Positions 1 to 64,000 of a stretch of 64,000 nucleotides of DNA are shown here, piece by piece; position 1 is the stretch's first letter, and each line of letters begins with the position of its first letter. The notes beneath the pieces are model-generated. The model did not search any database, had not been told where the DNA came from, and saw nothing but the letters and a program-made list of their open reading frames with translations. This DNA comes from a virus: positions 20,532-84,531 of the IMG/VR virus record IMGVR_UViG_3300028392_000053. One strand, written 5' to 3'. Made by a program: the position numbers and the translations under genes.

Positions 1-381
1 TATTCACTGAGAAAAATTGTTTCACAGGAAGGAACATACATATGTAACGATGATTGTGAATCTCTTGGTAAATGGAACTCGGTTATCAATGATAAATTTA
101 TTGATGTGAATTGCTTTATGATTCCAAAGATGGCGGCAATTAATTTTTCCCCTTATTGGTATCGCCGTGCAAGGCATCCACAAGAACAACCAGAAGTTGA
201 TAGAATTTTATCTCCATTTATGATGCAAAACTTTCAAAAATTTGACACGAATGGTGAGTACACTGTAAACTACAGAGTAGCCAGCCGAGCAGATTCAGTA
301 CAAGATGTTTTCTTTATTAAAGGAAATGAAGTGATGAAACAGAAAATGAATGGAGAATACCCATGGCGCAAAAAGACCTAA
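1..381 (+). CDS. Glycosyltransferase, C-terminal part (cut by window edge)
   Basis: The reading frame is open from base 1, so the gene begins outside the window and 126 codons remain. The visible part has an aspartate pair (NDDCES), then a hydrophobic strand with IDVNCFMIPK and SPYWYRR, which resembles the C-terminal half of a GT-A fold family 2 glycosyltransferase. It overlaps the next glycosyltransferase gene by 19 bases, so the two are probably translated together. Acceptor and sugar are unknown. It belongs to the sugar-modification block that fills the first 6 kb. Confidence 0.6.
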   Translation, partial: YSLRKIVSQEGTYICNDDCESLGKWNSVINDKFIDVNCFMIPKMAAINFSPYWYRRARHPQEQPEVDRILSPFMMQNFQKFDTNGEYTVNYRVASRADSVQDVFFIKGNEVMKQKMNGEYPWRKKT

Positions 382-1253
382 TCATAGGCGCATTCAACAA
401 CTATACAGATTATGATGTACTCAAACCTTGGGTGCAGTCAATCAAAGATACCGGTTTCAAAGGTGATACTGTATTATTTGCAATTGGAACTACACCAGAA
501 TTGGTGAAGAAACTAGGTGAAGAAAGTGTGATTGTCATATCACTTCCTAAAAATGATAGCATGATGATTCATATGCAACGTTTCATACACATCTATAACT
601 TTCTGAAACAAAAAGATTATCGTTATGTTGTTTCAACTGATGTGCGTGATGTTATCTTTCAATCGAACCCATTCGACTATATTGAAGATAAAATGAATTC
701 AATGTACGTAAAAGGACTTATCGCATCATCAGAAGTAATTAAAATTCAAGACGAAGAATGGAACAGAGACAACATTCTCAAAAATTTTGGAGAATACTTT
801 TATAATGAAGTGAAAGAAAATGAAGTTTGTAATGTAGGTATTCTTGCAGGTCGTTCTGAAACAATTAAAGAATTGTGTTTTTATCTTTATCAGTTTTCAT
901 TGAACCGCCCTGATTGGGTTTGCGACCAAGCCGCTTATAATGTGTTGCTTGGTACAAGACTTTGGTCATCACACACACATGTGACAAAATTAAAAGATGC
1001 ATGGGCTGTGAATGCACATGTGACAAACAAACCAGACCTTGTTGAAAAGCTGAAACCATATTTATTGGAAAAGGCACCTACAATGTCCAAAGAAGGTCTT
1101 ATTGTAAATTCAAATGGTAAACCTTTTGTTATTGTTCATCAGTATGATAGAGTTCCAGAATGGATGGAATATTTCTCTAAAAAATATGGAACAAATATAA
1201 CAAAAGACACCAATACTGGCAGTTCGCCTAAATACTTTCTGTACAACACATAA
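363..1253 (+). CDS. Putative glycosyltransferase (GT-A type)
   Basis: 296-residue protein. Residues 90-104 read VSTDVRDVIFQSNPF, with D93 and D96 forming a DxxD version of the metal and nucleotide-sugar binding motif of GT-A enzymes. A conserved CDQAAYN block follows near residue 190 and a late HQYDRVP motif near residue 260, as in eukaryote-like and bacterial GT-A transferases. The start ATG lies about 8 bases after GGAG. It overlaps the preceding glycosyltransferase fragment. Likely a sugar transferase acting on host or virion glycans; the exact family is not certain. Confidence 0.7.
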   Translation: MAQKDLIIGAFNNYTDYDVLKPWVQSIKDTGFKGDTVLFAIGTTPELVKKLGEESVIVISLPKNDSMMIHMQRFIHIYNFLKQKDYRYVVSTDVRDVIFQSNPFDYIEDKMNSMYVKGLIASSEVIKIQDEEWNRDNILKNFGEYFYNEVKENEVCNVGILAGRSETIKELCFYLYQFSLNRPDWVCDQAAYNVLLGTRLWSSHTHVTKLKDAWAVNAHVTNKPDLVEKLKPYLLEKAPTMSKEGLIVNSNGKPFVIVHQYDRVPEWMEYFSKKYGTNITKDTNTGSSPKYFLYNT

Positions 1254-1285
1254 AATTCGTAATTTAATAAATATGGGACTTTGAA

Positions 1286-2116
1286 ATGAGCAAAATTAGT
1301 ATTGTAACCGCATTCTATGATATCGGCCGTGGTGACTGGTCAACAAGCACCGAGAAAAATGGTGGACCCCTTCCACATTATCTACAACGTTCAGTTGACA
1401 AATATATCGATCACTTCACACGCATGTGTGAGATTGATACTGAAATCATTGTATACACTTCACCTGACATTGCGCCACGTTTGGCCGCAATTTCTCCTAA
1501 TGTTAAAGTAGTTGAGTATGACTACTTCAATATTCACCAAGAACTCCGTGATAAGATTGAAGAAATTCAAAAATCACCAGAGTTCGTCAAAAAAATTAAT
1601 CCTTATCAAGTCCGTAATCCAGAATATTGGTCGAAAGACTATGTTGGTGTTACATCACTCAAAGCATTCTATGTTGCAGATGCATTTGAACGTGGTCTAA
1701 TCACGAATGAATTTGCCGCATGGGTTGACTTTGGTTATTGCCGTGATGATGAACATATTCCAACAAGCAAAACTTGGGAATATGATTTCACTCCAGGACT
1801 GATGCACTATTTTAATTATCGTGATCCAGAATTCAAACAGGCTAAACAACAAGTTTCGATGGCTGTACAGAATAATGTTGTATTCGTTATTGGTGGTGTA
1901 TTTGTTGCACAGAAAGAACCGTGGCAAGTTTTGGCTGTTGACATGAAAGAAGCCCTCGAATATTTGATGAGCATTGGTCTTGTTGACGATGACCAAGGTT
2001 TGTTGCTGATGGCATATTTTAAAAATCCCGACATGTATGAACTTCATAAGATGCCTCTTGATGCGCCTATTGAAGATGTACGTTCTATTTTAAGAAAGTT
2101 TAATAAACATGAGTAA
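1286..2116 (+). CDS. HtrL/YibB-type putative glycosyltransferase
   Basis: 276 residues. The N-terminus VTAFYDIGRGDW and the later WVDFGYCRD and GGVFVAQKEPW blocks are the signature of the HtrL/YibB family, found in lipopolysaccharide core loci and some large phages and related to WlaTC-like transferases. The FGYCRDD segment would carry the nucleotide-sugar site. Its stop codon overlaps the start of the downstream HAD/nucleotidyltransferase gene by 8 bases, so both probably act in one glycan pathway. The substrate is unknown. Confidence 0.75.
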   Translation: MSKISIVTAFYDIGRGDWSTSTEKNGGPLPHYLQRSVDKYIDHFTRMCEIDTEIIVYTSPDIAPRLAAISPNVKVVEYDYFNIHQELRDKIEEIQKSPEFVKKINPYQVRNPEYWSKDYVGVTSLKAFYVADAFERGLITNEFAAWVDFGYCRDDEHIPTSKTWEYDFTPGLMHYFNYRDPEFKQAKQQVSMAVQNNVVFVIGGVFVAQKEPWQVLAVDMKEALEYLMSIGLVDDDQGLLLMAYFKNPDMYELHKMPLDAPIEDVRSILRKFNKHE

Positions 2117-3491
2117 GTTAGTTATTTTCGACCTTGATGGAGTTTTGATTGATTCGCGTGAACTACATTATGATGCACTCAATGATGCACTCCGTAAAGT
2201 TGGTGAAGAATTTGTAATTACACGTGAAGAACATCTCAGTAAGTATGATGGTCTGAATACGACTAGAAAATTAAAAATGTTGACCGAACAAAAAGGTCTT
2301 CCAATTTCAACGTATGACCAAGTTTGGCAAGACAAACAAGAAGCAACATTCAAGTTAGTGCGTGGTTTTTGTAAAGAGTATTTGTTACAAACTATCTTCC
2401 GCCAAATCAAGGCGCGTGGTTATAAAATTGCTGTAGCATCAAATGCAATTCGTGAAACTGTAAAATTATCTCTACTAAGTATTGGTGTGATGGACGAAGT
2501 TGATTATTTCGTCAGTAATGAGGATGTGGCGAGGGCTAAACCTTATCCAGAAATGTACTGGAAATGTATGACAGCACTCAATGCACTTCCTAAAAATACA
2601 ATTATTGTAGAAGATAGTCACATTGGACGCCAAGGCGCATTGGACTCTGGAGCGCACCTGCTTGCAGTTGAAAATGCAAAAGAAGTTAACTCTGAACATA
2701 TGATGCAAAGGATTTATGACCTGATGAATACGATTGAAGGTACAAGCAAAAAGTCTCTACCATGGAGAGATAAAAAATTGAATATTTTGATTCCAATGGC
2801 TGGCGCTGGCTCACGTTTTGCACAAGCTGGATACACTTTCCCTAAACCTCTTATTGAAGTTCGTGGTAAACCAATGATTCAAGTTGTGGTAGAGAACCTG
2901 AATATCGAAGCAAATTATATTTTCTTAGTTCAAAAAGAACACTATGACAAATACAATCTGAAGTATCTTTTAAATTTGATTGCACCAAATTGCAAGATTG
3001 TTCAAGTTGATGGCATCACAGAGGGTGCGGCTTGCACAACTCTCCTTGCTAAAGAATACATCGATAATGATGCACCGTTGGTTATGGCTAACTCCGACCA
3101 GTTTGTTGAATGGAACTCCAATGAATGTATGTACGCATTCTCAGCAGATTCTATCGATGGTGGTATTCTCACATTCAAAGCAACACATCCAAAATGGTCC
3201 TATGCTAAACTAGACGAAGATGGTTTTGTTTCAGAAGTTGCAGAGAAGAAAGTCATTTCAGATGAAGCAACAGTTGGTATTTACTACTGGCGTCACGGCT
3301 CGGACTATGTTAAATATGCTGAACAGATGATTAAGAAAGACATTCGGACTAATGGTGAGTTCTACACTTGCCCCGTGTTCAACGAAGCCGTTGGTGATGG
3401 TAAAAAAGTTCGCGTAAAAAATATTGAAAAAATGTGGGGCATCGGCACACCTGAAGACCTGAATTATTTCTTAGACAATCATAAGGAATAA
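2109..3491 (+). CDS. HAD phosphatase / sugar-phosphate nucleotidyltransferase fusion
   Basis: 460-residue two-domain protein. Residues 1 to about 215 are a HAD hydrolase: motif I FDLDGVLIDS with nucleophile D8 and acid D10, and motif IV VEDSHIGRQGA. From about residue 224 a nucleotidyltransferase domain begins with PMAGAGSRF and KPLIEVRGKPMI, the glycine-rich nucleotide loop and lysine of RmlA/GlmU-like enzymes. It ends with the usual GIGTPEDL motif. The fusion suggests a sugar phosphate is dephosphorylated and activated by one protein, for example in heptose or mannose-type donor synthesis (inference). It probably supplies an activated sugar to neighbouring transferases. Confidence 0.85.
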   Translation: MSKLVIFDLDGVLIDSRELHYDALNDALRKVGEEFVITREEHLSKYDGLNTTRKLKMLTEQKGLPISTYDQVWQDKQEATFKLVRGFCKEYLLQTIFRQIKARGYKIAVASNAIRETVKLSLLSIGVMDEVDYFVSNEDVARAKPYPEMYWKCMTALNALPKNTIIVEDSHIGRQGALDSGAHLLAVENAKEVNSEHMMQRIYDLMNTIEGTSKKSLPWRDKKLNILIPMAGAGSRFAQAGYTFPKPLIEVRGKPMIQVVVENLNIEANYIFLVQKEHYDKYNLKYLLNLIAPNCKIVQVDGITEGAACTTLLAKEYIDNDAPLVMANSDQFVEWNSNECMYAFSADSIDGGILTFKATHPKWSYAKLDEDGFVSEVAEKKVISDEATVGIYYWRHGSDYVKYAEQMIKKDIRTNGEFYTCPVFNEAVGDGKKVRVKNIEKMWGIGTPEDLNYFLDNHKE

Positions 3492-3493
3492 AA

Positions 3494-4105
3494 ATGATTT
3501 TATTTGATGTAGGCACGCATCACGGGCAAAATTCTTTGAACATAACACATCGTAATCCTGATGTTATTTGTTATGCGTTCGAACCCACACCTGAACTTGC
3601 AAGGCTTCTCCGTATTGCCGCTGAAGCAAGGAATATGAAAGAACGTTATCATGTTTACGAACATGCTATTTCAGATTTTGACGGAGAAGCGGATTTTCAT
3701 ATGGTACAAGGTGATACTGGTTCAGCTTCACTCAATGAATTCTCAGATAACTTATCCGAAATTTGGCCAGGTCGAACAGACTTTGTTGTTCGTGGCTCCA
3801 AAAAAGTTAATGTGTATAGACTGGACACTTGGTTAACAATTTTTGCACCAGAAATTACTTGTATTGGCCATCTACACATTGATGCACAAGGTTCAGACCT
3901 CGCCGTACTCAAAGGACTTGGAGAAAAAATATCGATGGTACAATCTGGTGTTATTGAAGTGCCACAAGAAGATAACCTAAGACTTTATAAAGGTCAACAC
4001 ACCAAACAAGATGCACTTGACTTTTTGGAACAAAACGGATTTGTGATTGATAAGATTATATCACAAGTAAATGAAGAAAACTTATATTTTGTGAGGAAAA
4101 AATGA
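3494..4105 (+). CDS. FkbM-family methyltransferase
   Basis: 203 residues. It shows the SAM-binding pattern of FkbM-type enzymes: FDVGTHHGQ at the N-terminus, YAFEPTPE as motif II, AISDFDGEADFH, then VYRLDTW, and LHIDAQGSDLAVLKG followed by a glutamate (GVIEVPQ). FkbM enzymes O-methylate sugars and polyketides. In this block it would methylate a glycan made by the adjacent transferases. It starts 2 bases after the fusion gene and overlaps the next gene by 4 bases (ATGA), so it is translationally coupled. Confidence 0.88.
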   Translation: MILFDVGTHHGQNSLNITHRNPDVICYAFEPTPELARLLRIAAEARNMKERYHVYEHAISDFDGEADFHMVQGDTGSASLNEFSDNLSEIWPGRTDFVVRGSKKVNVYRLDTWLTIFAPEITCIGHLHIDAQGSDLAVLKGLGEKISMVQSGVIEVPQEDNLRLYKGQHTKQDALDFLEQNGFVIDKIISQVNEENLYFVRKK

Positions 4106-4818
4106 AAGTAGCATTGTTATTAACCGGTCATTTGCGTTGTTGGGAACAGGTTGCTCCCAATACAAGACAACATATTATCGACAAATACAATGCTGATGTT
4201 TTTCTCGAAACGTGGGACTCGGAAGCATATTGGGACCCACATTCACAAAAAGGTATAACTGATACAGGACCTAAAATTGATTTCGGTAAAGTGAATGAAG
4301 CATACAAACCTGTGCGACAAATGCGTTTCGATAGATATGAAATTTTTGAAGAAAACTTTTCAAAACGTGCGGAACAATTTACCAATTTTTATCATGTGCC
4401 GAAGAATCAAGTTTCTATGTGGTTTAAAGTCGGCCGTGGAATGACGATGGTCGAAGACTATATGATGTTAACTGGAGAACCATATGACCTAGTAATACGT
4501 ATGCGTCCAGATTTATATTTGAATGAACCTTTGCCGGATTTTGATCCGAATAAATTCTATACACTAGGTTATAGAAATCATATGGGTCAGGGTACTTCTG
4601 ACATGATTCAGATTGGTAATTTCTTTTCAATGAGTTTGTTTTGTAAAGTTCTAAATCATCTACCTCAACTTTATAAAGAAACTGGTTTGTTATGCCCTCA
4701 TGTTATCTCAGAGCATTTCATTAAACGCCTAGGTTTACCTTGGGAAGAATTTATGATTAACAAAACACTCATGCATACACCACTCGGTGAATATAAACAT
4801 AAGAGTCTCTATCAATGA
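4102..4818 (+). CDS. Putative glycosyltransferase-like protein, copy A
   Basis: 238 residues. The N-terminus MKVALLLTGHLRCWEQ, the DVFLETWD strand and the YDLVIRMRPDLYL motif match a poorly characterised family of bacterial and viral proteins usually annotated as glycosyltransferase-like. The gene at 5242-5970 has the same three motifs (LCLSGQARSRFE, DVFCHTW, YDFVIRSRFDL), so the block holds two paralogues. The arginine and aspartate in the R-x-R-x-D motif are probably at the active site (inference). ATGA overlaps link it to both neighbours. Confidence 0.65.
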   Translation: MKVALLLTGHLRCWEQVAPNTRQHIIDKYNADVFLETWDSEAYWDPHSQKGITDTGPKIDFGKVNEAYKPVRQMRFDRYEIFEENFSKRAEQFTNFYHVPKNQVSMWFKVGRGMTMVEDYMMLTGEPYDLVIRMRPDLYLNEPLPDFDPNKFYTLGYRNHMGQGTSDMIQIGNFFSMSLFCKVLNHLPQLYKETGLLCPHVISEHFIKRLGLPWEEFMINKTLMHTPLGEYKHKSLYQ

Positions 4819-5306
4819 TTTACATTGCACACCGTGGACTCTTTGAAGGTCCAGATAAAGAAAAAGAAAATCATCCGGACCAAATACGCACAGCATTAAA
4901 AAAAGGATACGATTGCGAAGTAGACCTTTGGAGAATTGAAAGAGAATGGTGGTTGGGTCATGATGAACCAACATATCGTGTTGATGAACCTTTCATTGGC
5001 CAACAAGGGTTGTGGTTACATTGTAAAAATTTAGATGCGCTCTATGAATTGATAAAAAGACCATTTAAATACATTTACTTTTGGCACCAAGAAGATGATT
5101 TTACTTTAACATCCAACGATGTTATTTGGACATATCCTGGAAAACACCTGACTAATAGATCAGTTGCCGTTGTTCCAGAAAGGTGTGAAGGATATTGGAA
5201 GCATGTTAAAACTTTAGACTTAGTTGGAGTGTGTACAGATTATGTTGAAAAATTCATTTCCGAAACTAGCACTTTGCCTGTCGGGTCAAGCCAGAAGCAG
5301 ATTTGA
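4815..5306 (+). CDS. GDPD-like phosphodiesterase domain protein
   Basis: 163 residues. AHRG near the N-terminus, ENHPDQI, and CEVDLWRIE (E-x-D) are the metal-ligand motifs of the glycerophosphodiester phosphodiesterase family, followed by GHDEPTYRV. The protein is shorter than classical GDPDs (about 240 residues or more) but similar to compact versions in capsule and LPS loci. Its last 65 bases overlap the next gene in another frame, an unusually long overlap. It might hydrolyse a glycerophosphodiester or act on a phosphoglycan; the substrate is unknown. Confidence 0.75.
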   Translation: MIYIAHRGLFEGPDKEKENHPDQIRTALKKGYDCEVDLWRIEREWWLGHDEPTYRVDEPFIGQQGLWLHCKNLDALYELIKRPFKYIYFWHQEDDFTLTSNDVIWTYPGKHLTNRSVAVVPERCEGYWKHVKTLDLVGVCTDYVEKFISETSTLPVGSSQKQI

Positions 5307-5970
5307 AGCATACCGATACATCAAAAAGAACTTGCTTGATGTATATGATGTTGATGTTTTTTGCCATACATGGAAACCACAAAGTTCCGCAATTAAGTTA
5401 TTTGAAGAATTAAATACGCTTTACAAACCTGTACTTTTTTCTTATGATACACCACTATCAGAATCAATAAATTCCGATCTATTTGTTCCGAATGCATCAC
5501 ATCCGGCAAACTTTTGCACATCGATGTTTTATTCAATATACCGAACAAATGACCTCAGGATTCGCCACCAGACACTAAATGATGTAAAATATGATTTTGT
5601 TATTAGAAGTAGATTTGACTTGGCACTTAATAAAGTCATTGACTTTTCTTCCTTGGAGAAAGGTAAAGTCTACGTATCAAAAGATACGGCCGGACCGAAT
5701 CCTTTACTGAATGACCAGTTTGCTATCTCTGACCCCGACACGATGAACGTGTACGCTTCAACTTTTCTACACCTAAGAAAGTTGCATGATTCTGGTGTTC
5801 AGTTATGTGGCCATGAAATGCTCCATGAGCAACTCACAAGTAATTCTATACCAGTTGAACGTATTGATATAGATCATCCATTTGTTGATGGTAAATTTAA
5901 CATAGGAAAGCATTCTTTAATTAGAGATGACATGAATAAATGGGTGGATATTAAGATTTGGGGTTACTAA
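5242..5970 (+). CDS. Putative glycosyltransferase-like protein, copy B
   Basis: 242 residues from the ATG at 5242. That start has GGAG 12 bases upstream and gives the conserved N-terminus KLALCLSGQARSRFE; an upstream TTG at 5224 would add six residues. It shares the DVFCHTW and YDFVIRSRFDL motifs with the gene at 4102, so the two are paralogues. It is the last gene of the sugar block, and the next gene has its own leader. Function is inferred only from context. Confidence 0.65.
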   Translation: MLKNSFPKLALCLSGQARSRFEAYRYIKKNLLDVYDVDVFCHTWKPQSSAIKLFEELNTLYKPVLFSYDTPLSESINSDLFVPNASHPANFCTSMFYSIYRTNDLRIRHQTLNDVKYDFVIRSRFDLALNKVIDFSSLEKGKVYVSKDTAGPNPLLNDQFAISDPDTMNVYASTFLHLRKLHDSGVQLCGHEMLHEQLTSNSIPVERIDIDHPFVDGKFNIGKHSLIRDDMNKWVDIKIWGY

Positions 5971-5979
5971 ATAACATAT
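5966..5979 (+). promoter_or_regulatory. Possible late promoter (CTAAATA-type)
   Basis: An A/T-rich ACTAAATAACATAT lies between the sugar block and the first gene with a capsid-targeting-like start. T4-like phages use a single -10-like late promoter element (TATAAATA in T4). A near copy, CTAAATAATATAT, occurs at 50756. The call rests on the similarity of two sites and on the late-type genes downstream. Confidence 0.3.
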
Positions 5980-6007
5980 AGTCACAGTGTACTAACCAGA
6001 GAATTTA

Positions 6008-7204
6008 ATGATACCTTTTTCCCGATTTTTGACCGAACAGGAAGACCCTGAAGACGGTGCCAGCCGACAGATTAAACACCTGACGCACGTTGAAGACCGA
6101 CCACTCCAGACTGGAGAAAAGGGTGCAAAACATGCTATCAAATCTTTAACTGCTGCCGCAAATCACATACAACAAGGTAAAAAAAGTTCAGAGTTAACCA
6201 CAAAATATGATGGTTCTCCTGCTATCGTTTATGGTCATCAACCTGAAAACGGTAAGTTCTTTGTAGCATCAAAATCAGCTTTCAACAAGACTCCAAAGAT
6301 TAACTACACACCCGCTGATATTGAAAGGAACCACGGCCACGCGCCAGGTTTGGTTAGCAAATTAAAAGACGCACTGAAACATCTACCGAAGGTTGCACCA
6401 GAGAAAGGCGTATACCAAGGCGACATGATGTTTTCACAAGATGACAAAAAACCAGTCAAAGGCGGTGGAACATCTTTTCATCCAAACCCATCAGGATTAA
6501 CATATACTGCACACGGCACACATGAAAGTGCCGTTAAGAAGGCTAAAATTGGTGTTGTTACACATCTTTCCTATACAGGTAAAGATGCTGGCAGTTTAAA
6601 TGCATCACATGAAGTTGACCACGAAAACTTCAAGCCACACCCCGATGTATTCTCAGTTGATCCTAGAATGGATACATCAAAAGTTCATTTTGGTCCTAAA
6701 GATCGTGCAGAATTTAATAAACATATTGCTGCCGCACAGGCTGTACATGACACACACGGTGATGACATGTATGCTGGTACATCAACACATCGTGGAGTTG
6801 GTGGAGCATTAGAAACATATATGAACCATACGGTTCGCTCGGGTGAAACGCCGCACCACCAGAATTTTAAAAATTGGTTAGAAACAACCGAAAATAAAAA
6901 GATAGATAAGCTAAAGGTTGAAAAGAACAGAACAGTAAAACAAAAAGAACTAAAAGACCAACTTGGTAAAATTGAAAGAAACAAAAAACACTACAATAAT
7001 TTATTCAAAATGCATCAGCATTTGCAGAAAGCAAAAAACGTGCTAATTAATGTAATGAATCAACATCAAGAGTTTCAACATACACATGGTGGTGAAGCGG
7101 CAAATCCAGAAGGATATGTTTTTCATCACGGAAAAGAATCTGATAAGTTTGTTAACCGTGCAGAATTTTCACGTAGGAACTTTGCGGGAATTAGAAACAT
7201 ATGA
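6008..7204 (+). CDS. DUF6267-like protein with ligase/nucleotidyltransferase-type motifs and capsid-targeting-like start
   Basis: 398 residues, of a family common in T4-like cyanophages (recalled as DUF6267). It carries a pattern like that of nucleic-acid ligases and capping enzymes: KYDGSP at residues 66-71 (motif I KxDG), VYQGDMMF near 135-142 (motif III-like) and EGYVF near 368 (motif IV-like), with later lysines at the C-terminus. The first ten residues MIPFSRFLTE have F at 4, a hydrophobic residue at 8 and E at 10, like the T4 capsid-targeting sequence. The middle is lysine-rich. It overlaps the next gene by 4 bases. Ligase activity is an inference. Confidence 0.75.
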   Translation: MIPFSRFLTEQEDPEDGASRQIKHLTHVEDRPLQTGEKGAKHAIKSLTAAANHIQQGKKSSELTTKYDGSPAIVYGHQPENGKFFVASKSAFNKTPKINYTPADIERNHGHAPGLVSKLKDALKHLPKVAPEKGVYQGDMMFSQDDKKPVKGGGTSFHPNPSGLTYTAHGTHESAVKKAKIGVVTHLSYTGKDAGSLNASHEVDHENFKPHPDVFSVDPRMDTSKVHFGPKDRAEFNKHIAAAQAVHDTHGDDMYAGTSTHRGVGGALETYMNHTVRSGETPHHQNFKNWLETTENKKIDKLKVEKNRTVKQKELKDQLGKIERNKKHYNNLFKMHQHLQKAKNVLINVMNQHQEFQHTHGGEAANPEGYVFHHGKESDKFVNRAEFSRRNFAGIRNI

Positions 7205-9099
7205 AAAAGTTTTTACAAAAAGTAGAAGAAGACATGCAAACACATAAGCCTGTTGTTATGGCTTTTGGGCGTATGAATCCGCCGACTATTGGACATGAAA
7301 AGTTAGTTAATCGTGTTCAACAAATTGCACACGATTATCATGCGCCACACCACATTATCCTTTCACATTCCGTTGATGCTAAAAAGAATCCTTTGGATGT
7401 TAAACGCAAACTAATCCACGCCAGAAGATTCTTTCCTGGTGCAAACATCGAAGCATCAAGCAAAGAACAACCAACATTCTTACAACATGCGGCAAGACTG
7501 AATGCTATGGGACATGACCATTTGGTTATGGTTGCCGGTTCTGACCGTATTCCAGAATATGAAAAGAAACTCCATCAATACAACGGCGAAGGTCCTGGTA
7601 AACTATACGACTTCAAAAAGATTGAAGTGAAGTCTGCTGGCCAACGTGATCCTGATGCAGAAGGTGCAGAAGGTATGTCAGCATCAAAAATGCGCGAACA
7701 CGCACAAAATAACCACTTCTATGATTATGTTGATGCTCAAGGTAAAAAACAACCTGGATTCAAAAGTGGCATTCCATCACATGTATCAGAAAAACATGCA
7801 AAAGAATTATTCCGTGATGTTCGTAAAGGTATGGGTTTACACGAAAGTATCAATCATGGTTTATTCAAAGCTATTTTCATTTCTGGTGGTCCTGGTTCCG
7901 GTAAAGATATTATCATTCGTGAAGCTATTGCTGAACAGAACGCAGTTGAAATAACATCAACCACAGCAATATCAATATTGAATGATAAACATAAACTATA
8001 TGAGTTCTCACGTGATTCTCGCCGTGAAGCAATACGTCAGCGACAGCCTTTAGTTATCACAGGTACCACAAACGAACAATATAATATTATTGCCATACGT
8101 GAGGAACTTGAGGAACTTGGTTACGAAACTATGATGGTTTTTGTTAACACATCAAATGAATCATCTAGAAAGCGTAACGAAGGTCACGAAAGAATGATGG
8201 TAGAATCTGTTCGTCAGGAAAGATGGGAAGTCACACAACTTGTGGCAGAAAAATTCAATCAGGCCTTTAAAAAATATTTAGAGTTTGATAATTCAATGGA
8301 CCTGAATGAAGCAACTGAATTTGAAACGTCAGAGAAAGAAGAAGATATTTCAATCATATATGAAATGTCAAATTGGTTCTTTGACACTCCCGTTGAGAAT
8401 GAAATCGCCGAATCTTGGATGACAAGGCACAAAAAACATAATATCAATAAGATGTTTGAAAACTTTATAACAAAACCTACATTAGAAAAGGGATATAAAA
8501 AATATGTTTCAGAAACTAAAACAAATGGCAAGACTTCTAATGCCAAAGCAGGAACCTGTAGTTGCGGAAGCACCAAAGGACTCTTTACCGACAACATCTG
8601 TCCAAGTTGCGAACTTGTCAGAAGACAAGGTAAACCAGACGACATTAAAGACGGAGGAATTACCTCAAACTCAGGTTACACGTTCAGAACCTACGAAAGC
8701 AGTAGTCCAACCATCACCGTCAAAGGTGCAGAAAAAGAACCCCGTTTCCAACAAGACGCAGACAAACAAAAATCCAAGAGGCAAAAAGCCGCAGGCGCCG
8801 AAAGCGGCAAAGTCTTAAGACCAGCAGGTGTTTCTCCTGAGTATGATACCCGTGGTTCAGGCACAGTTTATCCAATGGCTGGTTTAAGTAATGTTAACTT
8901 TAAAGAACAAAGTGAGTATAAATATACCAGTACCGCAGAGGTGACACGCAAATCTTTCAATAAGTTTAGAAAAGAATCGATTGATTCTCCTAGCACAGAA
9001 ATGGGAGTCACCGGTGGTGAATATGGACCATCAAATAAAGAACCAATGGATACTCTGAATAAAATACCAGTGAATCCACCAAAGAAAAAAAAGAAATGA
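7201..9099 (+). CDS. Nucleotidyltransferase plus P-loop kinase fusion with capsid-targeting-like start
   Basis: 632 residues. N-terminal domain: AFGRMNPPTIGH (residues 21-32, the TxGH signature of cytidylyl/adenylyltransferases) and MSASKMRE near 159, the equivalent of ISSTxxR. Second domain: Walker A SGGPGSGKD near 228-236 and an arginine-rich lid (NESSRKRN), as in small-molecule kinases. Near 453-470 a CxC...CPSC set could bind zinc. The last 200 residues are low complexity and overprinted by another ORF. The order resembles NadR (NMN adenylyltransferase plus ribosylnicotinamide kinase), but the substrate is not shown. The N-terminus MKKFLQKVEE fits the capsid-targeting-like pattern. Confidence 0.8.
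   Translation: MKKFLQKVEEDMQTHKPVVMAFGRMNPPTIGHEKLVNRVQQIAHDYHAPHHIILSHSVDAKKNPLDVKRKLIHARRFFPGANIEASSKEQPTFLQHAARLNAMGHDHLVMVAGSDRIPEYEKKLHQYNGEGPGKLYDFKKIEVKSAGQRDPDAEGAEGMSASKMREHAQNNHFYDYVDAQGKKQPGFKSGIPSHVSEKHAKELFRDVRKGMGLHESINHGLFKAIFISGGPGSGKDIIIREAIAEQNAVEITSTTAISILNDKHKLYEFSRDSRREAIRQRQPLVITGTTNEQYNIIAIREELEELGYETMMVFVNTSNESSRKRNEGHERMMVESVRQERWEVTQLVAEKFNQAFKKYLEFDNSMDLNEATEFETSEKEEDISIIYEMSNWFFDTPVENEIAESWMTRHKKHNINKMFENFITKPTLEKGYKKYVSETKTNGKTSNAKAGTCSCGSTKGLFTDNICPSCELVRRQGKPDDIKDGGITSNSGYTFRTYESSSPTITVKGAEKEPRFQQDADKQKSKRQKAAGAESGKVLRPAGVSPEYDTRGSGTVYPMAGLSNVNFKEQSEYKYTSTAEVTRKSFNKFRKESIDSPSTEMGVTGGEYGPSNKEPMDTLNKIPVNPPKKKKK
8504..8818 (+). CDS. Possible overprinted gene inside the nucleotidyltransferase/kinase gene
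   Basis: A 104-codon ORF in the +1 frame, wholly inside the gene at 7201-9099. It starts with ATG after AAAAGGGA (spacing about 11) and encodes a Lys/Pro/Gln-rich, probably disordered protein starting MFQKLKQMARLLMPKQ and ending KKPQAPKAAKS. Over the same stretch the host frame uses many C-ending codons, unlike its flanks, as expected if two frames are selected together. It could still be a chance ORF. No homologue is recognised. Confidence 0.35.
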   Translation: MFQKLKQMARLLMPKQEPVVAEAPKDSLPTTSVQVANLSEDKVNQTTLKTEELPQTQVTRSEPTKAVVQPSPSKVQKKNPVSNKTQTNKNPRGKKPQAPKAAKS

Positions 9100-9389
9100 T
9101 AAGTTTCAAACAATTTTTAGAAGAATCTGCCGCATGGAAGCGCAAAGAAGGTAAAAACCCCGAAGGTGGTTTAAACCGTAAAGGTATTGCTTCTTATCGC
9201 AGAGAAAATCCAGGTTCTAAACTTTCGATGGCTGTAACGACACCTCCTTCCAAGTTAAAAGCTGGAAGCAAAGCGGCTAATAGAAGAAAATCATTCTGTG
9301 CTAGAATGGGTGGAATGCCAGGTCCTATGAAGGATGAAAAAGGTAGACCAACTAGAAAAGCATTATCACTACGCAAATGGAACTGCTAA
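9096..9389 (+). CDS. Small basic phage protein with capsid-targeting-like start
   Basis: 97 residues, overlapping the previous gene by 4 bases. The N-terminus MISFKQFLEE matches the pattern F4, hydrophobic 8, E10. The rest (AWKRKEGKNPEGGLNRKG, CARMGGMPGPMKDEKGRPT, RKALSLRKWNC) is a conserved basic module typical of T4-like cyanophage virion-associated proteins. DNA binding inside the capsid is plausible given the charge. Function is not known. Confidence 0.75.
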   Translation: MISFKQFLEESAAWKRKEGKNPEGGLNRKGIASYRRENPGSKLSMAVTTPPSKLKAGSKAANRRKSFCARMGGMPGPMKDEKGRPTRKALSLRKWNC

Positions 9390-9406
9390 TTTTAACGGAG
9401 ACATAA

Positions 9407-10537
9407 ATGTTCAACAAAAACGTATTCACCCAAACTGATGCTGTCGCAGACCTCATCAAAGGTATCAATGAAGCCGATTATAAGGCTAAGATGGAAGCAC
9501 TCAAGGGCAATCAACCCGAAATTGATAAAAATAAGAACAACAAAATTGATGCTCACGACTTCAAAATTCTTCGTGGTGAAAAAAAAGTCAATGAAGAACA
9601 AGTTGAAGAAGCAGACACAAGTGTTAAGATTCCTACTTCAACCGGTACAAGAGTTTTGGGTCACCGTTATGGTAACGCCGCAAAAACACACCGTGATTCA
9701 CTGGCTGATCCGTTTGCTGTGGTTAGAGGTCCTGGTCAAAAAGACATGGAAGCCCTCGGAAAGAAAATGGCTAAAAAAGAAGAAATTGATCCGAATGTTA
9801 CAACAACCGACACTCTAACGGGTAGAGTTGCTGGTAAGTCTGCTAATCCATTTCTAAAAGCTAAAGTTAAACTCAATGTTAACGAAGAAGATTTGGATGA
9901 AGCTACGGAGAAAAAATATGAACCCATGGTGACAAAAATCGCAGATTTCATGACCCGCCAAAATAGATTGGCTGCGGCCGGTGCTCAAACTGCAAAAGAT
10001 CCAGCACGTTTAAAAAGAATGATGAATATTCCTGGATACTCAGCGGCAATGGATTTAGCTAAAAAAACAACTACAAAAGAAGAAGTTGATAATCTACATC
10101 CAGCTGGTGCCGCTTTATTGAAGCATATCAAACCAGAACACCACAATTTGTATAAGCCACATTTGGCACAGGGTACATTTAATGGTTCATTTGCAGACCG
10201 TCATGCAGTTTTAAGTGCCGCTAAACAAGCTGGTCACTTAAAAGAAGAAGCAAAAAAAGAAGACCCACCATTTGATGGCCCCTACAAAAAACCAGATACA
10301 AAACCTGGCCACGGTGATGCTTCTAGAGTTAAACATTTAGCTAAAATGGCCATTCCAAAAACAACTAAAGAAGAAGTTGAAATGAATGAACGTTCATTGT
10401 CTCCTGCTGAAAAAGATGCAGTTGAAGTTAATGTTAAATCTATGAAAAAGAACTTAGCTGGCTTTAAAGCACGTTATGGCAAAGATGCAAAATCTGTAAT
10501 GTATGCAACAGCAACAAAACAGGCCAAAAAGGACTGA
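9407..10537 (+). CDS. EF-hand-containing modular virion-type protein
   Basis: 376 residues. Near residues 38-52 the segment IDKNKNNKIDAHDF is a good EF-hand calcium loop. After it, small basic modules (NPFLKAKVKLN, MMNIPGYSAAMDLAKK, HLAKMAIPKTTKEEV, AVEVNVKSMKKNLAGFKARYG) are separated by acidic linkers with repeated EE pairs. This looks like a chain of peptides joined by sites of the kind cut by a T4-type prohead protease (cleavage after E), which is an inference. A purine-rich GGAG precedes the start. It lies in the same late-type block as the CTS-like genes. Confidence 0.7.
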   Translation: MFNKNVFTQTDAVADLIKGINEADYKAKMEALKGNQPEIDKNKNNKIDAHDFKILRGEKKVNEEQVEEADTSVKIPTSTGTRVLGHRYGNAAKTHRDSLADPFAVVRGPGQKDMEALGKKMAKKEEIDPNVTTTDTLTGRVAGKSANPFLKAKVKLNVNEEDLDEATEKKYEPMVTKIADFMTRQNRLAAAGAQTAKDPARLKRMMNIPGYSAAMDLAKKTTTKEEVDNLHPAGAALLKHIKPEHHNLYKPHLAQGTFNGSFADRHAVLSAAKQAGHLKEEAKKEDPPFDGPYKKPDTKPGHGDASRVKHLAKMAIPKTTKEEVEMNERSLSPAEKDAVEVNVKSMKKNLAGFKARYGKDAKSVMYATATKQAKKD

Positions 10538-10540
10538 AAA

Positions 10541-12772
10541 ATGAGCAATGCTGGTAAATTAGTCAAGAGTTTGTTGAAGGCCGAGAAAGAGTCTGTTATG
10601 GGCAAACTTGGCGATTCACCATATGAAGATCCAATGGAACCTTGGTCTGCAAAATATGCACAACCTGTTAAAGAAGAAATTCTGAATGAAGATGGACTTT
10701 TAATGAAGTACATCCGTTCACTTGGCTTTAATCCAGAGTTCATGTCTTTCGCACAGCGTTCTTCATATGCACGTTCAAATGCATTTAAGACTTATAAAAC
10801 GGGTCACACTTTTGATGCTAAAAAACAGAATTTGAAAACTGAAGAAACCGAACAACTCGATGAAGCTGGTACTGGTCTTCTAATGTCGTTCATTAAGTCT
10901 AAAGGTTTGAATCCTTTGTCTATGGACGGAAACCAAAAGAAAGCATATGCACGTTCTTCTGAATTCAGAATTTTCAAAATGCGCCACGTGAAAGAAGCAT
11001 CTGGTATGGGTGAGCGTGGTGATGATTGGAATGAAGCATCGTCACCTGCACAACAAGCGGCTATTGCAATTAATATGAAAAAACGTGGTATCAAGCCCAA
11101 GAATGTTCAAGAAGAAGCTGATGCCAAAGACACAGTTTGTTTTGATATTCCTTTACTCATTCGTGTTCTTGAGTTTACCCGTGAAGATATGAAGACTGAT
11201 ATCGAACTTCACAATATGGTTGAACGTTTGATTGATATGCGGAATGAAGTTCCATTGACCATGGACAACTATGATGCTATCACCGGTAAATTAAAAGAAT
11301 CTGTTTCATATGAACCGAATACTGGTCGCCAAACAAAAACTGGCGCAGGTCATACAATCGTAGGACACTCATTTCATTCAAATGGGACCAAACATGCCAA
11401 CATCATGAAACATGGTGAAACAGGCAAATATTTTGCGTCTGGTGGAAGTTCTTCACATCCCGTTAAAAGCACAACATTCCATGATTCACCTGAACAGGCT
11501 GCACAAAGCAAGAAGTCTTATGTGAAAGAAAGTAAAGACGCCGGTGAATACGATTATGAAGGCGCAATGGCCAAGACTCAGCTACAAACAATTTGTAGAA
11601 ACGCCGATGACTTGAAAAACATGCTGAAAGATGATGAAAATCTTCCAGAGTGGGTTCAAGCCAAAATAACAAAAGCTGAAGATTATATCACAACTTCTTT
11701 GGACTACTTAAAGTCTACGCAAGAACTTGATGAAGAAGTTGTAAACGAATTATCAAACACCACTCTGAAATCATACGTTGCCACTGTTGCAACCACACCT
11801 GGTCGTGGTATGACACCAAAAGGTACACTGAAAAGTATCAAGGCTATTGGTGGTGTTACAAAAGCAATCCGTAAACAATACGAAAAACCAATTTCAGAAC
11901 TAAAAGATCAAGATGATAATCAAGAACTTGATAGCCGTATTACACGTGAAGATTTACGTAAATGGTTTAGCAAAACTGATCCTCAAGGTGATTGGAAAAG
12001 GATCAATTCAAAAGGTGATGCTATAGGTCCTTGTGCTAGAGAACCCGGTGAGCCAAAACCAAAATGTATGTCCAAAGAAAAACGCAGTGAACTCAGTAAG
12101 AGTGAACGTGCGGCCGCAGTAGCCACCAAACGTAGAAATGATCCAGTTGCCGATAGAGCCGGCAAGGGTGGTAAACCCGTCAATGTTTCAAATTACGGCA
12201 AAGGTAAATTAAGCGAAGATGAAGTTGATGAAGCATGTTGGGATACACACAAACAAGTCGGCATGAAAATGAAGGGTGGCAAAATGGTTCCAGATTGCAG
12301 ACTTAAAAGTGAAGAAGCGGAACACATTGAAGAAAAAAACAGCCCAACGAATCCAGCACTATGGTCGAGAGCAAAGTCTATGGCACGCTCCAAGTTTGAT
12401 GTTTACCCTTCTGCATATGCAAATGGTTGGGCATCAAAGTGGTATAAGTCAAAAGGTGGTGGATGGAAATCCGTTTCCGAAGATGTTGTTCAAGAAGGTA
12501 TCGGTGGTATCGAAGATTCACCAATGTCAGCAACAAATTCTGTAAAGGCTATGGAGTCTGAACAACGCAAAAAGAATATGAAATCTGCACGTATCATCAA
12601 ATCCATCTATAAAAAGAAGGGTAAAAATGAAAGCATGTATGATTGGGAAAAAGATGATAAGCCCAACGCAAAAATTACATTACAAGGTGGTAGCACTATG
12701 ACAGGAAAGCCACGCGACACAGTTGAAATTGAGCCTGTTCTTAAGACCAGACCTAATTCACAGAAACAATAA
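10541..12772 (+). CDS. Large modular polyprotein-like protein (743 aa) of the head-associated block
   Basis: 743 residues made of short modules joined by acidic, EE-rich linkers. Near residues 50-150 there are two copies of a module: LLMKYIRSLGFNPEFMSFAQ and LLMSFIKSKGLNPLSMDGNQ, each followed by a (S/K)-YARS-type end. Later modules are QQAAIAINMKKRGIKPKN, LRKWFSKTDPQGDWKRINS, ACWDTHKQVGMKMKGGK and NPALWSRAKSMARSKFDVYP with GGGWK. The last two types recur as separate units in other phage proteins. Internal virion or scaffold processing is inferred from linkers and neighbours. No enzyme motif was seen. Confidence 0.7.
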   Translation: MSNAGKLVKSLLKAEKESVMGKLGDSPYEDPMEPWSAKYAQPVKEEILNEDGLLMKYIRSLGFNPEFMSFAQRSSYARSNAFKTYKTGHTFDAKKQNLKTEETEQLDEAGTGLLMSFIKSKGLNPLSMDGNQKKAYARSSEFRIFKMRHVKEASGMGERGDDWNEASSPAQQAAIAINMKKRGIKPKNVQEEADAKDTVCFDIPLLIRVLEFTREDMKTDIELHNMVERLIDMRNEVPLTMDNYDAITGKLKESVSYEPNTGRQTKTGAGHTIVGHSFHSNGTKHANIMKHGETGKYFASGGSSSHPVKSTTFHDSPEQAAQSKKSYVKESKDAGEYDYEGAMAKTQLQTICRNADDLKNMLKDDENLPEWVQAKITKAEDYITTSLDYLKSTQELDEEVVNELSNTTLKSYVATVATTPGRGMTPKGTLKSIKAIGGVTKAIRKQYEKPISELKDQDDNQELDSRITREDLRKWFSKTDPQGDWKRINSKGDAIGPCAREPGEPKPKCMSKEKRSELSKSERAAAVATKRRNDPVADRAGKGGKPVNVSNYGKGKLSEDEVDEACWDTHKQVGMKMKGGKMVPDCRLKSEEAEHIEEKNSPTNPALWSRAKSMARSKFDVYPSAYANGWASKWYKSKGGGWKSVSEDVVQEGIGGIEDSPMSATNSVKAMESEQRKKNMKSARIIKSIYKKKGKNESMYDWEKDDKPNAKITLQGGSTMTGKPRDTVEIEPVLKTRPNSQKQ

Positions 12773-12807
12773 ATAGTAAATAGAATTCTTTCAAGGAGAA
12801 AAATAAA

Positions 12808-13356
12808 ATGTCAACAGCTTTCTGGACAATGACAGATGCAAACACTGGTGTTCCACTTTTTGCACCGGCAGCTTTAAAAATATCACCAACACGTGCAAAC
12901 GCAAACGTTATATATGCGAATGCCAACGTAGCACAAGCATTTTCTTCTGCTATAGGTGTTTGGGGTGTAGATACACAAGAAGCATCGAACACACAAGTAA
13001 CACCTGCCGCAGGTAAAATGGCACACGCTGGTTGGGTGCAAAAGACCTCCGGTTTGGGACCAGTTGTAACAATTAGAGCAAATGCCAGTTCTTATGGAAC
13101 AAATAGTTTCGTAACATTCTCTGGTGGTGGCACAGGTAGCACAGTCGCTAATGCTACTGTTTCTGTTGCAACGAATGGTTTGATTCAATCGGTTACAATA
13201 AATTCTGGTGGCTTGTATATCACAACACCAACAGCCGTACCCGTGAGTGGTAACGCCGCATTCACCGTAACAATGGGTGGTCGTGCAAATCGTTCCCAAT
13301 ATGAAACTCTAGTTGCAACCGGAAGTATCACCGGTAACGGTGCAGTTATCGTATAA
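12808..13356 (+). CDS. Probable virion structural protein
   Basis: 182 residues, rich in Gly, Thr, Ala and Asn with alternating beta-like segments (PVVTIRANASSYG, FVTFSGGGTGSTVANATVSV). The N-terminus MSTAFWTMTDANTGVPLF is a simple beta-rich head or tail protein type. A strong ribosome site (AAGGAGAAAAATAAA) and a clear terminator right behind the gene suggest high expression, as for a decoration or fibre protein. No family is firmly recognised. Confidence 0.65.
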   Translation: MSTAFWTMTDANTGVPLFAPAALKISPTRANANVIYANANVAQAFSSAIGVWGVDTQEASNTQVTPAAGKMAHAGWVQKTSGLGPVVTIRANASSYGTNSFVTFSGGGTGSTVANATVSVATNGLIQSVTINSGGLYITTPTAVPVSGNAAFTVTMGGRANRSQYETLVATGSITGNGAVIV

Positions 13357-13360
13357 TATT

Positions 13361-13386
13361 TGGGTGGCGTAAGTCACCCATTTTAT
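13361..13386 (+). terminator. Rho-independent terminator
   Basis: An 8-pair stem (TGGGTGGC with GTCACCCA, one G-U) closed by a GTAA tetraloop of the stable GNRA type, followed by ATTTTAT-like T-rich sequence. It lies just after the probable structural gene at 12808-13356. Confidence 0.75.
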
Positions 13387-13390
13387 CATT

Positions 13391-13777
13391 ATGTTTGATG
13401 ATTTGAATGAAGATAATTTTTTAATGTATGCTATGAAGGCTTATACTTCACCGCATTATGTTATGAGTGAATTCGAGAGCGATTTAAAACGCACTAAATA
13501 TTTGAAAAGATTGTTCAGACGTTACAAGATCACAAAATCTCTCAAAGAAAGATTAGTTTTAAATCATTTGATTTTGCTTTATAATGTATTTGGTGCAGAA
13601 CCAGCAACACGAATATTGTTCTTTAGGATTGATGAATCTGATTATGATGTACTAAAGACCTTTTTAATATACCTAAATTACATGCCGGATATTGTCAAAG
13701 GTATAAACGGAAAAAATATAATTTCTTCCGATATACTTATGGACATGAACGTGGCGGAAATACTAAGAAAAATATGA
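13391..13777 (+). CDS. Conserved T4-like phage protein of unknown function
   Basis: 128 residues, mostly helical by appearance, with acidic start MFDDLNEDNFLMYAMKAY and a basic block KRTKYLKRLFRRYKITKSLKERL. The pattern NHLILLYNVFGAEPATRILFFRI is one I associate with a conserved family in T4-like cyanophages. Its stop overlaps the following CTS-like gene (ATGA), so both are coupled. Function unknown. Confidence 0.75.
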   Translation: MFDDLNEDNFLMYAMKAYTSPHYVMSEFESDLKRTKYLKRLFRRYKITKSLKERLVLNHLILLYNVFGAEPATRILFFRIDESDYDVLKTFLIYLNYMPDIVKGINGKNIISSDILMDMNVAEILRKI

Positions 13778-13962
13778 AAACGTTTAAGCAATTCATGTTA
13801 GAAGATGGTGGTGCCGTTGGTTCTGCTGGACCGGCTAATGCCGTGGGCACAGGTGCTATAGCAGGTACAGGTGGTAAAGGTGGTGAACCTGGTGTCAACC
13901 TAAAGAAAAAGAAAAATGTTGTGATGGCTCCAACATTTACACGCAAACCACCAAAGATGTAA
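13774..13962 (+). CDS. Gly-rich small protein with capsid-targeting-like start
   Basis: 62 residues. The start MKTFKQFMLE is the best match in the window to the T4 internal-protein targeting peptide (recalled as MKTYQEFIAE): K2, T3, aromatic 4, Q/E, F7, E10. If cut after E10 a glycine/alanine-rich peptide with a basic C-terminus (LKKKKN, TRKPPKM) would remain in the head. It lies between a conserved phage gene and the spanin pair. Confidence 0.7.
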   Translation: MKTFKQFMLEDGGAVGSAGPANAVGTGAIAGTGGKGGEPGVNLKKKKNVVMAPTFTRKPPKM

Positions 13963-13963
13963 A

Positions 13964-14416
13964 ATGTGGATACTTAACTGGTTACCTTTCTGGTTTTTCT
14001 ATGCTGTGCTTGGTGTAGGCTTAATTGGTCTTGCTGTAACCTATTTGCTTAGGCTTGTTCCACTTCCTGCAATCTACATCTATAAAACTTCAATACAGTT
14101 AATCTCTGTGGCACTGATAGCCATAGGCACATACATGTCCGGCGCAATCTCAAATGAAGAAGCATGGATAGCTAGAGTAAAAGAACTTGAAGCAAAAGTT
14201 GAAGCGGCTCAAGTTGAATCAGTAAAAGAAAACGTAAAGATAGAAACCAAAGTTGTAACAAAAACACAAGTTATCAAACAACGGGGCGAAGATATCATAC
14301 AATATATCGACAAAGAAATTGTCAAGTATGATACAAAGTTTTTGCCTGGTGGTATATGTGAAATTCCAAAAGAATTTATAGAGGCACACAATAAAGCAGC
14401 CGAGGCTCCAAAATGA
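13964..14416 (+). CDS. Inner-membrane spanin (Rz-like)
   Basis: 150 residues. Two hydrophobic segments (about residues 4-28 and 40-60) are followed by a long charged coiled coil (EEAWIARVKELEAKVEAAQV onward) that would span the periplasm. The next gene is a small lipoprotein overlapping by 4 bases, the usual order of an i-spanin/o-spanin pair, and the endolysin follows. Spanins disrupt the outer membrane at the end of lysis. The second membrane segment is unusual for Rz, which normally has one. Confidence 0.72.
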   Translation: MWILNWLPFWFFYAVLGVGLIGLAVTYLLRLVPLPAIYIYKTSIQLISVALIAIGTYMSGAISNEEAWIARVKELEAKVEAAQVESVKENVKIETKVVTKTQVIKQRGEDIIQYIDKEIVKYDTKFLPGGICEIPKEFIEAHNKAAEAPK

Positions 14417-14676
14417 AATATTTGATTGTCTTATTTTTTGTTCTATTAACTGGTTGTTCAACTACAGTTCCTGTTGTTGCTAAGTTTCCAGAAGTGCCAC
14501 AACAACTTTTGGTAAAATGTCCCCAATTGCAAAAAGTAACTGATGATGCAAAAATGTCAGATATTACAAAAACAATTACTATTAACTACACAGAGTATTA
14601 TACATGTGCTGTGAAAAATGATGCTTGGATTGAATGGTACCAAATACAAAAAATTATATTTGAGGGATTAAAATAA
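14413..14676 (+). CDS. Outer-membrane spanin lipoprotein (Rz1-like)
   Basis: 87 residues with a lipoprotein signal: hydrophobic MKYLIVLFFVLLTGC, lipobox LTGC with C15 as the lipidated residue, then proline-containing sequence. Starts within the i-spanin stop (ATGA) and ends one base into the endolysin start. It would sit in the outer membrane and bind the coiled coil of the i-spanin. Unlike lambda Rz1 it is not nested within Rz. Confidence 0.72.
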   Translation: MKYLIVLFFVLLTGCSTTVPVVAKFPEVPQQLLVKCPQLQKVTDDAKMSDITKTITINYTEYYTCAVKNDAWIEWYQIQKIIFEGLK

Positions 14677-15299
14677 TGGAACTATCATTACAACAACTAA
14701 AACAATTACTTCCTAAAAATCCTTATGTTGACCACTGGCACCATGCGCTGGCTCAACTTTTACCGGACTATGAAATTAATACACCGCAACGTATGGCAGC
14801 TTTCATTGCACAGTGTTCACATGAGTCTGGTGGGTTTACTGCACTTCAAGAAAACTTAAACTACAAACCACCAACACTCCGTAAGATTTTCCCCAAGTAT
14901 TTCCCTGATGATACAATTGCTAATGAATATTGTTCACGTAAAAATAAACAGGAAGCTATTGCAAATCGTGTTTATGCAAGCCGTATGGGTAATGGTGATG
15001 AAGCATCAGGTGACGGATACAAATATCGTGGTCGTGGACTCATTCAATTGACCGGTAAAGACAACTATAGTTTTTTTGCTGGTTCATTACAAATATCCGT
15101 AGAAGAAGCCGCAGAATATATGGCAACGTTTGAAGGTGCCGCGCAATCCGCTTGCTGGTTCTGGGAAACAAACAACCTAAACCAATGGGCAGATAAGGGT
15201 GATATTTTAACATTGACTAAACGAATCAATGGTGGAACAATTGGTTTGGAAGACAGAATTAAACATTATGAACATGCACTACATGTTTTAGGAGTTTAA
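14676..15299 (+). CDS. Endolysin, glycoside hydrolase family 19 type
   Basis: 207 residues. AAFIAQCSHESGGF holds the catalytic glutamate of GH19 chitinase-like lysozymes; YRGRGLIQLTGKDNY and SACWFWETNNLNQWAD are the other conserved blocks. The enzyme cuts the glycan strands of peptidoglycan. There is no signal peptide, so it depends on a holin, in line with membrane genes just downstream. GAGGGA precedes the start, which overlaps the lipoprotein stop (TAATG). Confidence 0.9.
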   Translation: MELSLQQLKQLLPKNPYVDHWHHALAQLLPDYEINTPQRMAAFIAQCSHESGGFTALQENLNYKPPTLRKIFPKYFPDDTIANEYCSRKNKQEAIANRVYASRMGNGDEASGDGYKYRGRGLIQLTGKDNYSFFAGSLQISVEEAAEYMATFEGAAQSACWFWETNNLNQWADKGDILTLTKRINGGTIGLEDRIKHYEHALHVLGV

Positions 15300-15300
15300 T

Positions 15301-15600
15301 ATGAAAGATAAACAATTGCTTTTGGGTGGAATTGCTTTAATTTTACTCCCTCTTTCATTAGCATTTTTTGGTGGGGATAGATTTCGTTATCCATGTCAAG
15401 ACTCGTTGAATTGGGACAAACCAATTTGTCAAAAACCAGCTTGTGACATAACTAGAACTTGTGTAGAACATGTGTTCAAGGGACAAAGAGATCCTAGATT
15501 AGGTCCTCCTGAGGAACCACAGAATACATTAGCAAAACAACAATTAAATGCGGCATCTGCTTGCACACCAGTACACCAAGGAGCAAATTGTGGAAAATAA
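15301..15600 (+). CDS. Small Cys-rich membrane or exported protein
   Basis: 99 residues: an N-terminal hydrophobic segment (LLLGGIALILLPLSLAFFGG), then a region with cysteines at CQDS, CQKPACDITRTC and a C-terminal CTPVHQGANC, likely disulfide-bonded in the periplasm. It lies one base after the endolysin in the lysis cassette. A role as lysis regulator or superinfection protein is possible; I do not recognise a family. Confidence 0.7.
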   Translation: MKDKQLLLGGIALILLPLSLAFFGGDRFRYPCQDSLNWDKPICQKPACDITRTCVEHVFKGQRDPRLGPPEEPQNTLAKQQLNAASACTPVHQGANCGK

Positions 15601-16069
15601 TGACGTAATGTATACAGAAGAACAATTGATGGCCAGATTGAAATTCTTTATTGGAGTTTGCTTGGCACTAACACTAACAGGAATCGTTTTCGTTGTCCTA
15701 TATTCAATCATCTTTGTTACTCAACCACTCAATGCAATTTCTCCAATTGACCAAAAATTCTTTGAGTTGATTATTCCAATTGCCACATTTTTGACTGGTA
15801 CACTATCAGGTATCATGCTTGCTGGCAATGATAAAGATTTAAGGGCTCAAGCACTTACTGCGGCTAATAAACCACCAGTAGTTTCGGGACCACCGCCAAG
15901 TTCTCTTACACCTGCTCCAGCATTTTCATCGGCACCTAGCTTTTCCACACCAATCACAAATTCTTTTGGTGTACAATCGATGAATTTTGGAAGTGTAGCA
16001 GAACCACAAGTTGTAACAGGCTTTGGAGGAAAACCTGCTCCGGCACCTGCACCTCAACCTGAACTATGA
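15590..16069 (+). CDS. Holin-like membrane protein with Pro-rich tail
   Basis: 159 residues from GTG 15590, chosen because AAGGAG lies 6 bases upstream; the longer frame from 15548 has no such site. Two membrane segments (about 18-43 and 57-76) are followed by a soluble tail rich in Pro, Ala and Ser (PAPAFSSAPSFSTPITN; KPAPAPAPQPEL). Two-segment membrane proteins next to an endolysin are usually class II holins or antiholins. The tail is unusual for a holin, so a different membrane role remains open. Confidence 0.6.
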   Translation: MENNDVMYTEEQLMARLKFFIGVCLALTLTGIVFVVLYSIIFVTQPLNAISPIDQKFFELIIPIATFLTGTLSGIMLAGNDKDLRAQALTAANKPPVVSGPPPSSLTPAPAFSSAPSFSTPITNSFGVQSMNFGSVAEPQVVTGFGGKPAPAPAPQPEL

Positions 16070-16296
16070 TGAATTTTTTAACCAGTATGTTGACTGATCG
16101 AACTAATGATTCGATCAGCAGTAAAAGGGTAATAACATTTTTAGCATTTTTAATGTGTGGTGTAGCTTTTATTGCTGAGTTGTTTTGGGGTTATAAAGTT
16201 TCAGTACAAACATTTGATGCCATGATGTACATTGTCGTGGCTGGATTAGGATTTACCGCATCAGAAAAATTTGGCAAAAAGGAATTACTAAAATGA
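16066..16296 (+). CDS. Holin candidate (two membrane segments)
   Basis: 76 residues. A short charged N-terminus is followed by segments VITFLAFLMCGVAFIAELFWG and TFDAMMYIVVAGLGFTA, with a basic end KFGKKELLK. Size, topology and position four genes after the spanins fit a small holin that permeabilises the inner membrane. It overlaps both neighbours by 4 bases. Confidence 0.65.
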   Translation: MMNFLTSMLTDRTNDSISSKRVITFLAFLMCGVAFIAELFWGYKVSVQTFDAMMYIVVAGLGFTASEKFGKKELLK

Positions 16297-16499
16297 AAAT
16301 ACTAATATTATCACTCGCATTATTGTTTGGTATAACCACATCAGGTTATGCTAGTGCTGAAAAAACTAAAGTGTGTGTCGATGTTAAAGACAAAGCGGGC
16401 AATACTGTTAAAGATGCCAAAGGCAACATAAAACAGAACTGCAAGGAAATGAAAGTGCATAAAAAACTAGAAGGAACAGAAGTTCCTGTGAAAAAATAA
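16293..16499 (+). CDS. Small exported protein
   Basis: 68 residues with a clear signal peptide (MKILILSLALLFGITTSGYASA, probable cut after ASA) and a short charged mature part with two cysteines (VCVDVKDK, QNCKEMK) and lysine-rich end. Part of the lysis cassette by position. Function unknown; a periplasmic role in lysis control is possible. Confidence 0.65.
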   Translation: MKILILSLALLFGITTSGYASAEKTKVCVDVKDKAGNTVKDAKGNIKQNCKEMKVHKKLEGTEVPVKK

Positions 16500-16500
16500 A

Positions 16501-16806
16501 ATGGCAACAACGACAGAGCGACTTGGTATTGTAGAGACCAAGGTGGAAAACCTCAATGAAAAAATGGACGATCTTAAAGTGGATGTCAAAGACATCCACG
16601 ACTGTCTAGATAAGACACGCGATGACTTAAAAGGTGAACTCCAAAAAATGTATGGTGCTTCTTGTGAGCAACATGCCGCCTTGGCCAAGGATATTTCCGA
16701 TTTGAAAAAAATGAAAGATAAATGGACTTGGATGATTGCCGGTGGCTTAGCTGTCGGTGGTTTTGTTGCAGGACATTCAGATAAAATCCTTTCTCTGTTA
16801 AGTTAA
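16501..16806 (+). CDS. XhlA-like coiled-coil/membrane protein
   Basis: 101 residues. An N-terminal amphipathic coiled coil (ERLGIVETKVENLNEKMDDL and repeats) leads to one C-terminal hydrophobic segment (WTWMIAGGLAVGGFVAGHS). This layout is that of haemolysin XhlA-type proteins, which are associated with holin function in phage lysis modules. Last gene of the lysis cassette; a new promoter follows. Confidence 0.65.
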   Translation: MATTTERLGIVETKVENLNEKMDDLKVDVKDIHDCLDKTRDDLKGELQKMYGASCEQHAALAKDISDLKKMKDKWTWMIAGGLAVGGFVAGHSDKILSLLS

Positions 16807-16821
16807 TTACCAAAATTGGTC

Positions 16822-16850
16822 TTGCACTCCAAACAAAAATGTGCTATAAT
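16822..16850 (+). promoter_or_regulatory. Sigma70-type promoter for the primase operon
   Basis: TTGCAC (16822-16827), 17-base spacer, perfect TATAAT (16845-16850). It lies between the lysis cassette and the primase gene, giving a leader of about 23 bases. Confidence 0.75.
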
Positions 16851-16879
16851 GATAGAATCTTTCATCATGATGCATCGTT

Positions 16880-17905
16880 ATGTCCGTTTTTATTGACCGA
16901 AAATATCTCAAGCTACTCTCACCGAAGTTAAACAGGTTTTCTCAAAAAAAGGAAGACCTGTTTAACTTCCGGTGCCCGTTCTGTGGCGACTCGCAGAAAC
17001 ACCTCCATAAAGCACGTGGCTATGTTTACCGCAAAAAGAATGACTACTTCTATAAGTGTCAGAATTGCAGTGTTGGCCATACAATGTATAACTTTATCAA
17101 TTTACTTGATGCAAACATGGTTAAAGAATATGCCATGGAACGTTATACCAACGGAGAAACTGGAAATCAAAACTATCAGAAACCTGAAAAACAGGAACTA
17201 AAGTTTGAAGCACCAGTATTCAAGAAAAAACGGGTAGAAATCAATCTACCAAAAATTATTGACCTTCCGATGGATCACTATGCGTCAAAGTATTGCATAG
17301 GACGAAAAATTCCAGAGGCTACATATAATACACTATATTATGCACATGACTTCAAAATCTTTATCGATGAGTTACTTCCAGACCACGGTAAAGATTTGAA
17401 GGAAGATGATCCTAGACTTATTATACCCTTTTACGACAATGATGGTACATTGTTGGCGGTTCAAGGTCGTTCACTCCGTGATTCAAAGATTCGTTATATT
17501 ACAATTAAAATAGCAGAAGAAAGTATTAAGATTTTTGGACTCGACAGGGTGAATTTAGAAGAAAAAATTTATGTAACTGAAGGTCCGATTGATTCACTTT
17601 TTCTTCCTAATGCTGTTGCTACTGCCGATGCTAATTTAACAAATGCAGTCAATTATATACCGAGAGAGAAGTTGGTTCTAGTGTTTGATAATGAACCAAG
17701 AAACAAAGACATATGTAAGATAATGGACAAGGCAATTGAAAATCATTTTGCAATTTGCATTTGGCCGGAGATGATGCAAGAGAAAGATGTTAACGATATG
17801 ATTTTATCTGGGTTTACCAGTGATGAGATTGTTGATATCATAGACAAAAACACCTTTGTGAATTTGAGGGCAAAGATGGAATTTATTCAATGGAAGAAAG
17901 TATGA
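16880..17905 (+). CDS. 61: DNA primase, T4 gp61 type
   Basis: 341 residues. A zinc finger with C32, C35, C60 and C63 (CPFCGDS ... CQNC) and a TOPRIM core (YVTEGPIDSLFLPNAVA near 231, VFDNEPRN near 272) are those of T4 gp61, which makes pentamer primers for lagging-strand synthesis with the gp41 helicase. No good Shine-Dalgarno sequence precedes the ATG. The stop overlaps thyX (ATGA). It heads an operon of nucleotide-metabolism genes. Confidence 0.9.
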   Translation: MSVFIDRKYLKLLSPKLNRFSQKKEDLFNFRCPFCGDSQKHLHKARGYVYRKKNDYFYKCQNCSVGHTMYNFINLLDANMVKEYAMERYTNGETGNQNYQKPEKQELKFEAPVFKKKRVEINLPKIIDLPMDHYASKYCIGRKIPEATYNTLYYAHDFKIFIDELLPDHGKDLKEDDPRLIIPFYDNDGTLLAVQGRSLRDSKIRYITIKIAEESIKIFGLDRVNLEEKIYVTEGPIDSLFLPNAVATADANLTNAVNYIPREKLVLVFDNEPRNKDICKIMDKAIENHFAICIWPEMMQEKDVNDMILSGFTSDEIVDIIDKNTFVNLRAKMEFIQWKKV

Positions 17906-18570
17906 ACGTTAAATTAATTAATTATTCACAAAGTCTTGATGGTATGAATTTATTAGAACAGGTGGCATTTGCCGCACGTGTTTCTAATCCATCAAACCAA
18001 AACAACTCGGAGACTGCTGAGAAGTTGGTTCGTTATCTGATTAAGAACCAGCATTGGTCGCCACTGGAGATGGTCTCCGTGTGCTTGGAGATTGAAACTA
18101 CACGTGACATTGCACGACAAATTCTCCGTCACCGTTCCTTTTCATTCCAAGAATTCTCACAACGGTACGCACGTGCCGATGACCTAGGTTTTGAACTCCG
18201 TCAAGCGAGATTGCAAGACACAAAGAATCGTCAAAATTCAATTGAAATGGATATTGCCGATGATGCCCACCGCCAGATTGCATATCAATGGGAAAATTTA
18301 CAAAATGATTTACTTAAACGCACAAAGGATGTTTACACGTGGGCTTTAAATAAAGGTATAGCGAAAGAGCAAGCACGTGCCATATTACCAGAAGGTAACA
18401 CAAAATCACGCATGTACATGAACGGAACCCTCCGTTCTTGGGTACACTATATACAGCTCCGATCCGGTAACGGAACACAAAAAGAACACCGTGATGTTGC
18501 ACTAGCATGTGCAGATGCGATTCAACCAATTTTTCCAATGATTGAGGAGTATATTGATGGACAGTCATAA
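17902..18570 (+). CDS. thyX: Flavin-dependent thymidylate synthase
   Basis: 222 residues from the ATG at 17902, which overlaps the primase stop and follows GGAAGAAAG; the in-frame ATG at 17890 is less likely. RHRSFSFQEFSQRY (about residues 76-90) is the ThyX signature RHRxxS, binding FAD and dUMP. ThyX methylates dUMP with methylenetetrahydrofolate and NADPH. It supplies dTMP to the phage together with the NrdAB and MazG proteins encoded next to it. Confidence 0.93.
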   Translation: MNVKLINYSQSLDGMNLLEQVAFAARVSNPSNQNNSETAEKLVRYLIKNQHWSPLEMVSVCLEIETTRDIARQILRHRSFSFQEFSQRYARADDLGFELRQARLQDTKNRQNSIEMDIADDAHRQIAYQWENLQNDLLKRTKDVYTWALNKGIAKEQARAILPEGNTKSRMYMNGTLRSWVHYIQLRSGNGTQKEHRDVALACADAIQPIFPMIEEYIDGQS

Positions 18571-18919
18571 TGATGTTAAGACCTTTATGGATGCTTGTGA
18601 CCAAAAGGAAACGGGATTCAATAAACAAGCAGACCTATATTTTAGGTTAATACGTGAAGAATTTGATGAATTGGTCAAAGCGTATTTTGAAAAAGATATG
18701 GTTGAAATTGCCGATGGCTGTGCAGATTTAAAATGGGTGATTGAGGGATTAGAACATACGTTGCAACTTCCACAACAAGAAATTTGGAATGAAATTGCAA
18801 GAAGTAATTTAGCCAAGATTGACCAAGAAACCGGAAAAGTCTTAAAAAGAAATGATGGAAAAGTATTGAAGCCGGAAGGCTGGACACCACCCAACATTAA
18901 AGCAATTATAAAAAGGTAA
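18557..18919 (+). CDS. MazG-like nucleotide pyrophosphohydrolase
   Basis: 120 residues from ATG 18557, which has TGAGGAG 7 bases upstream; a TTG at 18542 is the only longer start. The pair REEFDEL and VEIADGCADL gives the ExxE and ExxD metal ligands of the all-alpha NTP pyrophosphatase (MazG/HisE/dUTPase) superfamily. Such enzymes clean non-canonical dNTPs or alter (p)ppGpp. Its position between thyX and nrdA favours dNTP pool control. A second MazG-like gene is at 53549. Confidence 0.82.
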   Translation: MDSHNDVKTFMDACDQKETGFNKQADLYFRLIREEFDELVKAYFEKDMVEIADGCADLKWVIEGLEHTLQLPQQEIWNEIARSNLAKIDQETGKVLKRNDGKVLKPEGWTPPNIKAIIKR

Positions 18920-18923
18920 GAAT

Positions 18924-20471
18924 ATGGAATATATGGGTATCAAAATAGATTTGGAAAAAGATAAGCTATTTGATGAATTGGGTATAAAGCGATTGAAAGA
19001 ATCATACATGCGTGATGATGAAACTTCACCACAGCAGAGGTTTGCATATGTATCATCATCTTTCGGTTCCAATACAGAGCATTCTCAACGTTTGTATGAT
19101 TATGCCTCTAAACATTGGTTGAGTTATAGCACTCCAATCCTTTCTTACGGCCGGTCTAAGCGTGGGTTACCCATCTCATGCTTTCTTAACTACATTGAAG
19201 ATACTGCGGAGGGTCTAGTTGATAATCTTTCTGAAACTAATTGGCTGTCTATGTTTGGCGGTGGTGTTGGTATCGGTTTTGGCATACGTTCGGCGGATGA
19301 TAAATCTACTGGCGTTATGCCTCACCTCAAAATTTACGATGCCTCTAGTCTTGCGTATCGTCAAGGACGCACTCGCCGTGGCTCTTATGCTGCCTACCTT
19401 GATATTAGTCATCCTGATCTTATTCCGTTCTTAGAAATGCGTAAGCCAACGGGTGATCCAAATGTACGCTGTTTGAATCTACATCACGGTATCAACATCA
19501 CCGATGACTTCATGCAAATCATTGAAAAGTGTATGGTTGATCCTACCGCAAATGATGATTGGAAACTTGTTGACCCACATTCGGGTGAAGTTCGTGAAGT
19601 TGTATCAGCTAAACACCTCTGGCAACAAATTCTTGAACTACGTATGCACACAGGTGAGCCATACATTCACTATATCGACACATCGAATCGTGCATTGCCA
19701 CAGTGGTTAAAAAATAAAGGTCTGAAAGTACATCAATCAAACCTTTGCTCAGAAATCATTCTTCCCACAAATGAAGAACGCACTGCCGTTTGTTGTTTAT
19801 CTTCCGTAAATTTGGAGTATTATGATGATTGGAAAAATGAGTCACTTTTTCTTCGGGACATTGCGGAGATGCTTGATAACGTCCTACAGTATTTCATTGA
19901 TAATGCTCCTGATAGCATATCACGCGCAAGATATTCTGCTTCTCTGGAACGCTCTATTGGTGTTGGTGCCCTCGGCTTTCATGCATTACTTCAAAAGAAC
20001 AATGTTGCATTCGAAGGAGTGATGGCAAAAGTTTTAAATAACCAAATTTTTAAGCATATCAGGAGTAAATTGAATGAAGCGAATCTTCAACTCGGCACTG
20101 AACGTGGTGAAGCACCCGATGCCGTGGGCACTGGCAAGCGTTTTAGTCATCTTATGGCTATTGCTCCAAATGCTTCTTCGTCTATCATCATGGGAAATAC
20201 TAGCCCTTCTATCGAGCCTTATCGTGCTAATGCATACCGTCAGGACACTCTATCTGGCTCATTTCTGAATAAGAACCGTTGGCTTGATAAAGTTATTACA
20301 AAACATTTAGAACTTGATGGTGGCACCTGGACACCAAAAGGTGAAGAACTGTATCAACAAGTTTGGTCTTCCATTATTGCCAATGATGGTTCTGTACAAC
20401 ATCTTGATTGGATGGACGAAAATACAAAAGAAGTATTAAGACTTCTATGGAAATCGATCAACGTTGGGTAA
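18924..20471 (+). CDS. nrdA: Ribonucleotide reductase large subunit, N-terminal piece
   Basis: 515 residues of a class Ia alpha subunit. Present are the active-site cysteines LPISCF, NLCSEI and the AVCCLSSVNL block, plus the late SPSIEPYRANAYRQDTLSG motif. There is no N-terminal ATP-cone, as in T4-like cyanophage enzymes. Normal homology stops at DENTKEV; the last 11 residues (LRLLWKSINVG) are out of frame. The rest of NrdA continues in the -1 frame at 20450-20734. One extra T in GTATTAAG would restore V-F-K-T-S-M-E-I-D. Confidence 0.9.
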   Translation: MEYMGIKIDLEKDKLFDELGIKRLKESYMRDDETSPQQRFAYVSSSFGSNTEHSQRLYDYASKHWLSYSTPILSYGRSKRGLPISCFLNYIEDTAEGLVDNLSETNWLSMFGGGVGIGFGIRSADDKSTGVMPHLKIYDASSLAYRQGRTRRGSYAAYLDISHPDLIPFLEMRKPTGDPNVRCLNLHHGINITDDFMQIIEKCMVDPTANDDWKLVDPHSGEVREVVSAKHLWQQILELRMHTGEPYIHYIDTSNRALPQWLKNKGLKVHQSNLCSEIILPTNEERTAVCCLSSVNLEYYDDWKNESLFLRDIAEMLDNVLQYFIDNAPDSISRARYSASLERSIGVGALGFHALLQKNNVAFEGVMAKVLNNQIFKHIRSKLNEANLQLGTERGEAPDAVGTGKRFSHLMAIAPNASSSIIMGNTSPSIEPYRANAYRQDTLSGSFLNKNRWLDKVITKHLELDGGTWTPKGEELYQQVWSSIIANDGSVQHLDWMDENTKEVLRLLWKSINVG

Positions 20472-20734
20472 TTGAACATGCCGCAGACCGTCAAGTTTAT
20501 ATTGACCAAGCACAATCACTGAATGTTTTCTTCCGACCAGATTCTCACATCAAATATATACATGCTATTCACTTCTTAGCATGGAAAAAAGGAGTCAAAA
20601 CTATGTACTACCTACGTTCCGAAAAATTAGCAAAAGCCGATAAGGTGTCTAGACGTATTGAACGTGATGTAATTAAAGAACTTGATATGACTGCACTTGC
20701 AGAAGGTAATGATTGTATTGCTTGTGAAGGATGA
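20450..20734 (+). CDS. nrdA: Ribonucleotide reductase large subunit, C-terminal piece
   Basis: 94 residues from ATG 20450. MEIDQRWVIEHAADRQ, QAQSLNVFF, FLAWKKGVKTMYYLR are the conserved C-terminal strands of class I NrdA, and the end CIACEG supplies the pair of redox cysteines that accept electrons from thioredoxin. It overlaps the N-terminal piece by 22 bases in the -1 frame. No convincing Shine-Dalgarno sequence precedes it. It could be a separate subunit, a frameshift product, or the result of a one-base error. Confidence 0.85.
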   Translation, partial: EIDQRWVIEHAADRQVYIDQAQSLNVFFRPDSHIKYIHAIHFLAWKKGVKTMYYLRSEKLAKADKVSRRIERDVIKELDMTALAEGNDCIACEG

Positions 20735-20740
20735 AATGTG

Positions 20741-20890
20741 ATGAGTTATATTGTTATTGGATTTTTATCGGCATTTGGTTGGTGGGGTGCTAATAAATTT
20801 GTCATTGAGCCCCACTTGGATCCTTATTTTAATAAAACAGAAATGAAAGAAAATGATGGAAAAGAAAACCTCATGGCTAGACAATTATGA
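20741..20890 (+). CDS. Small membrane protein (49 aa)
   Basis: MSYIVIGFLSAFGWWGANKF begins one hydrophobic segment, followed by a short hydrophilic tail with EPHLDPYFNK. It lies between the nrdA C-terminal piece and another tiny membrane ORF. AAATGTG precedes the start, and no strong ribosome site is seen. Small one-pass proteins at this place occur in related phages. Function unknown. Confidence 0.55.
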   Translation: MSYIVIGFLSAFGWWGANKFVIEPHLDPYFNKTEMKENDGKENLMARQL

Positions 20891-20975
20891 AAGAATAATT
20901 GATAATATTACAAGAATTTTGTGGATCATTCTTCTTGTAATGTGGATTAACTCTGGATATTCTGTTTTTAAATGA
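20856..20975 (+). CDS. Small membrane protein (39 aa)
   Basis: MEKKTSWLDNYERIIDNITR is followed by ILWIILLVMWINSGYSVF, a single membrane segment. It overlaps the previous small ORF in another frame and ends with ATGA into the amidotransferase-like gene, so it sits in a coupled chain. Function unknown. Confidence 0.5.
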   Translation: MEKKTSWLDNYERIIDNITRILWIILLVMWINSGYSVFK

Positions 20976-21634
20976 AAACTATAGCATTATTCCAAGACGA
21001 TAGATGTAAAGAATCATTATCTTGTGGTGATGGTGTGATTGAAGCATTATCTTCACATTATAATATTAAAATATTTAAGAAAGAAGAATGTACATCAAAA
21101 ACCTTTGGGAATGTTGATATGCTGGCATTTCCTGGAGGAATTGGTAGCGCAGATGATTATTTTCATATGTTTCCAAGAAGAAATGCAAATGCAGTAGCAA
21201 AGTTTGTTGAAAGTGGTGGTGCATATCTTGGCATATGTGTGGGTGCTTATTGGGCTGGTCCAAATTATTTTGATATACTAAAGGGTGCTGAACCTGTACA
21301 ATATATCAAAAGGCCAACCGCCGACATTATGAGAAGTTTTAACATTGCGGCTCATTGTATGTGGGAAGGAGAAGAAGAACAAATATTCTTCCGTGATGGT
21401 TGTACTTTTGTAGGAGACCTTAGTCATTCAGAAATAGTAAGCACATATTTTAATAAAGAACCAATGTGTATTGTTCAAGGTAAGATTGGTGTAATGGGTG
21501 CATGTTTAGATTCATTAGAGTGGTGGTATGATAACAAAACTCTAAAACAATACTGGCATGAGGGTAGGCACCACAAATTGTTATTGGAATTTGTTAATAA
21601 ATTGATGAAAAATACAAATACATTTAACATTTAA
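20972..21634 (+). CDS. Class I glutamine-amidotransferase-like (BPL_N type) protein
   Basis: 220 residues. MLAFPGGIGSADDY and GGAYLGICVGAYWAGPN resemble the N-terminal domain of biotin-protein ligase and other class I GATase-like folds; C in LGICVGAYW is the likely nucleophile. A C-terminal HHKLLLEF region follows. There is no biotin ligase domain. It is near LpxH-like and glycosyltransferase genes, so it might act on a small metabolite or cell-surface precursor (inference). Confidence 0.65.
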   Translation: MKTIALFQDDRCKESLSCGDGVIEALSSHYNIKIFKKEECTSKTFGNVDMLAFPGGIGSADDYFHMFPRRNANAVAKFVESGGAYLGICVGAYWAGPNYFDILKGAEPVQYIKRPTADIMRSFNIAAHCMWEGEEEQIFFRDGCTFVGDLSHSEIVSTYFNKEPMCIVQGKIGVMGACLDSLEWWYDNKTLKQYWHEGRHHKLLLEFVNKLMKNTNTFNI

Positions 21635-21641
21635 GGAAAAA

Positions 21642-22439
21642 ATGAAATATAAAAGCATATTCATTAGTGATGTGCATTTGGGTACAAAGGATTGTAAAGC
21701 AGAGTTATTAAACAATTTTTTGAAACACAATAAATGTGAAACGCTATATCTTGTGGGAGATATATTGGACGCATGGAAAATTCAACAAAATAACTGGCGC
21801 TGGAAACAAAGTCATACGAATGTTGTTAGGAGAATATTGGGACATGCCAAACGTGGAACAAGAGTGATTTATGTGGCAGGAAATCATGATGAATTCCTTA
21901 GAACATTAATACCTTATAATATAAGTTTTGGTAATGTGGAAATTGTAAATCAAAGCGAACATATTGGTGTAGATGGTAAGCATTATTTGGTCACGCATGG
22001 TGATTTGTTTGATGGTATTACTAGACTGGCACCTTGGTTAGCATTTTTAGGAGACAAAGCATATGATATCATTTTATCGATCAATAGTAAATATAATTGG
22101 ATACGCCATCGTTTTGGTTTTGGGTACTTTAGTCTTAGTCAGTATCTTAAAGCAAGAGTAAAGAAAGCTGTAGATTTTATTTTTCAATTTGAAAAAAACC
22201 TGGCAGGATATTGTAAAAAACGTGGATATGATGGAGTAATTTGTGGCCATATACATCACGCCGAAATTAAATATATAGATGATATTGTGTATATGAATGA
22301 CGGTGACTGGGTTGAATCGTGTACAGCACTTGTAGAACATAATGATGGTCGTTGGGAAATAGTAACTTGGACACAGGAGAAAACTAATGAAAGTACAGAA
22401 AATACTAATGAAGATGTATCAAGCGTGTTTCAACCATAA
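21642..22439 (+). CDS. LpxH-like metallophosphoesterase
   Basis: 265 residues. Metal-ligand motifs in order: ISDVHLG, VGDILDAW, AGNHDEF, VTHGDLFD and CGHIHHAEI, followed by YMNDGDWVESCTA. This set is that of UDP-2,3-diacylglucosamine pyrophosphatase-like enzymes (LpxH/LpxH2), which make lipid X for lipid A. In this phage it could reshape lipid A synthesis or hydrolyse another pyrophosphate. The acidic, Asn-rich C-terminal tail is overprinted by a small ORF. Confidence 0.85.
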   Translation: MKYKSIFISDVHLGTKDCKAELLNNFLKHNKCETLYLVGDILDAWKIQQNNWRWKQSHTNVVRRILGHAKRGTRVIYVAGNHDEFLRTLIPYNISFGNVEIVNQSEHIGVDGKHYLVTHGDLFDGITRLAPWLAFLGDKAYDIILSINSKYNWIRHRFGFGYFSLSQYLKARVKKAVDFIFQFEKNLAGYCKKRGYDGVICGHIHHAEIKYIDDIVYMNDGDWVESCTALVEHNDGRWEIVTWTQEKTNESTENTNEDVSSVFQP

Positions 22440-22518
22440 TAAAGTTGAAGAAAAAAGATTGTGGTTGAAAGCATTAAAAAAATCATTGAAGCACAAAAAT
22501 ACATATGCCATTAGGTAA
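22387..22518 (+). CDS. Small basic protein (43 aa) overlapping two genes
   Basis: Starts with ATG 8 bases after a strong AGGAGAAAA site inside the 3' end of the LpxH-like gene, in another frame, and ends 14 bases into the next gene. Product starts MKVQKILMKMYQACFNHN and continues with a Lys-rich helix (LWLKALKKSLKHKN). The strong ribosome site is the main support. Function unknown. Confidence 0.55.
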   Translation: MKVQKILMKMYQACFNHNKVEEKRLWLKALKKSLKHKNTYAIR

Positions 22519-23215
22519 TAAAATTACAATTGTTATTCCATGTAAGAATGAGGAAAATTACATCTCATACCTGCTGGAAAATTTAAAAGAACAAAACATC
22601 GACAATACAAAAATAATTATTGCTGATTGTTCTACTGATAACACCAGGAAAATCATCGAAGAAAACAAAGGTGAATTGAATGTTGAAATTATTGAAGGCG
22701 GTACAGTTTCTATTGCTAAAAATAACGGTTCTAAATTAGTAACAACACCTTATATACTATTCATTGATAGTGATGTTAGATTTTTTTCAGATGCAGTTAT
22801 AAATGATTGTGTACAAGAAATGGAAAATAAACAGTTGGATTTAATTGGTTTAAAAATAAAATGTTACGATAAAAACAAACGGACTCAAATTGGTTTCATA
22901 TTATTTAATATGATTAATAATATTATGAAATATAAAGTTCCCTTTGCAGTCGGCGCTTTCATGTTGACTAGAACAGATAAATTTAATGAGTTTGGTGGCT
23001 TTTCTGAAAAATATCAAACAAGTGAGGACTTCTTTTTATCTAAGAAATACGATATTAAAAAGTTTAAATTAATGCATCATTATTTTGGACAAGATAGCAG
23101 GAGATTTGAGATAATGGGATATACAGGAATGGCTTGGTATCTGATTAAGAATTTTTGGAACAGAAATAATAAAGAATATTGGAATAACTTAGACTACTCC
23201 AAATATTGGAAATAA
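22505..23215 (+). CDS. Family 2 glycosyltransferase
   Basis: 236 residues. ITIVIPCKNEENYISYLLEN at the N-terminus, FIDSDVRFF as the DxD motif near residue 84, and YQTSEDFFLSKKY as the catalytic-base block are the standard GT2 features. A hydrophobic stretch near residue 130 (IGFILFNMINNIM) may bind the membrane. It follows the LpxH-like gene; both may alter host envelope glycolipid. Acceptor unknown. Confidence 0.85.
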   Translation: MPLGNKITIVIPCKNEENYISYLLENLKEQNIDNTKIIIADCSTDNTRKIIEENKGELNVEIIEGGTVSIAKNNGSKLVTTPYILFIDSDVRFFSDAVINDCVQEMENKQLDLIGLKIKCYDKNKRTQIGFILFNMINNIMKYKVPFAVGAFMLTRTDKFNEFGGFSEKYQTSEDFFLSKKYDIKKFKLMHHYFGQDSRRFEIMGYTGMAWYLIKNFWNRNNKEYWNNLDYSKYWK

Positions 23216-23230
23216 CTTAAGGAAAAAAGA

Positions 23231-23668
23231 ATGAAAATAATAATAGCAATAATCCTAGCACTTTGTATTTCACCAGCATTTGCTCAAAAGGAAAAAAGTG
23301 GTGTAACTTATGATGTGGTATTGACAAGAGTTATAGATGGTGATACAATAGCATTCCAAGCCAATTGGTTACCTGATCCGTTGAAGAAGGAACTAAGTCT
23401 CCGTGTCTTTGGTGTTGATACACCAGAAAAAGGATTCCGTGCAAAGTGTCCAAGTGAAGATGCCCGTGGCCAAGCGGCCTCAGCTTTCACTAAAGCACAA
23501 ATTAGTGCATCACAAAAACGACAGATTATTTTGATGGATTGGGATAAGTATGGCGGCCGAGTATTAGGTGACTTGATACTTGATGGTAAGAGTTTAAGGC
23601 AAATGTTAATAGCAAATGGTTACGCACGTGAATATTACGGCGAAGCCAAAACCCCATGGTGCGAATGA
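23231..23668 (+). CDS. Exported thermonuclease-like protein (SNase fold)
   Basis: 145 residues. The N-terminus is a signal peptide (IIIAIILALCISPAFAQ). The mature part has RVIDGDTIAF, RVFGVDTPEK and DWDKYGGRVLGDLIL, the conserved strands of staphylococcal-nuclease-like enzymes with the calcium-binding aspartates and catalytic arginine. It would act in the periplasm, perhaps against incoming DNA of competing phages (inference). Confidence 0.85.
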   Translation: MKIIIAIILALCISPAFAQKEKSGVTYDVVLTRVIDGDTIAFQANWLPDPLKKELSLRVFGVDTPEKGFRAKCPSEDARGQAASAFTKAQISASQKRQIILMDWDKYGGRVLGDLILDGKSLRQMLIANGYAREYYGEAKTPWCE

Positions 23669-23669
23669 T

Positions 23670-23915
23670 ATGAAAAGAATTTTAAGATTTACGGCATCTT
23701 GGTGCCAACCTTGCAAATCAATGGCAATGATACTGGAAGAATGTAATACAAATCTTCCTATTGAAGTTATTGATATTGACATCCATACAGAATTGGCAGT
23801 GGAATATGGAATTCGCTCGGTTCCGACATTGGTCATCCTCGATGGAAATGTTGAAGTTAAACGAATGACTGGTTTGGTAACAAAAGAAAATTTGAAGAAT
23901 TGGATTGAAGCATGA
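23670..23915 (+). CDS. Thioredoxin
   Basis: 81 residues from ATG 23670, one base after the nuclease stop. FTASWCQPCKSM carries the WCxPC active site (C12, C15), and RSVPTLVIL supplies the cis-proline. It is shorter than E. coli thioredoxin (about 108), as usual in phages. It overlaps nrdB by 4 bases, so it is likely the electron donor for the phage ribonucleotide reductase. Confidence 0.9.
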   Translation: MKRILRFTASWCQPCKSMAMILEECNTNLPIEVIDIDIHTELAVEYGIRSVPTLVILDGNVEVKRMTGLVTKENLKNWIEA

Positions 23916-24895
23916 TTAAGAAAATTGCTTCCAGACTAACTGATGAAAGAAACAGTTTTAAACCTTTTAATTATCCTTGGGCATATGATGCGTGGCTTAA
24001 GCATGAACAGTCTCATTGGCTTCATACAGAAGTTCCAATGTCGGAAGATGTAAAAGATTGGAAGAAAAAATTATCCGATGAAGAAAAACAATTCCTTACA
24101 AATATCTTCCGCTTTTTTACTCAAGGTGATATTGACGTTGCTGGTGGTTATGTCAAAAACTATCTTCCTTATTTTCCACAACCTGAAGTGCGTATGATGT
24201 TATTGGGTTTTGCGGCACGTGAAGCACTTCATATTGCCGCATACTCACACTTGATTGAAACATTGGGTTTACCCGAAACAACATACAATCAATTCTTGGA
24301 TTATCAAGAAATGAAAGATAAGCATGATTATGTAATGGACATTTCCGATAAAAATGGAACAAAAGAAAATACTGCACGCCATATTGCCGTGTTCAGTGCA
24401 TTTACTGAAGGTATGCAGTTATTTTCATCTTTTGTAATGTTGTTGAATTTCCCACGTACCGGTAAAATGAAAGGTATGGGTCAAATTGTTACTTGGTCTA
24501 TTGTTGATGAGACAATGCATGCCGAGAATATGATGAAATTATTTAAAACATACATAAGCGAGAATCAAGAAATATGGAACGATGAACTAAAATCATCCAT
24601 CTATACCATTGCTGAACGCATGGTTGAACTAGAAGATAAATTTATCGATTTGTCATTTGGTATCAATGAGATGGAAGGTCTAACAAAAGATGAATTGAAA
24701 AAATACATCCGTTATATCGCCGACCGTAGATTGATTGGTTTAGGTATGAAGGGTATCTTTAAAGTTAAACGCAATCCACTACCATGGGTTGAGGAAATGA
24801 TTAATGCACCCACTCATACCAACTTTTTTGAAAATCGTGCAACAGACTATGCCAAAGGTGCCACATCAGGAAACTGGGGTGACGTTTGGGCATGA
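23912..24895 (+). CDS. nrdB: Ribonucleotide reductase small subunit
   Basis: 327 residues. The di-iron and radical residues are present: an aspartate in GDIDVA (73 or 75), E104, H107 and Y111 in REALHIAAYSHL, E166 in FTEGMQLF, E200 and H203 in VDETMHAE. This matches class Ia with a tyrosyl radical. It is translated directly after thioredoxin and works with the split NrdA about 3 kb upstream. Confidence 0.93.
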   Translation: MIKKIASRLTDERNSFKPFNYPWAYDAWLKHEQSHWLHTEVPMSEDVKDWKKKLSDEEKQFLTNIFRFFTQGDIDVAGGYVKNYLPYFPQPEVRMMLLGFAAREALHIAAYSHLIETLGLPETTYNQFLDYQEMKDKHDYVMDISDKNGTKENTARHIAVFSAFTEGMQLFSSFVMLLNFPRTGKMKGMGQIVTWSIVDETMHAENMMKLFKTYISENQEIWNDELKSSIYTIAERMVELEDKFIDLSFGINEMEGLTKDELKKYIRYIADRRLIGLGMKGIFKVKRNPLPWVEEMINAPTHTNFFENRATDYAKGATSGNWGDVWA

Positions 24896-24912
24896 AATAA
24901 TAAGGATTAAAA

Positions 24913-25101
24913 ATGTCTGAAAAAATTACAACAGCCGAATGTGATAACTGTGAATCAATGTGTGAAATTGCGTTTGATGAAGATTATGTGTCTGATGAAT
25001 CTCCCACCTTTTGCCCATTCTGTGGTGAAAGAATTGAAGTCCTAAAAGAAGAATATATAGAGGATGATGACTTCAATGAGAACGAGGAATGGGACAAATA
25101 A
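24913..25101 (+). CDS. Small zinc-ribbon protein
   Basis: 62 residues with two CxxC-type pairs (CDNCESMC and CPFCGE) and a highly acidic tail (EEYIEDDDFNENEEWD). This looks like a one-finger zinc ribbon able to bind nucleic acid or protein. AAGGATTAAAA precedes the start. It overlaps the GIY-YIG gene by 13 bases. Similar short proteins are common in T4-like phages; function unknown. Confidence 0.7.
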   Translation: MSEKITTAECDNCESMCEIAFDEDYVSDESPTFCPFCGERIEVLKEEYIEDDDFNENEEWDK

Positions 25102-25529
25102 ATTGGCAATATGACAATAAAGATTTTACAGAAAATGATATAGGTGATAATTATGGATTCGTCTATGTTATCACCCATTTAAATACAGATAGAATGTATA
25201 TTGGTAAAAAGTTTTTTTACTCTATGAAAACGAAAGTTCTCAAAGGTAAAAAGAAAAGGTATAAAATATCATCAGACTGGCAAACTTATTACGGATCTAG
25301 TGCCGAGTTGCAAAATGATGTTATAATACATGGAAAAGAAAACTTCAAAAGAGAAATCTTACACCTATGTAAATCAAAAGGTGAATGTGGTTATCTAGAA
25401 GCTAAAGAGCAGTTTGATCGTAGTGTATTGGAGTCTAATAATTACTACAATGCATGGATTATGGTTAAAGTGAGAAAGTCACACATTAAGGCATTCAATG
25501 AGAGAATTCTTACAACAATTAAAGAATAA
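25089..25529 (+). CDS. GIY-YIG-type putative endonuclease
   Basis: 146 residues. GFVYVITHLNTDRMYIGKK is the GIY-YIG motif pair in degenerate form (GFVY...YIG), followed by SSDWQTYYGSSAELQNDV and GKENFKREIL, typical of phage Seg-like nucleases. The product is compact with no obvious DNA-binding module at the end (MVKVRKSHIKAFNERI). It could be a homing or a repair/recombination nuclease. It sits in an operon rather than inside a split gene. Confidence 0.75.
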   Translation: MGQINWQYDNKDFTENDIGDNYGFVYVITHLNTDRMYIGKKFFYSMKTKVLKGKKKRYKISSDWQTYYGSSAELQNDVIIHGKENFKREILHLCKSKGECGYLEAKEQFDRSVLESNNYYNAWIMVKVRKSHIKAFNERILTTIKE

Positions 25530-25875
25530 TGATTTTGATGGAATTAATTTCTATCGAAATGATGATGGAGATTTGGAATTCTCGCAATTTCAGTTTAAAG
25601 ATCCGGGTGAAAAAATTGGTGGAACTGAATTGGGTGATTACTTTGATATTATCATTGTACAAGAAGATCCACCAAAAATGCCAGAACGCTTTCAAGCAAT
25701 ATTGATTTCACCAATAGATTATGTTGATAGAATGTCCGAAGATGGTTTTTATGGTGTCGTTACAAAATTCACCACAACATCAAAAGAAATTATGGATGAT
25801 ATTATGGTTAATATGGAAGATGAGAGTTTTGAATATATTAAAGATTATGAAAAGGAAATGAAAAATGTTCGATAA
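25498..25875 (+). CDS. Hypothetical acidic protein
   Basis: 125 residues, overlapping the nuclease gene by 32 bases, with AAGG ahead of the ATG. Acidic beta-rich pattern (FYRNDDGDLEFSQFQF, YFDIIIVQEDPPKMPERF) and a C-terminal Glu/Lys helix. No motif recognised. It is probably co-transcribed with the DNA-replication neighbours. Confidence 0.65.
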   Translation: MREFLQQLKNNDFDGINFYRNDDGDLEFSQFQFKDPGEKIGGTELGDYFDIIIVQEDPPKMPERFQAILISPIDYVDRMSEDGFYGVVTKFTTTSKEIMDDIMVNMEDESFEYIKDYEKEMKNVR

Positions 25876-26146
25876 GTATGAATTGAAAGAGATTTTAACA
25901 AATAGTGTATCCACAGTTGTGTTTACTAAAATTGACGGTACCGAACGTGAATTGAAGTGTACACTTTTACCGGAATATTTACCCGCAAAACCTGTTGTAG
26001 AGGGGCAACAACTTTTGACGGAGAACTTGCCAAGAGCAGAGAATCCTAGTACACTAGCAGTATGGGATATGGAAAGTAACGGCTGGCGTTCTTTCCGAAC
26101 CGATTCTGTTAAGGCTGTAATTACACATGAGACACGCATCAGTTAA
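25865..26146 (+). CDS. SH3-barrel-like small phage protein
   Basis: 93 residues. VVFTKIDGTERELKCTLLP and MESNGWRSFRTDSVKAV form the conserved pattern of a small phage family with an SH3-like fold (the DUF2693 type, from memory). GGAAATGAAAA precedes the start; the gene overlaps both neighbours. Possibly a nucleic-acid-binding accessory protein. Confidence 0.68.
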   Translation: MFDKYELKEILTNSVSTVVFTKIDGTERELKCTLLPEYLPAKPVVEGQQLLTENLPRAENPSTLAVWDMESNGWRSFRTDSVKAVITHETRIS

Positions 26147-27218
26147 AGATTTTGAAAAAGCACTGTCTGGTGGAGAACCAACTTGGAAAAATGGCCAAGA
26201 ATCACTATCAGCCGCTTTAAATTGGTATAACACACATTCTGATTATAAAGAAAGTAAAAAATTTACACTTTCTTATCTTAAAGAAATTGGTGCATCTAAA
26301 AAAGAAATCGAAGAAATCGAAAAGGTTTATGAAAACCATTTTCAAAATTTAGGTTTCATTTGCCGAATGAAACTGCGTGGCGCACCAATCACGGAAAAAC
26401 AAGAAATGTGGATTTCCACTTTCATTGAAAAATTAAAAGGTAAAGTACCTGCACCAAAAAAGATTGAAAATACTGAAGTTAAAGTAGTTTCAATCCAAGA
26501 ACGTGTAGCAGAAAAAACACGTGATTACATAGGTGAGATAGAAGGTGCAATCGATGATTGTTTCTATTTGAGAGAATTCAAAAATGTTTTTGATCCTTAT
26601 GAATTGATGCGTTCTTTAGAAATCAAAGGCGCACACACAAAATATATTGTGCCAGTTTATGAGAAAAAACTAAAAGAAATTGAAATTGTCATTAAAGGTA
26701 AAGATGAGCAACTTGTTGAAGGTTATTCCTTTCTTTCCAAAAAACAATTAAAAGACTATGCTTCACTTTTAAAATGCATCATTGATGATTGTGGAAGAAT
26801 TGCACATACTGCAAAACTTACACGTGCGCCTAGGAAGAAAAAAGTCAAACCTGTTGATAAGGTGATTGAAAAGTTGCAATTCAAAAAGGAAGACAATGAG
26901 TATAAGACTGCTTCTATTAATCCTGTTGATATTATTGGCGCTTCACAGTTGTGGATTTTCAATACAAAAACCCGAAAACTTGGATGCTACAATGCAACGG
27001 ATTCTGGTGGATTGAATATCAAAGGTACAACACTTACCAATTTCAATGAAGAAACTTCAGTACACAAAACAATCCGTAAACCAGAAGTTGTTTTACCTGC
27101 AACACTGAAAGCTGGTAAAGTTGCACTACGGAAAGTGCTTCCCGACATTAATGCAGTCGAACAGGCCTTGACAGGTCGTATTAATTCTGATACAATATTA
27201 CTCAGAGTAATTAAATAA
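26127..27218 (+). CDS. Conserved T4-like phage protein (363 aa), function unknown
   Basis: 363 residues, Lys/Glu-rich and largely helical. A basic block (TRAPRKKKVKPVDKVIEKL) separates an N-terminal helical half from a C-terminal beta-rich domain (NPVDIIGASQLWIFNTKTRK, YNATDSGGLNIKGTTL). I recall similar proteins next to RNase H in T4-like cyanophages. The basic linker suggests nucleic-acid binding. No catalytic motif was seen. Confidence 0.75.
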   Translation: MRHASVKDFEKALSGGEPTWKNGQESLSAALNWYNTHSDYKESKKFTLSYLKEIGASKKEIEEIEKVYENHFQNLGFICRMKLRGAPITEKQEMWISTFIEKLKGKVPAPKKIENTEVKVVSIQERVAEKTRDYIGEIEGAIDDCFYLREFKNVFDPYELMRSLEIKGAHTKYIVPVYEKKLKEIEIVIKGKDEQLVEGYSFLSKKQLKDYASLLKCIIDDCGRIAHTAKLTRAPRKKKVKPVDKVIEKLQFKKEDNEYKTASINPVDIIGASQLWIFNTKTRKLGCYNATDSGGLNIKGTTLTNFNEETSVHKTIRKPEVVLPATLKAGKVALRKVLPDINAVEQALTGRINSDTILLRVIK

Positions 27219-27226
27219 GGTATATT

Positions 27227-28078
27227 ATGATTCTTGTTGACTTAAACCAGGTTTTACTGGCAGGTCTTATGGTCCAAATTTCTGGCCAGAAAAATGTAAA
27301 ACTCGAAGAAGATTTAATTCGACACCTTGCATTGAATATCCTACGTGGTCATATTAAACAATTTCGCCATGAATATGGTGAAGTTGTACTATGCTGTGAC
27401 AATAAAAAATATTGGCGCAAAGAATTCTTTCCATTCTACAAAGCTGGACGTAAAAAGACACGTGAAAAGTCCGATTTAGACTGGCACCTGATTTTTGACA
27501 TTCTTGGTAAAATCAAACAAGAACTTAAAGACAATTTCCCATATCGTGTTATTGATGTTGATGGTGCAGAAGCCGATGATATTATTGGAACACTTACACC
27601 AATTTATTCAAAAACTGAGAAAGTGTTGATTCTCTCAAGTGATGGTGACTTCTTACAACTTCAAATGTGGGGTAAGAATGTTAAGCAATATAATCCAACA
27701 CAAAAGAAATTTCTTACTTCTAAAAATCCATTAGAAGAACTAAAGGCGAAGATTATTGGCGGTGACCGTGGTGATGGTATTCCAAATATTCTTTCACCGG
27801 GAGACACCTTTGTCCGAGAAATCCGTCAAAAGGTTATGACTGAAGCTAGGTTGACAACTTTCATGTCTGCAAACTATGGTGAATATGAAGATGAAACTGC
27901 ACGTATTGGTTATTCGAGAAACCAGACTTTAATTGACCTCCGTCTAATTCCGGGTGAAATTAAAAATTCAATTATTGATACATATAATAATACAACGCCG
28001 GCCACTCGCTCTAAGTTAATACCTTATTTCATGGCCAAGAGACTTAAAAATTTGATGGATGTAATAGAGGAATTCTAA
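27227..28078 (+). CDS. rnh: RNase H, T4 type (FEN-like 5'-3' nuclease)
   Basis: 283 residues. Acidic clusters typical of the family are MILVDLNQVLL, LCCDNKKYWRKEFFPFYK, DVDGAEADDIIGTL and SSDGDFLQL, followed by GGDRGDGIPNILSP, the helix-two-turn-helix region. T4 RNase H removes RNA primers and adjacent DNA on the lagging strand. It fits the replication context with gp32 and gp59 of the same phage. Confidence 0.9.
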   Translation: MILVDLNQVLLAGLMVQISGQKNVKLEEDLIRHLALNILRGHIKQFRHEYGEVVLCCDNKKYWRKEFFPFYKAGRKKTREKSDLDWHLIFDILGKIKQELKDNFPYRVIDVDGAEADDIIGTLTPIYSKTEKVLILSSDGDFLQLQMWGKNVKQYNPTQKKFLTSKNPLEELKAKIIGGDRGDGIPNILSPGDTFVREIRQKVMTEARLTTFMSANYGEYEDETARIGYSRNQTLIDLRLIPGEIKNSIIDTYNNTTPATRSKLIPYFMAKRLKNLMDVIEEF

Positions 28079-28500
28079 TGAGAAAAAATGTTTATGAAGT
28101 GTTTGATGAATTTGAAAAAGCAGATTCGAAACAAGATAAGATTAATGTACTTGCCAACAATTGGACACCAACAGTAAAATTGGTACTTCAATTGGCATAT
28201 CGACCTGAAATGGAATGGAAGTTTAAGGATTATCCAAAAAGATATAAGAAACCGGATACAAAACCCGGAATCTCTTATGCCACACTTGATACTGAACTTA
28301 AACGACTTTATATGTTTCGTGTTGGTAATGAAACCGCCGAGAAGTTGACAGAAAAACGTGCAGAAGAAATTCTCATGGTTTTATTGGAATCTCTTGAACC
28401 CCTTGAAGCGGATGTTGTTATTGGAATTTTTAAGAAAGATTTGGGTGTTAAAGGATTGACATATAAGTTTATCCGTGATAACATTCCTGATGTATTATAA
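28078..28500 (+). CDS. Conserved T4-like phage protein (140 aa)
   Basis: Starts on the stop codon of the RNase H gene (TAATG). Helical, with NWTPTVKLVLQLAYRPEMEW, YKKPDTKPGISYATLDTELK and LEPLEADVVIGIFKKDLGVK. It resembles a family seen beside RNase H in cyanophages (DUF6433, from memory). It may assist lagging-strand processing; no activity is known. Confidence 0.75.
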   Translation: MRKNVYEVFDEFEKADSKQDKINVLANNWTPTVKLVLQLAYRPEMEWKFKDYPKRYKKPDTKPGISYATLDTELKRLYMFRVGNETAEKLTEKRAEEILMVLLESLEPLEADVVIGIFKKDLGVKGLTYKFIRDNIPDVL

Positions 28501-28517
28501 ACAAACGGAGAAAAAAA

Positions 28518-28703
28518 GTGGGAAAATTTGTTCCTAAGTTTCGTCCATTTGATGATGAATATTCGAGTGAATATAATTCATCAAAGGAATTTAATAAAAA
28601 TAAGAAGCGTAAAAAAGAAGTTACAGAGTTACGAAGGATGCGCCAGCGTCAACATGATGATAACGATTATGGTTTTTTAGAAAAACGTTACACTAAGTTG
28701 TAA
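28518..28703 (+). CDS. Small charged phage protein
   Basis: 61 residues from GTG 28518 with GGAG 8 bases before. Very basic and acidic by turns (FRPFDDEYSSEYNSSKEFNK, KKRKKEVTELRRMRQRQHDD). Probably disordered and nucleic-acid binding. Ends inside the left arm of an inverted repeat at 28697-28713. Confidence 0.65.
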   Translation: MGKFVPKFRPFDDEYSSEYNSSKEFNKNKKRKKEVTELRRMRQRQHDDNDYGFLEKRYTKL

Positions 28704-28713
28704 AAAAACAACA
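28697..28713 (+). repeat. GTTGT/ACAAC inverted repeat before a promoter
   Basis: GTTGT, seven As, ACAAC. The left arm holds the stop codon of the upstream gene and the -35 box starts 7 bases after the right arm. Close copies of this palindrome precede promoters at 38424, 38879, 45200 and 49948. Confidence 0.6.
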
Positions 28714-28719
28714 AACCTC

Positions 28720-28748
28720 TTGACTTTTATCTTTAAATCGATTATAAT
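28720..28748 (+). promoter_or_regulatory. Sigma70-type promoter
   Basis: TTGACT (28720-28725), 17-base spacer, TATAAT (28743-28748), 27 bases before the start codon of the gene at 28776, which also has GGAG. Confidence 0.75.
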
Positions 28749-28775
28749 AGGGATATTCGATCTTGGAGATATATT

Positions 28776-29111
28776 ATGATGATATACATTAGAACTGGAA
28801 AATCCAAACCCAAACTCAAGCCTAAAAAAGAGCGTGAGGAATATGAGGCTTGGTTAGCTAAACACCAGATTCCAATTACTAAAAAGGTGATGCCGAGTGT
28901 CCAACCGTGGCCATATACATTATCGGGTTCTATTCGTGAAACCAGAAAAATTCCATCGTTAAATTCTTCAGTGATGGATGGCGGAACTGTTAAACCTAAA
29001 CATTTTTACACAGGTGATAAAATGCTAGGTATTGGAACTCTACATAAGTCTAATGCTGTTCCTGTTTTTTCTGTTGAAGAAGCACAAGATATGGCAAAAA
29101 TGCGGAGATAA
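28776..29111 (+). CDS. Conserved small phage protein (111 aa)
   Basis: First gene behind its own promoter; TTGGAG precedes the ATG. Basic N-terminus (MMIYIRTGKSKPKLKPKKER), a central YEAWLAKHQIP segment, and SVEEAQDMAKMRR at the end. Similar proteins occur in T4-like phages of water bacteria. No function assigned. Confidence 0.7.
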   Translation: MMIYIRTGKSKPKLKPKKEREEYEAWLAKHQIPITKKVMPSVQPWPYTLSGSIRETRKIPSLNSSVMDGGTVKPKHFYTGDKMLGIGTLHKSNAVPVFSVEEAQDMAKMRR

Positions 29112-29113
29112 AA

Positions 29114-29239
29114 ATGAAGATAACAATCAAGATACCAAAACCAGTTTGTCGTACTCCTATCAAACCTGCACAAAAACACAGGATTGAGACAAAGTACAAT
29201 CGTCAACCTAAGCACCGTCAAAAGGAAAATTATGCTTAA
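29114..29239 (+). CDS. Small basic protein (41 aa)
   Basis: Starts 2 bases after the previous stop (GGAGATAAAA site). MKITIKIPKPVCRTPIKPAQ then a Lys/Arg/His-rich end (KYNRQPKHRQKENYA). Overlaps the next gene. Probably a nucleic-acid-binding peptide; function unknown. Confidence 0.55.
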   Translation: MKITIKIPKPVCRTPIKPAQKHRIETKYNRQPKHRQKENYA

Positions 29240-29381
29240 TGAAAGAGAAGTCCAAAAAATCGCCGATAAGTTGGAAAAAATGAATTATGAAGAAGTTATG
29301 GAGACATTGATGCAGGTAAACCTTCTAGTTGCAGAAAAACAGAATAAAATCGTTTTTTTGGAGTGTGATTATGTACACTGA
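29232..29381 (+). CDS. Small helical protein (49 aa)
   Basis: Starts at ATG 29232, six bases after AAAGGA; the longer frame upstream lacks a ribosome site. MLNEREVQKIADKLEKMNYE then EEVMETLMQVNLLVAEKQN predicts two amphipathic helices. Overlaps both neighbours. Function unknown. Confidence 0.6.
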   Translation: MLNEREVQKIADKLEKMNYEEVMETLMQVNLLVAEKQNKIVFLECDYVH

Positions 29382-29694
29382 TACACAAAGACTCGCAAAA
29401 GCGATAATTCAAAGTGATCCTGAGTTGGCCAACGACATTTATTTTGCTTTAGATGAGGAATTAGTTGGAAAACGACAACCATGGGAACATCTAAGTGAAA
29501 TTGTGCATCAGTGGGTAAATCCTAAGCCAAAAACTTATGGTCCGATTCAAATTGAAGATGCGGATGACGATTCAGGAGACGGAATTCTGACTTTTCCTCC
29601 GGAATTAATCGAAGAAACCGGTTGGAAAGAAGGAGACACACTAAATCTTGAAGTTTCCGAAGCCGGAACGCTAATTATCACAAAAAAAGAGTAA
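29371..29694 (+). CDS. AbrB/MazE-like swapped-hairpin DNA-binding protein
   Basis: 107 residues from ATG 29371 with TTGGAG upstream. The N-terminal half is helical; the C-terminal segment GILTFPPELIEETGWKEGDT followed by LNLEVSEAGTLIITKK is an AbrB/SpoVT-type beta-hairpin domain, which normally dimerises to bind operator DNA. Directly behind the gene are two back-to-back palindromes (29695-29716) and a promoter, suggesting that it regulates the downstream operon. No toxin partner is visible. Confidence 0.75.
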   Translation: MYTDTQRLAKAIIQSDPELANDIYFALDEELVGKRQPWEHLSEIVHQWVNPKPKTYGPIQIEDADDDSGDGILTFPPELIEETGWKEGDTLNLEVSEAGTLIITKKE

Positions 29695-29716
29695 TTTGTG
29701 ACAAATTTGTGACAAA
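29695..29716 (+). promoter_or_regulatory. Tandem 11-base palindromes, candidate operators
   Basis: TTTGTGACAAA occurs twice with no gap (29695-29705 and 29706-29716). Each has arms TTTGT and ACAAA around one central base. They lie between the AbrB-like gene and the -35 box at 29732, an apt place for operators of that regulator. Confidence 0.55.
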
Positions 29717-29731
29717 AAAACAACAAAGCAC

Positions 29732-29759
29732 TTGACATTTTCTGTGGCTGTGTTATAAT
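29732..29759 (+). promoter_or_regulatory. Sigma70-type promoter
   Basis: Perfect TTGACA (29732-29737), 16-base spacer, perfect TATAAT (29754-29759), 27 bases before the start of the CobT-like gene. The two TTTGTGACAAA palindromes end 15 bases upstream. Confidence 0.8.
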
Positions 29760-29786
29760 ACATACTACAGACTCACAAGGAAACAC

Positions 29787-32000
29787 ATGTTAGTTGAATC
29801 AAAATCCAATCTTGCACGCCTCATGGCTACCGAAAACCTGATTGTCGAACAACGTCAGGTTCCGACAGCATTTTTCGATATTAAAAATCGTGTTTTGACA
29901 GTTCCTGTTCTAAACGGCAATCTTTCTAACGAAGTAATTGATCTTCTCCTTGGTCACGAAGTTGGACACGCACTGGAAACTCCAGAACAAGGTTGGCACG
30001 ATTCTATTGTTGACCTCAAAGTCAATCGTTCAATTCTTAACGTGTGTGAAGATGCACGTATCGAAAAGAAAATCAAACGTAAATTTCCTGGTATCCGTAT
30101 TTCCTTTGTCAAAGGTTATCGTGAACTGATGGAGATGGACTTCTTTGGCACCGAAGGTAAAAACCTCAATACAATGAATTTCATTGACCGAATCAACCTT
30201 TACACTAAAGGTGGTGCGGCTCAAGGTATCGATTTCAATTCCGAAGAATATTCTCTGGTGCGTGAAGTTGAAGATGCTGAAACATTTGAAGAAACTGTGG
30301 CAATTGCCATGAAAATTCAAAAGTTTATGAAAGAACAACCAGAAAAGCCAAAAACTCAACCGAAAAAAGATGAGAACTCACAAGGAAACGAAGAACCTGG
30401 TGAAGAACCTGGTGGAGAAGTTGGTGGTCGTATGAATTTCGATTTCAATGAACCTCAAGAACAAGCGGAAGGCGAATCGAAACCAAAAGAAGGTGATCCT
30501 AAAGAAGGTGACCTTACCGCAGGTTCTTCCAGTGAAGAAGAATTGGCCAAAGAAGAAAAAGAAGGTGAATCTCCACTTGAAACTGGTGGAACAGGTTCTG
30601 CCGGTTCAGACGATACTAAGATTGAATCAGAGACCGACAATGCTTTCCGTGAAAAAGAAAAACAACTGTATTCTGATGAAAAGCGGAAAGATGTTATGTA
30701 TTCTAACATTCCCGAAATCATTCCAGAAAATATCATTGTCGGTCACAAAACTTTGATTTCTGAAATTGAACGGTACAATTCAGAAACATTTCGTAACGAA
30801 TGGTTTTATCCAGAAAAAATGCGTCAGAATTTTAGCAAGTTTCGGAATGAATCAAACAAGGTTGTTTCTTACCTTGTCAAAGAATTTGAAATGCGTAAGA
30901 ATGCTGAACAGCAAACACGCGCACAAATCTCTAAGACTGGTGAACTCAACATGTCCAAAATCCATGAATACAAATTCACGGATGACATTTTCGCACGGAT
31001 GACAAAAGTACCAAATGGTAAATCCCACGGCTTGGTGATGTTCATTGATTGGTCTGGTTCCATGTGTGACCATATGAGTCCAACAGTGAAACAACTATTG
31101 AACCTTGTGATGTTCTGCAAGAAGGTTAATATTCCTTATGAAGTGTATGCATTTACAACAGGAACAATGTTAGATCGAGAATACAGGCAAACTCAAAAGT
31201 TGAAAGTTGGTGATTTGCTTGTCCATGACTTCTCGCTACTCAACATTCTTTCGCACAAGATGAGTGCAAATGAATTCACAAAGATGGCATCATTCCTGCT
31301 TGATTATGGTACTGGTCGCCGTGGTACTTGTACAAACATGGAACCTCCAAGTATTATGGAACTCGGTGGTACTCCACTCAACGAAGCAGTGATTGCCGCA
31401 TTCAAACTGATTCCCCAATTTAAAACAGATAACAAACTTCAAATTGTAAATACTGTGTTCCTGACTGATGGTGAAGGTTCTTCATTATCAGGTAGAATTG
31501 AAACCCTTGATGGTAAACGTTATGAAATCACGAATGCTGATGCTAACTGGAAAATGCGTTCTTTCTTCCGTGACACTGTGACTAAAGCATCGGTTGAAGT
31601 TACTGAATCTGGTTATGGTTATGGTGGGCGCGGTGTTTCTCAAACCACTGCACTCCTGAAACTATTGAAGCAACGCACGAATGCAAATGTTGTTGGTTTC
31701 TATGTTGCAAAGGTTCGTGATATTCGTAATGCACTGACACTCTATACACCAAAAGATGAACAAGTAAAAACTGAAAGGCTTGTGGCAGAGTTCCGCAAAA
31801 ATAACTTTACGTATCTAAATAACGTTGGATACGATGAATATTACTTCCTCCGTTCCGATAAACTGGACACCGATGAAGATGATGAATTCGAAGTTTCTTC
31901 AACAACGACACGTGGGCTTGTCTCCGCTTTTTCTAAGTACACAAGCAACCGTGTTTCTAATCGTATCGTGTTGAATCGCTTCATTAACTTAATTGCATGA
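29787..32000 (+). CDS. CobT-like protein: HEXXH motif, acidic linker, VWA domain
   Basis: 737 residues. N-terminal LLGHEVGHALETP has an HEXXH (residues 57-61), as in zinc peptidases. Residues about 185-290 are an acidic, low-complexity linker. A von Willebrand A domain follows: MFIDWSGSM (MIDAS DxSxS near 420), a GTPLNEAV threonine and FLTDGEG. Together this resembles the CobT-like proteins of T4-like cyanophages, thought to pair with a MoxR/CobS-type ATPase; such an ATPase lies at 45709-46868. Start preceded by AAGGAA. Whether it is a protease is untested. Confidence 0.85.
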   Translation: MLVESKSNLARLMATENLIVEQRQVPTAFFDIKNRVLTVPVLNGNLSNEVIDLLLGHEVGHALETPEQGWHDSIVDLKVNRSILNVCEDARIEKKIKRKFPGIRISFVKGYRELMEMDFFGTEGKNLNTMNFIDRINLYTKGGAAQGIDFNSEEYSLVREVEDAETFEETVAIAMKIQKFMKEQPEKPKTQPKKDENSQGNEEPGEEPGGEVGGRMNFDFNEPQEQAEGESKPKEGDPKEGDLTAGSSSEEELAKEEKEGESPLETGGTGSAGSDDTKIESETDNAFREKEKQLYSDEKRKDVMYSNIPEIIPENIIVGHKTLISEIERYNSETFRNEWFYPEKMRQNFSKFRNESNKVVSYLVKEFEMRKNAEQQTRAQISKTGELNMSKIHEYKFTDDIFARMTKVPNGKSHGLVMFIDWSGSMCDHMSPTVKQLLNLVMFCKKVNIPYEVYAFTTGTMLDREYRQTQKLKVGDLLVHDFSLLNILSHKMSANEFTKMASFLLDYGTGRRGTCTNMEPPSIMELGGTPLNEAVIAAFKLIPQFKTDNKLQIVNTVFLTDGEGSSLSGRIETLDGKRYEITNADANWKMRSFFRDTVTKASVEVTESGYGYGGRGVSQTTALLKLLKQRTNANVVGFYVAKVRDIRNALTLYTPKDEQVKTERLVAEFRKNNFTYLNNVGYDEYYFLRSDKLDTDEDDEFEVSSTTTRGLVSAFSKYTSNRVSNRIVLNRFINLIA

Positions 32001-32001
32001 T

Positions 32002-32547
32002 ATGATTAAAATTATAGATGACGTACTCTCTCAAGGTTATATTGACGAACTCCTAGCATGGAACGATGGAACAAAGGCATCTGATGTTTGGGCTTCAAAC
32101 CAGACAAAATGGATTGATGTTCTTAAATATGCTACGACTGGTACAATACTTTCGAGGGCGCTTCCGGACGAATGGAAGAATCCAATTTATTATGATTTAG
32201 CGAATCGTGGAAAGTTGGATTATCTTCCATACTCATCTTCGGCCATTCTCTATATGGGTTTCTCCACTTCTTGTGTAAATTGGCATCCAGACTATCCTGA
32301 TTATGATGCAATGTCAATTTACCTCAACAAAGAATGGGATTCAAATTGGGGTGGTTGGTTTGCATGGACAGAAGAAGATAAGGGTGTAGATTCGCCGAAT
32401 ATCAATCCAAAACGAGGACAGTTCTACTCTCCACAATACAATACAGCCGTGTACTCAACAGAGAGGGAATGGCATTGTACGACTCCAATTGCTACTACAG
32501 CACCACCTAGAATTTCTATTCAACTATTCTTCTCAAAGAAGCCATGA
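32002..32547 (+). CDS. 2-oxoglutarate/Fe(II)-oxygenase-like protein
   Basis: 181 residues from ATG 32002, two bases after the CobT-like stop. CVNWHPDYPDYDAMSIYLN has the HxD-type iron ligands, REWHCTTPIATTAPPRISIQ the distal histidine and the arginine that binds 2-oxoglutarate. Family members hydroxylate proteins, nucleotides or small molecules. A second such enzyme is at 53825. Substrate unknown. Confidence 0.75.
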   Translation: MIKIIDDVLSQGYIDELLAWNDGTKASDVWASNQTKWIDVLKYATTGTILSRALPDEWKNPIYYDLANRGKLDYLPYSSSAILYMGFSTSCVNWHPDYPDYDAMSIYLNKEWDSNWGGWFAWTEEDKGVDSPNINPKRGQFYSPQYNTAVYSTEREWHCTTPIATTAPPRISIQLFFSKKP

Positions 32548-32939
32548 CTTTACGAAAAAAAAAATTTAAGGCGGCTCTGATAAAGTATAAACATGTGGGT
32601 GTCGAGGGTGAAGTTTGGTTCTGGATTAATCCAAGTTCTGGAACAAAACTATCACCACAGTTTACGACACATTCCGAAGCTGAGTATTGGTTTGATTCTG
32701 TGATAGCCATACACAATGAGACTTATGATTTTTTAGACCGAATCAAAAACGGAAAGTTTTACACACTAAAAGGTAGAATTGATGTTGGTGATGTAATCTC
32801 TTCCAAAAAAGCGAACGAATGCCCCTTTACAATGCACCTGAATGATGATATACTTGAGTTAGAGGTCCTCTCTACCTCCTTTGAAAATGCAAAGGAACGA
32901 GCAGAGGAGTATTTTGAAATTTTAGAATGGATAGAATGA
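32544..32939 (+). CDS. Hypothetical protein (131 aa)
   Basis: Coupled to the oxygenase gene by an ATGA overlap. Basic start (MTLRKKKFKAALIKYKH), beta-rich middle (VWFWINPSSGTKLSPQF), acidic helical end. No motif recognised. Confidence 0.65.
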   Translation: MTLRKKKFKAALIKYKHVGVEGEVWFWINPSSGTKLSPQFTTHSEAEYWFDSVIAIHNETYDFLDRIKNGKFYTLKGRIDVGDVISSKKANECPFTMHLNDDILELEVLSTSFENAKERAEEYFEILEWIE

Positions 32940-33136
32940 TGAAAACATATACGATACTTATCTACCTTGCATTTGTTATAGCCGCAATTACCCTCGGACC
33001 TCTTGCAACAATTTGGTCAATCAACACACTTTTCACACTCACGATTCCGTACACACTTGAAACATGGGGAGCAGTAGTATGGCTCACAATGGTAACATTC
33101 GGTAACGTGGTATCAACAATCAGGTCCAAAAAATGA
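32936..33136 (+). CDS. Small two-pass membrane protein
   Basis: 66 residues from ATG 32936 (ATGA overlap with the previous stop); an upstream ATG adds three residues. Segments TILIYLAFVIAAITLGPLAT and WGAVVWLTMVTFGNVV are membrane-spanning, with basic end STIRSKK. A similar short membrane protein occurs in T4-like phages. Function unknown. Confidence 0.68.
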   Translation: MMKTYTILIYLAFVIAAITLGPLATIWSINTLFTLTIPYTLETWGAVVWLTMVTFGNVVSTIRSKK

Positions 33137-33390
33137 TTTCAGAAAAAACTATAGGAATAGCGAATAGAGCAAGAGACTATCTGAAAGAAAACGTAATCTA
33201 TACCTCAGAGGAAGTAGAGTATGGTTACACACAAAAGGTAATTGAAATCGCTCTTGAGGAAGCTATCGAAGCCGTAAATAGGGCTAACCTAAAGGATCGA
33301 ACATTTACAACATATGATGAGAGTATGATGAATTTCTGTAGAGAGAGAGTAAAGAAAGAAATCGAAGGAATTATCGGAGAACAGAAATGA
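33133..33390 (+). CDS. Hypothetical helical protein (85 aa)
   Basis: ATGA overlap with the membrane protein gene. Mostly helical and acidic (VIEIALEEAIEAVNRANLKD, CRERVKKEIEGIIGEQK). No known motif. Confidence 0.65.
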   Translation: MISEKTIGIANRARDYLKENVIYTSEEVEYGYTQKVIEIALEEAIEAVNRANLKDRTFTTYDESMMNFCRERVKKEIEGIIGEQK

Positions 33391-33626
33391 ACCTAGCTGA
33401 TTACTTTAGAGATAACCGATACAAACCGACATTCGAAATGGGTGAAAGAGTATTCGGAAAGAAAGAAGGTATACCCTTCATTGGAACGGTAGGGAACGAC
33501 ACCGAAATCTCTAAGGAAGAAGGACCAAGAGTATCGATACACCTCGACCTTCCATTCCCAAAGAACAAGAGTTCTATATTGGTAGTGAAGCCAGAGGTAC
33601 TCAAGAGACTGAAAAGCTATGACTAA
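33387..33626 (+). CDS. Hypothetical protein (79 aa)
   Basis: ATGA overlap with the previous gene. NLADYFRDNRYKPTFEMGERV and FGKKEGIPFIGTVGNDT suggest a small beta-barrel like those that sense or bind nucleic acid, but no family is recognised. Confidence 0.65.
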   Translation: MNLADYFRDNRYKPTFEMGERVFGKKEGIPFIGTVGNDTEISKEEGPRVSIHLDLPFPKNKSSILVVKPEVLKRLKSYD

Positions 33627-33828
33627 ACGCTGGAGTATCTCCTTCCCTGGAGAGTTTGACCAAGATGTGGTGGAGACATGGACAGAGGAACAAATCCTGA
33701 AGTCCTACTACACGTATTGGTCAACTAAGATGATTCAGGTGGGAAAGGGTGACGATATTTCAAAAGAACGTTGTATCGAAGACTGGTGCATAGTCCACTG
33801 GGCATGGGAAAATTTCGAAAAAGTGTAG
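33619..33828 (+). CDS. Conserved small phage protein with CIEDW...HWAWE motif
   Basis: 69 residues. WTEEQILKSYYTYWSTKM and CIEDWCIVHWAWENFEKV are a pattern known from many large phages of aquatic bacteria. Last gene of the operon that starts near 29787. Function unknown. Confidence 0.7.
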   Translation: MTKRWSISFPGEFDQDVVETWTEEQILKSYYTYWSTKMIQVGKGDDISKERCIEDWCIVHWAWENFEKV

Positions 33829-33987
33829 TGGGGTCCGGAGAAAATTCCAGCTGGGAAGAAAACTCGAAAATGTGCTTCCGGCCCCAGAAAATAAAAATGG
33901 GAAGAAAAGAGTTTGGGCCATAGCACAACATTACTTACACTATGATACCTTTAAGGGCACTGCCCCTGGACCTTTAAGGCGTGAGCA

Positions 33988-34012
33988 CAAAAAAAGAGGT
34001 GCCAAAGCACCC
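33988..34012 (-). terminator. Rho-independent terminator closing the minus-strand island
   Basis: Read on the minus strand: GGTGC, TTTG loop, GCACC, then TC and seven Ts. It lies just past the last minus-strand gene, between it and the convergent plus-strand operon. The plus-strand transcript could use the same stem but lacks a T run. Confidence 0.75.
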
Positions 34013-34035
34013 CCTAAACCACTGCCACCTAACCT

Positions 34036-34140
34036 TTAGCCTACCACGCGCCACACCCACAGGTCCAGCGCCACCACCACCAAGCCTAACACCAGCACCA
34101 CCTGGAATGCCAGGTTCTCCCACTTATTTTCTGAAAACAT
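34036..34140 (-). CDS. Small one-pass membrane protein (34 aa)
   Basis: Starts MFSENKWENLAFQ and is then almost wholly hydrophobic (VVLVLGLVVVALDLWVW), ending RVVG. AAAGGAATT precedes the ATG. Last gene of the minus-strand island, before its terminator. The strong ribosome site supports it as real. Confidence 0.6.
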   Translation of the reverse strand: MFSENKWENLAFQVVLVLGLVVVALDLWVWRVVG

Positions 34141-34154
34141 AATAATTCCTTTAT

Positions 34155-34385
34155 TTAAACCGAATGGCCACGGGCATCCATCATTTCCGAGAGGATGAAT
34201 TTAGCCACGTTCAATTGCTTCCGCATCGCCTCATTGTGGCCCATAGCCTGTAGTTCCTGACAATCGGACAGGATGCCCATGACCACCATCTCCAAACCAG
34301 AGAATTTAGCGGTGATGGAGCCCATGTACTGGTCACGGATGTCGGCTTGGCTCATGCCATAGCACTTGGTTTCGAATTCTGTCAT
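34155..34385 (-). CDS. Hypothetical protein (76 aa), minus-strand island
   Basis: Start chosen at 34385 because AAAGGAACC lies just upstream; the longer frame reads through the promoter. Helical, Met-rich (SITAKFSGLEMVVMGILSDC, AMRKQLNVAKFILSEMMDAR). Has its own TTGCCA/CATAAT promoter. Function unknown. Confidence 0.65.
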   Translation of the reverse strand: MTEFETKCYGMSQADIRDQYMGSITAKFSGLEMVVMGILSDCQELQAMGHNEAMRKQLNVAKFILSEMMDARGHSV

Positions 34386-34415
34386 TTTGGTTCCTTTTCT
34401 TAACAACATGGTTGG

Positions 34416-34444
34416 ATTATGGCGGAAGGGCATGGTTTTGGCAA
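34416..34444 (-). promoter_or_regulatory. Minus-strand promoter, TTGCCA type
   Basis: On the minus strand: TTGCCA (34444-34439), 17-base spacer, CATAAT (34421-34416). It serves the 76-residue gene at 34385. Same -35 box as the plus-strand early promoters. Confidence 0.6.
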
Positions 34445-34476
34445 CCATGCATGGAATACACCACCGGACTGTAAGG

Positions 34477-34698
34477 TCAATCCAGGAGCACCATGTAAGC
34501 CTTGGCATAGTGGCGCCTGAACCAATCCAGCCCCTTTTGCATTCTCTTATAATCACCGACCATTTGGCAACCCATAATGGTATCGTATACCGCCACTGCC
34601 TCTGGAGATAATGTAATGGATTCTCCTGAGAATGGATTGGTTACCACCTCATTCTCGGTTCCAACCATGCATTCGAATGGTAATTTGATTTTGGACAT
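34477..34698 (-). CDS. Hypothetical protein (73 aa), minus-strand island
   Basis: AAAGGAAACATT precedes the ATG. IKLPFECMVGTENEVVTNPF then GESITLSPEAVAVYDTIMGC and a helical WFRRHYAKAY end. The spacing and pattern recall small conserved proteins of large phages that begin with a loop and end in an aromatic helix. Probably co-transcribed with the gene at 35464. Function unknown. Confidence 0.65.
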   Translation of the reverse strand: MSKIKLPFECMVGTENEVVTNPFSGESITLSPEAVAVYDTIMGCQMVGDYKRMQKGLDWFRRHYAKAYMVLLD

Positions 34699-34714
34699 AA
34701 TGTTTCCTTTCAGT

Positions 34715-35464
34715 TTAAACGGATGCCATCATAATGGCGGGATACTTTACAAAGCCAGTATTATCTTTTTTGGCTTTACCTTTGGCATATAAACCAACAA
34801 CCACATTCGAAGGATCAAGGAAGCGGAGGTCCGATTCGTCACCATTGAATACTGGCATATTGAGATAATCGGCAGGCATTGGGAGGGTTTTCTTAATACC
34901 AAACACCACTGCCACGTTATAACCCTGGAGAATGGCATTCGAAACGTCCGAATCATTACCATCGGCTGCCGAAAATGTCAGGTGATAATTAGGATAATCC
35001 TTGATTTTACGTCCGAGAATCTTGGTATAATCATAGAATTGTAATTCAGGGAATGCCATGAAAATGTTTTTATATTCCACACCATTACGGATAGCGGCAT
35101 ACTTTTCAAAGGAAAGGTCGGAAGTACCATTCAGGCGAATAACTGGAATCATGGAGATTTTCTCCGATTGTTTAATCGCCAATTCAATATCCTTTACCAA
35201 CAAAGCCATAAAGGTTTCGCGGTTATTGAAAAACAATTGGGTTTTGCGGATACGCGCCTTTTGAATGACGTTGGTATTCTCGCCTTTTTTGAACATACCA
35301 CCACGTCCTGCGGTATTGAGGCAAGCGGCCGTGCAACCAGCGGTTGCCTTAGGGCAGGTATTGAAACCGGAGAGGGAGGCTGGTGCAAGGTGCAGGATGT
35401 AAGTATTGAAACCGCGAACCATGCCTTTGAGGACCTTAGGATTGCCAGTGGAGAGTAAATTCAT
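34715..35464 (-). CDS. Gp88-like phage protein
   Basis: 249 residues from ATG 35464 (AAAGGT upstream); an in-frame upstream start would lie inside the promoter. N-terminal LLSTGNPKVLKG and the cysteine set FNTCPKATAGCTAACLNTAG recall phage gene product 88-like proteins, with conserved IRLNGTSDLSFE and FYDYTKI segments later. The clustered cysteines could bind metal or an Fe-S cluster. It is the first gene of the minus-strand island. Biochemical function is unknown. Confidence 0.72.
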   Translation of the reverse strand: MNLLSTGNPKVLKGMVRGFNTYILHLAPASLSGFNTCPKATAGCTAACLNTAGRGGMFKKGENTNVIQKARIRKTQLFFNNRETFMALLVKDIELAIKQSEKISMIPVIRLNGTSDLSFEKYAAIRNGVEYKNIFMAFPELQFYDYTKILGRKIKDYPNYHLTFSAADGNDSDVSNAILQGYNVAVVFGIKKTLPMPADYLNMPVFNGDESDLRFLDPSNVVVGLYAKGKAKKDNTGFVKYPAIMMASV

Positions 35465-35494
35465 TTTTTGACCTTTGTTTGATTGTATGAGTGT

Positions 35495-35522
35495 ATTATA
35501 CCACAATTGGAGAGAATGGCAA
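35495..35522 (-). promoter_or_regulatory. Minus-strand promoter for the Gp88-like gene
   Basis: On the minus strand: TTGCCA (35522-35517), 16-base spacer, TATAAT (35500-35495), about 31 bases before the start codon. It is divergent from the plus-strand promoter at 35570. Confidence 0.75.
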
Positions 35523-35569
35523 CCATCCTCGGAATAGTTGACCGGCTGGCTGGGTATTGGAGTGGGGGC

Positions 35570-35597
35570 TTGCCTTCCCTGCTGGTTGTGGTATAAT
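35570..35597 (+). promoter_or_regulatory. Promoter with no gene directly behind it
   Basis: TTGCCT (35570-35575), 16-base spacer, TATAAT (35592-35597). The start point near 35604 is followed by a sequence related to that behind the promoter at 38458. The next well-supported gene begins at 35725, behind another promoter. Confidence 0.65.
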
Positions 35598-35602
35598 TGA
35601 TC

Positions 35603-35645
35603 CTATGATTCGAAGCAAAGGCGGGGTGGACGTGGAGGCTGGGCA
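35603..35645 (+). ncRNA. Candidate small RNA 5' element, copy 1
   Basis: Begins at the predicted start point of the 35570 promoter. It reads ATGATTCGAAGC then a G-rich stretch with TGGACGTGGAGGCTG. The 38493 element has ATGGTTCGAACAGC and TGGACGTGGCGGCTG in the same order. Indels between copies break any common reading frame, favouring an RNA or DNA role. The 3' end is not defined. Confidence 0.35.
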
Positions 35646-35689
35646 CCATAATAATACACCATCCCTCCGGTCGACTATTATTTCAATGG

Positions 35690-35717
35690 TTGCCAAACCT
35701 GCTGGAACCTGTAGAAT
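35690..35717 (+). promoter_or_regulatory. TTGCCA promoter, probably giving a leaderless mRNA
   Basis: TTGCCA (35690-35695), 16-base spacer, TAGAAT (35712-35717). The start codon at 35725 lies 8 bases after the -10 box, so the transcript would begin at or beside the ATG. Confidence 0.6.
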
Positions 35718-35724
35718 CCAACCC

Positions 35725-35937
35725 ATGATAAACACAAAAACCTACACCGCCGAATACCACGATAAAACCATGGACTTCCGTGTGGTCCGCTGGACACCAA
35801 TGGTTGACGGTATCCGCATGGGTACCAATGTTGACCGATTCGACACCGAACAGGAAGCCATGGAAGTGTCTCGAATCCTGAACCAAGCCGAGGACCTGAG
35901 CCTGTACCTGGACCAGTCCTGCGAATTTGATACCTGA
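35725..35937 (+). CDS. Small early protein (70 aa)
   Basis: Start placed at 35725, in place of an upstream in-frame ATG that would read through the promoter. No Shine-Dalgarno site. MINTKTYTAEYHDKTMDFRV, then RFDTEQEAMEVSRILNQAED: a short beta sheet and a helix, as in small conserved phage proteins. Function unknown. Confidence 0.6.
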   Translation: MINTKTYTAEYHDKTMDFRVVRWTPMVDGIRMGTNVDRFDTEQEAMEVSRILNQAEDLSLYLDQSCEFDT

Positions 35938-35965
35938 CCGGATTGGTCAAGTATTATTCGAATGG

Positions 35966-35993
35966 TTGCCAAACCTGCTGGTTATGCTATAAT
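35966..35993 (+). promoter_or_regulatory. TTGCCA promoter
   Basis: TTGCCA (35966-35971), 16-base spacer, TATAAT (35988-35993), 27 bases before the ATG of the 61-residue gene. Upstream it has GACCGGATTGGTCAAGTATT, a variant of the shared promoter cassette. Confidence 0.75.
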
Positions 35994-36019
35994 TCACCCA
36001 TATTTTGAAAGGACACCCA

Positions 36020-36205
36020 ATGAAATTTATGACCTTCCCCCAAGCCATGGAAATTGTCTCCCAATTCGGCTATGCTAATAAGTGCGAATCCTTATTGGTC
36101 GCCATTTCCGATATGGAAGACAATTGGGACAATTTATCGTTGGATGAAATTGCCGCCTATAACGTGATTATATCGGAATATGATATGATTGCGGAATTGG
36201 CTTAA
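36020..36205 (+). CDS. Small early protein (61 aa)
   Basis: ATG 36020 follows AAAGGACAC. Single-gene unit between two promoters. MKFMTFPQAMEIVSQFGYAN then DNWDNLSLDEIAAYNVIISE, helical and acidic. No family recognised. Confidence 0.7.
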   Translation: MKFMTFPQAMEIVSQFGYANKCESLLVAISDMEDNWDNLSLDEIAAYNVIISEYDMIAELA

Positions 36206-36229
36206 CCCAGTAAATCGGTCAAGTATTGG

Positions 36230-36257
36230 TTGCCAAACCTACCGAAACCTGTATAAT
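36230..36257 (+). promoter_or_regulatory. TTGCCA promoter
   Basis: TTGCCA (36230-36235), 16-base spacer, TATAAT (36252-36257), preceded by ATCGGTCAAGTATTGG, part of the promoter cassette repeated at 36556 and 36907. Confidence 0.75.
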
Positions 36258-36289
36258 TAGACCCATATTGTAAAAGAAAAGGAAAGAAA

Positions 36290-36559
36290 ATGTCCCGATT
36301 GATAACCGAAACCGAAGCCTTGGAAATGTTTAATGAAATGCTGGACGATTGTGAGGGTCCGGTTGAACTCTGCGGAATGACCTATTCGGCATCCAACGTC
36401 CTGCGCGAAATTGATCCGGTAGCATACCGTTGCGGTTTTAATGATTATGTTGATTCCTTAACCGATGATGACATTTTCGTGGAAGGACTCACCGAGTCCG
36501 AGGATGATGGTCAACCGGATGAAGCCCAAGAATGGGAGTCCTTTGATCCTGATTGTTGA
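36290..36559 (+). CDS. Conserved acidic early protein (89 aa)
   Basis: AAAGGAAAGAAA precedes the ATG. ITETEALEMFNEMLDDCEGP, SASNVLREIDPVAYRCGFND and YVDSL form a pattern I know from many unrelated phages. Strongly acidic tail. Single-gene unit. Function unknown. Confidence 0.75.
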   Translation: MSRLITETEALEMFNEMLDDCEGPVELCGMTYSASNVLREIDPVAYRCGFNDYVDSLTDDDIFVEGLTESEDDGQPDEAQEWESFDPDC

Positions 36560-36585
36560 CCAGTCCGGTCGAGTATTGGTTGCCA
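36555..36585 (+). repeat. Promoter cassette repeat, copy 1
   Basis: About 31 bases reading TGACCAGTCCGGTCGAGTAT then TGGTTGCCAGA, identical at 36907-36938. It contains the -35 box and a GACC...GGTC inverted pair. Looser copies lie before the promoters at 35966 and 36230. Confidence 0.7.
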
Positions 36586-36608
36586 GACCATTCAAAATCT
36601 GGTATAAT
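36580..36608 (+). promoter_or_regulatory. TTGCCA promoter with inverted repeat in the spacer
   Basis: TTGCCA (36580-36585), 17-base spacer, TATAAT (36603-36608). CCAGA at the -35 box and TCTGG before the -10 box form an inverted pair. Confidence 0.75.
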
Positions 36609-36634
36609 GGTTTTTTAAATTGAAAAGGTATATT

Positions 36635-36910
36635 ATGACAGTTAAGACAGACACCCAGGTGGCCTTGGTCGCCGCCCGTACGGCTTTGGCTCTAGCTAAG
36701 GTCTCCGTTAAGGAATTGGTCGAAGCCGTGAAGGTCGAAAAGGAAAAGGCTCTACAGGCTAAGGTGACCGCTAAGGAAGCAAAGCGCCAGACCGCTATCC
36801 GCAAGGCTCAAGCCACACTGGCTCGGCTCCTTGATAAAAACAATCCAGTAGGTGTGAAGGCTCGCAAAGCCGCACGGAAACCTGGTCCTGTGATTGTGAC
36901 AAAAGGTTGA
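36635..36910 (+). CDS. Lys/Ala-rich histone-H1-like protein
   Basis: 91 residues from ATG 36635 with AAAAGG upstream. Composition is dominated by Lys, Ala and Val: VALVAARTALALAKVSVKEL, EKALQAKVTAKEAKRQTAIR, and a basic end (KARKAARKPGP). This resembles bacterial H1-like and AlgP-like nucleoid proteins and could compact DNA. Its own strong promoter suggests early, high expression. DNA binding is an inference from composition. Confidence 0.7.
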   Translation: MTVKTDTQVALVAARTALALAKVSVKELVEAVKVEKEKALQAKVTAKEAKRQTAIRKAQATLARLLDKNNPVGVKARKAARKPGPVIVTKG

Positions 36911-36938
36911 CCAGTCCGGTCGAGTATTGGTTGCCAGA
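36907..36938 (+). repeat. Promoter cassette repeat, copy 2
   Basis: Same sequence as 36555-36585 in front of the AAA ATPase gene, including the GACC...GGTC pair and the TTGCCAGA box. Confidence 0.7.
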
Positions 36939-36959
36939 ACCCGCAGGTTCTGGTATAAT
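36931..36959 (+). promoter_or_regulatory. TTGCCA promoter with perfect 8-base inverted repeat
   Basis: TTGCCA (36931-36936), 17-base spacer, TATAAT (36954-36959). CCAGAACC and GGTTCTGG form a perfect inverted repeat around CGCA within the spacer, a possible operator. A short CACC/GGTG stem with five Ts (about 36977-36999) lies in the leader. Confidence 0.75.
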
Positions 36960-37030
36960 CGATACCATATTCAAGAGCACCTCTCCCGGTGGTGTTTTTC
37001 AACATGGTATTGCAAATTGAAAGGAAAATT

Positions 37031-37915
37031 ATGATTGAAGTGAAATTCATTAATGGTAAATACGTTGCCAACATCAACGGCAAGGTGGTGAAGCGTGCCA
37101 ATAAATCCCACATGGACTATGTGATCCGTAAAGCCACCGGTGGTGCATCCTCGCTGGCACCGTTGGCTCTCAAGGAGTCCCGTTTCACCATCAACCAGCG
37201 GTTCGGTTTTGTCTCGGACATGGTTTCCATGTTGGTGAAAGGTGACCAGTCCTCGGTGGTAGTGTCTGGTCCTGGTGGCCTCGGCAAGTCCCACACCGTC
37301 ACCAAGGCACTGAATGATGCCGGCATGCGTGATGTTACTCTCCTCGATGAATTCGAGGTAGGTGGTAAAATCAACACCTCAAAATCCTACCGCGTTATCA
37401 AGGGTTATTCTACACCTAAGGGCCTGTACCGTACACTGTATGAAAACAAGGACGGCGTGGTTGTGTTCGATGATTGCGACTCGGTGCTAAAAGATCCGGT
37501 CTCCCTGAACCTGCTTAAAGGTGCTCTCGATTCCTACTCTCGCCGTGTTATCTCATGGCGTGCGGATATGCGTGATGAGGAACTACCACAATCCTTTGAA
37601 TTCAAGGGTCGCGTGGTGTTTATCTCCAATATCTCCTCTGATTCGATGGACCAAGCCATCATCACCCGTTCGATGGCGGTTGACCTGACAATGACAACCG
37701 AGCAAAAGGTCGAGCGTATGCGCCACCTGGTGTCCCTCCCAGAGTTTATGCCTGATTATTCAAAGACAGAAAAGTCCGAGGCTCTGGACCTGATTGACAA
37801 CCTCCAAGATGAGGTGAAAGAACTTTCTCTCCGTACACTGATCCAGACTACCAAGATTCGTAAGTCTGCCGGTGCAAAGTGGAAAGACCTTGCAGAATAT
37901 ACCATCTGCGGTTAA
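37031..37915 (+). CDS. AAA-type ATPase (294 aa)
   Basis: Start at 37031 after AAAGGAAAATT. Walker A SGPGGLGKSHTV (K86, S87), Walker B VVVFDDCDSV (143-150), and FISNISSDSMDQAIITRS as sensor region with an arginine near the end. Small all-in-one ATPases like this occur in many phages beside early genes. GC-rich codons compared with the flanking operons. Remodelling target unknown. Confidence 0.8.
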   Translation: MIEVKFINGKYVANINGKVVKRANKSHMDYVIRKATGGASSLAPLALKESRFTINQRFGFVSDMVSMLVKGDQSSVVVSGPGGLGKSHTVTKALNDAGMRDVTLLDEFEVGGKINTSKSYRVIKGYSTPKGLYRTLYENKDGVVVFDDCDSVLKDPVSLNLLKGALDSYSRRVISWRADMRDEELPQSFEFKGRVVFISNISSDSMDQAIITRSMAVDLTMTTEQKVERMRHLVSLPEFMPDYSKTEKSEALDLIDNLQDEVKELSLRTLIQTTKIRKSAGAKWKDLAEYTICG

Positions 37916-37927
37916 TAGGAGAAAATT

Positions 37928-38035
37928 ATGGACATTCGTTGGACTTATATGATTAATTGGTTAAAGGACCGCACCCACGTTCTGCCGGTCATTCCAGTTA
38001 AACGCACTCACATATACAAAATAAAGGTGAAATAA
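37928..38035 (+). CDS. Small basic protein (35 aa)
   Basis: TAGGAGAAAATT precedes the ATG, a strong site. MDIRWTYMINWLKDRTHVLP then VIPVKRTHIYKIKVK. It ends on the start codon of the next gene (TAATG). Function unknown. Confidence 0.55.
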   Translation: MDIRWTYMINWLKDRTHVLPVIPVKRTHIYKIKVK

Positions 38036-38217
38036 TGAGAACAAAATCCAATGAGATGGCATCGACCATTTCCCACTCTGAGGATTGCATCCTCGAGGTG
38101 CAACACCGGCTGGAAAAACAAAACAATCCACACAATGAAAACCTGCTGGCAGCCATCCAACAGGCGCTGGACATCCTTGCTGACGTTTATTATGACCTAA
38201 GGGAAGACAATGAGTAA
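38035..38217 (+). CDS. Small helical protein (60 aa)
   Basis: AAAGGTGAAATA precedes the ATG. SHSEDCILEVQHRLEKQNNP and LLAAIQQALDILADVYYDLR are two amphipathic helices. Overlaps the next gene by 8 bases. Function unknown. Confidence 0.6.
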   Translation: MRTKSNEMASTISHSEDCILEVQHRLEKQNNPHNENLLAAIQQALDILADVYYDLREDNE

Positions 38218-38431
38218 ATTTAAAAACCTGATAATCGATGTTGAATCCTGCATTACCAATGGCGATGCATTCGAGGACATTATTGCATTCGTGAGACACA
38301 CCACTGGTTGTGATGAAAAGACAGCCACCGACCTGGTGTTCCAGGTGGAGGGTCAACTATGCACTGAGGAAGAACAGGACTATTGGATAACAGGAGAACC
38401 TATTCCGAATGAAAATGAATTGATGTTGTAA
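38210..38431 (+). CDS. Small acidic protein (73 aa)
   Basis: Overlaps the previous gene. FKNLIIDVESCITNGDAFED, TTGCDEKTATDLVFQVEGQL and an acidic end with DYWITGEP. Last gene before the long non-coding stretch; its stop codon lies in an inverted repeat. Function unknown. Confidence 0.6.
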   Translation: MSKFKNLIIDVESCITNGDAFEDIIAFVRHTTGCDEKTATDLVFQVEGQLCTEEEQDYWITGEPIPNENELML

Positions 38432-38441
38432 AGAAACAACA
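38424..38441 (+). repeat. TGTTGT/ACAACA inverted repeat
   Basis: Arms TGTTGT and ACAACA around AAAGAA, overlapping the stop codon of the upstream gene and followed 17 bases later by a promoter. Member of the boundary palindrome set. Confidence 0.6.
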
Positions 38442-38445
38442 GTGA

Positions 38446-38476
38446 GTCACCAGGTGGTTGCCAGGTGGCTTTTTTT
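38446..38476 (+). terminator. Terminator overlapping the next promoter
   Basis: GTCACC pairs with GGTGGC (one G-U) around a 12-base loop, followed by seven Ts. The loop carries the -35 box TTGCCA of the promoter at 38458, so the end of one unit and the start of the next share sequence. Confidence 0.6.
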
Positions 38477-38486
38477 GAGTTATAAT
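38458..38486 (+). promoter_or_regulatory. TTGCCA promoter into non-coding DNA
   Basis: TTGCCA (38458-38463), 17-base spacer, TATAAT (38481-38486). No supported gene follows for over 450 bases, so the product is probably an RNA or a transcript that opens the putative origin. Confidence 0.7.
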
Positions 38487-38492
38487 AGATGC

Positions 38493-38535
38493 ATGGTTCG
38501 AACAGCACACTGGGGATGGACGTGGCGGCTGCCTG
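38493..38535 (+). ncRNA. Candidate small RNA 5' element, copy 2
   Basis: Starts at the predicted start point of the promoter at 38458 with ATGGTTCGAACAGC and contains TGGACGTGGCGGCTG, matching the element at 35603 with indels. Downstream the transcript would include the palindrome GTACCACTGTGGTAC and other stems. The 3' end is not defined. Confidence 0.35.
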
Positions 38536-38573
38536 ATGGATTAATCCAGTCTAATCCAGTGCATATTCCAGTA

Positions 38574-38669
38574 TACCACTGCGGTGCTCTGAATGGTACT
38601 CTACCAGACCATCACCGGACACGCTGGAACGTGCTGTGGTCGTGCTGTGGTACCACTGTGGTACTCTGA
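38574..38669 (+). repeat. Iteron-like 19-base repeats
   Basis: TACCACTGCGGTGCTCTGA at 38574-38592 and TACCACTGTGGTACTCTGA at 38651-38669 differ at two positions. Between them GTGCTGTGGT occurs twice (38631 and 38643). The second copy includes the palindrome GTACCACTGTGGTAC. Confidence 0.6.
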
Positions 38670-38839
38670 GGCTCGCTGAGAATATTTCAGGGCTTGGCAG
38701 CCAGACACTAAGTCCCACTGGTACTTACACACCAACGACACACCGCGACACAGCCAGCGACATATGCAGTATAATGCATGTCGCATCCGTTACATATGCG
38801 CTATAATGCATACTGGTTTCCCAAACACATTCCAAAAAG

Positions 38840-38871
38840 ATATCCACAACTTATCCACAGCTTTATCCACA
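38840..38871 (+). other. Three DnaA-type boxes
   Basis: ATATCCACA (38840-38848), TTATCCACA (38851-38859) and TTATCCACA (38863-38871). The last two match the DnaA consensus TTATNCACA exactly; the first has one change. Starts are 11 and 12 bases apart, so they face the same side of the helix. Confidence 0.65.
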
Positions 38872-38878
38872 GATTTTT

Positions 38879-38898
38879 TTGTTGTTTTTTCACAACAA
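38879..38898 (+). repeat. TTGTTGT/ACAACAA inverted repeat
   Basis: Perfect 7-base arms around TTTTTC, between the DnaA boxes and the promoter at 38913. Same palindrome as at 45200. Confidence 0.65.
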
Positions 38899-38912
38899 AC
38901 GCAAATATTCCA

Positions 38913-38940
38913 TTGCCATTCCTACCAGTACCGCTATAAT
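38913..38940 (+). promoter_or_regulatory. TTGCCA promoter, probably giving a leaderless mRNA
   Basis: TTGCCA (38913-38918), 16-base spacer, TATAAT (38935-38940). The start codon at 38948 is 8 bases after the -10 box, and another ATG follows at 38951. Confidence 0.7.
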
Positions 38941-38947
38941 ACTCTAC

Positions 38948-39154
38948 ATGATGAAACAAAACTTCTTCCCTACTCTCAATTCTGCTCTCGAATCTGAGGG
39001 ACTGCTGGAATCTTGGGCACTTAATTTCCCTCCACTTTCTTATGATTCCACGTACTCTTACACTTTTGATGATGGTTCAAAGCATGGTCATTATGTCTCT
39101 CTTTATCGTGATTCTGGAGGTCGTTATGAACGTCCGGTTCACTATAAGCGGTAA
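38948..39154 (+). CDS. Small early protein (68 aa)
   Basis: Start at ATG 38948 or 38951, at the predicted transcript start; the longer upstream frame would cross the promoter. MMKQNFFPTLNSALESEGLL, then YTFDDGSKHGHYVSLYRDSG. No motif recognised. First gene after the putative origin. Confidence 0.6.
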   Translation: MMKQNFFPTLNSALESEGLLESWALNFPPLSYDSTYSYTFDDGSKHGHYVSLYRDSGGRYERPVHYKR

Positions 39155-39195
39155 GGTGAATACTTGACCGGAGAAATGGATTACTTTTCTCTTAC

Positions 39196-39224
39196 TTGCC
39201 ATTCTTCTTTGGAACCTGTATAAT
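39196..39224 (+). promoter_or_regulatory. TTGCCA promoter
   Basis: TTGCCA (39196-39201), 17-base spacer, TATAAT (39219-39224), 29 bases before the ATG at 39254. TTGACCGG upstream resembles the promoter cassette seen near 36.5 kb. Confidence 0.75.
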
Positions 39225-39253
39225 AGACTCTATTGATTGATAAGGAACTCTCT

Positions 39254-39439
39254 ATGAAAATTACTACTGCTATCTCCATTCTCGAAAAAGAACGGAACTT
39301 TCTTGGTCTCGGTTTTCTTGAAGTCCTACAGGACATCCAGAAACATGGGAAAATGGTTTATTCTGAAAAGACTATGGTTGCATTCCATGTTTTTATGAAC
39401 GAAGGTGCTAAACTCTTTGCTACGGTGGAGGAAGAATAA
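39254..39439 (+). CDS. Small early protein (61 aa)
   Basis: AAGGAACTCTCT precedes ATG 39254. MKITTAISILEKERNFLGLG, then a helical VAFHVFMNEGAKLFATVEEE. Its stop overlaps the next start (TAATG). Function unknown. Confidence 0.65.
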   Translation: MKITTAISILEKERNFLGLGFLEVLQDIQKHGKMVYSEKTMVAFHVFMNEGAKLFATVEEE

Positions 39440-39660
39440 TGTTTTTCAATATCTTTCGTTTTTATTCTCGGTCGAATACTTCCGCAGTATTCACTAACAT
39501 ACCTATTCATTTATTAAATGAGTTTCGCTCCGTATATCCAGGGAAATACAAGGTTCGGTATCGTGGACCTAGGGCACATCGGAAAAATGAATTTCCAAAT
39601 AATCGTGCATCATATTGTCTGATGAAGGACGCAAAAACTTTCTCCGCTTATACCTATTGA
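39439..39660 (+). CDS. Small basic protein (73 aa)
   Basis: TAATG overlap with the previous gene. Aromatic and basic: MFFNIFRFYSRSNT, RSVYPGKYKVRYRGPRAHRK. No motif recognised; nucleic-acid binding is possible from charge. Confidence 0.6.
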   Translation: MFFNIFRFYSRSNTSAVFTNIPIHLLNEFRSVYPGKYKVRYRGPRAHRKNEFPNNRASYCLMKDAKTFSAYTY

Positions 39661-39674
39661 TGGAAGTATATAAA

Positions 39675-39836
39675 ATGAACGAACTCGAAACACTTCAGGC
39701 ACGTGCAAAGTCTATTTTAGAATCCCAAGCACATTGGAAAAGCTGCCAAGATGGCTCTTATGAAATGGCTCTCCATAATTTGGGCTATTCTGAAATATTA
39801 GAAAAAATTAAGGAATTATCAAATGAAAGATTATAA
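39675..39836 (+). CDS. Small helical protein (53 aa)
   Basis: Start at 39675 because GGAAG lies 8 bases upstream; an in-frame ATG at 39660 overlaps the previous stop and is an alternative. MNELETLQARAKSILESQAH, then EMALHNLGYSEILEKIKELS. Function unknown. Confidence 0.6.
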   Translation: MNELETLQARAKSILESQAHWKSCQDGSYEMALHNLGYSEILEKIKELSNERL

Positions 39837-39984
39837 AGAATATTTTGATTATCTCGTTGCACTACGGGATTCCGGTGAAACCAATATGTGGGGTGCGGCT
39901 CCGTACATCCAACGGGAATTCGGTGTTACATACCAAGAAGCTAAGGAAATCCTGCTGGCATGGATCAAATCATTCGAGAAATGA
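39823..39984 (+). CDS. Conserved small phage protein with TNMWGAAPY motif (53 aa)
   Basis: AAGGAATTATCAA precedes the ATG, inside the previous gene's end. LRDSGETNMWGAAPYIQREF followed by EAKEILLAWIKSF is a pattern present in many T4-like and other phages. Possibly a small regulator. Function unknown. Confidence 0.72.
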   Translation: MKDYKEYFDYLVALRDSGETNMWGAAPYIQREFGVTYQEAKEILLAWIKSFEK

Positions 39985-39999
39985 ATACTTCCAGTCCAC

Positions 40000-40028
40000 T
40001 TGCCAAGCACCAAGAAATCTGGTATAAT
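40000..40028 (+). promoter_or_regulatory. TTGCCA promoter
   Basis: TTGCCA (40000-40005), 17-base spacer, TATAAT (40023-40028), 31 bases before the ATG at 40060. It drives a long chain of overlapping genes up to about 45.2 kb. Confidence 0.75.
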
Positions 40029-40059
40029 ACACACACAAACAAACTTTAAAGGAAATATT

Positions 40060-40470
40060 ATGGGCACTCGTTCACTCACTTTTGTTTACACCGACCACTA
40101 TGGCTCTGAGACTGGTCCTGAACCAATCGTCAATATGTACCGTCAGTTTGATGGCTACCCCTCTGGTCATGGGCTTGAACTCTCCGAATTCTTAAATTCG
40201 TTTGAAGCCATTACCAATGGCATTCCCTTTGGTGATACACGGAAACTGGCAAACGGAATGGGATGCTTGGCTGCCCAACTCATTGCACATTTTAAACAGT
40301 CTGTCGGTGGCTTTTACATCTACCCTGTGACCTCCAAAGATTGTGGTCAAGATTATGAATACCATGTTTACTCTGACCGTATCACCGTTTATGGCTACGA
40401 TAAAGAACACCTGTTCACTGGTCCATGGTCCGCTTTTACTGAATTTTGTACTGAAAAGGAGAATGCATAA
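40060..40470 (+). CDS. Conserved phage protein (136 aa)
   Basis: AAAGGAAATATT precedes ATG 40060. MGTRSLTFVYTDHYG, NMYRQFDGYPSGHGLELSEF and MGCLAAQLIAHFKQSVGGFY are the conserved blocks of a family found in phages and bacteria of several groups. No activity is known. First gene of the long early operon. Confidence 0.8.
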   Translation: MGTRSLTFVYTDHYGSETGPEPIVNMYRQFDGYPSGHGLELSEFLNSFEAITNGIPFGDTRKLANGMGCLAAQLIAHFKQSVGGFYIYPVTSKDCGQDYEYHVYSDRITVYGYDKEHLFTGPWSAFTEFCTEKENA

Positions 40471-40700
40471 TGCCGTACGTAAACACCTATATTGAAGTTG
40501 ATGATGTTCTTGATGAACTCTCTGATGATGAACTTATCGATGAATTGAAACGCCGTGGAAAAGATTACAATACACAGTTTGTCGATGGTGATGAAATGCG
40601 TATGGTTCTCCAAACTCTCTATGAAAAACGTAGGATTGGTAAGGATTATCAATCCGAACTGGACCAATTGATTTACGGAATTCTGGGTAAAATTGTATGA
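40470..40700 (+). CDS. Small acidic protein (76 aa)
   Basis: TAATG overlap with the previous gene. MPYVNTYIEVDDVLDELSDD then ELIDELKRRGKDYNTQF and a helical end. Resembles a conserved short phage family. Function unknown. Confidence 0.68.
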   Translation: MPYVNTYIEVDDVLDELSDDELIDELKRRGKDYNTQFVDGDEMRMVLQTLYEKRRIGKDYQSELDQLIYGILGKIV

Positions 40701-40927
40701 ACGAACGACTTAAAAAATTGATGGGTCTAACCCTAGATGAGAAATTCTCTGGCACATGGTCAAGAATGGATATGCAAGACTTGGAAAAGTTTGCTGACGG
40801 ATTTGCTGACTTGATTATTCGGGAATGTATGGATATTGCATGGCGGCATACGCCTGACACAGAAGAATGTGAATATTCTTGGTTAATTCACGATAAGATT
40901 AAACAATATTTCGGAGTTAAAGAATGA
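40697..40927 (+). CDS. MNERxKxL family protein, paralogue 1
   Basis: 76 residues. N-terminus MNERLKKLMGLTLDE, middle FADGFADLIIRECMDIAW, end KIKQYFGVKE. The same frame (MNER, then an FAELIVREC-like helix, then HFGVE at the end) is shared with genes at 41737, 41979, 42185 and 44726. ATGA overlaps on both sides. Probably a small helical adaptor; function unknown. Confidence 0.72.
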   Translation: MNERLKKLMGLTLDEKFSGTWSRMDMQDLEKFADGFADLIIRECMDIAWRHTPDTEECEYSWLIHDKIKQYFGVKE

Positions 40928-41346
40928 TTGAAGATGATGAATTTGAAGATGGCACTTTTACAATTAAGTATGCCAATGTAATAAAGCAGAAAGATTTTCT
41001 ACCGCTTACCCGCACACTTGCTATGGACCTGTCGGAGACTGGTTATATGCGACCAGGTGATTTTCTAAAGTCACTCACTGATGGTGATGTATCGGCTCTC
41101 CTTACGATTGCTGACAATGACGAAAACCCACGCCTTGAAGAAATTCTACTGATTGCTGAAATGTTGGCTACCGGTGAAGGCCTTGAACAATCAAAAAATG
41201 CCGATGAAATTACACTCCGAATGAATACATTCTGTGGTTTCCTTGCTATTGAAGGACTCAAGCGGAAAGGTATAGTGAAGGTTTACTATGATAATATGTC
41301 ATTTGGTGAAGATTTTGGAAATAAAATTATTGTTGAAAAACTATGA
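40924..41346 (+). CDS. Hypothetical protein (140 aa)
   Basis: ATGA overlap with paralogue 1. Acidic N-terminus (MIEDDEFEDGTFTIKYA), helical middle (LEEILLIAEMLATGEGLEQS), end CGFLAIEGLKRKGIVKVYYD. No motif recognised. Confidence 0.65.
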   Translation: MIEDDEFEDGTFTIKYANVIKQKDFLPLTRTLAMDLSETGYMRPGDFLKSLTDGDVSALLTIADNDENPRLEEILLIAEMLATGEGLEQSKNADEITLRMNTFCGFLAIEGLKRKGIVKVYYDNMSFGEDFGNKIIVEKL

Positions 41347-41573
41347 CACTCCCTATAGAACGAACAAATGCGGTGACTAGGACTCAAAAGTTCCTATATG
41401 ACCTACTTGATCCAAAGAAAACTCCACGTGTACCACTCTCTGTTCGGAAAGATGCAAGGTCATTACTCCGTCACTACCCATCCGAATTTGAAATGAATAT
41501 GATTGCAGACCGTGAAGATACTGAAGGTAATAATGGTATCTCATATAAAGTTTTTGGAAAAGGATACGAATAA
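41343..41573 (+). CDS. BPSL0761-type small protein
   Basis: 76 residues. MTLPIERTNAVTRTQKFLYD, DPKKTPRVPLSVRKDARSLL and RHYPSEFEM match a short bacterial family (MTLPYERTRAV...RHYPS) common in betaproteobacteria and other proteobacteria. In bacteria it is often plasmid- or phage-borne. It supports a proteobacterial host. Function unknown. Confidence 0.75.
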   Translation: MTLPIERTNAVTRTQKFLYDLLDPKKTPRVPLSVRKDARSLLRHYPSEFEMNMIADREDTEGNNGISYKVFGKGYE

Positions 41574-41740
41574 TGTATTGGGCTATTCTAGTAATTTCCA
41601 CAATGACAACATCAGTTATTGCATATGTTGGACATTTTGAAAAAGAATCTGATTGTAACAAGGCTGTGATTGAATTGAAAACACAAAATTTGCCTTATTC
41701 AACTAAAATTGCATGTGTGCAGATGGAAGCTAAAAAGTGA
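41573..41740 (+). CDS. Small membrane-anchored or exported protein (55 aa)
   Basis: TAATG overlap with the previous gene. MYWAILVISTMTTSVIAYVG is a membrane or signal segment; the rest has two cysteines (SDCNKAV, KIACVQME). Its stop overlaps the GTG start of the next gene. Function unknown. Confidence 0.58.
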   Translation: MYWAILVISTMTTSVIAYVGHFEKESDCNKAVIELKTQNLPYSTKIACVQMEAKK

Positions 41741-41982
41741 ACGAACGAATTAAACAACTTGCTCTACAGGCTGGATGGGATTTGTGGGAAGGTAGAGCAC
41801 AAGCGGATATGACTGGCTGTGAGACCGAATTACAAAAGTTCGCCGAGTTGATTGTGGCAGAATGTTTGAAAATTGCTAAAAACAGAGAAGACGAGTTTGA
41901 AAGTGCCGGCTTCCTCGAAGAATCAAATGCAGTAGGCAATGTGGCATATCAAATTTCACGACAATTTGGAGTTGAACGATGA
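41737..41982 (+). CDS. MNERxKxL family protein, paralogue 2
   Basis: 81 residues from GTG 41737 (GTGA overlap). MNERIKQLALQAGWDLWEGR, LQKFAELIVAECLKIAKN and QISRQFGVER. Adjacent to paralogues 3 and 4, showing local gene duplication. Function unknown. Confidence 0.72.
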   Translation: MNERIKQLALQAGWDLWEGRAQADMTGCETELQKFAELIVAECLKIAKNREDEFESAGFLEESNAVGNVAYQISRQFGVER

Positions 41983-42188
41983 ACGAACGAATTAAAGAAC
42001 TTGCTGAACATGCAAACTACTTGGCGACAGAGAAAGAATTTCCATATGATGAGGATTGGTTTTATCTCTATAACAAAAAGTTCGCCGAGTTGATTGTTAG
42101 GGAATGTGCTAACATTGGTGAACGATATGCCGACGGCAACTACGAAGTTTATAATCAGATTTTAGCACATTTTGGAATTGAGGAATGA
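41979..42188 (+). CDS. MNERxKxL family protein, paralogue 3
   Basis: 69 residues. MNERIKELAEHANYLATEKE, KKFAELIVRECANIGERYAD and AHFGIEE. Nucleotide sequence at the start and at the FAELIV segment is nearly identical to paralogue 4. ATGA overlaps on both sides. Confidence 0.72.
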   Translation: MNERIKELAEHANYLATEKEFPYDEDWFYLYNKKFAELIVRECANIGERYADGNYEVYNQILAHFGIEE

Positions 42189-42454
42189 ACGAACGAATTA
42201 AAGAATTGATGAACAAGGCTACAACTATTGAAGAACATGGTTGGGGTGCCAGTTATGAAAATTTTGATAGACTTAAGTTCGCCGAGTTGATTGTTAGGGA
42301 ATGTGCTAAAATTTGTATTGAACAGAATGTATCTAATCTTGATTTGGATGTTATTCGTGAGTCTGGCAAATTTACTTTACAGGATCTTGCCACTAAATCG
42401 TGTGGTGAGAATTTGTCTAAACAGATTAAGAAACATTTCGGAGTTGAAGAATGA
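42185..42454 (+). CDS. MNERxKxL family protein, paralogue 4
   Basis: 89 residues. MNERIKELMNKATTIEEHGW, LKFAELIVRECAKICIEQN, a longer insert and KKHFGVEE. Directly follows paralogue 3. Function unknown. Confidence 0.72.
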   Translation: MNERIKELMNKATTIEEHGWGASYENFDRLKFAELIVRECAKICIEQNVSNLDLDVIRESGKFTLQDLATKSCGENLSKQIKKHFGVEE

Positions 42455-42669
42455 ACATGCCCGTCATACCTGACCATGTATTCAAGATGTGGAATGATCC
42501 TAGATTTGAAATTCTAGCAGAGGTCGATAAACTATTGAATGGCAGCCGTATATGGGCCGGCCAGGATTGGACTTATAATCCAATTCATCCTGTCAAGTAT
42601 ATGCCCGTGGCTAATAAGATTCGCAAGGCATTGGATGAACTCCATAAAGAATATGGAATTGAAGAATGA
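42451..42669 (+). CDS. Hypothetical protein (72 aa)
   Basis: ATGA overlap with paralogue 4. IPDHVFKMWNDPRFEILAEV, WAGQDWTYNPIHPVKYMPVA, end LHKEYGIEE, which resembles the paralogues' last residues. The rest of the protein is different. Function unknown. Confidence 0.65.
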   Translation: MNMPVIPDHVFKMWNDPRFEILAEVDKLLNGSRIWAGQDWTYNPIHPVKYMPVANKIRKALDELHKEYGIEE

Positions 42670-43100
42670 GATTTTTTCTTGATACTGAATTCAATGGATT
42701 TGGTGGTAAACTTATATCGATGGCTTTGGTGCCAGAGAATGATACGTTTCCCGAATTCTATAAAGAACTGGAGATGAATGACCAGTTAGAACCATGGGTG
42801 CGTGATAATGTGGTGCCTCACCTTTTTCAGCCTCCATGCACACACCATGAATTCCAGCAAAGCCTTGCTAACTATTTGTGGAATAATAAAGAAGAAACAA
42901 TCATTATTGCAGACTGGCCTGATGACATTCGATATTTTTGTGATTCACTCATTACAGGTCCAGGTATGATGTTGAGTCTAATGTTCAATATTAAATTTGA
43001 ACTCGACTTTGGTATTGAATACGAATCATTGGTGCCACATAATGCACTTTTTGATGCTAGAGCGATTCGTGATTTCTATATGAAAAGAGAAAATAAATGA
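42666..43100 (+). CDS. DEDD-type 3'-5' exonuclease-like protein
   Basis: 144 residues. FFLDTEFNGFGGKLISMAL has the DxE of ExoI, IIIADWPDDI the ExoII aspartate, and VPHNALFDARAIRDFY the HxxxxD of ExoIII. This is the compact RNase T/oligoribonuclease-like fold found in many phages. It probably trims RNA or single-stranded DNA ends. Confidence 0.82.
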   Translation: MRFFLDTEFNGFGGKLISMALVPENDTFPEFYKELEMNDQLEPWVRDNVVPHLFQPPCTHHEFQQSLANYLWNNKEETIIIADWPDDIRYFCDSLITGPGMMLSLMFNIKFELDFGIEYESLVPHNALFDARAIRDFYMKRENK

Positions 43101-43438
43101 GCCTCGATGTTGATTTGATGATAGTGCAACCCACTTCCGTTTACTCCGACAATATTACACATAATCTAGGTAAAATGGCCGGAGAAGTTAAACTCTCAAA
43201 TGGCCTGACCCTGTATGATGTGCTGTGGAGACCGGATGAGCACTCCTTGAAGTTTGCGAAAGATATATCCGAACTTCTGGATGAAGGATGGAATATTCTG
43301 CTATCAGACCCAAAACACTTTATGACATTCAATCCAGATAATGGATGGGGTTCATATGAGGGACTGGAGAAATTCGTATACAAGTATCGTAATGCATGTT
43401 GGGATAATCCTGATGCTGAACTGAGTATATCAAGATGA
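43097..43438 (+). CDS. Conserved phage protein with ITHNL and NGWGSY motifs (113 aa)
   Basis: MSLDVDLMI, SDNITHNLGKMA, YDVLWRPDEHSLKFAKDISE and NPDNGWGSYEGLEKFV are fixed blocks of a family widespread in phages. ATGA overlaps with both neighbours. Function unknown. Confidence 0.78.
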   Translation: MSLDVDLMIVQPTSVYSDNITHNLGKMAGEVKLSNGLTLYDVLWRPDEHSLKFAKDISELLDEGWNILLSDPKHFMTFNPDNGWGSYEGLEKFVYKYRNACWDNPDAELSISR

Positions 43439-43911
43439 ACAAAAAACCTAATCTGTACATGATGATTGGTGTACCAGGTTCTGGTAAGTCCACATGGATA
43501 AAAAACCAAGAGTTTTGGATGTCCGATTGTGTATACATTTCTACCGACAAATATGTTGAGGAATATGCGGAGAGTGTTGGTAAAACTTATACCGAAGTGT
43601 TTGAAGAATATATGCCAATTGCCGTTGCAAAAATGGCAGATGCAGTAAATGTCGCACGTGATGAAGGAAAGAACATTATCTGGGACCAAACATCTACTAC
43701 AATCTCCACAAGGGCGAAGAAATTCCGAATGCTCCCGGAATATTATGCAATTGCAGTGGTTTTTCGGATCCCGGGGCCTGAAGAACTTCAAAAAAGACTT
43801 GCCAACAGACCAGGAAAAGTGATACCATCGGATGTACTTCAATCGATGATTGATGGTTGGCAAGAACCAACCGAAGATGAAGGCTTTAAAGAAATTTGGA
43901 AGGTACCATAA
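43435..43911 (+). CDS. P-loop kinase (polynucleotide-kinase-like)
   Basis: 158 residues. Walker A IGVPGSGKST (residues 11-20), VYISTDKYVEEYA as the substrate/acidic loop and DQTSTT, RAKKFRML as lid. Similar to the kinase domain of T4 polynucleotide kinase but with no phosphatase domain. Substrate could be a nucleic-acid end or a small molecule. Confidence 0.82.
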   Translation: MNKKPNLYMMIGVPGSGKSTWIKNQEFWMSDCVYISTDKYVEEYAESVGKTYTEVFEEYMPIAVAKMADAVNVARDEGKNIIWDQTSTTISTRAKKFRMLPEYYAIAVVFRIPGPEELQKRLANRPGKVIPSDVLQSMIDGWQEPTEDEGFKEIWKVP

Positions 43912-44105
43912 TGTCAAAAAAACTTGAAATTGATTATGAAACGGCTGAGCGTATCACTTTGCTTAGACTCAAAGACCACCAAGCATACCTCAAAAAAGAA
44001 TTGAAAGACTTTAAAAAAGGTGCATATTTGCACCCCGAAGATGTGTGTGACAACACGTTACTGATTGAGGCACTTAATAGAGTTATTAAATATTACGGAG
44101 GTTAA
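43911..44105 (+). CDS. Small helical protein (64 aa)
   Basis: Start at 43911 overlapping the kinase stop (TAATG). LRLKDHQAYLKKELKDFKKG, then LIEALNRVIKYYGG. Similar short helical proteins occur in many phage early regions. Function unknown. Confidence 0.65.
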   Translation: MSKKLEIDYETAERITLLRLKDHQAYLKKELKDFKKGAYLHPEDVCDNTLLIEALNRVIKYYGG

Positions 44106-44308
44106 TGATGGCTAAGTCTAAGAACATTATTTTAAATCACGAACAGATTGAAAAACTGTATGAGATTGCACAACACTTCAAAGACATTAAACAATTTGAA
44201 GTTGAAACTGACCATTCATCCGGTATTGGTACATCTGTTCGTGTGAAGTTTGACCTATTCGACAACAAAGACACAACTATTGATATCACTGATGTGAAGG
44301 ACTGGTAA
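44105..44308 (+). CDS. Small protein (67 aa)
   Basis: TAATG overlap with the previous gene; a second ATG follows at once. ILNHEQIEKLYEIAQHFKDI, then FEVETDHSSGIGTSVRVKFD. Conserved-looking two-part fold (helix and hairpin). Function unknown. Confidence 0.65.
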   Translation: MMAKSKNIILNHEQIEKLYEIAQHFKDIKQFEVETDHSSGIGTSVRVKFDLFDNKDTTIDITDVKDW

Positions 44309-44733
44309 TGAGACAAGAACTAGATAAAAAACTGTGTAAAGATTATCCAAAGATTTTTGCTAATCGTTTTGGTGACATGAAAGAAACTGCCATGTGTTGG
44401 GGTTTCGATTGTGGTGATGGTTGGTACCCACTTATCAATAGACTTTGCAGTGAGATTCAACATCACCTCAATAGAAATGCAAAGGAAGGAACTCCACAAT
44501 TCGTTGCATCCCAAGTAAAAGAAAAGTATGGTTCTCTACGATTCTATGGTGATGGTGGTGATAACCGAATCAACGATTTTATTTGGTTTGCCGAATCTAT
44601 GTCAACTATCATGTGTGAAACATGTGGTGCTCCAGGTAAACGCCGTGGTCATGGATGGATTTACACTGCATGTGATACACACGCCAAAGAACAAGATTTG
44701 ATTGATAATACTGAGGTTAACGAAGATGAATGA
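44308..44733 (+). CDS. Conserved phage protein with Cys pairs (141 aa)
   Basis: MRQELDKKLCKDYPKIFANR, CWGFDCGDGWYPLINRLC, VKEKYGSLRFYGDGG and IMCETCGAPGKRRGHGWIYT then CDTHA. This pattern is common in phages and bacteria. The CETCG...CDTH set may bind zinc. Function unknown. Confidence 0.78.
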   Translation: MRQELDKKLCKDYPKIFANRFGDMKETAMCWGFDCGDGWYPLINRLCSEIQHHLNRNAKEGTPQFVASQVKEKYGSLRFYGDGGDNRINDFIWFAESMSTIMCETCGAPGKRRGHGWIYTACDTHAKEQDLIDNTEVNEDE

Positions 44734-44968
44734 AAATTTTAAAAGATTAGCCGAAGAAGCCGGCTTTTGTTTTTGGGAAGATGAGTCTTGGCGACCAGAA
44801 GGTCAAGTGATTGATTGGTCTTCCAATTATGAAGAAGAATTCAAAAAGTTTGGTGAATTGGTTGTACGGGAATGTGCCAATGAACTAATTAAATGGAAAG
44901 ATGAACCTTTTCCATATGATCCAGGTTTTGGTGCAATTCTAATTAAATCACTTTTCGGAGTTAAATGA
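44726..44968 (+). CDS. MNERxKxL family protein, paralogue 5
   Basis: 80 residues from ATG 44726. MNENFKRLAEEAGFCFWEDE, KKFGELVVRECANELIK and LIKSLFGVK. It is more diverged and lies 2.3 kb from the other copies. Overlaps both neighbours. Confidence 0.7.
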   Translation: MNENFKRLAEEAGFCFWEDESWRPEGQVIDWSSNYEEEFKKFGELVVRECANELIKWKDEPFPYDPGFGAILIKSLFGVK

Positions 44969-45198
44969 TGGCGGCTCAAGGCTGGCGTAAGCGTCAAATT
45001 GAAAATGTAATTATAAAATCTGACATCAATCAACTGTTGCAACCTATGTTAGGTCGTATTGAATTGGTTGATGCATGGTGGAATTCCGAGAACAAAGCAT
45101 TTGATGGAAAAACACCTGATGAGGTGTATCAAACTGGTGAGGACGGACGGAAACATGTTTACCAATACGTTCTTGGTTCTTCCGATGGGTACTGGTGA
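44965..45198 (+). CDS. Small protein with MbcA/ParS/Xre-like domain
   Basis: 77 residues. IELVDAWWNSENKAFDGKTP and DEVYQTGEDGRKHVYQYVLG resemble the toxin-binding domain at the end of MbcA/ParS/Xre antitoxins (pattern: Ala/Trp-rich helix, then N-x-x-F-x-G-x-x-P, then G-x-x-x-V). There is no N-terminal DNA-binding domain. It may block a host toxin of the RES/ParT class (inference). Last gene of the long operon. Confidence 0.6.
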   Translation: MMAAQGWRKRQIENVIIKSDINQLLQPMLGRIELVDAWWNSENKAFDGKTPDEVYQTGEDGRKHVYQYVLGSSDGYW

Positions 45199-45199
45199 G

Positions 45200-45219
45200 T
45201 TGTTGTAAAAAAACAACAA
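45200..45219 (+). repeat. TTGTTGT/ACAACAA inverted repeat
   Basis: Perfect 7-base arms around AAAAAA, just after the stop codon and 16 bases before the next -35 box. Same palindrome as at 38879. Confidence 0.65.
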
Positions 45220-45221
45220 AG

Positions 45222-45248
45222 GGCAATCTTTATGGTTGCCTTTTTTTT
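45222..45248 (+). terminator. Rho-independent terminator overlapping a promoter
   Basis: GGCAA, 9-base loop, TTGCC, then eight Ts. The right arm is also the -35 box of the promoter at 45236. Confidence 0.75.
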
Positions 45249-45263
45249 GGTTTCTGGTATAAT
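45236..45263 (+). promoter_or_regulatory. TTGCC-type promoter
   Basis: TTGCCT (45236-45241), 16-base spacer made largely of Ts, TATAAT (45258-45263), 30 bases before the ATG at 45294. Confidence 0.7.
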
Positions 45264-45293
45264 AGAACCATACACAGCAACAAAGGAACTAAA

Positions 45294-45545
45294 ATGCGTA
45301 CAAAACAACTGATTTGGGGTCTGAACAATACTCAGAAATTCCGTGCTATTGTGAACGGTGTTGGCTTCATTATGAAAGTGAAAGACCTTGAAGATAAGTT
45401 TGTGTTTACTACACAAAGGGTTGCTGTATGGAATGCATTGGCAACCTGTGCAAGGGAAGATGTTAGTGGTTTTGGTACCACATACACTTACTATGATGAT
45501 AAGATGGTGGCTACTAAGGTGGATATCCAGGTTAACCTTCTCTGA
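45294..45545 (+). CDS. Small early protein (83 aa)
   Basis: Start at 45294 after AAGGAACTAAA; the longer frame would cross the promoter. MRTKQLIWGLNNTQKFRAIV, then FTTQRVAVWNALATCARED. No motif. Between its stop and 45708 no well-supported gene is seen; that gap holds the next promoter. Confidence 0.65.
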   Translation: MRTKQLIWGLNNTQKFRAIVNGVGFIMKVKDLEDKFVFTTQRVAVWNALATCAREDVSGFGTTYTYYDDKMVATKVDIQVNLL

Positions 45546-45653
45546 AGGATGGACATACCTACTTATGCAACAAACAAGAATGGAAAGAGGTGAATATGGA
45601 TATAAACTGGTACATGATTGTTGTTTCTATGCAACATATCTACCAAAAAATGG

Positions 45654-45682
45654 TTGCCATGTGGCAAAAAATGTGATACAAT
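45654..45682 (+). promoter_or_regulatory. TTGCCA promoter for cobS
   Basis: TTGCCA (45654-45659), 17-base spacer, TACAAT (45677-45682). TTGCCA and TGGCAA form a palindrome around TG at the -35 box. Confidence 0.65.
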
Positions 45683-45708
45683 AGAAACATCTTATTATGG
45701 AGAACTTT

Positions 45709-46578
45709 ATGAATCGTAATGCAAAAGCATTCGTCCAAGCCGCTACTGAGATTTTTGGCGAGAATGCAATTTTGAGCCGTGACCAAATTCAACACGTTGT
45801 TGATGAACGTTCTGTTCCTTATCCCTTCTGGTTTGTTACCCGTCAAGAATTCCGTTCGAATCGTGGCCAATATCGTTTGCCTGATGCACCTGATACCGTG
45901 CGTCCTGTTGCAACCACAACTGTTGTTGAAGAAGCCTCAACTGTTGATATGGCACAAACTGCAACCGTTCATGTTCTCCGTCAAAAGAAACTTGAAGACC
46001 ATGCAGACACTTCTATTCCCGAAAAATACCAAGGCTATGTTCCTTTTGGTTTCTACAAAGACCTGACTTCAATCGTGCTATCACAGGAATTCTTCCCTGT
46101 GTTTATTACTGGTATGTCAGGAAACGGTAAGACACTGATGGTTGAACAAGTGTGTGCTACACTCAAACGTGAATGCATCCGTGTGAATATCTCCGTTGAG
46201 ACTGATGAATCTGACCTGATTGGTGGTCCAACACTGGTCGATGGTAACGTGGTGTACCGTGATGGTCCTGTTATGACTGCCATGAAACGTGGTGCAATCC
46301 TATTGATTGACGAAGTTGACCGTGGCTCCAACAAACTGATGTGTCTCCAAGGTATTCTGGAGGGCAAACCTTACTTCAACAAAAAGTCTGGCGAGTACAT
46401 TTATCCAAAACGTGGCTTCAACGTTGTTGCCACCGCAAACACCAAGGGCCGTGGCTCCGAAGAAGGTCGCTACCTCTCACAAATTCTTGATGATGCGTTC
46501 CTTGAACGTTTCAATATTACCGTAGAACAGGAATATCCTGAAGCCAAAGTCGAACTCAAGATTCTGAAACATTATTGA
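45709..46578 (+). CDS. cobS: CobS-like MoxR-type AAA+ ATPase, N-terminal piece
   Basis: 289 residues from ATG 45709 (GGAGAAC upstream). Walker A TGMSGNGKT near 135-143, Walker B GAILLIDEVDRGS near 195, and VVATANTKGRGSEEGRYLS as sensor region. It matches the CobS-like ATPases of T4-like cyanophages. Normal homology is broken at LKILKHY; the rest of the protein follows in the -1 frame at 46575. It may work with the CobT-like VWA protein at 29787 in a chelatase- or MoxR-like machine. Confidence 0.85.
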   Translation: MNRNAKAFVQAATEIFGENAILSRDQIQHVVDERSVPYPFWFVTRQEFRSNRGQYRLPDAPDTVRPVATTTVVEEASTVDMAQTATVHVLRQKKLEDHADTSIPEKYQGYVPFGFYKDLTSIVLSQEFFPVFITGMSGNGKTLMVEQVCATLKRECIRVNISVETDESDLIGGPTLVDGNVVYRDGPVMTAMKRGAILLIDEVDRGSNKLMCLQGILEGKPYFNKKSGEYIYPKRGFNVVATANTKGRGSEEGRYLSQILDDAFLERFNITVEQEYPEAKVELKILKHY

Positions 46579-46868
46579 ATGATGATGAGTTTGCGGAGAA
46601 TCTTGTAAAGTGGGCTGATGTTATCCGTAAAACATTTGCCGAAGGTGGTGTTGATGAAATTATCTCTACTCGCCGTTTGGTACACATTTCAAAGACCTAT
46701 GCAATCTTTAAAGATCGTCAAAAGGCAATTCAACTCTGTGTGAATCGTTTTGACCAAGAAACCAAGGATTCTTTCCTTGACCTGTATTCAAAGGTTGATG
46801 TTAAAGTTGCAGAGGCAAATGCCGGACCTGTACCAACATATTCACCTAATGATGAAGTACCATTCTAA
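46575..46868 (+). CDS. cobS: CobS-like ATPase, C-terminal piece
   Basis: 97 residues beginning LNDDEFAENLVKWADVIRKT if read from TTG 46575, with IISTRRLVHISKTYAIFKDR and CVNRFDQETKDSFLDLYSKV. This is the normal C-terminal lid region of phage CobS. It overlaps the N-terminal piece by 4 bases in the -1 frame. One extra T in TATTGAAT would join both as H-Y-L-N-D-D. Separate translation from TTG is possible but has no clear ribosome site. Confidence 0.8.
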   Translation: MNDDEFAENLVKWADVIRKTFAEGGVDEIISTRRLVHISKTYAIFKDRQKAIQLCVNRFDQETKDSFLDLYSKVDVKVAEANAGPVPTYSPNDEVPF

Positions 46869-46884
46869 ACTGTGGTATTTTAAC

Positions 46885-46918
46885 AACAGAGTGGTTGCCA
46901 CCAGACTGCCACTCTGTT
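46885..46918 (+). repeat. Perfect 10-base inverted repeat across a promoter
   Basis: AACAGAGTGG (46885-46894) and CCACTCTGTT (46909-46918) flank a 14-base loop that contains the -35 box. It may be an operator or a weak terminator; no T run follows. Confidence 0.65.
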
Positions 46919-46923
46919 ACACT
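46895..46923 (+). promoter_or_regulatory. TTGCCA promoter with weak -10 box
   Basis: TTGCCA (46895-46900), 17-base spacer, TACACT (46918-46923), 37 bases before the ATG at 46960. Confidence 0.5.
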
Positions 46924-46959
46924 TGAATCTGGTAAAACTCTTTTTAAAGGAAATATATT

Positions 46960-47319
46960 ATGCGTACTACTACTAAAATTAATCGTCACGAAAAAATTGC
47001 TTGCGTTATGCTCTCTGGCAAGCCTGTCTCCCCCGCAGAGATTGAGTCCTGTTTCAAAGGCAGTGACCAAGAAGGTGTTCTCTATCGTTTGTCGACCAAC
47101 ATTTACAACATCCGCAAAGATGGTGGAATTGTCCGTGTTTACAAAGATGGTCGTAAAGTGACTGGATATCAATTGGTTAACTTTCAAGAGTTTTCTCCCG
47201 AAGGTCGCTATATTGGTCGTGTACAACCCGTGCAACCTGTTGCACCTGTTGTACCAGTTAAACGTCAGAAGCAAAAAGCTACTGAAACCAACGATATTGC
47301 ATCAACTGAAACAGTTTAA
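46960..47319 (+). CDS. Winged-helix-like phage protein (119 aa)
   Basis: AAAGGAAATATATT precedes the ATG. KIACVMLSGKPVSPAEIESC, RLSTNIYNIRKDGGIVRVYK and DGRKVTGYQLVNFQEF suggest a small winged helix with a beta wing, a fold I know from T4-like cyanophage proteins of this pattern. A Pro/Val-rich tail ends it. May bind DNA; function unknown. Confidence 0.7.
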   Translation: MRTTTKINRHEKIACVMLSGKPVSPAEIESCFKGSDQEGVLYRLSTNIYNIRKDGGIVRVYKDGRKVTGYQLVNFQEFSPEGRYIGRVQPVQPVAPVVPVKRQKQKATETNDIASTETV

Positions 47320-47672
47320 TGGCATTGGTGAAACCACCATCACATTTTAGGCAGGCTCCACATGATGGAGCCTCGCCTTTTGACGATTTCAACTTCACAT
47401 ATAAAGATGTTGTAATCGGTGGTAAAATGGTGCAAGGTACGATCCGTGTGGCTGAACATAAGGTGCTCTCATATGGAACGGAAGAAGAATTTCGACAATT
47501 TTTGAAAACATCGATGGCACATCAAATGGCTGAATACATGATTTCAAATGGTCTTGTTGAATTTACACAACTGCGAGATAATATAACTCGTGATATCCTT
47601 GTGAGGTCCCGTTGTTACCTTGCACCAAGCGATCAAGTTAAAATATTGAGGATGCATTATGCTGGTACTTAA
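47319..47672 (+). CDS. Hypothetical protein (117 aa)
   Basis: TAATG overlap with the previous gene. HFRQAPHDGASPFDDFNFTY, QGTIRVAEHKVLSYGTEEEF, then RSRCYLAPSDQVKILRMHYA. No motif recognised. Confidence 0.68.
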   Translation: MALVKPPSHFRQAPHDGASPFDDFNFTYKDVVIGGKMVQGTIRVAEHKVLSYGTEEEFRQFLKTSMAHQMAEYMISNGLVEFTQLRDNITRDILVRSRCYLAPSDQVKILRMHYAGT

Positions 47673-48225
47673 AGAAATTGATAAAGAACATGTACTGCAA
47701 GTAAAGAAGGTTTTGTTTGAAAACATTAACTTTTTGCTGAATGGACTTCCAGAAACTCTTAGAGATTTCTTGAAGAATAATGCCATTCTTAGTGGTGGTG
47801 CCATTCCTTCACTCATGCATGATGAAACACCTAAAGACTATGATTTGTATTTACGGCATTCACACGACATAGCTTTTTTCAGACGATATGTAAATTCGGA
47901 TTTGGATAAAAATTTGATTCAAGATGCTGATGAAAAATATGTTGATGTGCAGATTGAAGGCAAATTGGTGACTGCAAATGCCACCACATTTAAAAATTCA
48001 ATACAAGTGATTACACTTGCTAATGCTGATTCACGTAGCACATTTGATTTTGTACATTGTATGCCTTGGTATGGAATATCAGACAACAAATTACATATAT
48101 CTCAAAAACAATACAATGCAATTCTTAACAAACATTTGATTAAGAATGAGCATCCAAATGCGTATGCACTATCAAAAAAACGTGTTGAAAAATACACAGC
48201 CAGAGGATGGAGTTTTCCCAAATGA
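47659..48225 (+). CDS. Pol-beta-superfamily nucleotidyltransferase-like protein
   Basis: 188 residues. ILSGGAIPSLMHDETPKDYD then LYLRHS is the GG...DxD pattern of tRNA-nucleotidyltransferase-like enzymes; FDFVHCMPWYGISDNKLHIS is a conserved second block. A family of this type occurs in many large phages. The target nucleic acid or protein is unknown. Confidence 0.75.
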   Translation: MLVLKEIDKEHVLQVKKVLFENINFLLNGLPETLRDFLKNNAILSGGAIPSLMHDETPKDYDLYLRHSHDIAFFRRYVNSDLDKNLIQDADEKYVDVQIEGKLVTANATTFKNSIQVITLANADSRSTFDFVHCMPWYGISDNKLHISQKQYNAILNKHLIKNEHPNAYALSKKRVEKYTARGWSFPK

Positions 48226-48413
48226 AACTTAAATGTGGACCAAAGGACTATTCAGGTAAAATGCAATGGCACAATTGGTTCGCATGGTTTCCTGTCACTG
48301 TGGCAAACAATGATTGTCGATGGCTGGAAACTGTTGACAGACGCGGTAACATAGAGTATACTCCAGATGGTCGACAATACTGGAATTTTGAATACAAAGC
48401 GAGGACAATTTAA
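48222..48413 (+). CDS. Small protein (63 aa)
   Basis: Start at 48222 (ATGA overlap with the previous stop, GGAG upstream). MKLKCGPKDYSGKMQWHNWF, AWFPVTVANNDCRWLETV, end YWNFEYKARTI. Rich in Trp; similar to short conserved phage proteins that begin HxWFAWxPV. Function unknown. Confidence 0.65.
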   Translation: MKLKCGPKDYSGKMQWHNWFAWFPVTVANNDCRWLETVDRRGNIEYTPDGRQYWNFEYKARTI

Positions 48414-48414
48414 C

Positions 48415-48540
48415 ATGGAACTCTTTCACTTTTATCTTGATGCATGGAAATTTTGCAAAGACAATCATATTGATTCGAGCAATATTAAACGTCAAGATTG
48501 GGCAACATGGGCAGTAGAATTCAATGAGTCGGAAGTTTAG
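48415..48540 (+). CDS. Small protein (41 aa)
   Basis: Starts one base after the previous stop and overlaps the ATPase gene by 17 bases. MELFHFYLDAWKFCKDNHID then IKRQDWATWAVEFNESEV. No strong ribosome site except coupling. Function unknown. Confidence 0.5.
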   Translation: MELFHFYLDAWKFCKDNHIDSSNIKRQDWATWAVEFNESEV

Positions 48541-49723
48541 AACTCTTAAAAGAAAGTCTTCTGTTTCGAAAAGAATCGATAGCTGGCTTGCCTCGCTTTC
48601 AAGAAGTGTCGGTAAATCTGGTGGAAAATCAAGAAAACAAAACCAAAAAAATGAAATTATATGGGCAGGTCAAATGACTAAGAAAAAACGTCTACAATGG
48701 TGGAGAAACGAAGGCATACAAATGAATGAAGAAAAAGCGAATGATATTTTCCTAGGTGCAAACGATATTGCAGACCTGTTTTTGACAAAGATTTTGCAGG
48801 AACGTTTTGAACGTGGTCTTGAAACCTTTCAAAAGCGTTTGAGCATGTATGCGTCAAAGAAAGAATGGATGGATTATATTGACACCATTCAAGACATCCG
48901 CCGTTTTCAATTTGAAAATGGCAATGGCTATTTCTTTGATGATGAATCACTGTCATACCTGTATTTCAACATTCACTCAACACACGTATCTGTTGAATTG
49001 GTTGGTGATGATGAATTCGTCAGAGACTATGAAACACGATTCGAAAAAGATTTTGAGTTCGTAACAAACCAAATTGAATGGATTTATTCCGCTGATGGTT
49101 CTTCTATTGAAATTCCACTCCGTCATGACCGTATGCCCGTTGAAGAAATGTATCCGTTTCTTGAAGGTCAAACACTCGCCGAATTTTATAACGGCTTCAT
49201 GCACTCATCTGCATCTATTCTGTTGTTGATTGGTCCACCTGGAACAGGAAAGACCACATTCATTCGTGGGCTACTACAACACTCTGAAGCATCCGCGATT
49301 GTATCTTATGATTCAAATGTTCTGGAGAAAGATTATGTTTTTGCCAACTTCATTGAAGGTGAAAAGAATGTTCTGGTTCTAGAAGATGCTGATATGTTCC
49401 TAAAAGCACGTTCTGAAGGTAACACAATGATGCACAAATTTCTAAACGTTGGTGATGGTCTTGTGACTACACGTAACAAGAAGCTAATCTTCTCCACAAA
49501 CCTCCCATCCATTCGTGATATTGATTCTGCACTTATCCGTCCTGGTCGTTGCTATGACATTCTACACTTTGATGAATTAAACCAAGAACAGGCTCAAAAG
49601 TTGGCATCAAAAGTTGGAACAAAATTGAACCTTGAACGTACTTCATGGTCAATCGCCGATGTGTTCTTTGAACAGAATACAAATATGAAAAAACCAATTC
49701 AAAACAAAATGGGGTTTGTATGA
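48524..49723 (+). CDS. Classical AAA ATPase (BCS1/FtsH-like core)
   Basis: 399 residues. A basic N-terminus (RKFRTLKRKSSVSKRI) and a phage-specific domain precede the AAA core: Walker A LIGPPGTGKTTF near 236-246, Walker B VLVLEDADMF, sensor 1 FSTNLPS and the second region of homology DSALIRPGRCYD with the arginine finger. It likely unfolds or remodels a protein complex. Overlaps the next gene by 4 bases. Confidence 0.85.
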   Translation: MSRKFRTLKRKSSVSKRIDSWLASLSRSVGKSGGKSRKQNQKNEIIWAGQMTKKKRLQWWRNEGIQMNEEKANDIFLGANDIADLFLTKILQERFERGLETFQKRLSMYASKKEWMDYIDTIQDIRRFQFENGNGYFFDDESLSYLYFNIHSTHVSVELVGDDEFVRDYETRFEKDFEFVTNQIEWIYSADGSSIEIPLRHDRMPVEEMYPFLEGQTLAEFYNGFMHSSASILLLIGPPGTGKTTFIRGLLQHSEASAIVSYDSNVLEKDYVFANFIEGEKNVLVLEDADMFLKARSEGNTMMHKFLNVGDGLVTTRNKKLIFSTNLPSIRDIDSALIRPGRCYDILHFDELNQEQAQKLASKVGTKLNLERTSWSIADVFFEQNTNMKKPIQNKMGFV

Positions 49724-49920
49724 TATATGAAATTTCTGACCACTATCAACAATATCAATACTTTTTAGAAGTGAATGATATACGTGAACTCAAACATGTG
49801 AAAATCATGACCAAATACCAAGGCGCTAAGTTTCCTGATGCCATACAGTCTAGGGTTGAGTTTTTCCTCAATCAAGATGAATGGAAGCGACTGGTCGAAG
49901 CCGTAACCAGCACCAAGTGA
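49720..49920 (+). CDS. Small protein (66 aa)
   Basis: ATGA overlap with the ATPase gene. MIYEISDHYQQYQYFLEVND, then FPDAIQSRVEFFLNQDEWKR. Possibly a partner of the ATPase. No motif recognised. Confidence 0.65.
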   Translation: MIYEISDHYQQYQYFLEVNDIRELKHVKIMTKYQGAKFPDAIQSRVEFFLNQDEWKRLVEAVTSTK

Positions 49921-49947
49921 CCTAGGCGCTCCTAGAGCGTTCCAGAC

Positions 49948-49965
49948 TGTTGTTTTTTTGCAACA
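49948..49965 (+). repeat. TGTTG/CAACA inverted repeat
   Basis: TGTTG, an 8-base T-rich loop, CAACA, 15 bases before the -35 box at 49981. Member of the boundary palindrome set. A second small stem CTAGG/CCTAG lies at 49922-49935. Confidence 0.55.
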
Positions 49966-49980
49966 AACGTGAAATAATGC

Positions 49981-50009
49981 TTGCCATTTTACTGTGGTTG
50001 TGTTATAAT
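49981..50009 (+). promoter_or_regulatory. TTGCCA promoter, probably giving a leaderless mRNA
   Basis: TTGCCA (49981-49986), 17-base spacer, TATAAT (50004-50009). The ATG at 50015 is only 5 bases after the -10 box, so the transcript must start at the start codon or later. Confidence 0.7.
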
Positions 50010-50014
50010 ATATT

Positions 50015-50272
50015 ATGAATGCAAACTATTTTCGTATGTTAATCTCGGATGAGATTCGTGAAACACTTATGTGGTCCGGTCTCGCTGAGAATTTCCGTGA
50101 TATTCGAACCAAAGAAGTTGATTCTAAGGGTAAAACCTTCTATCGACTGAAAATGATTGATGGTGAGATTTTGGTGTATTCACCAAAAGTTATTTACATC
50201 AATGGCCACAAAACTCATTCAGTGAATGAGGCTAAACGTCATCTACAGTACAATTACATTGAAAAACTTTAG
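50015..50272 (+). CDS. Small early protein (85 aa)
   Basis: No ribosome site is possible upstream, since the start codon lies at the predicted transcript start. MNANYFRMLISDEIRETLMW, then GKTFYRLKMIDGEILVYSPK and VNEAKRHLQYNYIEKL. Function unknown. Confidence 0.65.
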   Translation: MNANYFRMLISDEIRETLMWSGLAENFRDIRTKEVDSKGKTFYRLKMIDGEILVYSPKVIYINGHKTHSVNEAKRHLQYNYIEKL

Positions 50273-50296
50273 ACTTGGTATTCTATGGAATCCATG

Positions 50297-50325
50297 TTGC
50301 ACCGCAACAAAATATCCTATATAAT
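50297..50325 (+). promoter_or_regulatory. Sigma70-type promoter (TTGCAC)
   Basis: TTGCAC (50297-50302), 17-base spacer, TATAAT (50320-50325), leader of about 57 bases before the gene at 50389, which has AGGAG. Confidence 0.72.
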
Positions 50326-50388
50326 CTAAGTAGTAATGCTAATATGATTACTGCTTTTATTAACCCTCGCTAAATTTAGGAGAAAAAA

Positions 50389-50607
50389 ATGTTCGCAACA
50401 GACAAATTCATCGATACCGTTCAAGGTTCCAAAAAGTATTTCGTGTCCACATTTATTACGGATGAAAACATTCGCAAACCACTTAACGCATTTGTTGATG
50501 CACAAACTGCATTCACGAAACAGATCGTAAAATCCTTCACTGATATTTCGACTCGCGTTACAGAGGAAGCAACAAACGCTGTGCAAAAAGCGGCCAAGGT
50601 AGTTTAA
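50389..50607 (+). CDS. Phasin-like small helical protein
   Basis: 72 residues with a strong TTTAGGAG site. NIRKPLNAFVDAQTAFTKQI followed by VKSFTDISTRVTEEATNAVQ and KAAKVV looks like a phasin-type amphipathic helix pair. Phasins coat polyhydroxyalkanoate granules and are abundant in betaproteobacteria. Similarity is weak and by eye; it may instead be a coiled-coil phage protein. Strong promoter and ribosome site point to high expression. Confidence 0.6.
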   Translation: MFATDKFIDTVQGSKKYFVSTFITDENIRKPLNAFVDAQTAFTKQIVKSFTDISTRVTEEATNAVQKAAKVV

Positions 50608-50608
50608 T

Positions 50609-50752
50609 ATGATGAAGGTGTTCAAAAAACTATTTGTGAGTACATATAGTTCCGAATTAGAACAATTTATTTTATCTAGACATCCAAAAAACATTGGTGA
50701 CATTGAACGATTGACTATCGAATACAGTAGAAAATCCAAACAGTGTAACTAA
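50609..50752 (+). CDS. Small protein (47 aa)
   Basis: Begins one base after the phasin-like gene's stop; two ATGs in tandem. MMKVFKKLFVSTYSSELEQF, then ILSRHPKNIGDIERLTIEYS. The ending resembles short bacterial proteins with a DxExR helix. Function unknown. Confidence 0.55.
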   Translation: MMKVFKKLFVSTYSSELEQFILSRHPKNIGDIERLTIEYSRKSKQCN

Positions 50753-50755
50753 TTG

Positions 50756-50769
50756 CTAAATAATATATC
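50756..50769 (+). promoter_or_regulatory. Possible late promoter (CTAAATA-type)
   Basis: CTAAATAATATAT in the gap between two small genes, a near copy of the site at 5966. Support is the shared sequence only. Confidence 0.3.
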
Positions 50770-50792
50770 TTAGACAATTTTGGTTTTTTATT

Positions 50793-50930
50793 ATGGACAA
50801 TTTTGAGTTATTCCTAGATCAGGTAAAGATATATCAAGAAATCGAAAAACACCGAAAGAGAAGGATTTATGCCTTGACTTTTGGTGTTTTTTGTTTTATG
50901 ATGTTGGTTGGGTTTTATTTTTTTTATTAA
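50793..50930 (+). CDS. Small tail-anchored membrane protein (45 aa)
   Basis: MDNFELFLDQVKIYQEIEKH, a basic RKRR stop signal and a C-terminal membrane segment YALTFGVFCFMMLVGFYFF. No good ribosome site. The orientation should be N-in. Function unknown. Confidence 0.5.
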   Translation: MDNFELFLDQVKIYQEIEKHRKRRIYALTFGVFCFMMLVGFYFFY

Positions 50931-50939
50931 GAGGTTATT

Positions 50940-51236
50940 ATGACTACATTCGTTGAAGTTAATTCCGTTGCACCTAAAAACTGCAAACTCATTGTCAATC
51001 TAGACAATGTAATTGAGATTGCACCATTGGTTTCGGGTGGCTGTGTTCTCTATTTTGCCGCACAAGAAGCCGGCGGTCCACGCACCATGACAGTATCAGA
51101 TAGCTATACTGCATTCATGCAATTCGCAATGCAAACAGTTTCGGCTGATGATATTGCAAAACGCTTTCCAAAAGTCAAGAAAGATATGCCAACAATCAAG
51201 GCACAAGAAGACGGTAAAGGTGTTGAATTTAATTAA
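50940..51236 (+). CDS. Conserved phage protein (98 aa)
   Basis: AAGAGGTTATT precedes the ATG. MTTFVEVNSVAPKNCKLIVN, NVIEIAPLVSGGCVLYFAAQ then a helical tail. The first part resembles small FlbD-like beta proteins with an IVNLDNV core. Function unknown. Confidence 0.65.
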   Translation: MTTFVEVNSVAPKNCKLIVNLDNVIEIAPLVSGGCVLYFAAQEAGGPRTMTVSDSYTAFMQFAMQTVSADDIAKRFPKVKKDMPTIKAQEDGKGVEFN

Positions 51237-51239
51237 TTC

Positions 51240-51527
51240 ATGTATCATACACTAGAAAACATTTTTGGTTGGATTAAAAATGATTATCGTTCTAATCGTT
51301 TTCGTTTTTTTGTTGAGTTGCTTGCTTGGGGGATTAGTATTGGTTGTGCAATCACCATGGCTGTTACAGTCCCCAATCCACCTCTATTGGCGTTGTATCC
51401 TATCTGGATTATTGGTTGCTCCTTGTATGCTTGGGCTAGTTATACTCGGAAATCTTTTGGGATGCTGGCTAACTACCTGCTCTTGGTGACAATTGATTCG
51501 GTTGGTTTGATTAGAATGGTATTATGA
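51240..51527 (+). CDS. Membrane protein with about three segments (95 aa)
   Basis: Hydrophobic stretches FFVELLAWGISIGCAITMAV, LLALYPIWIIGCSLYAWASY and MLANYLLLVTIDSVGLIRMV. The proteins before and after are soluble. Resembles a short membrane protein family known in large phages. Function unknown. Confidence 0.7.
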   Translation: MYHTLENIFGWIKNDYRSNRFRFFVELLAWGISIGCAITMAVTVPNPPLLALYPIWIIGCSLYAWASYTRKSFGMLANYLLLVTIDSVGLIRMVL

Positions 51528-52324
51528 GAATTAAAATCTTCATTGTAACGTGGCAGGATCCAGTAGCACTGGAAGTAAACCTTCATACGTTATTTGAAGG
51601 TTTTAATCCTATACCAGAAGGTGTTGACATTCACGTTAACGTCATCAACAATCATACAAATTTCACAATCGATCCACGGTTTGCACCACATGTAAATGTG
51701 ATACACAATCGTGGAACTCCAGACTTTGCAACCGCAATGCTTGCACGTATGTGGAACATGGCAATCATTCACGGTTTCAAAAATCTAAATGAGCCTGATG
51801 CAGATATTGTTGTCACTGTCCAAGATGATACAGTATGGAATTATGATTGGATTCCACAACTACTCAAAGTGATGAAAGACTTTGACTTCTATGCTGATGA
51901 TGCTGGTGATATGGTGTGTGCATATACACCAAACGCAGTAAAGAAGATTGGCATGTGGGATGAACGCTTTCACTATGGATTTGGTGAAGGTGATTATTTC
52001 CTTCGAGCAATCAAATATTTACCAGAAAAATCTTCAATCAATGATTTTGCACATGGTCGTGTATGGAAACCAACACAACATCTCGCTAAACGTCCAGAAC
52101 CACATTCTGAACGGTATGAGGAACAATCCCGTTCACACAAATACAGAGAACTTTCGTGGGCTAATTTCCTATACAAATGGAAATTTACCGAAATGGAGGG
52201 CAGATGGCCTGAAAATATTCAAGAAATGGTATTGACAACACCTATTGTTTCTGCTACAATACTATATCCCTATTTTGAAATGGACATTGAAAACCTTAAA
52301 GAAAAAGGTTATGTCGTACCGTGA
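51524..52324 (+). CDS. GT-A type glycosyltransferase-like protein
   Basis: 266 residues, ATGA overlap with the membrane gene. IFIVTWQDPVALEVNLHTLF, VTVQDDTVWNYDW (DD motif near residue 105) and MWDERFHYGFGEGDYFLRAI are GT2-like blocks. It lies in the early region far from the sugar cluster, so its target could differ (host component or phage DNA). Acceptor unknown. Confidence 0.78.
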   Translation: MRIKIFIVTWQDPVALEVNLHTLFEGFNPIPEGVDIHVNVINNHTNFTIDPRFAPHVNVIHNRGTPDFATAMLARMWNMAIIHGFKNLNEPDADIVVTVQDDTVWNYDWIPQLLKVMKDFDFYADDAGDMVCAYTPNAVKKIGMWDERFHYGFGEGDYFLRAIKYLPEKSSINDFAHGRVWKPTQHLAKRPEPHSERYEEQSRSHKYRELSWANFLYKWKFTEMEGRWPENIQEMVLTTPIVSATILYPYFEMDIENLKEKGYVVP

Positions 52325-52336
52325 AAGAACTTGAAA

Positions 52337-52906
52337 ATGAATATATTTTATCTCGACAAAGATCCAAAAATTTGTGCTGAAATGCATATTTCTAAACACG
52401 TTGTCAAAATGATTATTGAGTATGCACAACTCATGTCAACTGCACACCGTGTTATTGATGGCTATGAAGAAATTGAAAAGCGTTATGTACACGGTTCCTT
52501 GCCTGCACGTTATCGTAACACAAAAGTGTGGCGTCTAACTGATGCACGTGATGCTACGCTATACAAAGCAACACACATGAACCATCCGTCTGCTATTTGG
52601 TGCCGTGCATCTGAAGCAAACTATGTATGGCTGTACAAAATGTGGGTTCACCTGCTTGAAGAATACACATATCGTTATGGTAAAATTCATGCATGTTCTA
52701 AATTGTTGGAACCTCTAAAAGTTGCACCAAAAAATATCACACAAAAACCTTTTACTGCACCAACACCAGCGATGCCTGATGATGTGAAAGTTCCCGGTAA
52801 TGAACTTGCATCTTACCACAATTACTACAACAAAAACAAACGTAGCTTTGCATCATGGCAAGGCAAAATCAACTCACGTTCAACTCCTTCTTGGTATACA
52901 ATATGA
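52337..52906 (+). CDS. Conserved phage protein with KHVVKM and HPSAIW motifs (189 aa)
   Basis: Start at ATG 52337, 13 bases after the previous stop. MNIFYLDKDPKICAEMHISK, HVVKMIIEYAQLMSTAHRV, THMNHPSAIWCRASEANYVW and EYTYRYGKIHA are strongly conserved in a phage family; the opening resembles the pyrimidine-dimer DNA glycosylase fold, but this is only a hint. Function unknown. Confidence 0.78.
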   Translation: MNIFYLDKDPKICAEMHISKHVVKMIIEYAQLMSTAHRVIDGYEEIEKRYVHGSLPARYRNTKVWRLTDARDATLYKATHMNHPSAIWCRASEANYVWLYKMWVHLLEEYTYRYGKIHACSKLLEPLKVAPKNITQKPFTAPTPAMPDDVKVPGNELASYHNYYNKNKRSFASWQGKINSRSTPSWYTI

Positions 52907-53091
52907 ATGATGAACCTGAATATGATGTGGTGATTGATGTGTTACAGAAACACCATGATAAACTATGGCAAATGACAAAACGAAATATGAATTCTGAATT
53001 TCTTGGCATGGGTATCATGGATGATATCCGTCTAAGCCAAATGGATGAATTGAAAGAAGCAATTAAACTTTGGATAGCAAATAAAAAATGA
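52903..53091 (+). CDS. Small acidic protein (62 aa)
   Basis: ATGA overlap start at 52903. MNDEPEYDVVIDVLQKHHDK, then DDIRLSQMDELKEAIKLWIA. Helical. Function unknown. Confidence 0.65.
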   Translation: MNDEPEYDVVIDVLQKHHDKLWQMTKRNMNSEFLGMGIMDDIRLSQMDELKEAIKLWIANKK

Positions 53092-53552
53092 GCAATTTAC
53101 ATAAACACGCTTTGATGGAATTTAAAGCCGCCAAATGGCTTGATGACAATGGTAATTATATTGATGATATGCAGGAAGCTATTTGCACTCATGTATTAAA
53201 GTTGCTTGAGGTCTTTTCAGCCGAAGAACACTCAGGCTCATCCGCACCATACGCCGTCGACCTGTTCAAGAAACTAGCCATGTTTGAACCTGTTGCACCG
53301 TTAACTGGTGAAGATTGGGAATGGGTGGAAGTAGGTGATGGTATATTTCAAAACAAACGTTGCTCACATGTATTCAAACAAGCCGATAGATTTGATGGCC
53401 AAGCATATGACATTGATGGTATCATCTTCTATGATTGGTACACTGATGAAGATGGTAATAAAAGTAAATCGTACTTTACAGGTAGAGATAGTTGTGTTCC
53501 AATAACTTTTCCATACATACCAACCAAAGAATATAAAGAGAGAGTTGAATGA
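53088..53552 (+). CDS. Conserved phage protein with HSGSSA and RCSHVFK motifs (154 aa)
   Basis: NLHKHALMEFKAAKWLDDNG, FSAEEHSGSSAPYAVDLFKK, PVAPLTGEDWEWVEV, NKRCSHVFK and FPYIPTKEY are fixed blocks of a family found in phages from many hosts. ATGA overlap at both ends. Function unknown. Confidence 0.8.
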   Translation: MSNLHKHALMEFKAAKWLDDNGNYIDDMQEAICTHVLKLLEVFSAEEHSGSSAPYAVDLFKKLAMFEPVAPLTGEDWEWVEVGDGIFQNKRCSHVFKQADRFDGQAYDIDGIIFYDWYTDEDGNKSKSYFTGRDSCVPITFPYIPTKEYKERVE

Positions 53553-53821
53553 AGCGTAATACGCAAACAGTAATGGCCGTACTCCAAGAAGAATGTGCGG
53601 AAGTGATTCAAGCGGTATCCAAAATAAATCGTTTTGGAATGCATGGTGAATGGCAAGGCGTCACAAATAAACAGGCACTTGTTACAGAGATTGGTGATGT
53701 GTTAGCAATTATCAAGGTTTTAATGAAAGAAACTGATATAAATATTACTGAGAATGATTTAGAAAAGGCTGTTGAAGCCAAATTGAAAAAATTAGAAATA
53801 TTTTTACCATATGAAAGTTAA
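53549..53821 (+). CDS. MazG-like nucleotide pyrophosphohydrolase, second copy
   Basis: 90 residues. VLQEECAEVIQAVSKINRFG and ALVTEIGDVLAIIKVLM give the ExxE and ExxD pairs of the family. Not closely similar to the gene at 18557, so two different dNTP or alarmone pyrophosphatases are encoded. Overlaps the previous gene by 4 bases. Confidence 0.85.
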   Translation: MKRNTQTVMAVLQEECAEVIQAVSKINRFGMHGEWQGVTNKQALVTEIGDVLAIIKVLMKETDINITENDLEKAVEAKLKKLEIFLPYES

Positions 53822-53824
53822 ACT

Positions 53825-54409
53825 ATGAGATTGGACTCATTATTTCCTTCTGTTGTTGGTGTCGAACAACATAAAAATTGGTCCGATGCACTATTACCTG
53901 TTGTTAAAGATTATTTTGAGAATGCTACGAACACAAACGATTCATTTTATCACAATGGTCGAACTACACATGGAACGGGAATCGATATAAGAAATGATCC
54001 AAAATATTTGGGTTTTGGTGATTTCATTATCAATAAAGGACATGAGTTTCTTGAAAAACAGGGTTTCGAACCACACTCTGTTAAGTTTAATCCTTATTTC
54101 TTTTTAAATTCTTTTAAAGAGGGAAGTAGCCATCCAAGGCATGTACATTCACAGTGTACCATCTCAGGTATTTTCTACCTACAAACACCACCAGGTTCAT
54201 CAAAGATTAAGTTCACACCAAACCAACCATTTAGAGATTTTTATGATTATTTCTTTCATGTAAAAGATCCAACAAATTGGTATGCAATGTCACAATATGA
54301 ATATGAACCTTGTCCGGGTCTTCTATTGATGTGGCCAGCATGGCTCTATCACGAAGTTATGCCTAATCAATCAACCGATCCACGAATCTCTATTGTATTT
54401 AATTTATAA
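53825..54409 (+). CDS. 2OG-Fe(II) oxygenase
   Basis: 194 residues. HPRHVHSQCTISGIFYLQTP holds the first iron ligands, LLLMWPAWLYHEVMPN the distal histidine, DPRISIVFNL the 2-oxoglutarate arginine. This type is very common in T4-like cyanophages and marine phages. Substrate not established. Confidence 0.85.
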   Translation: MRLDSLFPSVVGVEQHKNWSDALLPVVKDYFENATNTNDSFYHNGRTTHGTGIDIRNDPKYLGFGDFIINKGHEFLEKQGFEPHSVKFNPYFFLNSFKEGSSHPRHVHSQCTISGIFYLQTPPGSSKIKFTPNQPFRDFYDYFFHVKDPTNWYAMSQYEYEPCPGLLLMWPAWLYHEVMPNQSTDPRISIVFNL

Positions 54410-54410
54410 A

Positions 54411-54692
54411 ATGCCAACATACGTATTCATAAACAAAGAAACACAAGAACTTGAAGAACATGTACTCAGACTGTCTGTGTATGATGAATTCAAGGAACAG
54501 AATCCTCACCTAGAGAGATATCATTCTCCTGAAAATCTGCCAATCATGTCCGATGGTGTTCGACTGAGTACCCCTGGAACAGGTAAAGCAGACTCTACAT
54601 TCGAGAAATATGTCATCAATAGGATTAAGGAAAGTGTCCCCGGAAATACTTTGGGAAAATCACATAAAACAAAGATGCCGAGGGAATGGTAA
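54411..54692 (+). CDS. Conserved phage protein, FmdB-like start (93 aa)
   Basis: Start at 54411, one base after the oxygenase stop. MPTYVFINKETQELEEHVLR recalls the N-terminus of FmdB-type zinc proteins but lacks cysteines; KADSTFEKYVINRIKESVPG ends it. It belongs to a short family seen in T4-like cyanophages. Function unknown. Confidence 0.72.
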   Translation: MPTYVFINKETQELEEHVLRLSVYDEFKEQNPHLERYHSPENLPIMSDGVRLSTPGTGKADSTFEKYVINRIKESVPGNTLGKSHKTKMPREW

Positions 54693-54715
54693 CCACGTAA
54701 AACAAAGGGGTATTA

Positions 54716-55480
54716 ATGGCTAGTAGAAAATCTCCAGTTCAAAGAAGAAATGAAGTTATCGGTGCAGATGAATATACACATCAGCCCGCAACGACAAACG
54801 CACTAAAAATCAAACTAGACCATCTAAAAACGTTTGAGCCATTAACAGATAATCAAAGATTATTCTTTGATGCATACAAAAGAGGAGACTATTTCTTAAC
54901 ACTCCACGGTGTAGCAGGTACAGGTAAAACTTTTTGTGCATTGTATAAAGCACTCGAAGAAGTTCTAGATAAAAACAATCCATTTAAGAAAATTATTATT
55001 GTTCGCTCTGCGGTACAATCCAGGGAAATTGGACATTTACCCGGTGATGTTACGGAGAAAATGGAGATTTATCAACAACCATACGTTCAAATTGCAGACA
55101 CACTTTTTGGAAGAAAAGATGCATATCAAAGGTTGGCTGAGCAAGGTTTTGTAGAATTTATTTCCACATCATTTATTCGTGGTATGTCATTTGATGATGC
55201 AATCATTATTGTGGATGAAATGCAAAATATGACATTCGAGGAAATTGATACTGTAATGACACGTGTTGGTTATCGTTCAAAGATTATCTGGTGTGGTGAT
55301 TACCGTCAAACAGACCTCAACAAGAAAAAGAATGATGTGTCGGGTATTCTTAAATTCTTTGATGTTGCATATCACATGAATGCATTTACGAAGATTGAAT
55401 TTACTGTTGATGACATTGTGCGTAGTTCGCTTGTTAAAGACTATATCATAGCCAAACTAAAATATGAGGACGCGGAATGA
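54716..55480 (+). CDS. phoH: PhoH-like P-loop ATPase
   Basis: 254 residues. TDNQRLFFDAYKRGDYFLTL, Walker A HGVAGTGKTF (near 63-72), Walker B IIIVDEMQNMT and IIWCGDYRQTDL are the PhoH core. Phage phoH genes are widespread in marine and freshwater phages; the role is not settled (RNA metabolism or helicase-like). Overlaps the next gene by 4 bases. Confidence 0.9.
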   Translation: MASRKSPVQRRNEVIGADEYTHQPATTNALKIKLDHLKTFEPLTDNQRLFFDAYKRGDYFLTLHGVAGTGKTFCALYKALEEVLDKNNPFKKIIIVRSAVQSREIGHLPGDVTEKMEIYQQPYVQIADTLFGRKDAYQRLAEQGFVEFISTSFIRGMSFDDAIIIVDEMQNMTFEEIDTVMTRVGYRSKIIWCGDYRQTDLNKKKNDVSGILKFFDVAYHMNAFTKIEFTVDDIVRSSLVKDYIIAKLKYEDAE

Positions 55481-55725
55481 GTACAGAATATGACAAGCTA
55501 AAACACAGCAGACGTATTCATGCCGATGAAACTGCTATCAAGAAACAAATGAAGATTGCAAAATCTCACGGCATTGAAATAAAAGAACCACACAAGTTGG
55601 CCAAACATCACGTACTGGATTGCGGTCGACCTGGTTGTATCATGTGTGGTAATCCACGAAAAATATGGAAAGAAGAAACAATTCAAGAGAAACGTTTCAA
55701 ACAAATTGAGATTGAATTAGAATAA
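55477..55725 (+). CDS. Conserved phage protein with HHVLDCGRPGC motif (82 aa)
   Basis: HHVLDCGRPGCIMCGNPRKI and KEETIQEKRFKQIEIELE. Cysteines in CGRPGCIMCG probably bind zinc. Basic N-terminus. Common beside phoH in T4-like phages. Function unknown. Confidence 0.75.
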   Translation: MSTEYDKLKHSRRIHADETAIKKQMKIAKSHGIEIKEPHKLAKHHVLDCGRPGCIMCGNPRKIWKEETIQEKRFKQIEIELE

Positions 55726-55726
55726 T

Positions 55727-56386
55727 ATGTTTACACATTGCCCACCAATGGTTCTTCCGGACCTAAAATCGGAAACACATACTGACGGTAAACGTTACTA
55801 CACATCACCAAGCGGTAAACGTTTGCCTTCTGTGACAACTGTTGTTGGTGCAATGAAGAAACAAGCAATTATGGAATGGAGAAATCGTGTTGGCGAAGTT
55901 GAAGCCAACCGAATCTCCAAACTTGCAACGGGCCGTGGTAATCGTGTGCATGACCTTGCAGAACGATATCTGAAGAATGAGGAGATTGTATGGGTGCGGG
56001 AAATGCCCGATTCGGTAGAAATGTTCCGTACATTGATTCCACACCTCCATAGAATAAATAATATACATTATATTGAACAGGCACTTTGGTCTGAACGAAT
56101 CGGTTTAGCTGGTCGTGTTGACCTCATTGCTGAGTGGGATGGTGTTTTATCTGTAATCGACTTTAAAACATCGAAGAAGATTAAGAAAAAGGAAGACATT
56201 CAAGACTATTTTGCACAATGCACAGCATATGCTGGTATGTACGAAGAACATGTTTCTGTACCGGTTGACCAAATTGTGATTGTTATGGCAGTTGAGAATG
56301 AAGAACCTCTGATTTTCATAGAGAAAACTGGAGATCATATAAATACCTTGTTGGAACACATAGAGTTCTATTTAAATAAAAAATGA
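55727..56386 (+). CDS. RecB/Exo5-like PD-(D/E)XK nuclease
   Basis: 219 residues. SGKRLPSVTTVVGAMKK at the start, LAGRVDLIAEWDGVLSVIDF then KTSKK give the D...(D/E)xK active site, and QDYFAQCTAYAGMY the QxxxY motif. Similar to Cas4/Exo5-type exonucleases of cyanophages. Likely acts in recombination or host DNA breakdown. Confidence 0.85.
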   Translation: MFTHCPPMVLPDLKSETHTDGKRYYTSPSGKRLPSVTTVVGAMKKQAIMEWRNRVGEVEANRISKLATGRGNRVHDLAERYLKNEEIVWVREMPDSVEMFRTLIPHLHRINNIHYIEQALWSERIGLAGRVDLIAEWDGVLSVIDFKTSKKIKKKEDIQDYFAQCTAYAGMYEEHVSVPVDQIVIVMAVENEEPLIFIEKTGDHINTLLEHIEFYLNKK

Positions 56387-56397
56387 GGATAAATTAA

Positions 56398-56769
56398 ATG
56401 GCTACGACATTTACCTGGTCAATTGACCGTATAAGCACATTTCAAGAACCACAACCAAATTATGTGGCCGAAGTCTGCTGGACATTAATGGGTGTTGATG
56501 ACACTACTCCAGTTCTCGCTGATGCCATCGGTATTGGTGAAAATTATATGGCAACTGTGGGTGATAGAACCACACTTGTATTCACCGAATCAACATTTAT
56601 TCCTTATGCTGAATTGACAGAAGAAACACTTATTGGTTGGTTACAAAACACATTAGGTGTCTCGGGTGTCAATAGTGCAAAAGCAAAAGTACAAGCATAT
56701 ATTGATAGGATGATTAATCCACCAACAGTAGTTCCAAAAGATACTCCACTTCCTTGGGTACAAGGATAA
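56398..56769 (+). CDS. Probable virion-associated protein (123 aa)
   Basis: GAGGATAAATTAA precedes the ATG. FTWSIDRISTFQEPQPNYVA, TFIPYAELTEETLIGWLQNT and DRMINPPTVVPKDTPLPW match a family of beta-rich phage proteins (DUF7936-like, from memory). It precedes a likely fibre protein, so it may be a structural component. Confidence 0.68.
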   Translation: MATTFTWSIDRISTFQEPQPNYVAEVCWTLMGVDDTTPVLADAIGIGENYMATVGDRTTLVFTESTFIPYAELTEETLIGWLQNTLGVSGVNSAKAKVQAYIDRMINPPTVVPKDTPLPWVQG

Positions 56770-56772
56770 AAA

Positions 56773-57390
56773 ATGACATTAGCCGCTTCTGGAGAAATGA
56801 GTATCGGTGGATCAACATCCACACGTTCAATTAACCTTGAATTGGGTCGAGCCGCTGGTGCAACAAGTAGTTTAAATGAAACTGCACTAAGAACTCTTGC
56901 TGGTGTTGCTTCTGGTGCTATTAGTATTTCCAACTTTTTTGGCAAGGCTAACTTTACTGTGGCTTATTCTGCTGGTTTTACAAATTCTTATATTTTGGAT
57001 TACCTGTACTATTTTGGCGAGCCTGCCTCTGTGGGTATACGTTGGAACGCCGATGCAACAATAAGTTTTTTCTTTTATTCATCTGGTTACAACGCCTCGG
57101 GTGAAACTTGGGGAAGTCCAACTACGTCTGGTATAGGTTCAAACTATTGGATTCGGTTTACCAGAACAGCCACAAACAGCTTTTACACACCTACCGCGGC
57201 AGCCAGTTCCACCGCATCTACTGGATGGATGCTGTTGAGTACCGCTAGGGAAATATATATCTCCAGAACCCCCGGACAAAACGTTTTCAGCGCAACTTAT
57301 ACAATAGAGATATCATCCGATTCCGGAGGAGCAACTATATTGTCTACTCGCACAGGAGTAATGATAGAGATGGTCGACAGCAATTTCTAA
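56773..57390 (+). CDS. Probable tail fibre or virion surface protein (205 aa)
   Basis: The N-terminus LAASGEMSIGGSTSTRSINL, followed by LRTLAGVASGA and ISISNFFGKA, is the attachment module seen in many phage tail proteins. The rest is Ser/Thr/Tyr-rich beta sequence ending SDSGGATILSTRTGVMIEMV. Last gene before the tmRNA promoter. Confidence 0.72.
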   Translation: MTLAASGEMSIGGSTSTRSINLELGRAAGATSSLNETALRTLAGVASGAISISNFFGKANFTVAYSAGFTNSYILDYLYYFGEPASVGIRWNADATISFFFYSSGYNASGETWGSPTTSGIGSNYWIRFTRTATNSFYTPTAAASSTASTGWMLLSTAREIYISRTPGQNVFSATYTIEISSDSGGATILSTRTGVMIEMVDSNF

Positions 57391-57407
57391 TATTACCAAA
57401 ATATCAC

Positions 57408-57436
57408 TTGACAACTGAATAAAAACCTGCTATAAT
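57408..57436 (+). promoter_or_regulatory. Consensus sigma70 promoter for the tmRNA
   Basis: Perfect TTGACA (57408-57413), 17-base spacer, perfect TATAAT (57431-57436). It is the strongest promoter by sequence in the window and sits directly before the tmRNA acceptor piece. Confidence 0.88.
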
Positions 57437-57442
57437 AGTAGT

Positions 57443-57740
57443 TATGGTTGTATGAAGCAACTAGAAAAGTGTTCTGGACGGGGGTGCAAATCCCCCCACC
57501 TCCACCAAAGTAATATTTTCTGTAGTAGACCCAGAAAGCAGATGCCGATACTATGGTTAGTGTTACTTTGATGGGGGTGTACTCAGTATTCGACAGAGCA
57601 ACAAGTACAGAAGTGGACAACTCATCAGAGAAGATGTAAAAACTAAAACCAAGTAAACGCAAACGACTCACAGTTCGCATTGGCAGCCTAAACGCTGACT
57701 AGGGTTTCGGTAGGTTTCCTCGTAACAGAATAACCTACCA
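57443..57740 (+). ncRNA. ssrA: Circularly permuted (two-piece) tmRNA
   Basis: Order is 3' acceptor piece, spacer, 5' coding piece. Acceptor piece (to 57507): T stem GGGGG/CCCCC (57480-57484, 57492-57496) with loop TGCAAAT, acceptor strand CACCTCC, discriminator A and encoded CCA. Coding piece from 57573: GGGGGTG pairs with CACCTCC and puts a G-U at the third pair, the alanine identity mark. It goes on with TATTCGACAG (D-like loop). The tag frame starts with GCA at 57659 and reads ANDSQFALAA, stop TAA at 57689. CAGAGC (57594) can pair with GTTCTG (57471). The spacer's AAGTAAT and GTTACTT extend the acceptor stem, as needed for processing. The end is taken at the hairpin repeat. Confidence 0.9.
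57701..57740 (+). repeat. 40-base hairpin repeat, copy 1 (end of tmRNA)
   Basis: Stem GGTAGGTT/AACCTACC (8 pairs) with a 15-base loop, preceded by AGGGTTTC. Identical over 40 bases to 58009-58048. It may be the last pseudoknot or 3' boundary of the coding piece. Confidence 0.8.
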
Positions 57741-57778
57741 TTTTAGTAAACACACACTCACACACAAGGAGAAATCTT

Positions 57779-58000
57779 ATGAGTAAAACACCTTTTGAAA
57801 TCCGTTTAAGTCTTTTAGACATGGCAAAGGACTTGGTAACACAAGACTTTCACATTAAAAAAGAAATGCTAATGGAACAATGGCATCGTAGTTCTGAAGT
57901 TGATAAATCGCTTCCCGTACCAGTATTGGTAGCGTATCCTACTGAAAAAGAAATTATTGCCAAAGCAAAATTACTTAATGCTTTCGTTTCTAACGAATAA
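57779..58000 (+). CDS. Conserved small phage protein (73 aa)
   Basis: ACAAGGAGAAATCTT precedes the ATG, a strong site. KTPFEIRLSLLDMAKDLVTQ, then VLVAYPTEKEIIAKAKLLNA. It is known to me as a short conserved protein of T4-like cyanophages. It lies between the two 40-base hairpin repeats, directly after the tmRNA. Function unknown. Confidence 0.75.
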   Translation: MSKTPFEIRLSLLDMAKDLVTQDFHIKKEMLMEQWHRSSEVDKSLPVPVLVAYPTEKEIIAKAKLLNAFVSNE

Positions 58001-58008
58001 TCATTAAA

Positions 58009-58048
58009 AGGGTTTCGGTAGGTTTCCTCGTAACAGAATAACCTACCA
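58009..58048 (+). repeat. 40-base hairpin repeat, copy 2
   Basis: Exact copy of 57701-57740, here behind a protein gene and 25 bases before the next one. No T run follows, so it is not a standard terminator. Confidence 0.8.
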
Positions 58049-58073
58049 CTATGTTCAACAAATAGGAGTTTAA

Positions 58074-58496
58074 ATGAAGAAAGCAATTATTGCATCCCTA
58101 CTAACCATCGGCACCGCCGCTTTTGCCGGTGACGTAACCGTTTCTGCTGTACGTGATTATAACGTAGAACACAATGGTTTTCGGGTTGGTACAACCTTAA
58201 AGGGAATCACGTTAAGTGCAACTCACATTGACGAAGGTTATAATCGTTATGCAGTCGGTAAAGATTTTGCTTTAACTAAAGTAGGACCTGTTGCATTGTC
58301 TGCTGGTGGATCAGTTTCATTCCAAGACACATTTAATGGTGCTGGTGGTTATGGCTTAACCGTTGGTGCAACGGCTACTATGCCTGTCACCAAAACTATT
58401 GACGTTGTAGCAAGCGTAGAACGCAGTGCTGGTCAAGAACGTATTTCCAAATTCAACGGAAATACTGGTGCTATCGGACTTAAAGTAAAGTTCTGA
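58074..58496 (+). CDS. Outer-membrane-like beta protein with signal peptide
   Basis: 140 residues. Signal peptide MKKAIIASLLTIGTAAFA (cut after AFA), then alternating polar/hydrophobic strands (VTVSAVRDYNVEHNGFRVGT, LTVGATATMPVTKTIDVVAS) and a C-terminal KVKF ending in Phe, as in beta-barrel outer-membrane proteins. AGGAG precedes the start. It may be a phage-coded porin or superinfection-exclusion protein (inference). Confidence 0.75.
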   Translation: MKKAIIASLLTIGTAAFAGDVTVSAVRDYNVEHNGFRVGTTLKGITLSATHIDEGYNRYAVGKDFALTKVGPVALSAGGSVSFQDTFNGAGGYGLTVGATATMPVTKTIDVVASVERSAGQERISKFNGNTGAIGLKVKF

Positions 58497-58512
58497 TAAA
58501 CTAAAAGTTTTT

Positions 58513-58535
58513 TGGTGGTTCTTCAAAAACCACCA
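58513..58535 (+). repeat. Inverted repeat after the outer-membrane gene
   Basis: TGGTGGTT and AACCACCA around CTTCAAA. Six Ts precede rather than follow the stem, so a standard terminator is not supported on either strand. Confidence 0.5.
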
Positions 58536-58553
58536 CAATCACAGGAAATAAAA

Positions 58554-59108
58554 ATGCAAAGTAAACCAATACTTTTAAGCATACTATTTTCCGCAATTAT
58601 TTTAGCACTGTCGATGGTAAATATAAACTTATATAATTTACCATTCAAGGCTAGTTACGATTCTCTAGATAAAGAGACACAAAGACAAGTAACATGCCTA
58701 GCAGATAATATTTATTTTGAAGCCGCGCATGAGCCACTTGATGGCAAGAAAGCTATTGCTTTCGTTACAATTAATCGACTTCAAACTGGAAATTATGCAA
58801 AAGATATTTGCGGAGTAGTGTATCAAAAAACTGGTAACACATGTCAATTCTCATGGTTTTGTGACAAAAAGATTACCGATAAACAGTTGACAATACGTGA
58901 CACTTCGTTGTATAATGAAATTCGACAGTTAGCAATCAATATGGTTATCAACTTTGAACAACAAAAAGATGTTACAGGTGGAGCAACCTATTACCATGCA
59001 GACTATGTTAATCCTCAATGGAATTTAAAAAAGGTAGACCAAATTGGAAGACACATCTTTTACAGAAGCAACAAAGACGAAATCAATCGAAACAAAGGAA
59101 TCATCTAA
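58554..59108 (+). CDS. SleB-type cell wall hydrolase
   Basis: 184 residues from ATG 58554 (AGGAAATAAAA). An N-terminal membrane anchor (ILLSILFSAIILALSMVN) precedes QVTCLADNIYFEAAHEPLDG and KKAIAFVTINRLQT, the catalytic block of SleB-like peptidoglycan hydrolases with glutamate in YFEAAHE. CQFSWFCD and GATYYHADYVNPQW are later conserved parts. It may act at the membrane during virion entry or lysis. Confidence 0.85.
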   Translation: MQSKPILLSILFSAIILALSMVNINLYNLPFKASYDSLDKETQRQVTCLADNIYFEAAHEPLDGKKAIAFVTINRLQTGNYAKDICGVVYQKTGNTCQFSWFCDKKITDKQLTIRDTSLYNEIRQLAINMVINFEQQKDVTGGATYYHADYVNPQWNLKKVDQIGRHIFYRSNKDEINRNKGII

Positions 59109-59109
59109 A

Positions 59110-59325
59110 ATGAATAAAGAAGCTATTACGGTTATCATTTGTATCACACTTACAATGTGTGCAACTATCGCCGCTTTTACAATTTATAATATTAATGACC
59201 GTAACAACATGTCTAAGAATATTGAATCGGCTATTCAAAAAGGTATCGATCCAATCTCGGTCAAGTGTGCATATGAAACTAACGCTAATGCTGTTTGTAT
59301 TGCATATTCGATGGGTAAAAAGTAA
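59110..59325 (+). CDS. Small one-pass membrane protein (71 aa)
   Basis: Start at 59110 with AAAGGAATCATC upstream. MNKEAITVIICITLTMCATI then AAFTIYNI is the membrane segment; KGIDPISVKCAYETNANAVC is exposed with two cysteines. Its stop overlaps the next start (TAATG). Function unknown. Confidence 0.65.
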   Translation: MNKEAITVIICITLTMCATIAAFTIYNINDRNNMSKNIESAIQKGIDPISVKCAYETNANAVCIAYSMGKK

Positions 59326-59546
59326 TGGCTACGAAAGATGAACAAAGAAAGTTCTCTGCTATTATTGAAGAAATTGTAAAGACCAAAAGAATTGGTTATA
59401 TGGATGCCGTACTTCTTCATTGTGAAGATACTGGTTTTGAAGTTGAACTTGCGGCAACTCTCCTTACAACACCAATCAAGTCTAAGATTAATGATGAAGC
59501 ACAGGCTGGTAATATGATTAAGAAAGTGAATAAGTTACCAATATGA
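59325..59546 (+). CDS. 33: gp33-like late-transcription accessory protein
   Basis: 73 residues. MATKDEQRKFSAIIEEIVKT, YMDAVLLHCEDTGFEVELAA and KSKINDEAQAGNMIKKVNKL then PI follow the pattern of the short gp33-like proteins of T4-like cyanophages. In T4, gp33 links RNA polymerase to the sliding clamp at late promoters. It is followed by gp59, as in T4-like genomes. Medium confidence, since the protein is short. Confidence 0.7.
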   Translation: MATKDEQRKFSAIIEEIVKTKRIGYMDAVLLHCEDTGFEVELAATLLTTPIKSKINDEAQAGNMIKKVNKLPI

Positions 59547-60148
59547 CCGAAGCCGGTGGTTATGATGCCTTTGCGTTGTTTCATGGATTAAAACTCCATT
59601 TTACAACAAATTATGATTATGTGAAATACAATGGTAAAATCTCCATTGGTAAAGACTCATTCATGCTACGGAAAGATAAGTTTCATTTCTATAAACTTTC
59701 TCGTAAATACAAGAAAGATGAATTGTTCGGTTTCTATATTGCCAATCTACTACACAATCCAAAATGTTGGGCTGGTGATTTACTGTTGGAAGATGCCGAA
59801 TCGGAGTACAAAGTTTGGCTCAAAACTCAACAATCCCTCTCATACATTTTTGAGCAGGACTTATCTACCGCATTAGATTCGGTAGACAATCCAGAAGAAT
59901 TGCTAAAGGTGGTTGACAGGCAGTATCCGATGTTATATAATCTATACTTACATGATAAAGTGAAAAAGGAAACAATACTCATTCTCAATGACTTTATGAA
60001 TTTTATGCCTATGTGGAAAAAGAAAGTTGAAGATGATATATTGTTTCCTGACTTCACCAAAAGTTGTGAAAAGTACAAGCCATTCTTTTTATATGATGAA
60101 CAAAAAATGAAAAAGATTCTGAAGGATAAAATATGCCAATTAGCATGA
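59543..60148 (+). CDS. 59: gp59-like DNA helicase loader
   Basis: 201 residues. GGYDAFALFHGLKLHFTTNY, DYVKYNGKISIGKDSFMLRK and KFHFYKLSRKYKK are the N-terminal signature of T4 gp59, which loads the gp41 helicase on gp32-covered DNA. Length is close to T4 gp59 (217). The gene lies near gp32 as in T4. Overlaps both neighbours. Confidence 0.85.
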   Translation: MTEAGGYDAFALFHGLKLHFTTNYDYVKYNGKISIGKDSFMLRKDKFHFYKLSRKYKKDELFGFYIANLLHNPKCWAGDLLLEDAESEYKVWLKTQQSLSYIFEQDLSTALDSVDNPEELLKVVDRQYPMLYNLYLHDKVKKETILILNDFMNFMPMWKKKVEDDILFPDFTKSCEKYKPFFLYDEQKMKKILKDKICQLA

Positions 60149-60615
60149 TTTATGTTGATATGGACGGGGTGATTGCCGATTTCTCAAAACGTTACAAAGA
60201 AAAGTTCCGTGTGACACCCGAAGAAACACGGAACAATAAAGAATTTAATGGTTACTTTGCAAAGTTTATTGATGGTGGAGAATTCAGTACACTTGACCTC
60301 ATGCACGATGCAAAAGAACTGTTGCACTTTTTACAAGAGTTGGATGTACCTAAAGAAATTCTATCGTCAACTGCACGACCAGAAAATCATGGAATGATTG
60401 CACCACAAAAACAAATGTGGCTAATCAAACACAACATTCTCTATAAAGCAAACTTTGTTCCAGGTAAATCCCTGAAATACAAGTATGCTACACCAAATTC
60501 CATAATCATTGATGACACCAAATCTGTTATCGATGATTGGAACAAAGCCGGTGGTATTGGTATTCTTCATACAGATGCCGAATCAACTATCGCAACTCTG
60601 AAAATGTTTATTTGA
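60133..60615 (+). CDS. HAD-type 5'-nucleotidase-like protein
   Basis: 160 residues, starting inside the end of gene 59. MIYVDMDGVIADFSKRY has the HAD nucleophile (DMDGV), EILSSTARPENHG motif II and SIIIDDTKSVIDDWNKAGG motif IV. Resembles 5'(3')-deoxyribonucleotidases and NagD-like phosphatases common in phages. May dephosphorylate dNMPs or nucleic-acid ends. Confidence 0.82.
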   Translation: MPISMIYVDMDGVIADFSKRYKEKFRVTPEETRNNKEFNGYFAKFIDGGEFSTLDLMHDAKELLHFLQELDVPKEILSSTARPENHGMIAPQKQMWLIKHNILYKANFVPGKSLKYKYATPNSIIIDDTKSVIDDWNKAGGIGILHTDAESTIATLKMFI

Positions 60616-60646
60616 ATCACCTATATACTTCATACATTATGAATTA

Positions 60647-60655
60647 TGTGGATAA
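60647..60655 (-). promoter_or_regulatory. Isolated DnaA-type box upstream of gene 32
   Basis: TGTGGATAA, the complement of TTATCCACA, in the 82-base gap before gene 32. Single site; may be chance. Confidence 0.3.
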
Positions 60656-60697
60656 TTCGCAACACATTTAATACAACGTTTATACAAGGAAAATACC

Positions 60698-61573
60698 ATG
60701 TCAGCATTCGAAAATCTAAGACGCTCTAGCAACCTAGACAAACTCTCAAAGGCTATTGAAAAACTCAATACAGCCGAATCTCCCACCAAAGAAGATAATT
60801 TCTGGAAACCCGAAGTCGATAAGGCTGGTAACGGTTATGCAGTTATTCGTTTTCTTCCACAACCCTCGGTTGATGGTGATGATGCACTACCTTGGGCAAA
60901 AGTTTTTAATCATGGCTTCCAGGGACCTGGTGGCTGGTACATTGAAAACTCACTCACTACTCTTGGCCAAAAAGATCCAGTTTCTGAATACAACTCTCAG
61001 TTGTGGAACTCTGGCATCGAAGCAAACAAAGAAGTAGCACGTAAACAAAAGCGTCGTCTTTCTTATATCGCCAACATTTATGTTGTTGAAGATCCTAAGA
61101 ATAGCCAAAACGAAGGTAAAGTCTTCCTTTACAAGTTCGGTAAGAAAATCTTTGATAAAATCACCGAAGCAATGAATCCCGCTTTCGAAGATGAAAAAGC
61201 AGTTAATCCATTTGACCTGTGGGTAGGTGCTAACTTCAAGTTGAAGATTCGTAAAGTTGAAGGTTATCAGAATTATGACAAATCTGAATTTGAATCTCCA
61301 TCACCTCTATTGAGTGATGATGAGGAACTAGAAGCAATCTGGAAGAAAGAATACTCTCTTAAAGAGTTCCTTGCGCCAGAAAACTTCAAGTCTTATGATG
61401 AATTGAAGGCCCGCCTTGATAAGGTTCTTGGGCTTGATGGTTCACCAGTGGTTGCAAAGACCACGGTTGAACAAGCTAAAGCAATGCCACGTAAACCTGC
61501 TCCAGTAGCAGAAGATGCTGGTATGGCTGATGATGATGACCTTGCATACTTCAGCAAACTAGCCGAAGACTGA
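60698..61573 (+). CDS. 32: Single-strand DNA-binding protein, gp32 type
   Basis: 291 residues. N-terminal MSAFENLRRSSNLDKLSKAI (the cooperativity or LAST-type segment), core PQPSVDGDDALPWAKVF and NPFDLWVGANFKLKIRKVEG, acidic C-terminal tail (EDAGMADDDDLAYFSKLAED) that binds partners such as gp59. The whole protein has no cysteine, so the zinc site of T4 gp32 (H64, C77, C87, C90) is absent. ACAAGGAAAATACC precedes the ATG. A strong terminator follows. Confidence 0.9.
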   Translation: MSAFENLRRSSNLDKLSKAIEKLNTAESPTKEDNFWKPEVDKAGNGYAVIRFLPQPSVDGDDALPWAKVFNHGFQGPGGWYIENSLTTLGQKDPVSEYNSQLWNSGIEANKEVARKQKRRLSYIANIYVVEDPKNSQNEGKVFLYKFGKKIFDKITEAMNPAFEDEKAVNPFDLWVGANFKLKIRKVEGYQNYDKSEFESPSPLLSDDEELEAIWKKEYSLKEFLAPENFKSYDELKARLDKVLGLDGSPVVAKTTVEQAKAMPRKPAPVAEDAGMADDDDLAYFSKLAED

Positions 61574-61574
61574 T

Positions 61575-61600
61575 AAAAAGGACCGAAAGGTCCTTTTTTT
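61575..61600. terminator. Bidirectional terminator
   Basis: AAAAAGGACC, GAAA loop, GGTCCTTTTTTT: 5 strong plus flanking A-T pairs, GNRA loop, T runs on both strands. It ends gene 32 and the convergent tail genes. Confidence 0.88.
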
Positions 61601-62984
61601 ATATCCGCGCCTTTGATCTATTTAAAACAAAATCGAGAATTGCTGTATCATCACGTGTTGTTGCGGTAGATGTAACAGTTTGGTCTGGTGCAGAAGTTGA
61701 TGAATTATTCACTGATAAAGAAGATGATGAAGAAGTATCAGAAGTAACAGTATCCTGTAAGTTTAAATCATTATTCTCTTGTATCTTACCAACGACAGTA
61801 GATGAGGGTGGTGTGGAAAGTACAGGCGTGGTTGTTGAAGGAACAGGAGTGGCGGCAGGAACAGGTGATGAGTCATTATTCGATACAGGTGTAGCCGCAG
61901 GCACAGGCGGTGTGGCCACATTTGGTACTTGTGTTGACTTTTTTGTTCCATCAATATTATAATCTTTGCCATACAAAGTGTCCCATTGAATTTGTTGATA
62001 TCCTCTTTTCTGTGGTCTCGGAACAACTTTTTCTAACATCACTTTCTTTTCAGGTACAGCAAGACCGGCTTCTTTAACAGTCTGTTCAAGTCTATCTTTT
62101 CCACCAAGTTTATTAAGTTCTATTTCAGTTATTTTACCTGTTCCGTAATCTTCTAATGCTTGTTTTGCTATTCCTGGTCTATTCTTGATAATGTCAGCAA
62201 GTTTATCATATCCACCTTCTTTTTCAATATCACCTTGAGTTCCATTAAGCAACACATTTTGTGCTTCTTGTGGTGTGGGAATATTAAGATTGGGCATTGC
62301 TTCGGCTAATTTTTTCAAGCCATAAGTTGCAACTAGAATTGCACCTATAGTAAGAGTGAGTGGATTAGTTAAAAATGGTAGTATTCTTGCTAAAAATGCA
62401 CCCTTCGAAAACAAATCTGCAACTTCATCAAATAAACTTTTATCTTTTTCAGATTCTTTTTTTACCATTGTTGTTGTTGCACCAACAGAAGTAAAATCTT
62501 TTAATACTTTCAAAAACTTTTCATGTCTGCGTTGTTCTTCTGACTGGCGTTCTTCTTCAAATGACATGCTGATTTGTTTTCTTTTAAGATCGTCTTCACG
62601 ATTCTTTTGCATGAATGAGAGCATCTTATTGAGAACTTCAATTGCGGAACCACCAAAACCTTCTGATGATGGTACTTGACCAACAGATGGCATTTTTGTA
62701 TAAGATGAAGCCTTGTTTTTATTACCAGCAAAATAATTAATATCTGATTGTGAACGACCAGTAATTTTGCCAAGAATAGCAGGCGCAAGTTTACCACCAC
62801 CTGTCATTGCACGTGCAATATTCATTGGATCAAACTTCTCTTTGATACCGGTGCCTTTTGCTTTGAGTTTATCTGAGATTGCACCCCTAATGGATGAACC
62901 AACAGAACCACCTGATGTAATTTTATCTGTTATCAATGACGAAAGAGATTTACCTCTGATATTACTTGCTACTCTGTAGTCCAT
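61599..62984 (-). CDS. Probable tail/baseplate structural protein (461 aa)
   Basis: On the minus strand. Basic, Gly-rich N-terminus (MDYRVASNIRGKSLSSLITD), helical region with SFEEERQSEEQRRHEKFLKV, one hydrophobic stretch (ILPFLTNPLTLTIGAILVAT) and a low-complexity C-terminus rich in Pro, Thr and Ser (PVPAATPVSNNDSSPVPAAT). Such a plan is seen in tail-tip or tape-measure-associated proteins. No enzyme motif. The gene before it encodes a hydrolase-like tail protein. Confidence 0.65.
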   Translation of the reverse strand: MDYRVASNIRGKSLSSLITDKITSGGSVGSSIRGAISDKLKAKGTGIKEKFDPMNIARAMTGGGKLAPAILGKITGRSQSDINYFAGNKNKASSYTKMPSVGQVPSSEGFGGSAIEVLNKMLSFMQKNREDDLKRKQISMSFEEERQSEEQRRHEKFLKVLKDFTSVGATTTMVKKESEKDKSLFDEVADLFSKGAFLARILPFLTNPLTLTIGAILVATYGLKKLAEAMPNLNIPTPQEAQNVLLNGTQGDIEKEGGYDKLADIIKNRPGIAKQALEDYGTGKITEIELNKLGGKDRLEQTVKEAGLAVPEKKVMLEKVVPRPQKRGYQQIQWDTLYGKDYNIDGTKKSTQVPNVATPPVPAATPVSNNDSSPVPAATPVPSTTTPVLSTPPSSTVVGKIQENNDLNLQDTVTSDTSSSSSLSVNNSSTSAPDQTVTSTATTRDDTAILDFVLNRSKARI

Positions 62985-62985
62985 T

Positions 62986-64000
62986 TTAATGTCTCATTGT
63001 TGGGTTAAGTTGTTCTTGTGGTGCGGCTCTATGTATATTTGTTTTTGATTTTGTTGTATTGTTGTTTTGAATAATCACTGGAGAACCACCGGCTGAACTC
63101 TCTGACATATCTTTTTTCATGTCGGCATTTTGTGTAGAATCAGAATTAAGTTTTTCACCTAAATTTGAATTGCTTTCTATGGCCTTTAGTGATGATTTTT
63201 CACGTTCACGTATTCTTTTCTCTAAGCCTTTTATTGCATCAGGATGATTTGAAAGATATGTTTTGAAGGCATCTTTTAAATTAGCTATATCATATTGTGA
63301 CATTAAACTCAAAAATTCTTCAACACTTTTTGCAGTAGAGGCCTGTTTTAATGCTTGTGCTTCCATTGTTTTACCATACTGTACCCTTCTATCAGACATG
63401 TATGTTAAAACTCTAGGATCGGTTGCGAATTCTTTAGGTACAAGTTTAACCAAATCGTTTTTTAATGGGTTTGTTATATTTTTTTCGTACCATTTCAATT
63501 GTGCATCCAACATTTCCTTTGGTCGTTCTTTTGAAATTTTAGACCATTTTTCATCGAATTCTTTTGACGCTGGTTTCGAATTTAATTCAAATTGAGGATT
63601 ATCTTTAACAAAAGATTGCACTGAGCCACCAGAATTTATACCAAAAATGCCATATGAAGAAACGCCAGGTTTCGGATCATTTGGTACAATTTGACCAACA
63701 TTTTTTATTGCATCTTTTGCTGGTTTTCCAGTTTCTCTCTCAATAGAAAGTGCGGCCGAAGCAGAAATTCCTGCGGCACCGGCTACACCAACTTTAGCCG
63801 CAGATTTAGCGGCTTCAACGATAGCTGGTTTTACAATCGGTGGTTGTGGTGTGACAGTAGGTGGTGCAGGTGCCGCTGTAGGTGCTGGTGGTGCAGTTTC
63901 AACGGGTTTTGCAGTTGGTGGTTTGGGTGCCTGCGGTGCTGGTGCTTCGGCTGGTTTTGCCGGTGCTGGTTTTGCCGGTGCTGGTGCTTCGGCTGGTTTT
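62986..64000 (-). CDS. Tail-associated lysozyme-like protein with Pro/Ala repeats (cut by window edge)
   Basis: Open from base 64000 on the minus strand, so the start is outside the window. Its visible N-terminal part is a Pro/Ala/Lys-rich repeat (KPAEAPAPAKPAPAKPAE), followed by GVSYGIFGINSGGSVQSFVK and KWSKISKERPKEMLDAQLKW, a pattern shared with VgrG-linked and phage-tail peptidoglycan hydrolases. A helical C-terminus ends in QQ/NN-rich segments. It would open the cell wall at infection. The enzyme call is by pattern only. Confidence 0.65.
   Translation of the reverse strand, partial: KPAEAPAPAKPAPAKPAEAPAPQAPKPPTAKPVETAPPAPTAAPAPPTVTPQPPIVKPAIVEAAKSAAKVGVAGAAGISASAALSIERETGKPAKDAIKNVGQIVPNDPKPGVSSYGIFGINSGGSVQSFVKDNPQFELNSKPASKEFDEKWSKISKERPKEMLDAQLKWYEKNITNPLKNDLVKLVPKEFATDPRVLTYMSDRRVQYGKTMEAQALKQASTAKSVEEFLSLMSQYDIANLKDAFKTYLSNHPDAIKGLEKRIREREKSSLKAIESNSNLGEKLNSDSTQNADMKKDMSESSAGGSPVIIQNNNTTKSKTNIHRAAPQEQLNPTMRH

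What the first reader, a model, noticed from the sequence alone, without database searches (positions are those of the whole stretch)
57408..57740. Phage-encoded, circularly permuted tmRNA with its own consensus promoter
The sequence shows a full two-piece tmRNA plan: acceptor piece with T arm and encoded CCA, 65-base spacer, then 5' piece with the G3-U pair for alanine and a tag frame ANDSQFALAA plus stop. A perfect TTGACA/TATAAT promoter sits directly upstream. Permuted tmRNA genes are known from alphaproteobacteria, some cyanobacteria and some betaproteobacteria. Phage tmRNAs are known, but a permuted one in a T4-like phage seems rare. It suggests the phage keeps its own ribosome rescue and hints at the host lineage.
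Basis: partly seen in the sequence, partly recalled or inferred. Interest (0 to 1): 0.9.

Follow-up and report, generated by a model that had tools for sequence, protein, structure and literature searches.

The report
Phage two-piece ribosome-rescue RNA (tmRNA)
A T4-like virus of bacteria carries its own complete ribosome-rescue RNA in the rearranged two-piece form; this kind is already known in aquatic phages, but its relatives turn out to hide protein genes in the piece that is cut out.

Summary
Window 57441-57740 holds a complete circularly permuted (two-piece) tmRNA gene: Rfam beta_tmRNA 122.8 bits (cut-off 84), tmRNA_permuted 112.7 (cut-off 47); ARAGORN reads the same tag, ANDSQFALAA. The promoter is a perfect TTGACA-17-TATAAT. 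In 53 distinct phage relatives, located without demanding pairing, all 7 acceptor and 5 T-stem pairs hold in 53/53, with many compensatory changes. The tRNA elbow also covaries (U55 with G18, or G55 with A18; no exception). The RNA is almost certainly functional and must borrow host SmpB, since none is found in the 84.5-kb record.

The rarity claim is not supported: two-piece phage tmRNAs are published (53 of 133 unique phage tmRNAs; Melnitz, Mosig), and over 100 viral contigs carry this 3'-end type. The host hint is weak.

New at family level: the tmRNA's 3' pseudoknot is duplicated behind the next gene (58009-58047). In related phages the excised spacer encodes proteins under purifying selection (HNH-like, 50-aa, 52-aa families), and GIY-YIG genes repeatedly interrupt or adjoin the tmRNA with rebuilt ends. 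The window's own 65-nt spacer has no gene. Verdict: new member of a known kind, in an unusually interesting family.

The parts
57408..57436 (+). Perfect consensus sigma70-type promoter TTGACA-17-TATAAT
   Evidence: 4 such sites in the window, 0.08 expected; lies inside the region modelled by RF01850; similar promoter at the same place in L005, L010, L011 with TATAAT or TATACT
57446..57507 (+). Acceptor piece: helix-2 strand, T arm (57480-57496, loop TGCAAAT), acceptor 3' strand 57497-57503, A57504 and encoded CCA 57505-57507
   Evidence: pairing unbroken in 53/53 relatives
57508..57572 (+). Spacer, 65 nt, predicted to be excised; forms a 12-bp stem extending the acceptor stem; no ORF
   Evidence: -21.0 kcal/mol, z -5.28, 0 of 200 shuffles as stable; terminal helix of at least 7 bp in 50/53 relatives
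57573..57658 (+). 5' part of the coding piece: acceptor 5' strand GGGGGTG 57573-57579 with G3-U, D-loop analogue CAGTATTCGAC, helix-2 strand, region upstream of the tag
57659..57691 (+). Tag reading frame ANDSQFALAA, stop TAA
57701..57740 (+). 3' end module: probable H-type pseudoknot, S1 AGGG/UCCU, S2 GGUAGGUU/AACCUACC, A-rich loop
   Evidence: S2 pairs standard in 49-50 of 50 distinct relatives for 7 of 8 pairs, with several pair types; the S1 pairing is inferred
57779..58000 (+). Conserved 73-aa protein of unknown function, directly downstream of the tmRNA in near relatives (not gp33)
   Evidence: 43 relatives in viral contigs; no Pfam or PHROG match; 13-18% identical to gp33 of Mosig and S-SCSM1
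58009..58047 (+). Second copy of the tmRNA 3' module behind the 73-aa gene; 40 nt identical to the first copy
   Evidence: same arrangement in L005-L007, L010, L011; site without the unit in L082

Best explanation
This is a working, phage-encoded, circularly permuted tmRNA. Host RNA polymerase starts at the promoter 57408-57436 and makes one precursor (inferred). RNase P would cut at 57572/57573 and 3' processing would leave the encoded CCA at 57507, releasing the 65-nt spacer. The acceptor piece and the coding piece then stay together through the acceptor and helix-2 stems and the tRNA elbow; the pairing is shown here by covariation, the cleavage is inferred from known two-piece tmRNAs. Host alanyl-tRNA synthetase charges it through G3-U, host SmpB and EF-Tu deliver it to stalled ribosomes, the ribosome translates ANDSQFALAA, and the ALAA end sends the product to host proteases (established tmRNA biology, not tested here). 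The 3' pseudoknot most likely marks and protects the 3' end of the coding piece in a transcript that runs on into the next gene. Its second copy behind the 73-aa gene probably does the same for that mRNA and marks an insertion or deletion seam (inferred). Likely benefit: keeping ribosomes free during infection, when truncated mRNAs abound (inferred).
For: Two independent programs and two Rfam models. In 53 distinct phage tmRNAs found by sequence anchors without demanding pairing, every acceptor and T-stem pair is standard in all 53, with pair types swapped on both sides (acceptor pair 4: GC 31, CG 22; pair 5: CG 22, GC 19, AT 11, TA 1; T pair 2: GC 32, CG 13, TA 7, AT 1); helix 2 swaps UA/AU/CG and GC/AU; the elbow is U55 with GG in 36 and G55 with AG in 17, no exception. 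The T arm and the D loop lie in different pieces, so this supports joint folding. Spacer stem z -5.28. 3' stem covariation. Promoter. Gene order nuclease - tmRNA - gp33 - gp59 - gp32 as in Mosig. No site above the beta cut-off in 249 genomes of the phylum of a Caulobacter genome (best 72.3 bits), so the window's 122.8 is not generic background.
Against: No expression, end-mapping, charging or tagging data. No SmpB in the record, so function depends on the host. The T loop lacks U55 (TGCAAAT), although A18 accompanies it and the same combination is found in Caulobacterales genomes. The coding piece alone does not fold better than shuffles (z +0.73), as expected if it needs the other piece and pseudoknots. 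The host is unknown.
Confidence: 0.92

Rival explanations
1. The RNA is a decoy: it occupies SmpB or stalled ribosomes and blocks the host's trans-translation, as proposed for the tag-less tmRNA domain of mycobacteriophage DS6A.
For: DS6A precedent (PMC4131195; PMC11915505); no phage SmpB in the record.
Against: A complete tag with stop codon and usually an ALAA end is kept in the relatives, and the whole charging and elbow geometry is maintained by compensatory changes; a decoy would not need a tag.
Confidence: 0.04
2. It is a recently captured host ssrA or attachment-site remnant carried along without function.
For: ssrA is a common integration site of mobile elements (PMC4131195).
Against: The gene is complete, with promoter and 3' module; it occurs in more than 50 distinct phage versions with unbroken covariation and in a syntenic interval of T4-like phages. 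Bacterial genomes were not searched thoroughly with the 3' module.
Confidence: 0.02
3. The tmRNA serves mainly to tag and destroy host proteins and recycle amino acids early in infection (proposed for Melnitz), rather than to rescue phage translation.
For: Consensus early-type promoter; the proposal in PMC9004378.
Against: Nothing known makes tmRNA select host over phage proteins; it acts on stalled ribosomes (established knowledge).
Confidence: 0.1

Closest known systems
Betaproteobacterial permuted tmRNA, Rfam RF01850 (beta_tmRNA)
   Same: Whole-length match (1-331) at 122.8 bits including promoter region, both pieces, tag and 3' hairpin
   Different: The modelled terminal hairpin (about the last 20 positions) is missing, the T loop is TGCAAAT, and the 3' loop reads UCCUCGUAACAGAAU; about 39 bits above the cut-off, so a divergent member
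Two-piece tmRNA of Methylophilales phage Melnitz and Pelagibacter phage Mosig (PMC9004378; MT647606)
   Same: Permuted tmRNA in a T4-like aquatic phage; in Mosig between the PD-(D/E)XK nuclease and gp33, the same interval as here
   Different: Melnitz is described as alpha-like and controlled by a glutamine riboswitch; here beta-like with a consensus promoter; the Mosig tag is read as GEDNFALAA
Permuted tmRNAs of Stenotrophomonas phages (Menderavirus, e.g. Marzo), Xanthomonas phage Rb1, Acinetobacter phage BUCT628
   Same: Permuted tmRNA, acceptor piece 78-84% identical over 48-69 nt
   Different: Longer alpha-like tags (VAANDDSYTVRIAA, ANDDNFRPALRLAA, ANDNVFGAKTLAA) and no CCTCGTAACAGAA 3' module
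tmRNA genes with HEG-bearing group I introns (PMC11915505)
   Same: Homing endonuclease genes residing in a tmRNA gene
   Different: In relatives of the window's gene the HNH-like genes sit in the processed spacer of a permuted gene, with no self-splicing intron; the window itself has none

Membership tests
Circularly permuted (two-piece) tmRNA | Acceptor piece with T arm and CCA position precedes the coding piece | tested here: met
Circularly permuted (two-piece) tmRNA | Seven-pair acceptor stem between the pieces with G3-U for alanine | tested here: met
   57497-57503 with 57573-57579, 7/7; G3-U in 53/53 relatives, where pairs 1-3 were fixed by the anchors and pairs 4-7 were free
Circularly permuted (two-piece) tmRNA | Tag frame ending in a protease signal, then stop | tested here: met
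   ANDSQFALAA, TAA
Circularly permuted (two-piece) tmRNA | Rfam RF04321 above gathering score | tested here: met
   112.7 bits, cut-off 47
Circularly permuted (two-piece) tmRNA | Precursor cut into two mature RNAs, spacer removed | not testable with these tools
   needs RNA end mapping
Circularly permuted (two-piece) tmRNA | Works in trans-translation with SmpB | not testable with these tools
   SmpB gene absent from the 84.5-kb record; host SmpB assumed
Beta-type tmRNA (RF01850) | Above gathering score of RF01850 and best of the clan at this place | tested here: met
   122.8 bits against 84; the lower-scoring clan match was left out
Beta-type tmRNA (RF01850) | Host is a betaproteobacterium | not tested
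   subtype differs between near relatives at the same locus, so subtype is a poor host marker
T4-like phage (Mosig/cyanophage-like branch) | T4 core replication genes in order: nuclease, gp33, gp59, gp32 | tested here: met
   gp59 59543-60148 (PF08993), gp32 60698-61573 (58-60% to P-SSM2, HTVC008M), nuclease 55727-56386; gp33 candidate 59325-59546 by position and sequence pattern only

The most novel reading that the evidence does not exclude
The window's tmRNA is one plain member of a large, almost uncultured family of aquatic phage tmRNAs in which permutation is put to use: the spacer that is cut out of the precursor serves as a slot for protein genes (HNH-like endonucleases and small conserved proteins under purifying selection), and GIY-YIG and HNH genes that target the tRNA-like domain or the tag bring replacement ends with them, so that tmRNA modules and the 3' pseudoknot are shuffled between phages. 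The duplicated pseudoknot around the 73-aa gene in the window would be a trace of that shuffling.
Probability: 0.6. Interest if true: 0.75.

Novelty: new member of a known kind. Interest (0 to 1): 0.5.

Why it matters
The window's gene adds a well-supported beta-like, promoter-bearing example to the known phage two-piece tmRNAs and shows that they are common, not rare, in uncultivated phages. The relatives give clean natural mutants (compensated stems, an elbow pair swapped between two separate RNA pieces, a covarying 3' pseudoknot) for testing how two-piece tmRNA assembles. If the spacer genes are real, they give a concrete selective reason for keeping a permuted tmRNA gene and a new, intron-free home for homing endonucleases.

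Tried and rejected
The 73-aa gene as gp33: first inferred from synteny with Mosig, rejected by alignment (13-18% identity); the gp33 candidate is 59325-59546. A second tmRNA in the record (15.5 bits): it is a tRNA-Ala in a tRNA array. Cyanophage hits: chance match inside a structural gene region where it was checked. Same tag-plus-3' region in named bacteria: an exact pattern scan of 84,980 species found none, but that pattern demanded a phage-like TAGGGTT, so it says little. U55-to-G55 as decay: rejected, because A18 always accompanies it and Caulobacterales have the same. Host lineage from tmRNA subtype: rejected as unreliable. Sampling betaproteobacterial genomes: not possible with the handles available; the phylum sample held none above the beta cut-off. 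Leftover elements in L055 and L123, first read as broken second tags: most are a palindromic stretch upstream of the reverse-strand endonuclease gene; L080 does keep a tag remnant. A literature search for endonuclease genes in permuted tmRNA spacers found none in the held library; the library lacks most subscription journals, including the 2004 third-lineage paper.

Full report
OBSERVATION. ARAGORN calls one tmRNA gene in the 64 kb, permuted, at 57415-57782, tag ANDSQFALAA. Rfam gives beta_tmRNA (RF01850) over its whole length at 57394-57745, 122.8 bits, E 6.5e-37, and tmRNA_permuted (RF04321) at 57446-57691, 112.7 bits. The acceptor strands 57497-57503 and 57573-57579 pair 7/7 with G3-U. The promoter at 57408-57436 is a perfect TTGACA-17-TATAAT, one of four in the window where 0.08 are expected.

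CONTEXT. The window is bases 20532-84531 of an 84,531-bp IMG/VR record. It is T4-like: PhoH and a PD-(D/E)XK-type exonuclease lie upstream, gp59 and gp32 (58-60% to P-SSM2 and HTVC008M) downstream. Pelagibacter phage Mosig has nuclease - small gene - SsrA - gp33 - ... - gp59 - ... - gp32; cyanophage S-SCSM1 has the same core without the tmRNA. So the tmRNA sits in a conserved interval. I first took the 73-aa gene at 57779-58000 for gp33; alignment refuted this, and the gp33 candidate is 59325-59546. No SmpB gene is in the record.

IS IT FUNCTIONAL? From these I located 53 distinct tmRNAs with sequence anchors and no pairing requirement at acceptor pairs 4-7 and the T stem. All pairs are standard in 53/53, with many double changes, and helix 2 swaps CUG/CAG for CAA/UUG. 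The T loop and the D loop, which lie in different RNA pieces, covary: U55 with GG (36) or G55 with AG (17), no exception. The window is of the second type. The second type also occurs in Caulobacterales genomes, so it is not a phage invention. The spacer folds into a 12-bp extension of the acceptor stem (z -5.28), and 50/53 relatives keep a terminal spacer helix of at least 7 bp. This is strong evidence for a maintained, folding, two-piece tmRNA; processing, charging and tagging remain inferred.

THE 3' MODULE. AGGGUUUC-GGUAGGUU-UCCUCGUAACAGAAU-AACCUACC has the layout of an H-type pseudoknot (S1 AGGG/UCCU inferred; S2 shown). In 50 distinct copies located by the loop alone, seven of eight S2 pairs are standard in 49-50 copies, with several pair types. 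A second copy, 40 nt identical, follows the 73-aa gene at 58009-58047. It is at the same place in L005-L007, L010 and L011 and, after a divergent 73-aa relative, in L149. More distant relatives have ordinary terminator-like hairpins there (read from the sequence). L082 shows the site without the unit: tmRNA and one copy run directly into what follows the second copy in L010. The two copies are thus direct repeats around a gained or lost gene. Free-standing copies also follow unrelated genes (L077, L101). I read the module as a 3'-end marker and exonuclease barrier used by the tmRNA and by some mRNAs; this is inference.

MOSAIC. The spacer of the window has no match in any near relative tested except the identical L009, while the tag and 3' module are 95-100% identical to several. 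L005, whose neighbouring protein is 95% identical, has another acceptor stem and spacer. Modules of the gene therefore change at different rates or by exchange.

FAMILY-LEVEL FINDING. In L118/L295-L297 the spacer is 531 nt and holds an HNH-like ORF (Pfam HNH 20.0 bits, just under the curated 21.4). All 12 full-length relatives of that protein (53-100% identity) lie inside the spacer of a permuted tmRNA with 7/7 acceptor pairing. Of 23 distinct spacers of 130 nt or more, 15 hold an ORF that fills or nearly fills the spacer (p at most 0.0033 each against mononucleotide shuffles, uncorrected), usually with an AAGGA just after CCA and a stop next to the coding piece; 96 shorter spacers show no excess. 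The 52-aa, 50-aa and HNH-like families show dN 0.09-0.35 against dS 1.0-2.4, saturated in places and from three sequences each. GIY-YIG genes of one family lie on the opposite strand behind the tag in 34 of 55 relatives with the full tmRNA in view, often with a second 3' module beyond them. In L064 and L370 a GIY-YIG or HNH gene follows a broken tRNA-like domain and is itself followed by a complete tmRNA. The held literature reports endonuclease genes only in group I introns of tmRNA genes, and a tRNA-Ala in one permuted spacer (PMC11915505). The window's own spacer has no ORF.

KNOWN OR NEW. Two-piece tmRNAs in phages are known (PMC9004378: 53 of 133 unique phage tmRNAs, 50 of the 53 from marine or aquatic samples; 17 of 47 Melnitz-cluster contigs). 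The window's gene is a new member of that kind, beta-like and with a consensus promoter. The tag-plus-3' module has no match in 50,697 phage records, so its branch is essentially uncultured. The spacer genes are, as far as I could search, undescribed.

LIMITS.

Noticed in passing
L118, L295-L306 (e.g. L297:1340-2140): HNH-like endonuclease gene encoded inside the 482-531-nt spacer of a permuted phage tmRNA; all 12 full-length homologues found sit there.
   Followed up: yes
L102, L103, L163, L388 (52 aa); L080, L120, L159 (50 aa); L155, L047, L409, L414: Small proteins encoded in the excised tmRNA spacer, ribosome-binding site next to CCA and stop next to the coding piece; purifying selection in the 52-aa and 50-aa families.
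   Followed up: yes
L375-L418 (L055:7154-8030, L080:309-1360, L123:1302-2140): Reverse-strand GIY-YIG gene directly behind the tmRNA tag, with a rebuilt tag or 3' end before it and often a second 3' pseudoknot after it; looks like homing into the tag region.
   Followed up: partly
L064:1391-2500 (reverse strand), L370:1400-2340: Endonuclease gene inserted in the tRNA-like domain (behind the D arm, or in the T loop), followed by a complete second acceptor piece, spacer and coding piece.
   Followed up: partly
57485-57491 with the D-loop analogue near 57583-57592; relatives: Tertiary covariation across the two RNA pieces: U55 with G18 or G55 with A18, no exception in 53 phage tmRNAs; G55/A18 also in Caulobacterales.
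   Followed up: yes
58009-58047; L077 ~791; L101 ~2528 (reverse strand); L149 ~537: Free-standing copies of the tmRNA 3' pseudoknot behind protein genes.
   Followed up: partly
G000:C1:758-3825 (locus L002): Array of 13 tRNA genes near the other end of the same phage record.
   Followed up: no
29732-29759, 58887-58916, 59913-59941: Three further perfect TTGACA/TATAAT promoter-like sites on the + strand.
   Followed up: no
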